In this document: piece by piece, positions 1-37,203 of the stretch | Numbering within the stretch: the stretch's first letter is position 1 | Layout: every line of letters begins with the position of its first letter | Source of the DNA: an uncultured Tidjanibacter sp. | GTDB taxonomy: Bacteria; Bacteroidota; Bacteroidia; Bacteroidales; Rikenellaceae | NCBI GenBank assembly: GCA_947852905.1 | Contig: CANTVF010000011.1 | Location: 1 to 37,203, forward strand | Reading direction: 5' to 3' | Length of the DNA stretch: 37,203 bases | Notes under the pieces: generated by a model | What the model was told of the DNA's origin: nothing | The model's input: only the letters and a program-made list of their open reading frames with translations | Databases searched by the model: none | Made by a program: the position numbers and the translations under genes

Positions 1-205
1 TCCGTATTGCCGATCATCAAGGGCGCCGCACGGACTGGCATACGGCACAAAATACAAAAATTAAAAAAGTCATAAACGATGCAGATTGCCCGTTATGACA
101 CACCGCCTTGTCTGCATGTATTCCGTATTGCCGATCATCAAGGGCGCCGCACGGACTGGCATACGGCACAAAATACGAACATTAAAATAAAGTCATAAAC
201 GATGC
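1..205. repeat. Direct repeat of the upstream and start-codon region of the methyltransferase gene
   Basis: Bases 1-55 are identical to 122-176, and similarity continues with small differences to 82 and 205, so each copy ends in the same ATGC. The second copy supplies the real start codon at 202. In the first copy the ATG at 79 is followed by unrelated sequence that matches the tail of the intergenic element at 31919-31938. Each copy contains an imperfect inverted repeat (CCGTATTGCC against GGCATACGG) able to form a hairpin. The period is about 121 bp. The left end is cut by the window edge, so further copies may lie upstream. Confidence 0.85.
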
Positions 206-1563
206 TTCCACTTCCAGAAGATTTCGTTCGCAACATACGCATGGAACGTCCCGGCGATGCCGACAGGCTGTTTAAGGCGCTGGACGGTATCCCCCCCGTA
301 TCGGTACGCTGGAATCCGTACAAGACTCATTCCGCTGCCGAAGGAGAAGCCGTACCGTGGAACCGTTACGGACGTTACCTCGCCTCGCGCCCCTCGTTCA
401 CGGCCGATCCGCTTTTCCACGCCGGCGCTTACTACGTGCAGGAAGCCTCCTCCATGTTCGTGGAACACCTGTTGCGCAATGCGATGCCCGAAACGGCAGG
501 GTTGCGCATCCTCGACGCCTGCGCTGCTCCCGGCGGCAAAACCACGCTCTACTCCACACTGGCAGGAGCCGAGGGAATGGTCGTAGCCAACGAAGTGATA
601 CGCACCCGTGCGGCGGTGCTGACCGACAACGTGCGTAAATGGGGAATAGGCAACACGATAGTGACCAATAACGATACGGCGCATTTCACGCCGCTGCACG
701 AATGGTTCGACGTCGTGGCTATAGACGCACCGTGCTCCGGCGAAGGTATGTTCCGCAAGAATCCCGAAGCACGCGGCGAATGGAGCGAAAGCAACACCGG
801 AATGTGCGCCGCGAGGCAACGCAGAATAATAACCGACCTGTGGGATACCTTGCGTCCCGGAGGGCTGCTCATCTACAGCACATGTACTTTCAACCGTAAG
901 GAGAATGAAGACAATGTAGCTTGGATAGCCGAGAATTTCGATTGCGAGGACGCCGGAATCACCGTAGACGAGCAATGGGGTATAGAATGCACGTCGGCAG
1001 GCGGCATAGGCTGTTTCCGTTTCTGGCCTCACGCGGTCGCTGGAGAGGGCTTCTTCGCGGCAGCCATACGCAAATGCGGACAGAAAGGCCGTCCGGCACG
1101 GCCGCGTCAACGCAAGAATCTCTTCTCGGAACTACAACGAAACGAAACGAGAGAACTGTCGCGTTGGGTGGGACAGCCCGACCTGATGCGCTTCGCCCGC
1201 ATAGGCGACAATATATACGGATACTACGGAATACGTTACGACGATATGAAAGCCGTTGCCGAAAACCTAACCTCGATATATTCCGGAGTATGCATGGGAC
1301 AACTGTTTTCCGGACGCCTTAAACCCGACCACTCGCTGGCCATGTTCCACGACCTGTCACCCGACGCGGTCACAGTCGCAGAACTCGGCATCGAAGACGC
1401 GCTGGCCTACCTGCGCAAGGACGAACGACTGCCGGCCGCCGACAAATTCAAAGAGGGAATGAATCTCGTCACTTTCGACGGGCACGCACTCGGCTGGGCA
1501 AAACGTATCGGCAACCGTATAAACAACATGTATCCTAAATCCATGATGATACTGTTCAAATAA
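202..1563 (+). CDS. RsmF/NOL1-NOP2-Sun family RNA cytosine-C5 methyltransferase
   Basis: This is an S-adenosylmethionine-dependent enzyme that methylates C5 of cytidine, most likely in 16S rRNA. The 453-aa protein carries the SAM-binding motif DACAAPGGK (residues 105-113), motif IV DAPCSGEGMF with Cys178, and motif VI STCTF with Cys228. These are the paired cysteines used by m5C RNA methyltransferases for covalent attack and product release. Residues from about 330 to the end, with the YGYYGIR and GRLKPDHSLAM segments, fit the RsmF-type C-terminal and PUA-like RNA-binding part. The length matches RsmF-like proteins of Bacteroidetes. The ATG at 202 lies in the second copy of a duplicated upstream segment, and I see no clear TAnnTTTG box. 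The family call is firm. The exact target base is not visible, and RsmB or a tRNA-directed homologue cannot be excluded. Confidence 0.93.
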   Translation: MLPLPEDFVRNIRMERPGDADRLFKALDGIPPVSVRWNPYKTHSAAEGEAVPWNRYGRYLASRPSFTADPLFHAGAYYVQEASSMFVEHLLRNAMPETAGLRILDACAAPGGKTTLYSTLAGAEGMVVANEVIRTRAAVLTDNVRKWGIGNTIVTNNDTAHFTPLHEWFDVVAIDAPCSGEGMFRKNPEARGEWSESNTGMCAARQRRIITDLWDTLRPGGLLIYSTCTFNRKENEDNVAWIAENFDCEDAGITVDEQWGIECTSAGGIGCFRFWPHAVAGEGFFAAAIRKCGQKGRPARPRQRKNLFSELQRNETRELSRWVGQPDLMRFARIGDNIYGYYGIRYDDMKAVAENLTSIYSGVCMGQLFSGRLKPDHSLAMFHDLSPDAVTVAELGIEDALAYLRKDERLPAADKFKEGMNLVTFDGHALGWAKRIGNRINNMYPKSMMILFK

Positions 1564-1654
1564 GCCAGATCACTCCCGAAAATGTTCCGGTTTTAACCCG
1601 ATCTATTGCGGGGGAATATCTTTTCCCGATGAATCGGAATTGTGTAAAAACGTT

Positions 1655-1802
1655 AAGTTTTAACGCACCATTTAAGGTGTGTGAGAAAGGACAAGATGCA
1701 AGACGACGAGTGTGATACCTACAGAAACTTACAGAAAGTAAATGACTTAGCCGGAATCACGATAGTAACGAAGCGGACTGACCGTTAAAATACACCGTCT
1801 CA
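1655..1802 (-). repeat. Dispersed intergenic element, copy A
   Basis: This block aligns with 31768-31940 over about 150 bp. Shared landmarks in the same order include TTTAA followed by GTGTGAGAA (ATGTGAGAA in the other copy), a TGCAAG core, GAATCACGATA, and the tail AGCGGA..ACCGTTA..ACACCG. On the minus strand it ends in a small hairpin (CGTTA/TAACG) followed by TTTTT, matching the larger terminator-like end of the copy near typA. It has stop codons in the frames I checked. The strand is assigned from that terminator. Confidence 0.65.
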
Positions 1803-2005
1803 CAGCCCTGTCTTCACCAGAAATAAATCCACGCGCACCTACAAACCACTTAACAACAACGCCCTACAATCCCAAGACAAGTAAACCCACCAAGGTCGCC
1901 TCACGGCCACCCCGCAGTAGGACACGCCATGCGTCACAGGCCTGCCGACGTCATACCAACCGTTGTCCTTTACGACGACACATTCCATACTGACATCTTT
2001 TTCGT

Positions 2006-2013
2006 TACCTTTG
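2006..2013 (+). promoter_or_regulatory. Possible -7 promoter box upstream of mqnC
   Basis: TACCTTTG matches the Bacteroidetes -7 consensus TAnnTTTG, but it sits about 130 bp before the mqnC start and no TTG occurs at the expected spacing upstream. It may be a chance match. Confidence 0.3.
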
Positions 2014-2141
2014 CCGACGCGAGGAGTTCCGCGAAAACGGCAGCATGCCGCATCCGTGGGAATATCCGCCGCACGAATGCCGCATCCGGCTTCGACATGC
2101 ATCTCGACCAATGAGGTTACCGCCTCCCAAACGAACAGATT

Positions 2142-3236
2142 ATGAATACAGCGGAAATTACGGAAAAAGCGTTAAGAAAGGAAAACCTGTCGGTAGACGA
2201 AGCCATGCGGCTATACGACGAACTGCCGCCGGCCGATCTGTTCGCCATAGCCGACACTATACGCAGGCAAACGGTAGACGACCCTCAAACGGTCACATGG
2301 CAGATAGACCGCAACGTCAACATAACGAACGTCTGCATCTCCGGCTGCAAATTCTGCAATTTCCATTGCAAGCCCCACCAGAAAGATAAGGCATACGTGA
2401 CCACGCTCGAAGAGTATGCCGTCAAAATAGAGGAAACGTTGCGTCTGGGAGGCGACCAGCTTCTGCTGCAAGGCGGACTTCATCCGCAACTCGGAATCGA
2501 ATATTACGAATCGCTGTTCCGGGATCTGAAGCGCATGTTTCCGCAGATCAAACTGCACGCCCTCGGCGCACCCGAAGTATACCACATAGCACGCATAAGC
2601 GGCATCGCCCCGCGCGAGGCTCTCGAACGGCTGCACGCCGCAGGACTGGATTCCTTGCCCGGTGCAGGAGCCGAAATATTGTGCGACGAAGTGCGACGGC
2701 GCATATCTCCCGGCAAACCCACCGTAGCCCAATGGTGCGAAGTCATGCGCCAGGCGCACCGCATGAATCTGCCGACGTCGGCCACCATGATGTACGGTCA
2801 TGTGGAAACGGTACGCCAACGCATAGAACACCTCGTACTGATACGCGATCTTCAGGCCGAACGCCCCGAAGGGCATTACGGTTTCATAGCGTTCATACCG
2901 TGGATATTCTGCAGCGACGGCACAGTATTGGAAAGCGAGGGGATACGTTCGCGATTCTCGCCCGTGGAATATCTGCGCACTATAGCCATAAGCCGCATAA
3001 TTCTCAACAACATACGCAACATACAGGCCTCATGGCTCACCGTAGGCAAGGCCACGGCGCAGATAGCCCTGCACTGCGGCGCCAACGACTTCGGCTCCAT
3101 AATGATAGAAGAAAACGTGGTGTCGTCGGCAGGCGCACGCAATTCGTTCGACGCCGAAGGGATACAACGCGCCATACGCGAAGCCGGTTTCACCCCCCAA
3201 CTGCGCGACCAGCTGTACCGCAAACGGGAACTGTAG
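2142..3236 (+). CDS. mqnC: Cyclic dehypoxanthinyl futalosine synthase (radical SAM)
   Basis: MqnC closes the ring of dehypoxanthine futalosine in the futalosine route to menaquinone, using a radical SAM 4Fe-4S cluster in the cytoplasm. The 364-aa protein has the CxxxCxxC cluster motif CISGCKFC (Cys65, Cys69, Cys72) after the IDRNVNITN lead-in. It also has the family segments GGDQLLLQGGLHP and SLPGAGAEIL and a C-terminal region of the MqnC type. The related aminofutalosine synthase MqnE differs around the cysteine motif, and MqnC fits better. It stands alone on its strand, 578 bp after the previous gene, so its partners in the pathway must be elsewhere. It implies that this organism makes menaquinone through futalosine rather than the Men pathway. 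Confidence 0.92.
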   Translation: MNTAEITEKALRKENLSVDEAMRLYDELPPADLFAIADTIRRQTVDDPQTVTWQIDRNVNITNVCISGCKFCNFHCKPHQKDKAYVTTLEEYAVKIEETLRLGGDQLLLQGGLHPQLGIEYYESLFRDLKRMFPQIKLHALGAPEVYHIARISGIAPREALERLHAAGLDSLPGAGAEILCDEVRRRISPGKPTVAQWCEVMRQAHRMNLPTSATMMYGHVETVRQRIEHLVLIRDLQAERPEGHYGFIAFIPWIFCSDGTVLESEGIRSRFSPVEYLRTIAISRIILNNIRNIQASWLTVGKATAQIALHCGANDFGSIMIEENVVSSAGARNSFDAEGIQRAIREAGFTPQLRDQLYRKREL

Positions 3237-3806
3237 CACAAAGCCCTCACACACGGCGCACCGGTTTGCAAAACGATTACATGCCGGCTTATTTTTTTGT
3301 ATCAACCGCCGCCCCACCCGGACACACGATAACGCTGCCGGTGCCGGCAACCGATATTGCCGAATCGGAGTTTTGCGGCCAAGAGCCGCTAAAACATATC
3401 AGGTCAGGGAAAATGCGTTAATGCATCTTCCATAATCTATACGTTTTCACAATATCAGATTCCCTGAGCCATATCCGAATCTATCCAGATACTCATATAC
3501 CGTCCCCAAATCCGAAACAAACGGCGCTACGGAAAATTCACGGCGGCAACAGTTGTTTTTCTACACCCCGACGGCACACTTTTCGGCGCTATCTTTCCAA
3601 TTGTCGCAGAAACATTTCTACCTTTACATAGCTGCGCAGCTACAGATAACCGATGAAAGTGTTTCGTTTTTTCCTCTTTTCAAAGCAAATCGACGATTGC
3701 AAACCGGCCGCAAGCCGTATTTCGAGTCGAAGATAGCGAACTGCCCCACACTTTCCTGTCGCAAAACGATATCTCAGGGGCCGGGATATACCAAAATTTT
3801 AGCCTG
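3237..3806. other. 570-bp non-coding interval
   Basis: I see no convincing gene. Just after mqnC, short CCGG arms at 3262-3265 and 3285-3288 precede a T-rich run (3291-3299), possibly a weak terminator. A perfect palindrome lies at 3629-3642. The rest has no recognisable structure. Confidence 0.5.
3629..3642. promoter_or_regulatory. Perfect 14-bp palindrome, possible operator
   Basis: TAGCTGCGCAGCTA is self-complementary. It lies 3 bp after a TACCTTTA sequence (3619-3626) that resembles a -7 box, about 165 bp before the lipoprotein start. The only TTG nearby gives a 15-bp spacer, shorter than usual, so a promoter is doubtful. Confidence 0.3.
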
Positions 3807-4847
3807 ATGAAAAAGATTCTCTTCATCATTCTCGCCGCCGCACTATTTTCTGGTTGCGGCGGTACAGACAACGTTACGCCCATAGTCGTAACGCTTCCTG
3901 CGTCGAGTCCGACAAACCCGATACGCCCCGGTTCATCCGTAACGCTTACAGGCAAAGGTTTCGATGCCAGCAGCGAAATATGGCTGCGTTCACAAAGCGA
4001 CGGCACCGATACTCCAGCGATCGTCACGGACATTACATCTTCGTCGCTGACTTTCACGGCACCGGTAGTCAGCGGTCGGCAAACCGTAATACTGAAACAA
4101 GACGGCAATGCATATGAACTCGGCACCCTCCATTTCGCCGAAACCACCGGACTGTTACCGCAAAAACTAATCGAGGCCGAATTTACGACAGATTCAGGCG
4201 AGAATTACACGTTTACATATTCTTACGACGAACAAGACAGATTGAAATCGCTCAGGATAAAATCCCTGTACGACGACGATCCCGACTACGAAGACGAAAA
4301 TACCACTACGTATATCTACGGAGACAATACCATTATAATGAACTCCTATTTTGAAGAGTTTCAGATCTTCGAACTTTCGGAAGGTCGTGCCGTAAAATTA
4401 GAAAGCGACTATTTCGAATGCTACTTCGAATACGATGACAACGGATACAAAAGCGGTTGGAAATACGCTTCATCGGATTACACACAAGACGAGGCGTCAG
4501 GCCGATGGACAGTCGCCGACGGCAATCCCGTCGAATATTATGAAACATATCCAGAGTACACGATGACATTCAGATTCACGCTGGACCCCGAACGCCCTAA
4601 CAATACGAATTATGACCTTTACGCACTGCTGCTATGGGATTGGAGTCCCGCAAACTTTTATCTGGACAATCTGAATATAGGCGGAAACCGGTTCCGCAAT
4701 CTTCCTTCCGAAATAGTAATAGATGACCGATATACCCGTACCATAAACTATGAAACGGACGGAGAATACATATCCGGAATTACGATCCTCGACACGGACG
4801 AATCCGGCACGGTATCGACCGACATTCGGCTTTCCTATGAAAAATAG
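3807..4847 (+). CDS. IPT/TIG-domain surface lipoprotein
   Basis: The 346-aa protein begins with a short basic and hydrophobic signal sequence ending in the lipobox LFSGC, which predicts lipidation at Cys17 and attachment to the outer membrane. Residues of about 25-110 form an immunoglobulin-like IPT/TIG fold: the GSSVTLTGKGF and TFTAPVVSGRQTVIL segments are typical. The remaining part is acidic and rich in Tyr and Asp, with YDEQDRL and YDDNGY segments like the beta-strand repeats of DUF4595- or YD-type Bacteroidetes lipoproteins. No susC/susD pair adjoins it, so a glycan-binding role is only a guess. A strong hairpin terminator follows at 4912-4948. The ligand is unknown. Confidence 0.82.
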   Translation: MKKILFIILAAALFSGCGGTDNVTPIVVTLPASSPTNPIRPGSSVTLTGKGFDASSEIWLRSQSDGTDTPAIVTDITSSSLTFTAPVVSGRQTVILKQDGNAYELGTLHFAETTGLLPQKLIEAEFTTDSGENYTFTYSYDEQDRLKSLRIKSLYDDDPDYEDENTTTYIYGDNTIIMNSYFEEFQIFELSEGRAVKLESDYFECYFEYDDNGYKSGWKYASSDYTQDEASGRWTVADGNPVEYYETYPEYTMTFRFTLDPERPNNTNYDLYALLLWDWSPANFYLDNLNIGGNRFRNLPSEIVIDDRYTRTINYETDGEYISGITILDTDESGTVSTDIRLSYEK

Positions 4848-4911
4848 CATGACACACATCTTCCGTACATGACACCCACGGAAAGTCCCGGCGACAGTCC
4901 GAACAACAACA

Positions 4912-4948
4912 AATCCGGCAACCGCACATATGCGGTTGCCGGATTTTT
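4912..4948 (+). terminator. Intrinsic terminator after the lipoprotein gene
   Basis: A 15-bp perfect stem (4912-4926 with 4931-4945) has a 4-nt loop CATA and runs into TTTTT. It lies between the converging lipoprotein and zinc-ribbon genes. The opposite strand follows the stem with a T-rich but interrupted tract, so it may act in both directions. Confidence 0.9.
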
Positions 4949-4966
4949 ACATAATACATGCGTAGT

Positions 4967-5728
4967 CTATTCCTCGGAAAGTTCGTCCGAAACGAGGATA
5001 CGTCCGCAATATTCGCAAACTATGATCTTCTTACTCTGGCGTATCTCGAACTGACGCTGCGGAGGGATACGGTTGTAACAACCGCCGCACGCATCCCTAC
5101 GCACCGTAACCACAGCAAGGCCGTTACGGACATTGGAACGGATACGGGTATAGGCAGCCAACAGACGCTCGTCTATCTTCGTCATGGCACGCGCCTCATC
5201 TTCTTTTAGACGTGCCATATCGGCAGCCGTCTCCTGATCTATGCTGTCAAGTTCGGCACGTTTGGCCTCAAGATCCATCTTTCTTTCGGCCATTGCCATC
5301 TCCGCTTCTTCGACCTGTTTCTTCTTGGCTTTTATATCGGCGTTGTACTCCTTGATATGCTTGTCATTGAGCTGTATCTGCAACTCCTGATATTCGATCT
5401 CCTTGCTTATGGCATCGAACTCACGGTTATTGCGGACATTCTTCTGCTGCTCGTTATATTTGGCGATCAACATTCTGTCCTGCTCCGTCTCCTCTTTGGT
5501 CTGCTTGACCTGCTGGTTCAGTTCGTCGATTCCGGCCTTGATATTGTCTATCCTCGTCTGGAGCCCCGCAACTTCGTCTTCGAGATCCTGCACCTCGGTA
5601 GGAAGCACTCCTTTGATCTTGTTTATCTCATCTATCTGCGAATCGATCTTCTGGAGTTCGTAAAGAGCCGTTATCTTCTCCTGTATGGAGTAATCCACCG
5701 ACTCTGCCGTTCTTCTGCTTGTTGCCAT
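4967..5728 (-). CDS. Coiled-coil protein with C4 zinc ribbon (DUF164 family)
   Basis: The 253-aa protein is almost entirely heptad-like coiled coil, rich in Glu, Lys and Gln, from about residue 15 to 200. It ends in a zinc ribbon with Cys214-x2-Cys217 and Cys238-x2-Cys241. This is the architecture of the DUF164/CdsZ-like family, proposed to act around ribosomes or nucleic acids; the exact role is not settled. It starts only 16 bp after the stop of the Nif3-like gene. That pairing is common in Bacteroidetes and other phyla, so co-transcription is very likely. It is the last gene of the minus-strand block. No residues look damaged. Confidence 0.9.
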   Translation of the reverse strand: MATSRRTAESVDYSIQEKITALYELQKIDSQIDEINKIKGVLPTEVQDLEDEVAGLQTRIDNIKAGIDELNQQVKQTKEETEQDRMLIAKYNEQQKNVRNNREFDAISKEIEYQELQIQLNDKHIKEYNADIKAKKKQVEEAEMAMAERKMDLEAKRAELDSIDQETAADMARLKEDEARAMTKIDERLLAAYTRIRSNVRNGLAVVTVRRDACGGCYNRIPPQRQFEIRQSKKIIVCEYCGRILVSDELSEE

Positions 5729-5744
5729 TTTAAATGTTCTATGC

Positions 5745-6533
5745 TTATACTAAATAATTTACCGGATTAACCGCACACACACTTTTATGAAGTGCAAAAG
5801 TAGCTATTTTTTTTCTAATTATTTCATACATCAGATCTATCGCACAATATTCGCTTTCGAAATGCCCCACATCGGCTATAACAAGCCCTCTGTCGGCATC
5901 GAGAAAATTATTGTACTTGAAATCGGCCGAAACATAAAGTTGCGCACCTGCCCGTCGCGCGTCGTTCATCATCGAAGCTCCGGCTCCGGTACACAATGCT
6001 ACCCGTCTGACCGACGGTTGCGTCAATTCGCTGTACCTTATGCACCTCACCGAAAGCCTCTCCTTCACCAAACGAAGATAATCGATCATCGGCATTTCGC
6101 ATTCCAGTTCACCGACTACGCCGAAACCGGCGCCGGACATTTTCAGCGAAACGTCGCCGAGCAACCTCATGTCTCGCAACCCCAACAATCCGCCCAACCT
6201 GTAGCTCATACCGCCGGGAGCGCTGTCGAGATTGGTATGGCAAGCATACAACGAGATCCCGCGCTTTACGGCTTCGGCCACGACACGCTCTATATAAGTC
6301 GTTGCGGTCAGATGTCTGAGAGGATTAAATATTATCGGGTGGTGCGACACGACCAGCCCCGCACCGAGCCTTACGGCCTCATCCAACACGGCCTCCGTAA
6401 CATCCACGCACAACAGAGCCGACGACACCTCCGCCTCCGGATCGCCGACCGCCAGACCGGAATTATCATACTCCTCCTGCAAATACAACGGAGCCGCTTC
6501 CTCCAAAGGAGCTATTATATCCCGCACTTTCAT
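5745..6533 (-). CDS. Nif3-like dinuclear metal-centre protein (short form)
   Basis: This is a member of the Nif3/YbgI/YqfO family, toroidal hexamers with a two-metal site. Substrate is uncertain; GTP cyclohydrolase-like or phosphoesterase activities have been suggested. The metal ligands are visible: SHHP (His64, His65), HTNLD (His99, Asp103), and HFESE near the C-terminus (His224, Glu226). At 262 aa it is the short YbgI-like form, without the roughly 100-residue PII/CutA-like insertion that makes many Bacteroidetes homologues about 365 aa. It lies 98 bp after merR and 16 bp before the zinc-ribbon gene, in one direction. Confidence 0.93.
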   Translation of the reverse strand: MKVRDIIAPLEEAAPLYLQEEYDNSGLAVGDPEAEVSSALLCVDVTEAVLDEAVRLGAGLVVSHHPIIFNPLRHLTATTYIERVVAEAVKRGISLYACHTNLDSAPGGMSYRLGGLLGLRDMRLLGDVSLKMSGAGFGVVGELECEMPMIDYLRLVKERLSVRCIRYSELTQPSVRRVALCTGAGASMMNDARRAGAQLYVSADFKYNNFLDADRGLVIADVGHFESEYCAIDLMYEIIRKKIATFALHKSVCAVNPVNYLV

Positions 6534-6631
6534 GTTTTGCCTTATTCAATATTCAACTATTCCACCGCCGCAGATCTTCCACGCACCCTTCCTGCAAACG
6601 GTACAAAAAGCCTGTAACACCGCCGCCTGCG

Positions 6632-7363
6632 TCAGAACAGCGTCTGTTCCACTATCTGCATCTTCGGTTTTTCGTCTTGAACCGGTTCGACATGCTCCCC
6701 GCCGTCGTCTCCGGCCAGAAAAGCCGTCTTCGCCGACTCGAAACCCTCGTCCTCCACATCTCGATCGCCCTGCAACAACTCCAGCGGTACGGCAACCTCG
6801 AACAACATCTGTTCTTCAAACGGAGGTTTGCGCTCCAATTCAGCTCCTTGGTCGATATCCTCTCCGGCGCGCTGTACATCTTCGGAACACCCGTCGCTCT
6901 CAGGCGTCTCGCTTTCCGTCTCCCGCTGCGCAACCGTCTGCGCAACAGGCGACGCACCGCCGCCTTGCGCAACGGCATCTTCCGCCATATCGTCAGCGAC
7001 ATCGTCGTCCACCACCTGCCCGTCGTACTTGAGGTCCTGCTTTATCTCCAGCAATATGGCCTTGATATTCATAAGGTGCTCGGTGATACGGGCATCGCGA
7101 TCCACTTCTTCCCTGTTTTCCTTCAGATACTTGCGCGCTACATCTATCTTCATGTTGCGCTCCTTGAGAAGGTGGTATATCAACTTTATGTTGTCCACAT
7201 CCTGCGGGGTAAACAACCTATTACCCTTTTTGTTGCGGTGGGGTTTGAGTATATCGAACTCCTGTTCCCAAAAACGGAGCAACGAAGGATTGACGTCGAA
7301 CATCTCGGCCACCTCGCCCATCGAGTAATATATCTTGCCTTTCTTATGGTTGATCTCCTGCAT
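6632..7363 (-). CDS. MerR-family transcriptional regulator
   Basis: The N-terminal 75 residues are a winged helix-turn-helix of the MerR type: YYSMGEVAEMFDVN, then LLRFWEQEFDIL, then RLFTPQDVDNIKLIYHLL. A helical dimerisation region follows to about residue 115. The rest is a long acidic, low-complexity tail with no ligand-binding cysteines, so no metal-sensing role is indicated. This is the one-domain MerR type found next to housekeeping genes in Bacteroidetes. I chose the ATG at 7363; an in-frame ATG at 7399 would add 12 residues before the conserved part. It sits 62 bp after the retropepsin-like gene and probably shares its transcript. Confidence 0.88.
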   Translation of the reverse strand: MQEINHKKGKIYYSMGEVAEMFDVNPSLLRFWEQEFDILKPHRNKKGNRLFTPQDVDNIKLIYHLLKERNMKIDVARKYLKENREEVDRDARITEHLMNIKAILLEIKQDLKYDGQVVDDDVADDMAEDAVAQGGGASPVAQTVAQRETESETPESDGCSEDVQRAGEDIDQGAELERKPPFEEQMLFEVAVPLELLQGDRDVEDEGFESAKTAFLAGDDGGEHVEPVQDEKPKMQIVEQTLF

Positions 7364-7425
7364 AGATGAATAATTTATCGCGACTAAAAACCGTTGCAAG
7401 TTACTAAAAAAACCGCGTTCCGCCG

Positions 7426-8751
7426 TCAGTTTTCCGCCGACGTCACTTCACAGTCCGCACCTCCGGCACACGACACGAAACAATCCCGCAGATTTACCGT
7501 GACCGTATCGAATCCCGCCAGAAATTCACACCCCAACGTGCCGTATTCATGAACGTACACTCCGTCACGCGAAGTATTGCACAGAAGCGCATCGTCGGTG
7601 CAGAAAATCTCTCCGCCAACCCGCAACTGCATGAGTGGCAACAGGGCGCAATCGTCATACGGAAATACCATTCCGTCCAGACGATACTTACCCGAAATCA
7701 AGGCGTTCGTATCCATATAACGCCCGAACAGACCGTAACACCTCTCAAGGAAAAAACTCACAGGACATCCGGAATTCAGTCGCATCAGCACATTCATTTC
7801 CGGACTGTTTTCTACGGCGACCGATACCGAAACGAAAGGTATACCGTCCAGCATTACCAGATTACGTCCGGCAGACGGCAACTGCGTTCTCTCGGCCGGG
7901 AATATTATCTCCCCGTTCACATTGTCCACGACGAACTCACCCGCGGCATTCAGGAAACGCAACCCCAGAACGGCTCCGCATCCGGCAAAACCGTCCGTGT
8001 CGATTATCACGAACAAGGCGTTGCGATACACCATACCTCCGACAGAAACAGTATCGGCGACACCCATCCTAAAGGCGATGTCAGAACGCGACAACTTATA
8101 CAGCGGCACAGGGGAATCCACTATCCGTATACCGTGTTCGCGGGCAAAGTTCTCCGTCGCAAAATTCCACACGACACCGGAGTCGAACAACCATTCGCCC
8201 AGACTTCCGCCGATTTCCACGGGTATTTTCATAACAGTCCCCGTACCCAAACTGTCCGACCGAAACGGTACGCGCAAATCATGCGCCGGACGCTCCAATA
8301 CCGGCACAGGCACATCGGCCAACGCATTGGCCGCCCGGCTCAACGAACGGAGGTGGTCCACATTATCGGCAGCAGGATATTTGTATGCATACTTCCTGAG
8401 CAGTTGTGCGGCCTGCGAATACTCGCCTTCACAAAAAAGGGTATACGCCGCATTCCACAACACCGCCGCCGCACTGTTATCGCCGATTTTTTCGCTATAC
8501 TTTTCGAGCAACACGGTAGCGGCCGGCACAACCTCTTCCGGACGGTTGAAGTAACATCCGAGCAGAGTCTTGGCCATAAATTCGGTTTCATGCTGACGGG
8601 TACGGCCGCTCAGTTGAGAGTACTCCCTCTCAAGTCCGAAATAATCCCGACCGTTTATCAACTGAATCAGACGCCTGTCCGCCCTCTGTCCGAACGCCGC
8701 TCCGCAACACAAAACAGTCGCCACGAGCAGCACCGATTTCAACATTTTCAT
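7426..8751 (-). CDS. Secreted two-lobed retropepsin-like (clan AA) aspartic protease
   Basis: The 441-aa protein has a signal peptide (residues 1-21, ending AAFG-Q), so it acts in the periplasm or at the surface. Residues of about 45-145 are helical and TPR-like. Lobe 1 has the catalytic motif LFDSG (190-192 is DSG) and a downstream AVLGLRFL segment. Lobe 2 repeats the pattern with LNSG (326-328) and GTLGCEFL near residue 410, but has Asn where the catalytic Asp should be. Either a homodimer uses only the first lobe, or the second lobe is structural. It is the first gene of the minus-strand block and lies about 60 nt after its inferred transcription start. The substrate is unknown. Confidence 0.82.
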   Translation of the reverse strand: MKMLKSVLLVATVLCCGAAFGQRADRRLIQLINGRDYFGLEREYSQLSGRTRQHETEFMAKTLLGCYFNRPEEVVPAATVLLEKYSEKIGDNSAAAVLWNAAYTLFCEGEYSQAAQLLRKYAYKYPAADNVDHLRSLSRAANALADVPVPVLERPAHDLRVPFRSDSLGTGTVMKIPVEIGGSLGEWLFDSGVVWNFATENFAREHGIRIVDSPVPLYKLSRSDIAFRMGVADTVSVGGMVYRNALFVIIDTDGFAGCGAVLGLRFLNAAGEFVVDNVNGEIIFPAERTQLPSAGRNLVMLDGIPFVSVSVAVENSPEMNVLMRLNSGCPVSFFLERCYGLFGRYMDTNALISGKYRLDGMVFPYDDCALLPLMQLRVGGEIFCTDDALLCNTSRDGVYVHEYGTLGCEFLAGFDTVTVNLRDCFVSCAGGADCEVTSAEN

Positions 8752-8818
8752 ACCCTAAGAAAAACACCTGCGACCGACACATCGAACGCATATGACCTCC
8801 GGTCGCAAAATTCTCTCA

Positions 8819-8850
8819 TAAAGATATGCATATTATCCGGATTTCACAAA
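8819..8850 (-). promoter_or_regulatory. Promoter of the protease-merR-nif3-zinc-ribbon block
   Basis: On the minus strand TTTG (8850-8847) and TATCTTTA (8826-8819) are separated by 20 bp, a near-perfect Bacteroidetes -33/-7 pair. Transcription would start near 8812, leaving a leader of about 60 nt. The leader holds a 7-bp inverted repeat (GCGACCG/CGGTCGC). Confidence 0.72.
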
Positions 8851-8923
8851 CCTCCGCCCCAGACGCACAACACGATAGACAGTCATGAACGCAAACAGCC
8901 GCACCACTTACGGCAAAGTTTCC

Positions 8924-8931
8924 TAACTTTG
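8924..8931 (+). promoter_or_regulatory. -7 promoter box of the riboflavin kinase gene
   Basis: TAACTTTG matches TAnnTTTG and ends 21 bp before the ATG at 8953, giving a leader of about 15 nt. No TTG stands at the usual -33 distance. Its position rules out a longer upstream reading frame as the native start. Confidence 0.6.
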
Positions 8932-8952
8932 CGCCTGATAACCCGACGACAC

Positions 8953-9324
8953 ATGATACACAAGATATCCGGCACCGTCATACAAGGCAACAGAATAGGC
9001 CGGACATTGCGATTCCCTACCGCAAACATAGCCCTCGACGACGACATTCCGGTGCGGGACGGCGTCTATGCCGCAGAAGTACGCACCGAAGGTAAAATAT
9101 GGCCGGCTATGGTGAACATAGGCACACGCCCCACCGTCACCGACAACGGCAAACGTTTCGCCGAAGCTCATCTGTTCGGATTCGACGGTGACCTTTACGG
9201 CCGTACAATAACGATTTTCCTGTTGCAATACATACGCGGCGAACGCCGATTCACCGGTCTGGATGCACTGAACGAACAGTTACAGTTGGACAAACAGAAT
9301 ATTTTAAATTTATTTAACAAATAA
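8953..9324 (+). CDS. Free-standing riboflavin kinase
   Basis: This enzyme converts riboflavin and ATP to FMN. The 123-aa product corresponds only to the C-terminal kinase half of bifunctional RibF (about 310 aa). It keeps the kinase signatures: GRTLRFPTAN (the PTAN motif), GVYAAEV, MVNIGTRPTV, and EAHLFGFDGDLYG with its catalytic Glu. The FAD-synthetase half is absent. Upstream in-frame sequence is antisense to the protease gene and has no nucleotidyltransferase motifs, and a -7 box lies 22 bp before this ATG, so I regard the short form as genuine. It is followed after 32 bp by a flavoprotein gene, a sensible flavin pairing. A truncated relic is possible but unlikely given the intact motifs and promoter. 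Confidence 0.88.
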   Translation: MIHKISGTVIQGNRIGRTLRFPTANIALDDDIPVRDGVYAAEVRTEGKIWPAMVNIGTRPTVTDNGKRFAEAHLFGFDGDLYGRTITIFLLQYIRGERRFTGLDALNEQLQLDKQNILNLFNK

Positions 9325-9356
9325 AGACGCAATATTAAAAATATTGCGCATTAAAC

Positions 9357-9965
9357 GTGGATATATTAATCATAAACGGGAGTCCCCGCAAAAACGGCAA
9401 TCTGTCGCGCATGTTGGATGCAATCGCGGATGCAGCCTCCACCGCAGGCGCAGACACACATACGGTCCGCATCGACGACATGAGAATAACGCCCTGCAAG
9501 GGCTGCATGGCCTGCCGTACCGGACACCGATGCATTCTGCCGGAAGACGACGCGCAAGCAACGCTGAAAGCCATACGCAAATGCGATGTGCTCGTGGTCG
9601 GGGCGCCATGTTATTGGGGTAACATGCCGGGAACACTCAAGATACTGTTCGACAGAATAGTATACGGCATGATGGGCGAAAGCCGCAGAGGTCTGCCGCA
9701 TCCGTTGCTCAAGGGCAAGAAAGCCATACTGATAACTACAGGCACGACTCCATATCCTTTCAACAGGCTTTTCGGGCAGACCGCAGGCACCGTCCGGTCG
9801 CTGAAAGAGATACTGAAGTGGAGCGGTTTCGACATAACCGCCGCCATACAGCGCGGTGGAACAAAACAGAATCCGGTAGACGAAAAAGACCTTGAAAAAT
9901 GCAGAAAGGCTATCCGAAAAACAATGACAGCCGTTATAAAGCACTCCGGCAGCAAGCGCCATTAA
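9357..9965 (+). CDS. Flavodoxin-like NAD(P)H-dependent FMN reductase
   Basis: The 202-aa protein has the flavodoxin-like fold of the NADPH-dependent FMN reductase or multimeric flavodoxin family. IINGSPRKNGN (residues 5-15) binds the FMN phosphate, and APCYWGNMPGTLKILFDR matches the second flavin-binding loop. Four cysteines (47, 50, 53, 59) in PCKGCMACRTGHRC resemble the cluster-binding motif of iron-sulfur flavoproteins, so a 4Fe-4S centre is possible. The start is GTG at 9357, which places the conserved DILIINGSP at the extreme N-terminus as in relatives. It probably shares the riboflavin kinase transcript and lies 48 bp before ahcY. The electron partner is unknown. Confidence 0.87.
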   Translation: MDILIINGSPRKNGNLSRMLDAIADAASTAGADTHTVRIDDMRITPCKGCMACRTGHRCILPEDDAQATLKAIRKCDVLVVGAPCYWGNMPGTLKILFDRIVYGMMGESRRGLPHPLLKGKKAILITTGTTPYPFNRLFGQTAGTVRSLKEILKWSGFDITAAIQRGGTKQNPVDEKDLEKCRKAIRKTMTAVIKHSGSKRH

Positions 9966-10013
9966 TAAATTATACATATAATAACACGAAATTAATTAAA
10001 ATAATTTAAAAAC

Positions 10014-11432
10014 ATGTTTATAGATACTACAATTCCTTACAAAGTAGCCGACATGTCTTTGGAAGACTGGGGACGGAAAGAGATCGAGATCGCCGAAAAG
10101 GAGATGCCGGGACTTATGGCCGTGAGACGCAAATACGCCCCGCACAAACCGCTGGCCGGCGCACGTGTAATGGGATCGCTGCACATGACCATACAAACGG
10201 CCGTCCTCATCGAAACGCTCGTGGAACTCGGAGCCGACGTCCGCTGGTGCAGCTGCAACATATTCTCCACACAGGATCATGCGGCGGCGGCCATAGCCGC
10301 GCGCGGAGTACCCGTATTCGCGTGGAAAGGCGAATCGCTCGAAGAATACTGGTGGTGTACGGCCATGGCAATGAGCTTTCCCGGAGGCAAAGGGCCCAAC
10401 CTCATAGTAGACGACGGTGGCGACGCCACACTTCTGATACACCAAGGAGTCGCAGCCGAAAACGATCCCACCGTACTGGACCGTACCCCTGCGTCGCACG
10501 AAGAGGCGGCCATAATCGAGACGCTGCGCCGCTGTCTGGCCGAAGATCCCGGAAAATGGCATCGCACCGCAGCAGAATGGAAAGGCGTTTCGGAAGAGAC
10601 AACGACCGGAGTACACCGTCTGTACCAGATGCAGGAACGCGGCGAACTCATGGTACCGGCCATCAACGTAAACGACTCCGTGACCAAAAGCAAGTTCGAC
10701 AATCTTTACGGCTGCCGGGAATCGCTGGCCGACGGAATCAAACGCGCCACCGACGTCATGATAGCCGGTAAGATTGTCGTCGTGTGCGGATACGGCGACG
10801 TGGGCAAAGGATGCGCGGCGAGCATGCGCTCTTACGGAGCACGAGTGATCGTGACCGAGATAGATCCCATATGCGCACTTCAGGCGGCAATGGAAGGTTA
10901 CGAGGTCAAGACCGTAGAGGACGCTCTGCCGGAAGGCAACATATACGTCACCTGCACCGGCAACCGGGACATCATAACCCTCGAACACATGAAAGGCATG
11001 CGCGATCAGGCCATAGTGTGCAACATAGGACATTTCGACAACGAAATACAGATGGCGAGACTCGATGCCGAAGAGGGAGTCGCTAAAACCGTCATCAAAC
11101 CGCAGGTGGACAAATACACCTTCCCAGACGGCCACTCCATATTCGTGCTCGCCGAAGGACGTCTCGTCAACCTCGGCTGCGCTACGGGACACCCCTCGTT
11201 CGTGATGAGCAACTCGTTCACCAATCAGGCGCTCGCACAAATGGCTCTGTGGGCCGAACGTAACACGCCCGTCGCTGGTGTGAGGTGCCTGCCCAAATAC
11301 CTCGACGAAGAGGTGGCGCGTCTTCACCTCGAACAACTGGGTGTGCATCTGACGCACCTGACGCCGGAGCAGGCCGCCTACATAGGCGTCAATCCGGAAG
11401 GTCCGTTCAAGTCGGACATATACCGTTACTGA
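10014..11432 (+). CDS. ahcY: Adenosylhomocysteinase (S-adenosylhomocysteine hydrolase)
   Basis: AhcY splits S-adenosylhomocysteine into adenosine and homocysteine in the cytoplasm, relieving product inhibition of methyltransferases. The 472-aa protein is full length. Visible family segments are [35 protein letters not shown], the NAD-binding GYGDVGKG (residues 259-266), and the C-terminal end DKYRY-like SDIYRY. Catalytic Asp, Lys and His regions appear intact. It follows the flavoprotein gene by 48 very AT-rich bases with no recognisable -7 box and no room for a SAH riboswitch. It may therefore be read from the riboflavin kinase promoter. It is one of the most reliable calls here. Confidence 0.97.
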
Positions 11433-11447
11433 TATACGGCAAGCCTC

Positions 11448-11482
11448 GCCTCCCGCACTTTTTCACCGAATATGCGGGAGGC
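11448..11482 (+). terminator. Hairpin after ahcY, possible terminator
   Basis: A 10-bp perfect stem (GCCTCCCGCA at 11448-11457 with its complement at 11473-11482) lies 16 bp after the ahcY stop. The T-run is inside the 15-nt loop and no U-tract follows the stem, so intrinsic termination is uncertain. Confidence 0.45.
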
Positions 11483-11681
11483 CGGCACCGTAACCGGCAC
11501 ATACGAAGCCAGAAAAGCGCTCCGCCGTTATCGCACCGGGCGTAAAAGGGACGTCACCACGCAAGAAGTACCCGACAACACTATTACGCGCAAGACCAAC
11601 GACAAAAATACGAGACCACTGCCGCACGCAAGCGACAACAGCTATCGTTCACAGACAAAAATCAAGAGAAAAGTCTCCGCC

Positions 11682-13745
11682 ATGGAAACCAAAATAAAAT
11701 TCTCGGACATACTTCGATACATATTATTGGGAGCTATCGTATGCGCATTCGCCGTATCGGGTTTCTTCGGCGACACGATAGGCAAGGAAATACGGTTCTC
11801 TGAAATCGTCGAAGATGCGCACGAGGGATTCTCCGAGGCCCATGCCGTAATATATCTCGTGGTATTCCTCGCCGTATCGTTTTTCACCGGTCTGTTGCTC
11901 CAATCCGTCAGAATATGGTTCGAAGGATTAGCTATCAAACTGCTGGAGCATATCCGCAGATGCACAGCCGACACGATACGCATGGGAAAGGCTCGCGAGA
12001 TACACAGACGTACAGCCGAATACTGCCGCAGAATCGTAACGAGACGCTCAGGCAGACTACAATCCGTCCCCGGTCTGCGACCGGAGACAACGGCATCCCG
12101 CAGCGGAACGAACGAAAAGAATCGCAAACGGTTGCGCAAATCGGCTACACGGATACTGCACATACTCATATACGGCTCGGTATATCAAGTATGTTACGGT
12201 CTACGGTACGGCAAACGTTACCGCAGCGACATCCCATACTGGATATACCTCTCCAACGAGCCGGACGCAACGCTCGCACGCCTGAGCGAATTCGTTCAAC
12301 AGGACGACAACCGCAACGGACACGAATCGCTCTACATGAACCAGCTGTTCATGGGACTAAGTTTCCTTTCGCTGATACTCCTGTGCCTTTCACTGTCAGT
12401 CCACGATGCAATCGGCGACTATAAGTTGACAGTCGTATTCGCCGTATCGCTGATCGTCACCCGCATGCTCGCACGAATGTTCGCCTTAGAATACATCAAA
12501 ACGGTCAACATTACCGCCGAGGCCATAGACACGCAACGTAACGCCAACGACACCAACGATCCCAATGGCATCAAGACATACAACAGCCTTATATACAAAT
12601 CTCTCGGACGCAACATACCGCACGTATACGTATTGATGCGCACTACGGGACGAAACCTCGGCCACATCAGGGAGGCGCTCGACTCGATAGCCATGCAGCG
12701 CTACCCGAAATGCAGCGTCATAATACTCGAAGACGTTCCCGCCGAAGGCGAACGCAACGCAGGACTCGACGAAATACTCGGATCGTCGAATGACAGCCGA
12801 CACACCCTCTCGATAATATACAAACGGGCAGAACGACATCTCGGCGCGGCGGCGGCATCGATAGAAATACGAAGGCATTTCATGGACACGGCCGCGGAAG
12901 GGGACATAGCCGTGTTGCTCGATGACGACGACCGGCTCGCACGCCCCGACGCCGTTTCGGAAATAGTGCTGCGCATGAATGCGGCCGATGCCGACATGTG
13001 CCTCTGCGCGTTCGCCAACATCAACGACATGAACTTCGTGCTGTCCAACAACCGCGGATACTACCATAACAGGGTCATAGTACCGGCAATAGCGAACAAA
13101 CCGCGTGCTATAAGGTTTTCCGACTATCCGGAACTGACCTATACCGATACGCTCGGCTGGACGAAATGTTATCGTTACGATCTGATGAAACGTTACCTGA
13201 ATAGCGTCGAAGAGTTCGACAACACCCTCGATGCAGAGTACAGGTTCGCCTCGCAACCCGCTTACGAAGATTTCTACGATTTCGTATGCTACCTGTTCTC
13301 CACGACACGCATCACCGCTGTGGAACGTCCCGTATACAAATACCGCAACCACCCGGAAAGTATCACCGCACGGCCTACCGTAGAGGCATTCAGATTCCAA
13401 CGCACTCATTTTCTGGCCTATCTGCACGATGCCGTACAATACGGCAAGACGCACGAATGGGCAATGATACCGGAAGCCGAACAGGCTGCCGACCATTTCA
13501 TAGCCTACAAGATAGGCGTCATCCGAGACATCATAGCGACAAAACTCAAAGGCAATGCGGCCTTCAAACCGCCGCAGGGATATACGCAGGATAGATTTTT
13601 CAATGACGCCGTCGCCGCTACAGGCCTCGACGCGACGAAAGTACAGGCCGACATAGACTCGATGTCCAAAAACGGAACCCTGAAATGCGATGCCGCGATA
13701 CTCTCCGACACGGCTCGCAAAGAACTTACCGGAGACAAGGCCTAA
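11682..13745 (+). CDS. Multi-spanning membrane protein with GT2-type glycosyltransferase domain
   Basis: The 687-aa protein has four likely membrane helices (about residues 11-30, 55-75, 221-241, 248-268). A strongly basic Arg-rich loop (about 90-160) separates the two pairs. From residue 315 there is a GT-A fold: YVLMRTTGRNLGHIREALDSI, then YPKCSVIILED, then the metal- and nucleotide-binding run LLDDDD (412-417). A glycosyl transfer reaction on the cytoplasmic face of the membrane is inferred. The C-terminal part (about 560-687) is helical and unrecognised. I chose the ATG at 11682 because the 70 residues that an ATG at 11472 would add are Arg/Thr-rich and unlike a protein start. No polysaccharide cluster surrounds it, so donor and acceptor are unknown. 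Confidence 0.75.
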   Translation: METKIKFSDILRYILLGAIVCAFAVSGFFGDTIGKEIRFSEIVEDAHEGFSEAHAVIYLVVFLAVSFFTGLLLQSVRIWFEGLAIKLLEHIRRCTADTIRMGKAREIHRRTAEYCRRIVTRRSGRLQSVPGLRPETTASRSGTNEKNRKRLRKSATRILHILIYGSVYQVCYGLRYGKRYRSDIPYWIYLSNEPDATLARLSEFVQQDDNRNGHESLYMNQLFMGLSFLSLILLCLSLSVHDAIGDYKLTVVFAVSLIVTRMLARMFALEYIKTVNITAEAIDTQRNANDTNDPNGIKTYNSLIYKSLGRNIPHVYVLMRTTGRNLGHIREALDSIAMQRYPKCSVIILEDVPAEGERNAGLDEILGSSNDSRHTLSIIYKRAERHLGAAAASIEIRRHFMDTAAEGDIAVLLDDDDRLARPDAVSEIVLRMNAADADMCLCAFANINDMNFVLSNNRGYYHNRVIVPAIANKPRAIRFSDYPELTYTDTLGWTKCYRYDLMKRYLNSVEEFDNTLDAEYRFASQPAYEDFYDFVCYLFSTTRITAVERPVYKYRNHPESITARPTVEAFRFQRTHFLAYLHDAVQYGKTHEWAMIPEAEQAADHFIAYKIGVIRDIIATKLKGNAAFKPPQGYTQDRFFNDAVAATGLDATKVQADIDSMSKNGTLKCDAAILSDTARKELTGDKA

Positions 13746-13905
13746 TTGCCGGTCAGTACAATATACCGGCCGACAATCGTGACAATCGGCGAACACGACA
13801 CGACTTGCCATAACCGCCTATTGCGGACGAATAACCCTGCAACACCACCGCACCCGGGGACGCATACTTCAGGATTACATACAGAAACTAAATAAAAACG
13901 CAAAC

Positions 13906-14274
13906 ATGAAAGCACTGTCCACAATATTGCTGCTCGTCTGCTCCAATGCATTCATGACCGTAGCGTGGTACGGCCATCTGAAATTCAACTCCATACAGGG
14001 AGCCAATCCGCGTCCGCTGATTCTGACCATACTGATAAGCTGGGGCATCGCATTCTTCGAATATTGTTTCCAAGTGCCCGCCAACCGCATAGGTTTCGCG
14101 GATAACGGAGGCCCGTTCTCGCTCATCCAGCTGAAAATAATACAGGAAGTCATATCGTTGGTGGTATTCACGGTATTCGCCCTTCTCGTATTCAAAACCG
14201 AAACACTCCGCTGGAATCATCTCGCCGCGTTCGTGTGCATCGTCCTCGCCGTATATTTCGTATTCAAGAAATAA
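13906..14274 (+). CDS. DUF486 / DMT-superfamily small membrane protein
   Basis: The 122-aa protein is made of four hydrophobic helices and ends VYFVFKK, fitting the DUF486 family of the drug/metabolite transporter superfamily. These small four-helix proteins presumably work as dimers, and their transport substrate is not known. The central segment FFEYCFQVPANRIG is characteristic of the family. It stands 160 bp after the glycosyltransferase gene with no clear -7 box. It is the last gene before the repeat array. Confidence 0.88.
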   Translation: MKALSTILLLVCSNAFMTVAWYGHLKFNSIQGANPRPLILTILISWGIAFFEYCFQVPANRIGFADNGGPFSLIQLKIIQEVISLVVFTVFALLVFKTETLRWNHLAAFVCIVLAVYFVFKK

Positions 14275-14842
14275 CCTTCCGTCCGGCACAGGCAAGTTGT
14301 CCGCTCCGACTGGATGCGGATTGCAGAAGCTTGTCATCATACGGCGGATGTACAGGCGCCAAAAAACTCCTGCAAACAACTGTCATTCCGGCGGGCGCGA
14401 AACGATATTAAGAATATCGTCCGCTTACCGCCCGACTCGGCTCGAACGTACACAAGACGAACATCCATTATCCGGGATAACGACATGCCCGGAAATGCAG
14501 GACTTCCGGCCTGCCCACCCTTTCCTTGCGATCGTCCTAAAACAACACGAAGCATGGATCATGCTATTGACGAAAACCTTTTCCACACGACTTCTCTGTC
14601 GTAAACAATGTCGTCCACACAACGCATTGCCAGTCGATCCGCCAATCTCCACACACCTCGCCACACGACAGGATAACGGTTCGGAGCCGAGCGAAATATT
14701 ACGCTACCACATTATACGGAATACACATCGGCAATACAAGAACGCACAACCGGACAAACGGCATACACCTTCCCGGACGGGACGCTCCGGAACAAAAAAA
14801 CGGGACAACGAATACGATAGTCGCTCCTGCAAATGTATGACG
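14275..14842. other. Non-coding interval with a decayed repeat end
   Basis: I see no supported gene. A short inverted repeat (CGATATT/AATATCG at 14405-14421) is the only local structure. From about 14765 onward the sequence looks like a heavily decayed further copy of the tandem unit that begins cleanly at 14843. Confidence 0.5.
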
Positions 14843-15028
14843 GATACCGTCGCAGCGAAATACCGTACACGCAACCCGCAACAGATAACGTTTCGTCACC
14901 GAAAGCAAGATCCGCGAATGTAAACCCGGTCAAACAAATAGCGTAACGGGATAAACGACACGGCAACGCAAAAGGCAAAACCGAACAAAAGTCCGCGACG
15001 TTTCTATCGAGCGCTCCAAAATAAAAAC

Positions 15029-15056
15029 GGGGCAACGACATTGCTGTAATTGCCCC
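15029..15056 (-). terminator. Terminator hairpin, distal copy in the rpoD 3' array
   Basis: GGGGCAA and TTGCCCC form a 7-bp stem, with an inner 3-bp stem and TTGC-type loop. On the minus strand it is followed by GTTTTTATTTT. It is the farthest of three copies from rpoD. Confidence 0.75.
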
Positions 15057-15255
15057 AAATATGCGTTTACGGATATCGTCGCAGCGACATACAGCACACG
15101 CAACACACGACAGACAACGTTTCGTCACCGGAGCAAGATACGCGAATGCAAACACGGTCAAACAAATACGTACGGGACAAACGACACGGCAACTCAAAAG
15201 ATAAAACCGAACAAAAGTCCGCGACGTTTCTATCGAGCGCTCCAAAATAAAAAAC

Positions 15256-15283
15256 GGGGCAACGACATTGCTGTCATTGCCCC
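15256..15283 (-). terminator. Terminator hairpin, middle copy in the rpoD 3' array
   Basis: The same stem as the distal copy (GGGGCAA/TTGCCCC), followed on the minus strand by GTTTTTTATTTT. Both arms are perfectly paired. Confidence 0.78.
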
Positions 15284-15483
15284 AAATATACGTTACGGAT
15301 ATCGTCGCAGCGACATACAGCACACGCAACCCACGACAGACAACGTTTCGTCACCGAAAGCAAGATCCGCGAATGTAAACCCGGTCAAACCAATAGCGTA
15401 ACAGGATAGACGACACGGCAACGCAAAAGGCAAACCGAACAAAAGTCCGCGACGTTTCTATCGAGCGCTCCAAAATAAAAAAC

Positions 15484-15511
15484 GGGGCAACGACATTGCT
15501 GCCATTACCCC
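15484..15511 (-). terminator. Terminator hairpin nearest rpoD
   Basis: This copy lies 55 bp after the rpoD stop codon. One arm carries a change (GGGGTAA on the minus strand) that leaves a G-T pair. It is followed by GTTTTTTATTTT, so it should still act as the first rpoD terminator. Confidence 0.8.
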
Positions 15512-15565
15512 AAATATGCGTTACGGATACCGTCGCAGCGACATACCGCACGAACGTTTCCGCAT

Positions 15566-16426
15566 CTATCCCAAATATGATTTCAGGAACTTGTTACGCG
15601 AACTGTGACGCAGACGACGGATAGCCTTTTCCTTGATCTGACGCACTCTTTCACGTGTCAGACCGAACTCCTCGCCTATCTCCTCAAGCGTCATCTCCGG
15701 ACAACCTATGCCGAAGAAATAGCGTATGATATCGCGTTCGCGGTCGGTCAGGGTAGCCAACGCACGCTCCACCTCCGTCGAAAGAGACTCGTTCATAAGA
15801 CCGCGGTCGGCATTGGGTGAGTCGGCATTGACAAGCACGTCGAGCAGGTTGTTGTCCTCACCGTCGGAGAAAGGCGCGTCCACAGAAACGTGACGCCCCG
15901 ATACACGCAACGTATCCGAAACCTTTTCTTTCGGAAGATCGAGCGCACTGGCCAACTCCTCCGGCGACGGGGTACGCTCGTGTTCCTGCTCGAAACGGGC
16001 GAAAGCCTTGTTGATCTTGTTCAACGACCCCACCTGATTGAGCGGCAGACGCACGATACGCGACTGTTCCGCCAAAGCCTGCAGAATGGACTGACGTATC
16101 CACCATACGGCATAGGATATGAACTTGAAACCTCTGGTCTCGTCGAATTTCTCGGCCGCCTTTATAAGTCCCAGATTGCCTTCGTTGATAAGGTCGGGAA
16201 GGCTCAATCCCTGATTCTGGTACTGTTTGGCCACCGACACCACGAAACGCAGGTTAGCCTTGGTGAGTTTCTCCAGTGCCTCCTGATCACCTTTCTTTAT
16301 ACGCTGGGCGAGTTCCACCTCTTCCTCCACCGTAATAAGATCCTCCTTGCCTATCTCCTGCAAATACTTGTCGAGAGATGCGCTTTCACGGTTAGTGATC
16401 GACTTTGTAATCTTTAGTTGCCTCAT
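15566..16426 (-). CDS. rpoD: Primary sigma factor RpoD (sigma-70, short Bacteroidetes type)
   Basis: This 286-aa protein is the housekeeping sigma subunit that directs RNA polymerase to promoters. It begins directly at region 1.2 ([16 protein letters not shown]) and lacks the acidic region 1.1 and the non-conserved insert of proteobacterial RpoD. This is the normal state in Bacteroidetes. Region 2 contains [30 protein letters not shown] and [13 protein letters not shown]. Region 4 ends with the helix-turn-helix [27 protein letters not shown]. It fits the TAnnTTTG promoters seen in the window. The transcript is followed by the tandem terminator array. Confidence 0.97.
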
Positions 16427-16504
16427 TATATCGTTTTTAGTAAATATTTGTCATAGTCCCGCGCAACGGCGCCGTGCGACTGTCATACTACGGAAAATCG
16501 CCGG

Positions 16505-16556
16505 AAAAACCAGCCCGGCTTCCGCACTGCTCCGTTCGATATGCGGCTGCCGGGCT
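16505..16556 (-). terminator. Intrinsic terminator of htrA
   Basis: The arms AGCCCGGC/GCCGGGCT (8 bp) plus CCGCA/TGCGG (5 bp) form a long hairpin. On the minus strand it is followed by GGTTTTTCC, about 35 bp after the htrA stop. Confidence 0.85.
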
Positions 16557-16591
16557 GTTACGACTTCGTTGCGCCTAACCGGTAAGAACCG

Positions 16592-18067
16592 TTATTCGAT
16601 CAGCGTATAGCTTACTCCGCGACCGTTGGGGTACACGCCGTCTATACTCCTTACCGGACCGGCTATCCTGTTCAGATCGTCAACCGACCTGACCGGTCTT
16701 TCATTCACATGAGTGATGATAAATCCGTTCCTCACACGTGCACGGGCCAGAACACCGTCTTCGTCTATACCCGTTACCCTAACACCGCCGTCGATACGCA
16801 ACTCTTTGGCCGCCTTGTCGCTGATCTCGGCAAACCTGCCGCCCAGCTCTTCGGCCGCATCGACATAATCACGGCTCAGCAGTTCCGCTTTACCTGCCTT
16901 ATTACGCAGGACTACCTCCATTTGTTTCGTTTTTCCGTTTCTTTTTACGGAAATATTTATTTTATCGTTCGGACGGTAACGCGACATGATCTCACCGAGA
17001 TTGACATTGTTGCCGAGCGTCGTCCCGTCCACCTCTGTAATGACGTCGCCTTTGCGCACTCCGGCAGCCTCCGCGGCTCCGCCTTCGGTCACTTCCGCCA
17101 CATAAACGCCGCCGACGCCGTCGATTCCGTACTCTTCACCGAAACGTTCCACGAATTCTTCGTCTATGTCCCTGTATGCTATGCCGAGCAAAGCCCTCTG
17201 CACGACACCGTACTCCTTCAGATCGACTACGACCTTGCGTACAATGGAACTAGGTATGGCGAACGAATATCCCATATAGGTACCAGTCTGGCTCTTTATA
17301 AGAGTATTGATGCCGACCAATTCGCCAGCCGTATTGACGAGCGCTCCGCCGCTGTTGCCGGGATTGACCGCGGCATCGGTCTGTATGAACGACTCCACCC
17401 TGTACTGATTCGGGATAGCGCCCAGATTACGCGACTTGGCGCTGACTATACCTGCGGTAATGGTAGACTGCAGATCGAACGGACTGCCTATAGCAAGTAC
17501 CCATTCTCCGAGCCTCAACGCATCGGAGTCGCCGAATGCCAGCGAAGGCAACCCCTCGCCGTCTATCTTTATCAACGCCACTTCGGTGGTCGGGTCGGTA
17601 CCCACTATCTCGGCCGGGAACACACGTCCGTCGTAAAGTTTCACCTTCAACTCGGTAGCGTTGTTTATGACATGGTGATTGGTAACTATGTAACCGTCCG
17701 GCGATATTATAACTCCTGAGCCGCCCGCCCTGATCTCGCGCGAGCGGGAACCGCCGGAATATCCCTGCGGTATTCCGAAAAACTCCAGAAAAGGATCCAC
17801 CGAGCGGACGGCCACCTGCTGTGTCACCTCTATATTGACCACAGCGGGCACGGCATTTTCGGCCGCATATGTCAGATCAGGATACTCGCGGGGAGTGTAT
17901 GAAGTGAAATGGGCGGCGGGAGCCTTATCCGTCTCCACAACACGCTCGACGACTCGGCTCTCGCCGGCCCCTTTCATGTAATTCGTTTTGGTAATGAAAT
18001 AGGTCGTTCCGCTGCCGACCAACAATGCGGCAGCGACGATGCCCGCATAAATCCACTTTCTTTCCAT
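16592..18067 (-). CDS. htrA: HtrA/Deg-family periplasmic serine protease
   Basis: A Do-family protease and chaperone for misfolded envelope proteins. The 491-aa product starts MERKW, followed by a membrane or signal segment (residues 5-25). The trypsin-like domain has IVTNHHVI with His132 and NPGNSGG with Ser239. At the position of the catalytic Asp (DPxxDIAL in DegP) it reads DPTTEVALI, so residue 162 is Glu. PDZ1 spans about residues 285-390. A second, shorter PDZ-like domain near the C-terminus contains VRVTGIDEDGVLARA. I chose the ATG at 18067 because the upstream in-frame ATG at 18106 adds 13 residues before the signal segment. It has its own terminator at 16505-16556. Confidence 0.93.
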   Translation of the reverse strand: MERKWIYAGIVAAALLVGSGTTYFITKTNYMKGAGESRVVERVVETDKAPAAHFTSYTPREYPDLTYAAENAVPAVVNIEVTQQVAVRSVDPFLEFFGIPQGYSGGSRSREIRAGGSGVIISPDGYIVTNHHVINNATELKVKLYDGRVFPAEIVGTDPTTEVALIKIDGEGLPSLAFGDSDALRLGEWVLAIGSPFDLQSTITAGIVSAKSRNLGAIPNQYRVESFIQTDAAVNPGNSGGALVNTAGELVGINTLIKSQTGTYMGYSFAIPSSIVRKVVVDLKEYGVVQRALLGIAYRDIDEEFVERFGEEYGIDGVGGVYVAEVTEGGAAEAAGVRKGDVITEVDGTTLGNNVNLGEIMSRYRPNDKINISVKRNGKTKQMEVVLRNKAGKAELLSRDYVDAAEELGGRFAEISDKAAKELRIDGGVRVTGIDEDGVLARARVRNGFIITHVNERPVRSVDDLNRIAGPVRSIDGVYPNGRGVSYTLIE

Positions 18068-18312
18068 AATGCTTTTACGATATTTTAAATTTACGATACT
18101 TTCCAATTCCCCGGCCGCACTGTAGGCAATGCCCTTCTCGCGATGCGGCGGATAACCAAAACGTACAATTTCATATCATAGGCATTCGAATCGGATTCAA
18201 TACGGCGGCCACACTATACAAATCGCGGCCCCCGAAGGTTTTACGTCAACACTTTACAAACGTCCACACCGGTACCGTTATTGTGTCCGGAACGTCCGAC
18301 GCAAAAAATCGT

Positions 18313-18320
18313 TATTTTTG
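18313..18320 (+). promoter_or_regulatory. -7 promoter box of rarA
   Basis: TATTTTTG matches TAnnTTTG and ends 9 bp before the ATG at 18330, predicting a nearly leaderless mRNA. The in-frame TTG at 18318 lies inside the box and so cannot be the start. Confidence 0.6.
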
Positions 18321-18329
18321 TATCTGCAT

Positions 18330-19619
18330 ATGACCTCAAGCAGTAACATACCGTTGGCAGAACGCCTGCGTCCGCGGACGCTCGACGAATATATCGGTCA
18401 GGAACACCTCGTCGGCGAAGGCGGGGTATTCCGCAAATTCATCGAGACGGGCAACGTCCCCTCCTTCATACTCTGGGGGCCTCCCGGAGTAGGCAAGACC
18501 ACGCTCGCGAAGCTCGTAGCGACGGCTCTGGACAGGCGCATGTTCACCCTGTCGGCTATAAACTCAGGAGTCAAGGATGTCCGCGAAGTCATAGAAACGG
18601 CGCGGAAACAAAAATTCTTCAACACTCCGCCGCCGATGCTGTTCATCGACGAAATCCACCGTTTCAACAAGGCACAGCAGGACTCGCTGCTCGGCGCCGT
18701 GGAACAGGGAGACATAACGCTCGTGGGTGCGACGACGGAGAACCCGTCGTTCGAAGTCATATCGCCTCTGCTGTCGCGCTGTCAGGTATACGTATTGCGT
18801 GCCATGGACGACAGGCAGCTGAACGAACTGCTGCAACGCGCCATAACAGCCGACGCCATACTGCGCGAACGCACCCCCCAAGTACGCGAGACCGCCGCAC
18901 TGTTCGGTTTCTCAGGAGGCGACGCACGCAAGCTGCTCAACATACTCGACATTGTGGCGGGAGCTACCGAAGGCGACCTCATAATAGACGACAAGACCGT
19001 CACGGAAGCCTTACAGCAAAATATAGCCACCTACGACAAGAACGGCGAAATGCACTACGACATAATTTCGGCGTTCATCAAGAGCGTACGCGGAAGCGAT
19101 CCGAATGCCGCGATATACTATCTCGCACGTATGCTGGCCGCAGGCGAAGACCCCAAGTTCATAGCCCGCCGACTGGTCATACTCGCCTCGGAGGATATAG
19201 GGCTGGCAAATCCCAACGGCCTGCTGCTGGCCAACGCATGTTTCGACACGGTACACAAGATAGGCATGCCCGAAGCACGCATTCCGCTGGCCGAAGCCAC
19301 CATATATCTGGCGACAAGTCCAAAGAGCAATTCGGCATACATGGCAATAGACGCAGCTATGGGATTCGTATCGAAGGATACCAACAACCGCCCGGTACCC
19401 CTGCACATACGCAACGCCCCCACGAAGCTGATGAAGGAGCTCGATTACGGCAAGGGATATAAGTATGCCCACGACTACGAGGGCGGATTCGTGGAACAGG
19501 AATTCATGCCTGCCGGTCTGGAAGGCAGACGTTTCTACGTTCCCAACATGTCCAACCAGCAGGAACAGAAAATAGCCGCGCGTATAGAACAACAGTGGAA
19601 AGACAAATACGGCAAATAA
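18330..19619 (+). CDS. rarA: Replication-associated recombination protein A (AAA+ ATPase)
   Basis: RarA/MgsA acts at stalled replication forks and is related to clamp-loader ATPases and eukaryotic WRNIP1. The 429-aa protein opens with PLAERLRPRTLDEYIGQEHL and has Walker A GPPGVGKT (residues 50-57) and Walker B LFIDEIH (104-110). Sensor and arginine-finger regions follow, and a C-terminal MgsA_C-type helical domain contains SEDIGLANP and GFVEQEFMP. The length is normal. I set the start at the ATG 18330 because a -7 box overlaps the only upstream in-frame alternative. The following gene is 190 bp away. Confidence 0.95.
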   Translation: MTSSSNIPLAERLRPRTLDEYIGQEHLVGEGGVFRKFIETGNVPSFILWGPPGVGKTTLAKLVATALDRRMFTLSAINSGVKDVREVIETARKQKFFNTPPPMLFIDEIHRFNKAQQDSLLGAVEQGDITLVGATTENPSFEVISPLLSRCQVYVLRAMDDRQLNELLQRAITADAILRERTPQVRETAALFGFSGGDARKLLNILDIVAGATEGDLIIDDKTVTEALQQNIATYDKNGEMHYDIISAFIKSVRGSDPNAAIYYLARMLAAGEDPKFIARRLVILASEDIGLANPNGLLLANACFDTVHKIGMPEARIPLAEATIYLATSPKSNSAYMAIDAAMGFVSKDTNNRPVPLHIRNAPTKLMKELDYGKGYKYAHDYEGGFVEQEFMPAGLEGRRFYVPNMSNQQEQKIAARIEQQWKDKYGK

Positions 19620-19810
19620 GCCGCATGACACTTCCCATATTAATGGAATGTGTCCAATAACATTTGCGGCTGCATAGCCGCGAGTCAGTCGCGTTTTGTA
19701 TTCTTTCGCGCAGCTAAATATCCGCTCCGCCTGCCCGCAAACGGACATGCGCCGGATTCCGGTCAGCAATACGGCACGGCAATAGCATACACGGAGACAA
19801 TATACTCATT

Positions 19811-20314
19811 ATGAAAAAGATAGGCATCATATCCGATACTCACGGCGTATTCGACGGTACGCTCGAACGGTTTCTGGCCGCTACCGACGAGATATGGCAT
19901 GCGGGAGACATAGGATCAGCCGCGCTCATGGACAGGATATCACGGTTCAAACCGCTCCGCGCCGTATACGGCAATATAGACGATGCCGCCACACGAGCCG
20001 CACTCGAAGAATACTCTTTCTTCAGATGCGAAAACGTCTCCGTACTGATGACCCACATAGGCGGCTATCCGGGACGCTACACACCTCAGACGACGCAACG
20101 CATACTCTCTCTGAAACCCGACATAGTCATCACGGGACACTCCCATATCCTGAAAGTCATGTACGACAAACGCCACGAGCTGTTGCACATAAATCCCGGT
20201 GCGGCAGGCAAGTACGGCATGCACACCATGCGCACGGCCATAAGGCTCGAAATAGACGGTGCCGACATACGCAATCTCGAAGTAGGCGAATGGCCCAAAC
20301 AGGAGCGAATCTGA
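19811..20314 (+). CDS. YfcE/MJ0936-type metallophosphoesterase
   Basis: This 167-aa calcineurin-like phosphodiesterase has all the metal ligands of the family: SDTHG (Asp9, His11), HAGDIG (Asp33), YGNID (Asn55), His82 in THIGG, and ITGHSH (His110, His112). YfcE relatives hydrolyse phosphodiesters such as bis-pNPP in vitro; the physiological substrate is not known. It is a single cytoplasmic domain without a signal peptide. It lies 190 bp after rarA in the same direction. A weak hairpin at 19666-19681 separates them. Confidence 0.9.
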   Translation: MKKIGIISDTHGVFDGTLERFLAATDEIWHAGDIGSAALMDRISRFKPLRAVYGNIDDAATRAALEEYSFFRCENVSVLMTHIGGYPGRYTPQTTQRILSLKPDIVITGHSHILKVMYDKRHELLHINPGAAGKYGMHTMRTAIRLEIDGADIRNLEVGEWPKQERI

Positions 20315-20637
20315 CGGCTCCACCCTCCTCACCCGTTACCCCAAAACCATAGTATCCTCCGCACACCAGTCCAGATCACGACACGGAGCGGTACATCATT
20401 CCTAAAATCCACACCGACGAACGCGACGCATACGTCAACACGACCGTAACGCATGCCAAGAGAAGCCTGTGATTATTCTACACAGTGATTTTCCCGTATT
20501 TTTTCATTTCGCATATATATAAGATTTACAAGATAGTATATTCATACAACATTGTAATATTCCGCAACGGAAGTGCGTCTATAAAATATATTATCGGACT
20601 ATTTCGTTAAATATCGTGACAATTAACGAAACCGATT
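20315..20637. other. AT-rich upstream region of the Clp-like gene
   Basis: The second half (20480-20637) is clearly more AT-rich than its surroundings, as expected of a control region. No TAnnTTTG box is present. The only clear structure is the inverted repeat at 20602-20631. There is no CIRCE element or CtsR-type repeat. Confidence 0.5.
20602..20631. promoter_or_regulatory. Inverted repeat just upstream of the Clp-like gene
   Basis: TTTCGTTAA and TTAACGAAA are perfect 9-bp arms separated by 12 bp, ending 6 bp before the ATG. It could be an operator for a dimeric regulator, or a hairpin that masks the translation start. It does not match CIRCE (TTAGCACTC with N9). Confidence 0.55.
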
Positions 20638-23118
20638 ATGAACATCAAACAGTCTAAAGCACTCGAAAATGCTATTATACGTGGCATCTTCGCCTCACAG
20701 CAGGCAGACTGCGGAAATCCCGCGGACAGAGCGTTTCTTTTCCTGCTTGAGAACGGTAATTGCCATGCATCGTACATACTCGAAAAACTTACGGGCGACG
20801 ACCTCGGCGCACTGATCGCCGACATGAGAAGATGTATCGCCGACGGAGGTAAACCGTCGGAAGACTATTACGACACGCTGCTCGAATCGCTCGAAAAAAT
20901 ATGCGTACAGACCACCGACTATACGCCCGATCCGGAAGACATGACGATCAACTCCGGTCATATGTTACTCTACATGATACGTGCAGAGGGGAGCGTCGCA
21001 TGCAAACTGCTCGGAATATACGGCATAGACTACGACGAAGTGTCGGAAATGGTTTCCGAACTGCCTTCCGACGAAGACTACTACGTGGAAATGAACGCAC
21101 TGCGCAACATCCGTTTTTTCCGTAACAAGCCGCAGGAAGCCAATCGCCGCACTCCCGCAACCGAATCGGTCACGGCAGGAACCGGTACGCCGGACATACC
21201 CGGACGAAGCGGCGACGAAGATACGCGTTCGTTTCTGTCGTTATACTGCACCGACCTCACGGCCGAAGCAATGGCCGGCAAATCCGACCCCGTCATAGGA
21301 CGCGAAGAGGAGACAGAAGCCGTCATACAGACGCTCGGCCGACGCAAAAAGAATCACCCGCTGCTCGTAGGCGAAGCCGGCGTGGGCAAAAGCGCGATAG
21401 TAGAAGGGCTGGCACAGCGCATCGCGGAAGGCAACGTACCTCCGTTCCTGCGCGGGAAACGCATTCTATCGCTCGACGTAGCCTCGCTCGTAGCCGGAAC
21501 GATATACCGCGGGCAATTCGAGGAACGCATGCGCGGATTTCTGAATGAACTCGAAACGGCCACCGATGCCATACTGTTCATAGACGAGATCCATATCATA
21601 ATGGGAGCCGGAGCTACGCACAACGGACTGGACGCAGCCGCAATACTGAAACCGGCTCTGACCGGAAGCTCCATAATGTGTATCGGCGCCACGACGCTCG
21701 ACGAATACCGCCGTTATATACGCACCGATTCGGCTTTGGAACGCCGGTTCAGAAGAATAGACGTTTCTCCGGCCACCCCGAATCAGACCATAGACATATT
21801 GAACAACATAAAGGAACGTTACGAACGCCACCACTCTGTACGCTACACCGATGCGGCTATAGAAGCATGCGTAAAGCTGACGGACGTATACTTTCCGGGA
21901 CGCAACTTCCCGGACAAGGCTATAGACGTCATGGACGAAGCCGGCTCCAAGACATACATGGAATGTACGGCCTCCAACCATATTCGACATACGGCAACGG
22001 CCGTTGCCGAAAAGGAACAATACAGGCGACCGGATGCGGAAAATAAGGCATCATGCAACACCGCAAACGACAAACAGTCTGCAACCGCCGACACGACAAC
22101 CGGTCCGTGTACCGTAACCGCCGAAGAAGTTCGGGCAACGGTAAGTTCCATGACAGGCATTCCCGAACGGGATATAAAGCTGTGCGATACGCAAGAGAAC
22201 ATCCGCCGCATGCTACAGGAAACGGTCGCAGGCCAGCACGAAGCCATACGGACAGTATCGCGTGCCATACAACGCACCGGATGCGGACTTTACGATCCGG
22301 GACGCCCAAAGGCCGTGTTGCTCTTCGCCGGACCTGCCGGAACGGGTAAACGTAAACTCGCTACCGAACTGGCACGACTGCTCTTCGCCCGCCCCGATGC
22401 CATAGTGCGCATAGACATGGAAGAGTTCCGCGACAAGGCCTCGGCGAGCAGGCTCGCCGGCACGACATCTCGCGATGGCGCCTGCGGAGGCATTCTGACC
22501 GAAACCGCCGCAGCCCATCCCAATTCGGTGATTCTGCTCGACGGTCTGCACCGCGCCCACCCGGAAGCACTCGCAGCTCTCGGACGCACGCTCTACGACG
22601 ATGCGGCCGCCGACAACGACGACGCAAACTGCCTGTCCGAAAGCATCATAATAATGACGCTCGACACGGGAGCCGTACACAAACTGCATCGACCGATAGG
22701 CTACAACGGCTCTGCGGGCAAAGACGAGACCTATGCCATTCCGGATGCCGGCGAATACCTGCCTGAAGAACTTGCGACGGCCATCGACGAAATCGTACCT
22801 TTCATGCCCCTATCGGCCAAAGATATACGCAGAATCGTAGAGATGGAATTCGCCCGCCTCGGCAACAAGGCCGAAACTCTGGGATACACGCTGCGGCTGT
22901 CGGAAAACGCATGCAGAATATTGTCCGACACCGGTATGAAACCGGGCTACGGAGTGCACAAGCTCAAAAGACTGATGCACGAATGCATAGAAAAGCCGCT
23001 GGCGGAGATGATAGCCGACGGCAAAATCACCCCCGGAGACGAAATATGCGTCGCCGCCATGCCCTCAGGAGTACGCCCGATAAAGCGGCATACGCTGGAA
23101 AAACACGCAAGCGCCTGA
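20638..23118 (+). CDS. ClpC/ClpA-like Hsp100 ATPase with a degenerate second AAA+ domain
   Basis: The 826-aa protein has the ClpC layout: divergent N-domain (1-150), linker, D1 (about 205-440), short middle segment (440-495), D2 (about 500-826). D1 looks active: Walker A GEAGVGKS (245-252), pore loop GTIYRG, Walker B LFIDEIH, sensor 1 GATTLDEY, arginine finger ALERRF. D2 aligns throughout but has lost its chemistry. Walker A is GPAGTGKR (Arg572 for Ser/Thr), Walker B LLDGLH (Gly636 for Glu), and sensor 1 TLD instead of TSN. The arginine-finger site reads TAIDEI, sensor 2 YGVHK replaces YGAR, and the GYVG pore loop is absent. The ClpP loop is IGY (687-689) instead of LGF. The frame is intact. 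It may be a ClpC paralogue acting as an unfoldase or scaffold; ClpP partnership is uncertain. Confidence 0.88.
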   Translation: MNIKQSKALENAIIRGIFASQQADCGNPADRAFLFLLENGNCHASYILEKLTGDDLGALIADMRRCIADGGKPSEDYYDTLLESLEKICVQTTDYTPDPEDMTINSGHMLLYMIRAEGSVACKLLGIYGIDYDEVSEMVSELPSDEDYYVEMNALRNIRFFRNKPQEANRRTPATESVTAGTGTPDIPGRSGDEDTRSFLSLYCTDLTAEAMAGKSDPVIGREEETEAVIQTLGRRKKNHPLLVGEAGVGKSAIVEGLAQRIAEGNVPPFLRGKRILSLDVASLVAGTIYRGQFEERMRGFLNELETATDAILFIDEIHIIMGAGATHNGLDAAAILKPALTGSSIMCIGATTLDEYRRYIRTDSALERRFRRIDVSPATPNQTIDILNNIKERYERHHSVRYTDAAIEACVKLTDVYFPGRNFPDKAIDVMDEAGSKTYMECTASNHIRHTATAVAEKEQYRRPDAENKASCNTANDKQSATADTTTGPCTVTAEEVRATVSSMTGIPERDIKLCDTQENIRRMLQETVAGQHEAIRTVSRAIQRTGCGLYDPGRPKAVLLFAGPAGTGKRKLATELARLLFARPDAIVRIDMEEFRDKASASRLAGTTSRDGACGGILTETAAAHPNSVILLDGLHRAHPEALAALGRTLYDDAAADNDDANCLSESIIIMTLDTGAVHKLHRPIGYNGSAGKDETYAIPDAGEYLPEELATAIDEIVPFMPLSAKDIRRIVEMEFARLGNKAETLGYTLRLSENACRILSDTGMKPGYGVHKLKRLMHECIEKPLAEMIADGKITPGDEICVAAMPSGVRPIKRHTLEKHASA

Positions 23119-23497
23119 CAGGTGCCGATGTAAGGAATATTGTTTACCGAACATACGAGAATTACGGAGAATACTCCGGACTCATACAGAAACACCCTAT
23201 TAATACTGCAAACCCCGCCGGACACATCGGGCGACCCTTCAGCCGCAACAGACTGAAGACGTGACGCTGACGAAACGAGTACCCGCCCGAAATGTCCGTA
23301 TTTGTGCTTTTGACGATAAGTTTCCTCTCAGCGTTACGATTATATGTATTAGGTTTTGTGTTTGTTGACGCGCCGCTTCGTGCAAGCGGTGCGTTTTTTT
23401 CTCTCGCCGTACCGCACCCTCACTCCGAGCCATACGACCGGTCGTCATTCCCGTAACGCCTCGTAAACGCCGCACGCCGCCAATATGAAAAGCATAG
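23119..23497. other. Non-coding interval after the Clp-like gene
   Basis: I see no protein gene. A strong terminator lies 250 bp after the Clp-like stop, so either the transcript has a long 3' UTR or an unannotated short RNA ends here. No convincing promoter was found for the latter. Confidence 0.45.
23369..23400 (+). terminator. Strong intrinsic terminator
   Basis: A 10-bp stem (23369-23378 with 23384-23393, one G-T pair) with a 5-nt loop is followed directly by seven T. It separates the Clp-like gene from ileS. Confidence 0.9.
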
Positions 23498-23528
23498 TTG
23501 CAACGACGCACAAAAATGTATAAATTTG
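23498..23528 (+). promoter_or_regulatory. Promoter of ileS
   Basis: TTG (23498-23500), a 20-bp spacer and TAAATTTG (23521-23528) form an ideal Bacteroidetes promoter. Transcription should start near 23535, giving a leader of about 80 nt to the ATG at 23614. No T-box features are visible. Confidence 0.82.
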
Positions 23529-23613
23529 CAGTTTAATATTTCACGAACCCGCCATGCCGCCACGGACGGCCGCAGGCGGCCGAACGAGACAAAACAAATA
23601 TACGACGATCCAT

Positions 23614-26600
23614 ATGAGCAGCAGAAAATTCAATGAGTACAAGGGACTGGACCTGTCGCGCACAGGCCAGCAAGTTCTCGACATGTGGGATAAGGACAAC
23701 ACCTTCCTGCGCAGCATTTCCGAACGCGACGGAAATCCTGCATTCGTTTTCTTCGAGGGCCCTCCCTCCGCCAACGGTATGCCTGGCATACACCACGTCC
23801 TTTCGCGTACCATAAAAGACGTCATCTGCCGCTACAAGACCCAACAGGGATTTCAGGTGCGCCGCAAGGCAGGCTGGGATACCCACGGTCTGCCCGTGGA
23901 ACTCGGCGTGGAAAAAAAGCTCGGAATCACGAAAGAGGATATCGGCCGCAAGATCTCCATCGAAGAGTATAACCGCACATGCCGCGAAGCCGTCATGGAA
24001 TTTACGGGTGTCTGGGAAGACCTGACCCGCAAAATGGGTTATTGGGTAGACATGAAACATCCGTACATAACCTATGACAACAAATATATAGAGACTCTAT
24101 GGTGGCTGCTCAAGCAACTGTTCGACAAGGGTCTGTTGTACAAAGGCTATACGATACAGCCCTATTCGCCGGCAGCCGGTACGGGACTCAGCAACCACGA
24201 GCTCAACCAGCCGGGATGTTACCGCGACGTGAAGGATACCACATGCACGGCGCAGTTCGAAATCATTCGTGACGAGAAAAGCGAATTTCTGTTCGACGAC
24301 GTACAGGGAACGCTCTATTTCCTCGCATGGACGACGACGCCGTGGACGCTGCCGTCCAACACCGCGCTCGCAGTGGGAGAAAACATCGAATATCTGAAGG
24401 TGAAATGCACGAATCCCTACACCCAGCAGCCGCAGACGGTGATTCTCGCACGCGATCTGTTCGGATCGTACTTCACGCCCAAGATGGAAGGCACCTATAC
24501 CGTATGCGACACCGCATACAAAGGCAAAGACCTGAAAGACATACGATACAAACAGCTCATCGACTGGATACGTCCCATGGGCGACGCTTTCCGCGTCATC
24601 ATAGGCGACTACGTGACCACGGTGGACGGTACCGGCATAGTACACATAGCGCCCACGTTCGGTGCGGACGACGACCGTGTCGGCAAACAGGCAGGCATAG
24701 CCCCCATGTACATAGTGGACAAGGCAGGCAAAAACCAACCCATGGTGGACCGCACAGGCAAATTTTTCCGCATCGAAGACATGGATCCGGCTTTCGTATC
24801 GGAATACGTCGATGCCGACGCTTATTCCCAGTGGGCGGGACGCTATGTCAAGAATGCCTATGACGAGAATTGCGCTCCGGACGATCCTACACTCGACGTA
24901 GACATATCGGTCATGCTCAAGGGCGAAAACAAGGCGTTCAAGATAGAGAAGCACACGCACTCCTACCCGCACTGCTGGAGAACGGACAAACCCGTGCTTT
25001 ACTATCCGCTCGATTCGTGGTTCATACGTACCACGGCGCTCAAGGATAGGCTCATAGAACTCAACGAAACCATAAACTGGAAACCCGCCTCGACAGGCGC
25101 GGGACGTTTCGGCAAATGGCTCGAAGGACTCGTAGACTGGAACCTGTCCCGTTCGCGTTTCTGGGGTACTCCGCTTCCTGTATGGGCTACGGAAGACTAT
25201 TCCGAACTGAAATGCATCGGCTCGGTGGCGGAACTGCGCGACGAAGCCGACAAGGCCGTAGCCGCCGGTTTCATGAAGACCAACCCGTTGGCCGCATTCC
25301 GCACGGACGACTTCTCCGATGAAAACTACAACATATTCGACCTTCACCGTCCTTACGTGGACGACATAATACTCGTATCGTCAAAAGGCGAGCCCATGAA
25401 ACGCGAAAGCGACCTCATCGACGTATGGTTCGACAGCGGCGCCATGCCCTACGCTCAGGCGCACTATCCGTTTGAGGTCAACAGCGAGGAGTTCGCGAAA
25501 CGTTTCCCGGCCGACTTCATAGCCGAAGGAGTGGATCAGACCAGAGGCTGGTTTTTCACGCTCCACGCATTGGGAACAATGCTGTTCGACTCGGTAGCGT
25601 TCAAGAACATCATATCCAACGGTCTGGTTCTCGACAAGAACGGCAACAAGATGAGCAAGCGCCTCGGCAATGCCGTCAACCCGTTCGATGTAATCGAAAA
25701 ATACGGAGCCGACGCCGTGCGCTGGTACATGATCTCCAACTCGCAGCCGTGGGACAACCTAAAGTTTGATCCGGAAGGCGTGGACGAAGTGCGGCGCAAA
25801 TTCTTCGGCACGCTCTACAACACTTACAGTTTCTTCGCCCTCTACGCCAATGTGGACGGCTTTACGGGACAGGAGCCGGAAATTCCGGTAGCTCAACGTC
25901 CGGAAATAGACCGCTGGATCATATCGTTGCTCAACACGCTCGTCAAGGATGTCACCGCCTCCTTAGAGGATTACGACCCGACACCGGCAGCCCGCATGAT
26001 ACAGGACTTCGTGGGAGAGAACCTCTCCAACTGGTACGTCCGTCTTAACCGCAAACGTTTCTGGGGCGGAGGCATGAGCGACGACAAGCTCGCCGCATAC
26101 CAGACACTGTACACATGTCTGGAAACCGTCGCGCAACTCATGGCGCCGTATGCGCCGTTCATGGCAGACAGGGTGTTCGGCGATCTCAATGCCGTAAGCG
26201 GACGCCACGCCGGCTCGGTACATCTCGGCAAGTTCCCCGTAGCCGATGAAACTCTCATAGACAAGGAACTCGAAGACATGATGTCGGTAGCCCAGAGGGT
26301 ATCCTCCATGGTACTAGCTCTGCGCCGCAAAGTCAATATAAAGGTACGCCAACCGCTCACCAAGATAATAATACCCGTATTGGACGAACGCACGGGTGCA
26401 CATATCGAGAAGGTCAAGGGATTGATCATGAACGAGGTCAACGTCAAGGAGGTGGAACTCATAACCGACACCACCGGACTGATAACCAAACGTATCAAGC
26501 CCAATTTCAAGACACTCGGTCCGCGTTACGGAAAACAAATGAAGCAGATCGCCGCACTGGTGGCATCTTTTTCGCAGGAACGTATAGCGGAAATAGAAGC

Positions 26601-27012
26601 CGCCGAAAGCAGCGTACTCGAAATAGACGGTCAGCGACTTCCGGTTACGAGAGAGGACTTCGAAATCACTTCGGAAGATATGCCGGGCTGGCTGGTAGCT
26701 ACAGAGGGTAAACTGACGGTAGCGCTCGACGTCACGGTGACGGAAGCGCTCCAAAAAGAAGGCATAGCACGCGAACTCATCAACCGTATCCAGAACATAC
26801 GCAAGGACAGCGGTTTCGAGGTAACGGACAAGATACGTGTGGAGATATCGCGTGACAGTATGACCGAAGGTGCGGTGACGGACTTCAACGATTACATATC
26901 GTCGCAGACCCTTGCCGTGAGCGTAACGCTTTCCGACGATCCTTCGGGCGACTTCGTACACGACGCGGATATCGACGAACACGGCATAAAGATAGCCGTC
27001 ACCAGAATATAG
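23614..27012 (+). CDS. ileS: Isoleucyl-tRNA synthetase, type 2-like with swapped HIGH motif
   Basis: IleRS charges tRNA-Ile and edits misactivated valine. The 1132-aa product starts MSSRKFNEYKGLDL, which matches the usual N-terminus. The in-frame ATG at 23554 would add 20 unrelated residues. The class I signatures are GIHH at residues 58-61, where most enzymes have HIGH, and KMSKR at 679-683, with CP1 editing-domain segments such as TTPWTLPSN between them. GxHH together with KMSKR points to the eukaryote-like IleRS2 group, a subset of which is reported to be highly resistant to mupirocin. No C-terminal zinc-binding cysteine cluster is seen. It is read from a strong promoter at 23498-23528. 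Confidence 0.97.
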   Translation: MSSRKFNEYKGLDLSRTGQQVLDMWDKDNTFLRSISERDGNPAFVFFEGPPSANGMPGIHHVLSRTIKDVICRYKTQQGFQVRRKAGWDTHGLPVELGVEKKLGITKEDIGRKISIEEYNRTCREAVMEFTGVWEDLTRKMGYWVDMKHPYITYDNKYIETLWWLLKQLFDKGLLYKGYTIQPYSPAAGTGLSNHELNQPGCYRDVKDTTCTAQFEIIRDEKSEFLFDDVQGTLYFLAWTTTPWTLPSNTALAVGENIEYLKVKCTNPYTQQPQTVILARDLFGSYFTPKMEGTYTVCDTAYKGKDLKDIRYKQLIDWIRPMGDAFRVIIGDYVTTVDGTGIVHIAPTFGADDDRVGKQAGIAPMYIVDKAGKNQPMVDRTGKFFRIEDMDPAFVSEYVDADAYSQWAGRYVKNAYDENCAPDDPTLDVDISVMLKGENKAFKIEKHTHSYPHCWRTDKPVLYYPLDSWFIRTTALKDRLIELNETINWKPASTGAGRFGKWLEGLVDWNLSRSRFWGTPLPVWATEDYSELKCIGSVAELRDEADKAVAAGFMKTNPLAAFRTDDFSDENYNIFDLHRPYVDDIILVSSKGEPMKRESDLIDVWFDSGAMPYAQAHYPFEVNSEEFAKRFPADFIAEGVDQTRGWFFTLHALGTMLFDSVAFKNIISNGLVLDKNGNKMSKRLGNAVNPFDVIEKYGADAVRWYMISNSQPWDNLKFDPEGVDEVRRKFFGTLYNTYSFFALYANVDGFTGQEPEIPVAQRPEIDRWIISLLNTLVKDVTASLEDYDPTPAARMIQDFVGENLSNWYVRLNRKRFWGGGMSDDKLAAYQTLYTCLETVAQLMAPYAPFMADRVFGDLNAVSGRHAGSVHLGKFPVADETLIDKELEDMMSVAQRVSSMVLALRRKVNIKVRQPLTKIIIPVLDERTGAHIEKVKGLIMNEVNVKEVELITDTTGLITKRIKPNFKTLGPRYGKQMKQIAALVASFSQERIAEIEAAESSVLEIDGQRLPVTREDFEITSEDMPGWLVATEGKLTVALDVTVTEALQKEGIARELINRIQNIRKDSGFEVTDKIRVEISRDSMTEGAVTDFNDYISSQTLAVSVTLSDDPSGDFVHDADIDEHGIKIAVTRI

Positions 27013-27100
27013 TTCCACTTCCACAGGTCGTTGCAGCGACCGTTCCCGTCGGACGCGATGAGTCGAACGAAAACGGCAGCATAGCTATGGACGAGAGAAT

Positions 27101-27131
27101 TTGTATTTACAGATAAATTTATTTATCTTTA
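27101..27131 (+). promoter_or_regulatory. Promoter of the DksA-like gene
   Basis: TTG (27101-27103), 20 bp, then TATCTTTA (27124-27131), one base off the TAnnTTTG consensus. The surrounding DNA is very AT-rich. The inferred leader is about 35 nt. Confidence 0.72.
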
Positions 27132-27171
27132 ATAAATAATAGTTTAGTTAAACCAATTTACATCGACTGAT

Positions 27172-27561
27172 ATGGCAGAAGATATCGAAAAAACCAGATA
27201 CTCGGACGAAGAACTCGCCGAATTCAAGGCTATCATATTGGACAAGCTGGAAAAGGCCAAAAAGGATTACGAGTTGCTGCGTGCTTCGATAACGCACACT
27301 ATGAGCAACGATACGGAAGACACCTCTCCTACGTTCAAGGTGTTGGAAGAGGGTGCGGCCACTCTGTCGAAAGAGGAGTCGGGACGTCTAGCCCAAAGAC
27401 AGCTCAAGTTTATCCAACATCTCGAAGCCGCACTGGTGCGTATAGAGAACAAGACTTACGGCATCTGTCGTGAAACGGGCAAACTGATCCCGAAGGAAAG
27501 GCTTAAAATCGTTCCCCACGCAACGCTAAGTATCGAGGCTAAGGAACAACACAACAAATAA
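27172..27561 (+). CDS. TraR/DksA-family protein lacking the zinc-finger cysteines
   Basis: The 129-aa protein has the DksA plan: an N-terminal coiled coil (about residues 10-95) with an acidic turn near 47-51 (NDTED), then the C-terminal finger region YGICRETGKLIPKERLKIVPHATLSIEA. Only Cys99 of the four zinc ligands remains. This is a known variant in Bacteroidetes, where the finger fold is thought to hold without zinc. DksA proteins insert into the RNA polymerase secondary channel and, with ppGpp, adjust rRNA and amino-acid operons; that role is inferred here. It has its own promoter at 27101-27131 and no partner gene follows closely. Confidence 0.9.
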   Translation: MAEDIEKTRYSDEELAEFKAIILDKLEKAKKDYELLRASITHTMSNDTEDTSPTFKVLEEGAATLSKEESGRLAQRQLKFIQHLEAALVRIENKTYGICRETGKLIPKERLKIVPHATLSIEAKEQHNK

Positions 27562-28080
27562 GTCGTATCCACGCCGATAAACTGCATGACATCGAATACG
27601 ATATGCCGCATAGATGCGACCTTACCCGCTTACGGCAAATAAGTTTCCGTTATGCGGGCGAGGCGCTTAATATTAGCGACCAACTGATTGACGGACGGAC
27701 AGTTCACATATTGCCCGTCCGTAACTTTGTCAGCAGATGACACGCATCACCGCAGACTGCCCTGATGCAACGGGATATATGGCAGGAACCGGGACAAACG
27801 CCTGTGCCGGCAGATCATAAACTATGACCGACAATATAGCGTGGGCACAACGGCATACGTCCGATCGTATTATAAGCATACACCGTAAGCGCTCGACACC
27901 GTACTAAGCGACATCATACAGTACCGGCAAGTCGCGGTCAGAACGGCACTGAGCAATTTCGACCGAAACGTATACGGCACTGTTTCCGAGTCCCGCCAAA
28001 TGCAAAGGTAAACAGAGCCGCTCCCACCCAACGCCGGTCTGCCATAGGGAACCGACACCAATGAAAAGAGTTTAAACCTA
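27562..28080. other. 519-bp non-coding interval
   Basis: I see no gene. An 8-bp stem with a 16-nt loop (27691-27698 with 27715-27722) is followed at once by TAACTTTG (27722-27729), a -7 match without a -33 partner. On the minus strand TACCTTTG (28010-28003) has a TTG 18 bp upstream, pointing left into a stretch with no open frame. Both could be chance. Confidence 0.45.
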
Positions 28081-28545
28081 GTGAACACCACGATAACCAT
28101 ATATACCGACGGAGCGGCACAGGGAAACCCCGGACGCGGAGGATATGGAGTAGTCCTCCTGTCGCCGCCTTTCAGAAAGGAACTCAGCGAGGGATTCCGT
28201 CTCACTACCAACAACAGAATGGAACTTCTCGCCGTCATAAAAGGGCTAGAAGCGCTCAAATACGACGGCTGCGACGTGACCGTATACTCCGACTCAAAAT
28301 ACGTAGTGGACGCCGTCGAGAAAAGATGGGTTTTCGGCTGGGAAAAAAAAGGTTTCAAGGACAAGAAAAACCCCGACCTCTGGCAACGTTTTCTGAAAGC
28401 ATACCGCCGCCACAACGTCAAATTCGTCTGGGTAAAAGGTCACGACGGCAATACCGAAAACGAACGGTGCGACCGGCTGGCCGTAGCAGCAGCCAACACC
28501 CCTCCCCTATCTGAGGATACCGGATATACGGCGGCAGACGCCTGA
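28081..28545 (+). CDS. rnhA: Ribonuclease HI
   Basis: RNase HI cuts the RNA strand of RNA-DNA hybrids, removing R-loops and primers. The 154-aa enzyme has the complete two-metal active site: Asp10 in [11 protein letters not shown], Glu48 in NRMELLA, Asp71 in YSDSKYVVD, His121 in VKGHDGN and Asp131 in CDRLA. The basic handle region ([15 protein letters not shown]) is present, so it is an E. coli-like HI enzyme. The start is GTG at 28081, four codons before the conserved TIYTDG strand, and no ATG alternative exists. No promoter box is visible immediately upstream. Confidence 0.95.
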
Positions 28546-29111
28546 TTACATACGATCGGCCACCTGACTACGCAACCGAAGAAAACTCTCCACCACACTG
28601 CCCATTCCGATAAATCGAAGCTGCCAGACAACGACAAGATACCGCAATCATGCACAGTGCATACGCCCAAGTGCCAATAGCATGATCTACAGCCGACACT
28701 CACATAAACTTGACACGGCACAGTCTGCCGTTGTCGCCCCACTTCTCCAAAAGTTTCCAACATACGGAAATGTAAAATGCCGCAAGGCAATGGCCGGAAT
28801 ACGTAAATCGCGGCACCGAAAACTCCGGACACGGCGAATGCATCCCGCACACGAAAATGGACGCATTCATACTACAGTGACGTATTCACACATATACACT
28901 CCTCCCCCATATTATCTGCCGACAGGAATATTTCATGACACCGTCCTCCCATCGGACGGTATCATTTACGATGCAACCTCCGCCACGACCATATCCGAAT
29001 ACCCTTGTTTCCCGAAAACACGCCGCAGCTATGCAACACAGGACTATCCAAACGAATAATTCGAGTGCTATATAACTCCGTCCGGGAATGACAAGGTAAC
29101 GTTACGGGATT
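28546..29111. other. 566-bp non-coding interval
   Basis: Nothing protein-like was found on either strand. One hairpin is visible (ACCGTCC/GGACGGT, 28940-28946 with 28954-28960) without a T-tract. The interval ends in the promoter of the EamA gene. Confidence 0.45.
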
Positions 29112-29119
29112 TATCTTTG
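29112..29119 (+). promoter_or_regulatory. -7 promoter box of the EamA transporter gene
   Basis: TATCTTTG matches TAnnTTTG and ends 21 bp before the ATG at 29141. An in-frame TTG at 29117 lies inside the box, so the ATG is the better start. Confidence 0.62.
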
Positions 29120-29140
29120 CGGACAAATCCGAAACGACAT

Positions 29141-30133
29141 ATGGATAAGACCGGTTGGAAAGGACACGTCTCCATGCTGGGGGCGAACGTCATGTGGGGA
29201 CTGATGTCTCCCGCAGCCAAGCTCGTAATGGCCGGCGGCATAGTCACACCGCTGGTACTGACCGACCTGCGCATATTCGGAGCCATGGTGCTTTTCTGGA
29301 TAGCATCGCTCTTCCGCAAACAGGAACGGGTATGCCCTAAAGACATGGCCAAACTCTTCATAGCGTCACTGCTCGCCATAGTATTCAATCAGGGAAGTTT
29401 CATTTTCGGCGTCAGATTGACGTCGCCGGCCGACGCCTCCATAATAACCACGAGCATGCCTCTGTGGGCTATGGTGTTGGCCGCCGTTTTCCTCAAGGAA
29501 CCGATCACTGGTAAAAAAGTTCTCGGAATAGCCGCCGGAGCCGGAGGTGCCCTGCTGCTTATCATAGGCGGCTCACACCCCGACACCGCCTCAACGACGG
29601 GCAACACATACATATGGGGCGATCTGCTCGTCCTCATGGCACAACTGAGTTACGCCATGTACATAGTGCTGTTCAAAAATTTCGTTACGAAATACTCCGT
29701 CGTGACGATCATGAAATGGATGTTCACCTACGCGTTCGTCTGCACGCTGCCTTTCTCGTACAAAAGCATAGCCGCGACCGACTGGAACGGTATCGGATGG
29801 AATACGGCTGGCGCCATTGCATTCATAGTGGTCGGAGCAACGTTCTTCAGCTACATGCTCGTAGTGGCCGGCCAGAAAAGATTACGCCCGACGGTAGCCG
29901 GCATGTACAACTATGTACAACCTGTGGTAGCAAGCATCGTGGCCATAAGCCTCGGCATGGATTCCTTCAGCGCGGTAAAAGCAGCTGCCGTGATACTTAT
30001 ATTCGGAGGTGTCTATCTCGTCACTACTAGCCGCAGCAAGGCGGATATGGACGCCGAGACCGAACGGCAACAGACATCGCACCAAAAGCCAATACGAGAT
30101 TTACGGAATACCGGACGATCCGCCCCGGAATAA
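29141..30133 (+). CDS. EamA/DMT-family transporter
   Basis: The 330-aa inner-membrane protein has about ten hydrophobic helices in two EamA repeats. The first half begins MLGANVMWGLMSPAAKL, and the second includes GDLLVLMAQLSYAMYIV and ends GGVYLVTTSR. Members export amino acids, nucleotide precursors or drugs; nothing here fixes the substrate. The last 25 residues are a charged cytoplasmic tail. It has its own promoter and is followed by the convergently oriented SRP RNA gene on the other strand. Confidence 0.9.
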   Translation: MDKTGWKGHVSMLGANVMWGLMSPAAKLVMAGGIVTPLVLTDLRIFGAMVLFWIASLFRKQERVCPKDMAKLFIASLLAIVFNQGSFIFGVRLTSPADASIITTSMPLWAMVLAAVFLKEPITGKKVLGIAAGAGGALLLIIGGSHPDTASTTGNTYIWGDLLVLMAQLSYAMYIVLFKNFVTKYSVVTIMKWMFTYAFVCTLPFSYKSIAATDWNGIGWNTAGAIAFIVVGATFFSYMLVVAGQKRLRPTVAGMYNYVQPVVASIVAISLGMDSFSAVKAAAVILIFGGVYLVTTSRSKADMDAETERQQTSHQKPIRDLRNTGRSAPE

Positions 30134-30278
30134 CCGATTAGGACAACTAAAACCACTCGAAAAGGAAACCTGAAAAGAAACGTTCCGTGCAACTGCGAAA
30201 CACAGGTTACTGCACCACTCAAACGACTGATATTATGACATATAACTCCGCATCATATGCCGACAGAATACGAAAAAA

Positions 30279-30374
30279 GGGTAAGCTACTTATATCGCAC
30301 CGCTACAACCGCCTACCCTTGCTCGCTTCCACGCCTGGGGGATTCAGCAGGAGCTGGTCGTATAAGACTTACCC
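30279..30374 (-). ncRNA. ffs: Signal recognition particle RNA (4.5S type)
   Basis: The minus-strand transcript folds into one long hairpin. GGGTAAG (30374-30368) pairs with CTTACCC (30285-30279), then CTTATA with TATAAG and further helices. The tip is a textbook SRP domain IV: CAGG, a CGU/GCG helix closed by a GGAA tetraloop (30330-30327), and AGCA opposite. This is the site that binds the Ffh M domain. It lacks an Alu domain, so it is the short bacterial form of about 96 nt. Right after the 3' end come CCTTTTTTC, so the terminal stem probably doubles as the terminator. A consensus promoter lies 5 bp before the 5' end. With Ffh and FtsY it targets membrane proteins co-translationally. Confidence 0.95.
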
Positions 30375-30378
30375 GGCA

Positions 30379-30410
30379 CAAAGATACATAAAAATTTTAT
30401 AGTTTTGCAA
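30379..30410 (-). promoter_or_regulatory. Promoter of the SRP RNA gene
   Basis: On the minus strand TTG (30410-30408), a 21-bp spacer and TATCTTTG (30386-30379) precede the RNA 5' end at about 30374. It physically overlaps the mltG -7 box at 30400-30407. Confidence 0.85.
30400..30407 (+). promoter_or_regulatory. -7 promoter box of mltG
   Basis: TAGTTTTG matches TAnnTTTG, 29 bp before the mltG ATG. It lies inside the spacer of the SRP RNA promoter on the other strand, so the two divergent promoters overlap. Confidence 0.58.
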
Positions 30411-30436
30411 CAAATACTAATCCGCAACTAAAAACA

Positions 30437-31480
30437 ATGCCCGACAACACATCACGACGCAACAAACGTCTCTCCATAACGCTGACCGTCACGGCCGCCG
30501 CAGCCATACTCGTCATCGCAGGCACCATAACCGCAAGCACGCTGCTATGCAGCATCACCGACCGCAACAGCATCCTATACGTACCTGAAGGCACCGATTT
30601 CGGAACGCTCGTCGATTCGCTCTCTTCGGGTGGCAAGATAACCAATCCTGCGCGTTTCGCGAAAGTCGCCCGCATGATGAAAGTCGACGAAAAGGTACGG
30701 CCGGGACGTTACGAGCTACGCACAGGAATGAATGCGAAAGAAATCGCGGGAATGCTTCGCGCAGGCAACCAACGCCCCTTACGGGTAACGTTCAACAACA
30801 TACGCACGATGCCGCAACTGGCCGGAACGCTCGGCAGGCAACTAATGGCCGACTCCGCAGCATTCGCTTCGCTACTGTCAAATGATTCGGTAGCCGCGGC
30901 ATACGGATTCACCCGCGCCGAATTCATAGGCATGTTCATTCCCGACACCTACGAATTTTACTGGACCGTAACGCCGGAAAAGTTCGTCGAACGCATGCAC
31001 TCCGAATACGAACGTTTCTGGAATGCCGACAGGCTCGCACGCCTGCAACGTACCGGTCTCACAACAAAAGAGGTATCTACGCTCGCCTCGATTATAGACG
31101 AAGAGACCATACGCACCGGCGAGATGCCAGTCATAGCAGGCGTATATATCAACCGTCTTAAACGTGGCATGCCGTTGCAGGCCGATCCGACGGTAAAATT
31201 CGCTACAGGGGACTTCTCGCTGCGACGTATACTGTACAAACATCTCGACATAGATTCGCCGTACAACACCTACAAACATGCCGGACTACCCCCCGGCCCT
31301 ATACGGATGCCATCGATAGCGGCGATAGACGCCGTACTCGATTACAAGGAACACGACTATCTTTATTTCTGCGCCAAGCCCGATTTCTCCGGTTATCACG
31401 TTTTCGCACGCACGCTGTCGGAACACACGAACAACGCCCGCGCCTACTCGGCAGCGCTCAACAAAGCAGGAATAAGATAA
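30437..31480 (+). CDS. mltG: Endolytic murein transglycosylase MltG
   Basis: MltG cleaves nascent glycan strands and so sets their length during cell-wall synthesis. The 347-aa protein has a short cytoplasmic N-terminus, one membrane anchor (about residues 13-40), a LysM-like subdomain with VPEGTDFGTLVDSL, and the YceG catalytic domain. The catalytic Glu, equivalent to E. coli Glu218, is Glu223 in LASIIDEET, followed by VYINRLKRGMPLQADPTV and LPPGPIRMPS. Length and motifs are normal for the family. Its promoter overlaps that of the SRP RNA gene, and a perfect 38-bp palindrome follows the stop codon. Confidence 0.95.
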   Translation: MPDNTSRRNKRLSITLTVTAAAAILVIAGTITASTLLCSITDRNSILYVPEGTDFGTLVDSLSSGGKITNPARFAKVARMMKVDEKVRPGRYELRTGMNAKEIAGMLRAGNQRPLRVTFNNIRTMPQLAGTLGRQLMADSAAFASLLSNDSVAAAYGFTRAEFIGMFIPDTYEFYWTVTPEKFVERMHSEYERFWNADRLARLQRTGLTTKEVSTLASIIDEETIRTGEMPVIAGVYINRLKRGMPLQADPTVKFATGDFSLRRILYKHLDIDSPYNTYKHAGLPPGPIRMPSIAAIDAVLDYKEHDYLYFCAKPDFSGYHVFARTLSEHTNNARAYSAALNKAGIR

Positions 31481-31491
31481 AAGGCTTCATA

Positions 31492-31529
31492 CAGATTGCG
31501 CATTGCGGCATGCCGCAATGCGCAATCTG
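31492..31529. repeat. Perfect 38-bp palindrome after mltG
   Basis: The two 19-bp halves (31492-31510 and 31511-31529) are exact reverse complements with no central spacer, beginning CAGATTGCGC. It starts 11 bp after the mltG stop. No T-run follows on either strand. It could still stop or stabilise the transcript, or form a cruciform. Confidence 0.9.
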
Positions 31530-31767
31530 CGATATATGTTTCTCCACTCATTCCAACACATCACGCACAGGCTGTCCTTGAATAACACAGGCCGCAAACC
31601 ATAAACGCCACACAATATGCGGATGCTATCAGCACTGCCTCAATAAAGCAGGACACGTTCATCCGCATCAACGACAGCAACACACCCACCCGGCACATAA
31701 CACCTCTCCGGATCGTAATACAATACCGTGTGCCTAACAGCCGGCAACCGATACATACCCATTGCAC
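31530..31767. other. Non-coding interval
   Basis: No open frame, repeat or RNA structure stands out between the palindrome and the intergenic element. Confidence 0.4.
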
Positions 31768-31814
31768 AAAAAAAGTGGTTGCGTTAAAACTTGGCGTTTT
31801 GACGCGACCACTTT
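31768..31814 (-). terminator. Intrinsic terminator at the end of element B, downstream of typA
   Basis: On the minus strand AAAGTGGT...GCGT...AAAAC pairs with GTTTT...ACGC...ACCACTTT around a short loop, then runs into a seven-T tract. It lies about 180 bp after the typA stop and probably ends that transcript or the element's own. Confidence 0.82.
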
Positions 31815-31940
31815 AAAGTATGTGAGAACGGGTAACCTGCAAGTCCGTGAATATGAGAGCGACAGAAGTTTCAAGATAAATGCCTTGGTCCGAATCACGA
31901 TAAAAACGCAGCGGATTTGCCCGTTATGACACACCGCCAA
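31768..31940 (-). repeat. Dispersed intergenic element, copy B (candidate small RNA)
   Basis: This copy aligns with 1655-1802, and its right-hand 20 bp (31919-31938) recur exactly at 88-107. Read on the minus strand it starts just after a -7 box (31945-31938) and ends in a strong terminator (31814-31768). That gives a possible transcript of about 160 nt. It has no conserved open frame. The function is unknown: it could be a small RNA family, a relic of a mobile element, or a 3' UTR module of typA. Confidence 0.7.
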
Positions 31941-31945
31941 AAATA
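31938..31945 (-). promoter_or_regulatory. Possible -7 box for element B
   Basis: TATTTTTG on the minus strand matches TAnnTTTG at the edge of the element, predicting a start near 31931. The nearest upstream TTG leaves a 12-bp spacer, too short, so support is partial. Confidence 0.4.
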
Positions 31946-31992
31946 ATCGTAACCTGACAATCCGTCACACCCACGACAGGACGCCAACTCCT

Positions 31993-33792
31993 TTATTTTG
32001 CGGCACGCTTACGTTCCGTTTCGTCGAGCAGTATCTTACGCAGACGCATGGCTTTAGGCGTCACCTCCACATACTCGTCCTCCTTGATATATTCGAGCGC
32101 CTCTTCGAGCGAGAATATTACCGCCGGAGCTATGTTCATCTTCTCGTCGGATCCACTCGCACGCATATTGGTCAACTTCTTGGATTTCGTCAGATTGATC
32201 GTTATATCGCCCTCGCGCGTACTTTCGCCGACCACCTGTCCGCAATATATCTCGTCGCCGGGCGATACGAAAAACCGCCCCCTGTCCTGAAGTTTATTGA
32301 TCGCATAAGCATATGCCTGACCGGTCTCCATGGCAATCAACGAGCCGTTGGTCCTCATCTCTATCTCGCCCTTGTAAGGCTCGAACCCTTTCAACCTGTG
32401 AGCCATGACGGCTTCGCCTGCCGTTGCGGTCAACAGGTTGCTTCGCAATCCTATGATACCGCGCGAAGGTATGTCGAACTCGAGTTTCGTCCGCCCCCGG
32501 TCGGAATTCATGTTGACAAGCGCCCCTTTGCGCTTCGTCGTCATCTCTATGGCTTTACCGGCATATTCGTCCGGCACGTCTATGGTCAGTTCCTCGACAG
32601 GCTCGCACTTTTTGCCGTCGATCTCCTTGATTATGACCTTGGGCTGCCCCACCTGAAGCTCGTATCCCTCACGACGCATGGTCTCTATCAACACCGACAG
32701 GTGAAGCACGCCGCGACCGTATACGACGAAGCTGTCCGCCGTAGCTCCGGGTTGCACACGCAGGGCGAGATTTTTCTCCAGCTCGCGGTCGAGACGTTCC
32801 TTTATATGACGCGAAGTCACATATTTGCCGTCCCTACCGAAGAAAGGCGAATCATTGATCGTAAAGAGCATGCTCATCGTAGGCTCGTCTATGGCTATCG
32901 GATCGAGCGGCTCTGGATTTTCATAGTCGCATATGGTATCGCCGATCTCGAATCCCTCCACACCTACTATGGCGCAGATCTCTCCGCACGGCACCTCTTC
33001 GGCCTTAGCCTTCCCCAGCCCCTCGAAAGTCATCAGGTCCTTGATCTTGGTCTTCACCATCGTCACTCCGTCACGCTTGGCGAGCGTCACATTCATACCG
33101 GCTCTCAGCGTTCCGCGCGTCACCTTGCCGACGGCAATACGTCCCACATAGGGAGAGTATTCCAACGACGTTATCAGCATCTGCGGAGTGCCTTCCACGA
33201 CGGCAGGCTCCGGAATATCGTCTATTATAGCATCCAGCAACGGCGTGATCGAATCCGTTCGCTCATTGAGTTTATGCGACATCCAGCCCTGTTTGGCACT
33301 GCCGTATATGGTACGGTAATCGAGCTGGTCGTCGTTGGCGTTGAGCGATATCATCAGATCGAAGACCTGCTCGTTAACGAATTCCGGACGGCAGTTGGGC
33401 TTGTCCACCTTGTTTATGACCACTATGGGTTTCTTGCCGAGGGCGAGTGCCTTCTGCAACACGAAACGCGTCTGAGGCATCGTTCCCTCGAACGCATCGA
33501 CCAACAGCAAAACACCGTCGGCCATATTCAGCACCCTTTCGACCTCGCCTCCGAAATCGGAGTGTCCGGGCGTATCTATTATATTGATCTTGTAATCCTT
33601 ATATATGACGGAGACGTTCTTGGAAAGAATCGTGATGCCCCTCTCGCGTTCAAGATCGTTGTTGTCGAGAATAAGCTCCCCACCCGACGAATTGTTACGG
33701 AGCAGGTGCCCCTGAAGTATCATCTTATCCACCAGAGTAGTCTTTCCGTGGTCTACGTGTGCGATAATTGCGATGTTGCGAAGTTTACGCAT
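31993..33792 (-). CDS. typA: Ribosome-associated GTPase TypA/BipA
   Basis: TypA is a translational GTPase related to EF-G that binds the ribosome and aids 50S assembly, especially under cold or other stress. The 599-aa protein has G1 [10 protein letters not shown] (residues 11-20), the switch [21 protein letters not shown] (G4), domain II, EF-G-like domains III and V, and the TypA-specific C-terminal domain ([19 protein letters not shown]). Length is normal. It is monocistronic in appearance, with a -7 box at 33892-33885, a leader of about 85 nt with a stable hairpin at its 5' end, and a terminator at 31814-31768. Confidence 0.97.
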
Positions 33793-33855
33793 CTGAATCC
33801 TCCGTTATAAGCCGGAAACCGATCCGGCAAACCTTTAATTATTAAACAGATAAAT

Positions 33856-33874
33856 CCCGCAGAAATTCTGCGGG
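33856..33874 (-). promoter_or_regulatory. Hairpin at the 5' end of the typA leader
   Basis: CCCGCAGA and TCTGCGGG (8 bp, 3-nt loop) would form at about nucleotides 4-23 of the typA transcript. On the same strand it could instead be the terminator of the upstream permease gene, although only ATTTATCTG follows it. Confidence 0.5.
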
Positions 33875-33884
33875 GATTAAGTTG

Positions 33885-33892
33885 CAAATTTA
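33885..33892 (-). promoter_or_regulatory. -7 promoter box of typA
   Basis: TAAATTTG on the minus strand (33892-33885) matches TAnnTTTG, about 93 bp before the ATG. No TTG is present at the -33 distance. Confidence 0.52.
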
Positions 33893-34026
33893 AAAATAAT
33901 TCGTGAGATTATTACTCGATCGACTTATTTTACGTGTGCCGCCACATACAGTCGCATCCAAGCCGCCTGTCCCGTTCCACACCGGCTCACACCCGGAACG
34001 TACTCCGGCACGGGCGCCACCGCGCG

Positions 34027-35121
34027 TCATATCTTCTCGGTCAGCTTCCGCACCAATTTGAAATTGGTGAAAAACTCCTTGCCTATAACCCTCAATACGG
34101 TATATGTAGGTATGGCGAGCAGCATACCCACGACGCCGGCGAACTGTCCTGCCATGAGAATCACGATGAATATCTCCAGCGGGTGAGCGTTGACACTGTT
34201 GGAGTACAACAGCGGCTGAAGGATAAAATTGTCTATCAACTGGGCTGCAAGAATCGTTGCGGCGAGCGATATGGCCACGAAAGTAATCGACATGCCCGGT
34301 CCGACGAATGCCATGCTCACCAGAAGGCTGATACCGAAACCGAGCCACGGCCCCACATACGGTATCACGTTCAAAACACCCACTATCAACCCTATGAAAA
34401 AGGCATTATGCGGCACGAATCCGCAAAATATCAACGATATGGACACGAGCAGCATCATGATCGTCGATTCGCACAGTATGCCGAGGAAGTAACGTGTCAG
34501 CAGCGACGTCACGGACCCCATGGCGCGCTTTATATTCTCCTCGTATTTCGTCGGCGTCACAGCCAGCAATATGCGCAGGAACATGTCGTCGTCCTTAAGA
34601 AAGAAGAACGTAATGAACGTTATCGAGAACAGAGCTATGACGGCATTGGCCACACCCGACACTATGGAGCCGAGAAAATTATTCAGCTTGTCTGGATTGA
34701 AAAATCTGTCGATATAATCGTTTATCGTATCCGAAATGGAAATGGCCGACACATTTATCGAGAAATATTCGTCCATGAATGCCTGAAACCGGGCGATAGG
34801 CTCCTTGAAAGAGGGCATAATGTGCGAGAAATCGACCTGAGCGAGCGCCGTCAACTTGTCGAATATGAGCGGAATGAATATGGCGAAGAACGCCACGCCT
34901 ACACCCCATATGACCAGCAGGGTAACGAGAGAGGCGAGCCAGTCGGGAACGGTACGCCCCTTGACACTCACCCTTTTCATCAACCGGACGAGCGGACGCC
35001 CGACGATAGCGAGGACGGCCGATATTATTATATAGCCGACGATACTGCGGAAATACCACGCCAAGACCAGCCCGACGATCGTAGCCAATACACCGATAAG
35101 GTATTTCGGAACTCTGTTCAC
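34027..35121 (-). CDS. AI-2E/PerM-family inner-membrane permease
   Basis: The 364-aa protein has the AI-2E transporter family pattern: two N-terminal helix pairs, an extended soluble segment (about residues 95-160), then a helix-rich C-terminal half with the conserved PYVGPWLGFGISLL and AQLIDNFILQPLLYS segments. Family members have been linked to autoinducer-2 export or Na+/H+ antiport; the substrate here is not evident. It begins 7 bp after the psd stop, so it is almost certainly co-transcribed with cdsA and psd. The following typA gene has its own promoter. Confidence 0.92.
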   Translation of the reverse strand: MNRVPKYLIGVLATIVGLVLAWYFRSIVGYIIISAVLAIVGRPLVRLMKRVSVKGRTVPDWLASLVTLLVIWGVGVAFFAIFIPLIFDKLTALAQVDFSHIMPSFKEPIARFQAFMDEYFSINVSAISISDTINDYIDRFFNPDKLNNFLGSIVSGVANAVIALFSITFITFFFLKDDDMFLRILLAVTPTKYEENIKRAMGSVTSLLTRYFLGILCESTIMMLLVSISLIFCGFVPHNAFFIGLIVGVLNVIPYVGPWLGFGISLLVSMAFVGPGMSITFVAISLAATILAAQLIDNFILQPLLYSNSVNAHPLEIFIVILMAGQFAGVVGMLLAIPTYTVLRVIGKEFFTNFKLVRKLTEKI

Positions 35122-35128
35122 CGCACTC

Positions 35129-35812
35129 TCATCTTTTAAGCCTTGCCAGAGGCGTCATGCTGCCGCACACCTTGTCTCCCAGCGCCACCAGCACTTCGCT
35201 TCCCAACGGAATGAATATATCTATTCTCGATCCGAACTTAATGAATCCGTATTTGTCGTTCTGCCGCACTTCGTGCCCCACCTCGGCATAATTCACTATG
35301 CGCCGCGCCACGAGACCGGCTATCTGGCGAAACATTATCTCCTCATGGCCGGTATCCACGACCGTAGTGGTACGCTCGTTCTCCTCGGACGACTTCGGAT
35401 GCCATGCCACGAAAAAACGACCGGGATGATAATTACGGTAAACTACACGCCCGCCGACCGGATACCAGTTTACATGTACGTTCGTAATGGACATGAATAC
35501 GGAAATCTGTATGCAACGGCGCTTGAGATATTCGCCTTCGTATACCTCCTCGATAACGACCACCTTGCCGTCAGCGCTCGAAAACACCGTATCAGGATCC
35601 TCGTAACGAGCCCTTCCGGTAGGCTCACGGAAAAAGAAAACCGTTCCGGCGAAAAGCCCCCAAAGCAATACTGTCACCATCCAGAACAACCACAAGGGCG
35701 CACCTGCAAAGAACACGACGGCCGTCAGCGCCACCACTGCGACCAAAGTACATATTATTATGGAATATCCCTCTCTGGCTAATTTCATCGCTACGAAAAA
35801 TTCGTTCGGCAT
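35129..35812 (-). CDS. psd: Phosphatidylserine decarboxylase (short type)
   Basis: Psd makes phosphatidylethanolamine from phosphatidylserine at the inner membrane. The 227-aa proenzyme has two N-terminal membrane helices (about residues 16-36 and 38-60) and the FFREP segment. SVFMSITNVHVNWYP carries the conserved His. The self-cleavage motif LGS (203-205, IPLGSEVLV) yields the pyruvoyl alpha chain. I chose the ATG at 35812: the frame is open to an ATG at 35896, but the extra 28 residues are Arg-rich and would overlap cdsA. ATG 35788 is also possible. It follows cdsA by 49 bp and precedes the permease by 7 bp. Confidence 0.94.
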   Translation of the reverse strand: MPNEFFVAMKLAREGYSIIICTLVAVVALTAVVFFAGAPLWLFWMVTVLLWGLFAGTVFFFREPTGRARYEDPDTVFSSADGKVVVIEEVYEGEYLKRRCIQISVFMSITNVHVNWYPVGGRVVYRNYHPGRFFVAWHPKSSEENERTTTVVDTGHEEIMFRQIAGLVARRIVNYAEVGHEVRQNDKYGFIKFGSRIDIFIPLGSEVLVALGDKVCGSMTPLARLKR

Positions 35813-35861
35813 AGGACGTTCGGCACCGCACACTCGGTATCTTCCGCGTAGCCGAAGCCGC

Positions 35862-36683
35862 CTAAACGGCAAAGATAATAAAATATGCGAAAACAAACGG
35901 GACGGAGAATATCAGCGCATCGAACCTGTCCATGAAACCGCCGTGTCCCGGTATTATAGAGCCGGAATCCTTCACCCCAGCAGAACGTTTGAACATAGAC
36001 TCCACAAGATCGCCCAATACGCCGCTGCACACTATCACGAGAGCCAGTCCGCCCCACCACAACAGGCATTCACCACGCAGATGCCCGCACAATATGCCGA
36101 ACGCCACGGCGAACGACAGCCCCCCGCAGAAACCCTCCCACGACTTCTTTGGAGATATGCGCTCGAACATTCTGTGACGGCCGAGCAACACTCCTGTCAG
36201 ATAAGCGAAAACGTCGTTCACCCAAACGGTGAATATGTAACACAACATGATCCACGGATCGTACTCTCCGCCATAGAACGCCACGAAACTGACAAGCGAC
36301 ATCGGCAAAGCGGCGTAAATTATTCCGCATACAGATACCGCAACACCCTGAAAAGGCTCCGGATGCTTATGGTACATCTCCGCCACGAAAATCAGGAAAA
36401 TCAATGGAACGACCAGCGACAGATACCTCACGTCGAGCGTTCCACGCGCAACGAGAAAACTTAGGACCACGCTTATGCCGCCTATGGCAACGGGATACTG
36501 CCGTTTTACCGGAATGCCCTTACCGGCCGCAAGACGGTAAAACTCCCACATGCTTCCTATACAGATAGTGAACATGAGTGCCACGAAACCGTATTCCGAA
36601 AAAAGTACGGCAGCCACCACCACCAGAAACAACACCGTCCCGCTCAAGGTCCTAACGACCAGTTCCCTACCGAATTTCGCCAT
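35862..36683 (-). CDS. cdsA: Phosphatidate cytidylyltransferase
   Basis: CdsA makes CDP-diacylglycerol, the precursor of all phospholipids, in the inner membrane. The 273-aa product has about eight membrane helices and ends with the family signature: SMFKRSAGVKDSG, then IPGHGGFMDRFDAL, carrying the conserved Lys-Asp and Asp-Arg-x-Asp residues. I chose the ATG at 36683 (MAKFGRELVVRTLSG) over one at 36740, because the 19 extra residues are unrelated to the family. It is the first gene of a cdsA-psd-permease operon, so two steps of phosphatidylethanolamine synthesis are linked. The phosphatidylserine synthase gene is not here. Confidence 0.95.
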   Translation of the reverse strand: MAKFGRELVVRTLSGTVLFLVVVAAVLFSEYGFVALMFTICIGSMWEFYRLAAGKGIPVKRQYPVAIGGISVVLSFLVARGTLDVRYLSLVVPLIFLIFVAEMYHKHPEPFQGVAVSVCGIIYAALPMSLVSFVAFYGGEYDPWIMLCYIFTVWVNDVFAYLTGVLLGRHRMFERISPKKSWEGFCGGLSFAVAFGILCGHLRGECLLWWGGLALVIVCSGVLGDLVESMFKRSAGVKDSGSIIPGHGGFMDRFDALIFSVPFVFAYFIIFAV

Positions 36684-37203
36684 AATCGTCACTATTCCGC
36701 CGCACAAACCGTACACGGCATTAACCTGTGCGGCATTCAATACCCAATACGGGTTTTGTACGTTCCGAAATTAACGCTTTTCCGGCTATCCGCAAAACAT
36801 ACAGACAAATAAAACCTTCTGCGACCTTCCGACCACGATACAAGGTGCTATTTCGCGACCCGTCCGACCCGTATATATCCGACATACCCGACAATGCACG
36901 TCACATCTCAAAAGCGGCACACAATCCACCATGTTTCGTACGACACTCCATAAGAAACACGGCAATGTCTACGACAGCCCTGCCCCACGTTCCGCCCGTC
37001 CGACCTAAACACAACCCGCTTTCCCGGAAAAGATATATCATAACCCGCTACAGCAAATGCTTCGGAAACGACATGCAGACAAGTTCCGGAGATACTCCGC
37101 AATAGACATCGCGTCGTCTCGGGCGTCGCTAAAGCGATATAACGGCACATATTGTACTCCGCCCAGAACCGCACATTCGCCACAAACAGGCGCCACGTTT
37201 CCC
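36684..37203. other. Non-coding right end of the window
   Basis: No gene reaches into the window from the right, and no RNA was recognised. The region should contain the promoter of the cdsA operon, but I find only an imperfect box (TACGGTTTG on the minus strand, one base too long) close to the start. Confidence 0.45.

Follow-up and report, generated by a model that had tools for sequence, protein, structure and literature searches.

The window, by which we mean the whole 37,203-nucleotide stretch of DNA that was analysed, carries a ClpC-type Hsp100 gene (20638..23118, on the plus strand, as are all the parts of this gene given below) whose first AAA+ module, D1, is intact and whose second, D2, has lost its pore loop and most of its catalytic residues. 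The degenerate D2 is common to three species of one genus, most likely goes back to one old event, and evolved under purifying selection after the loss. An Hsp100 unfoldase normally consists of two stacked ATP-burning rings, and the reading we prefer, to which we give an even chance of being right, is that D1 is the sole motor of this protein and that D2, a ring without catalysis, is retained for assembly and for docking to ClpP. If that is so, the protein would offer a natural experiment on whether a double-ring Clp unfoldase can do without its second motor; how ClpA and ClpC divide the labour between their rings is still debated. No published report of a naturally inactive D2 in a ClpC was found in the titles and abstracts of open-licence papers.

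The gene starts with ATG and runs without an internal stop for 826 residues. Pfam places the AAA, AAA_lid_9, AAA_2 and ClpB_D2-small domains on the protein, and its best PDB matches, by sequence and by fold, are ClpC and ClpB chains. In trees of both D1 and D2 it groups with the ClpC-type proteins of the family and not with ClpB, and its alignment with the copy of a genus relative (genome G002) covers residues 1-820 at 47% identity; judged from these comparisons, the protein is a descendant of ClpC. The genome of the window (G000) amounts to 2.24 Mb and is 99.94% complete. From translations read by eye, we take the upstream neighbours to be a RarA-like gene and a YfcE-like phosphodiesterase, and the downstream neighbour to be IleRS-like; neighbouring genes read in the same way differ between this locus and those of the normal-D2 relatives in the genus. 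Elsewhere in the window, a 591-residue reading frame (7549-9324, plus strand) matches a riboflavin kinase domain at residues 471-588 only, with no FAD synthetase match; its start is putative, and the true one is doubtful because the frame overlaps an opposite-strand frame (7426-8751) with a weak aspartyl-protease match.

The sequence-only reading had described D1 as intact, and the motif alignment bears this out. The module (residues 200-440, 21235..21957) has canonical motifs throughout: the Walker A GEAGVGKS (245-252, 21370..21393), the pore loop TIYRGQF with its tyrosine (288-294, 21499..21519), the Walker B FIDE (314-317, 21577..21588), sensor 1, and the arginine finger RR within ALERRF (369-370, 21742..21747). 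Among the D1 sites that are invariant in the relatives, all three D2-degenerate species retain 84. Between D1 and D2 lies a spacer (441-492, 21958..22113), at the usual place of the M-domain; over residues 441-522 it is 17 residues shorter than in most relatives (82 vs 99), and the corresponding lengths in the other two degenerate species, G022 and G001, are 48 and 43. In the model of the protein, the helices of this stretch, where a coiled-coil M-domain would lie, are predicted with low confidence. A short spacer is not peculiar to the D2-degenerate clade, since 15 of the 78 ClpC-type relatives have spacers of fewer than 60 residues. The M-domain of Staphylococcus aureus ClpC is described as a negative regulator (PMC5699869).

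The degeneration of D2 (residues 493-805, 22114..23052) is evident from the alignment, from the invariant sites and from the Pfam score. The motifs were read from an alignment of 97 Clp proteins of the family, from which the repeats L012, L015, L016 and L128 and the filler L127 had been excluded, and the counts refer to the 78 other ClpC-type rows that remain once 13 ClpB, the three degenerate proteins, two with an in-frame stop (G017 and G073) and one with a degenerate D1 (L080 of G009) are set aside. Four residues that are the same in 78/78 relatives are changed here: the Walker A Thr572 is Arg (GPAGTGKR, 565-572, 22330..22353), the Walker B Glu636 is Gly (VILLDG, 631-636, 22528..22545), Asn676 of sensor 1 is Asp (TLD and not TSN, 674-676, 22657..22665), and the arginine finger at position 715 is Ala (22780..22782). 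At the sensor-2 position 774 (22957..22959), where at least 95% of the relatives have the same Arg, the protein has His, and the former pore loop (608-618, 22459..22491) is without GYVG. The claim that D2 had lost every catalytic element holds for all of these and fails for two others, Lys571 of Walker A and Asp635 of Walker B, both of which are universal among the 78 and are still present. More broadly, 92 D2 sites show one and the same residue in 95% or more of the relatives, and the window protein retains 2 of the 7 catalytic ones, none of the 6 in the pore loop and 47 of the 79 others. The excess of loss over the other sites is significant for catalytic and pore-loop sites taken together (p = 0.005) but not for catalytic sites alone (p = 0.13); judged from these counts, the loss in D2 extends beyond catalysis, though catalysis and grip appear to have been hit hardest. 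The Pfam AAA_2 score has fallen to 60 bits, compared with 218 in G002 and 212 in G010, both of which belong to the genus and have a normal D2. The ClpC type is defined in part by canonical ATPase motifs and a pore loop in D2; as a set these are missing, and we regard the protein as a ClpC derivative that is short of one defining feature, the two active modules, and that probably works as a single-motor ClpC.

Another feature of the type, the ClpP-docking tripeptide, is present as IGY (687-689, 22696..22704). The presence of IGY in place of LGF had been listed as a departure from the norm, and here the evidence runs the opposite way. A hydrophobic-Gly-Tyr tripeptide occupies this position in 71 of the 78 relatives (VGY in 57, IGY in 5, LGY in 4, MGY in 3 and AGY in 2) and a GF-type one in just 7, which rules out IGY as a sign of lost ClpP contact. 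It is also identical in all three D2-degenerate species, while the flanks of the loop are divergent and the loop is otherwise scrambled; the three species agree in only nine of the 199 tripeptides of D2 (GPA, PAG, GKR, RAH, AHP, MTL, TLD, LDT and IGY).

The genome was searched for ClpP and for a canonical ClpC elsewhere, as had been proposed beforehand. ClpP has a match on contig C3 of G000; it lies close to an AAA_2 match in a 452-residue frame, the starts being 0.9 kb apart, and by its size and place this frame is taken for a putative ClpX. A second canonical ClpC was sought with the window protein, and at E <= 0.001 the search returned this gene and ClpB only, so that such a copy is rejected at this threshold; weaker AAA_2 matches, one of them in an 827-residue protein, fall outside that result.

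Within the genus, any match to the window protein occurs in 14 of 23 genomes, and ClpC-type copies, judged by coverage and identity, in nine: G000, G001, G002, G003, G005, G010, G015, G017 and G022. Six of the 11 near-complete genomes have such a copy and five do not (G004, G007, G011, G019 and G020), and the ClpC-type gene must therefore be dispensable in this genus. D2 is normal in G002, G003, G005, G010 and G015, and also in G017, where the gene has an in-frame stop. A profile of the degenerate D2, searched against 268 genomes of the family, scored G000 at 1e-163, G022 at 1e-127 and G001 at 1e-116, values that are no test in themselves because these three partly built the profile; the next match was the normal D2 of G002, at 2e-86, and no fourth carrier was found among the 268. 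A wider spread was also considered, and among 393 genomes of the order, with up to five candidates scored per genome, no further member appeared. As far as searched, the degenerate D2 is restricted to one lineage, three species all of the same genus. As a separate observation, nine of the 23 genus genomes (G007, G011, G019 and six less complete ones) matched neither the window protein nor the D2 profile, so that no ClpB was found there either; three of these cases are at 90-99% completeness.

Several lines of evidence bear on the origin of the degenerate D2. The three species group together in D2 with strong support (0.999 in FastTree, UFBoot 100 in IQ-TREE); in D1 the FastTree support is 0.893 and the split in the ten-taxon IQ-TREE analysis just 46. 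Their common stem is 0.95 substitutions per site long in D2 and 0.10 in D1. They share ten D2 residues, Arg572, Leu675 and Asp676 among them, none of which occurs in more than 4 of the 78 relatives, against four such residues in D1. On the strength of these shared derived residues, the inactivation of D2 was most likely one old event. After the split, the lineages kept losing different D2 residues: the finger Arg is retained in G022 and G001 and is Ala in the window protein, and the Walker B Asp is retained in the window protein only. Close relatives with a normal D2 had been named beforehand as a mark of recent decay, and such relatives do exist within the genus; the loss is nevertheless old and not recent, since it is common to three diverged species.

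The sequence-only reading had also proposed separate estimates of dN/dS for D1 and D2, and D2 comes out at about 0.14, not near 1. In a codon branch model with ten taxa, omega was 0.143 on the post-loss D2 branches and 0.068 in D1, and fixing it at 1 on those D2 branches cost 52.3 log units; the difference between foreground and background omega was not significant (0.43 log units). The G022-G001 pair gave 0.135 in D2 and 0.070 in D1, with a cost of 36.4 log units for omega = 1 in D2, and the D2 differences between the two fall at 30.6, 26.3 and 46.9% over the three codon positions. On the window D2 branch alone, omega = 1 cost 14.6 log units, the free omega being at a branch-length bound and giving no estimate. 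D2 was under purifying selection after the loss, and neutral decay is rejected over the post-loss branches. With synonymous change near saturation and GC3 ranging from 58 to 88%, these omega values are a coarse gauge of constraint and say little about present-day selection.

The structure predictions are in keeping with an AAA+ fold for D2. The full-length model has a mean pLDDT of 75.8 and a pTM of 0.44, and it best matches, within the PDB, an integrative model of ClpC with ClpP. D2 modelled alone reaches a mean pLDDT of 79 and a pTM of 0.80, although confidence is low where the pore loop used to be and in the IGY loop; it matches ClpB NBD2 (4lj8, E 9.5e-26, TM 0.77) as well as ClpC structures. 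The alignments behind the models comprised 32 relatives, drawn from 77 that had passed a motif filter out of 80 fetched; the filter requires a normal D2 Walker A, so that the rows are no gauge of how frequent a normal D2 is. The predicted fold of D2 is weak evidence, because rows drawn from normal-D2 relatives favour the normal fold.

In the single-motor reading, D1, having intact motifs, would bind and hydrolyse ATP and pull the substrate, and D2, given the residues it is missing, would hardly be able to hydrolyse ATP or to grip substrate. D2 is predicted to fold still as an AAA+ domain, and it may be a passive ring whose part is to keep the hexamer assembled and to offer the IGY loop to ClpP; substrate leaving the D1 pore would then travel through a D2 channel devoid of pore loops before it enters ClpP. 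From AAA+ geometry, Arg572 and Asp676, both identical in the three species, would lie at the place of Mg-ATP, where they may brace the emptied pocket. A more specific version, which we put forward tentatively and consider rather less than likely, makes D2 a nucleotide-free docking ring maintained by selection and without a pore loop, in which an Arg572-Asp676 pair would replace Mg-ATP and IGY would seat on ClpP, with D1 alone unfolding and pushing the substrate. The loss of motifs, the one shared origin, the past purifying selection, the retention of IGY, the D2 model and the presence of ClpP in the genome all speak for the single-motor reading. Against a present function stand the two broken frames among the three and the five near-complete genomes that lack the gene, and the reading is further weakened by the 32 of 79 non-catalytic invariant D2 sites that are also lost, by the lack of a significant excess of loss at catalytic sites alone, by the continued loss of different residues in the separate lineages, by the near-saturation of synonymous change and by the normal-D2 rows in the structure alignment. 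D1 as the only motor would be consistent with a paper on the ClpC1-ClpP structure, where D1 is argued to be the more active ring of that complex, dominant in hydrolysis, and D2 to be restrained by Walker B mutations and by the contact with ClpP (PMC11005422).

How far known systems resemble this protein is worth setting out. ClpC, the class 1 Hsp100 that partners ClpP, has the same domain order, the same D1 motifs, the fold predicted for D2 and a hydrophobic-Gly-Tyr tripeptide; it differs in having the Walker A Thr, Walker B Glu, sensor 1, arginine finger, sensor 2 and pore loop that D2 lacks here, and probably in the M-domain, which is not recognisable in the short spacer of the window protein. 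The D2 of NSF is almost inactive, and its role lies in hexamerisation. NSF and Sec18 are eukaryotic, have an unrelated N-domain and adaptor and no known ClpP partner, and belong to a different AAA clade. Their D1 is described as the mobile ring that grips the substrate, with a D2 ring that stays nearly sixfold symmetric (PMC6160233). The likeness is one of logic, a D1 motor with a passive D2, and not of family membership; NSF is not among the PDB sequence and fold matches listed for the window protein, which are of the ClpB, ClpC, ClpA and Hsp104 types. By this analogy we infer that the hexamer may be held by an ATPase-dead D2 ring. Pex1/Pex6 also has one ring that is catalytically inactive, with degenerate motifs, and yet structural; in that case it is D1 that is dead and D2 that drives, the mirror image of the window protein (PMC10518020).

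The rival we take most seriously, though we think it unlikely, is that the gene is being lost: D2 would have been inactivated early, D1 would have stayed useful for a while, breakage would have followed, and the window copy would be the last intact one of three. The G001 copy has a frame break within D2, and the G022 copy has one between the N-domain and D1 as well as an early end in the D2 small domain; by comparison, an in-frame stop is seen in 2 of the 80 normal-D2 rows (G017 and G073). The G022 copy is unlikely to form a working ring, because deletions in the C-terminal part of Mycobacterium ClpC1 are described as abolishing oligomers and chaperone activity (PMC3527473). With such breaks, these two species may be in the course of losing the gene, and the absence of the gene from five near-complete genomes and the private residue losses after the split point in the same direction. 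It is possible that the breaks are assembly errors; yet two broken carriers out of three are a warning. Gene loss fits poorly with the rejection of omega = 1 on the post-loss D2 branches, with a window D2 that is free of stop codons although 2.3% of neutral point changes would create one, and with the retention of IGY and TLD in all three species. The earlier proposal that D2 was repurposed and not decaying finds agreement in the purifying selection over most of its history and in the predicted AAA+ fold, and is weakened by the broken frames of G001 and G022.

Two further alternatives keep the protein at work in other ways. D1 might be a remodelling ATPase that works without ClpP, with D2 as a scaffold for some other partner, a reading we consider quite unlikely: the missing pore loop and ATPase residues would suit it, as would the derived GKR and TLD stretches common to the three species, which could form a new surface or core, but IGY is retained, no partner gene is evident nearby, and the neighbourhood differs between species. 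ClpS was considered as a clue to such a partner and is absent from all 23 genus genomes, the control search being positive in 5/14, which also argues against this reading. More improbable still, to our mind, is a D2 that binds nucleotide without hydrolysis, as a structural cofactor. Lys571 and Asp635 of the window protein would allow it, and Pex6 D1 is described as binding ATP through a non-archetypal Walker A with no hydrolysis (PMC10518020); an Arg at the position of the Mg-coordinating Thr and the lack of the Walker B Asp in the sister species make it difficult. A sequencing or assembly artefact, an error whose correction would restore the motifs having been raised beforehand, deserves next to no credence: nothing was found in its favour, the frame is open across the whole gene, and the same derived D2 residues in two further species speak against sequencing error and rule it out.

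Because normal-D2 relatives occur in the same genus, the single-motor reading lends itself to domain swaps, which could tell what D1 achieves by itself and what a passive D2 contributes. Two other unusual Clp proteins came to light in the family. One is a 755-residue Clp protein (L080, at about 39550-41200 on contig C32 of G009) with the mirror defect: its D1 is without a normal Walker B or arginine finger (VIENFH and ELLSLF), its D2 motifs are canonical, and its NCBIfam score reaches the cut-off of neither ClpB nor ClpA; G009 is just 59% complete. The other is a 764-residue ClpC-type protein (L077 of G033) with milder changes in D2, a sensor 1 of TAN and a finger region of LSTELINRI, in which the Walker motifs and GYVG are present, and which might show, in a different genus, D2 drift at an earlier stage.
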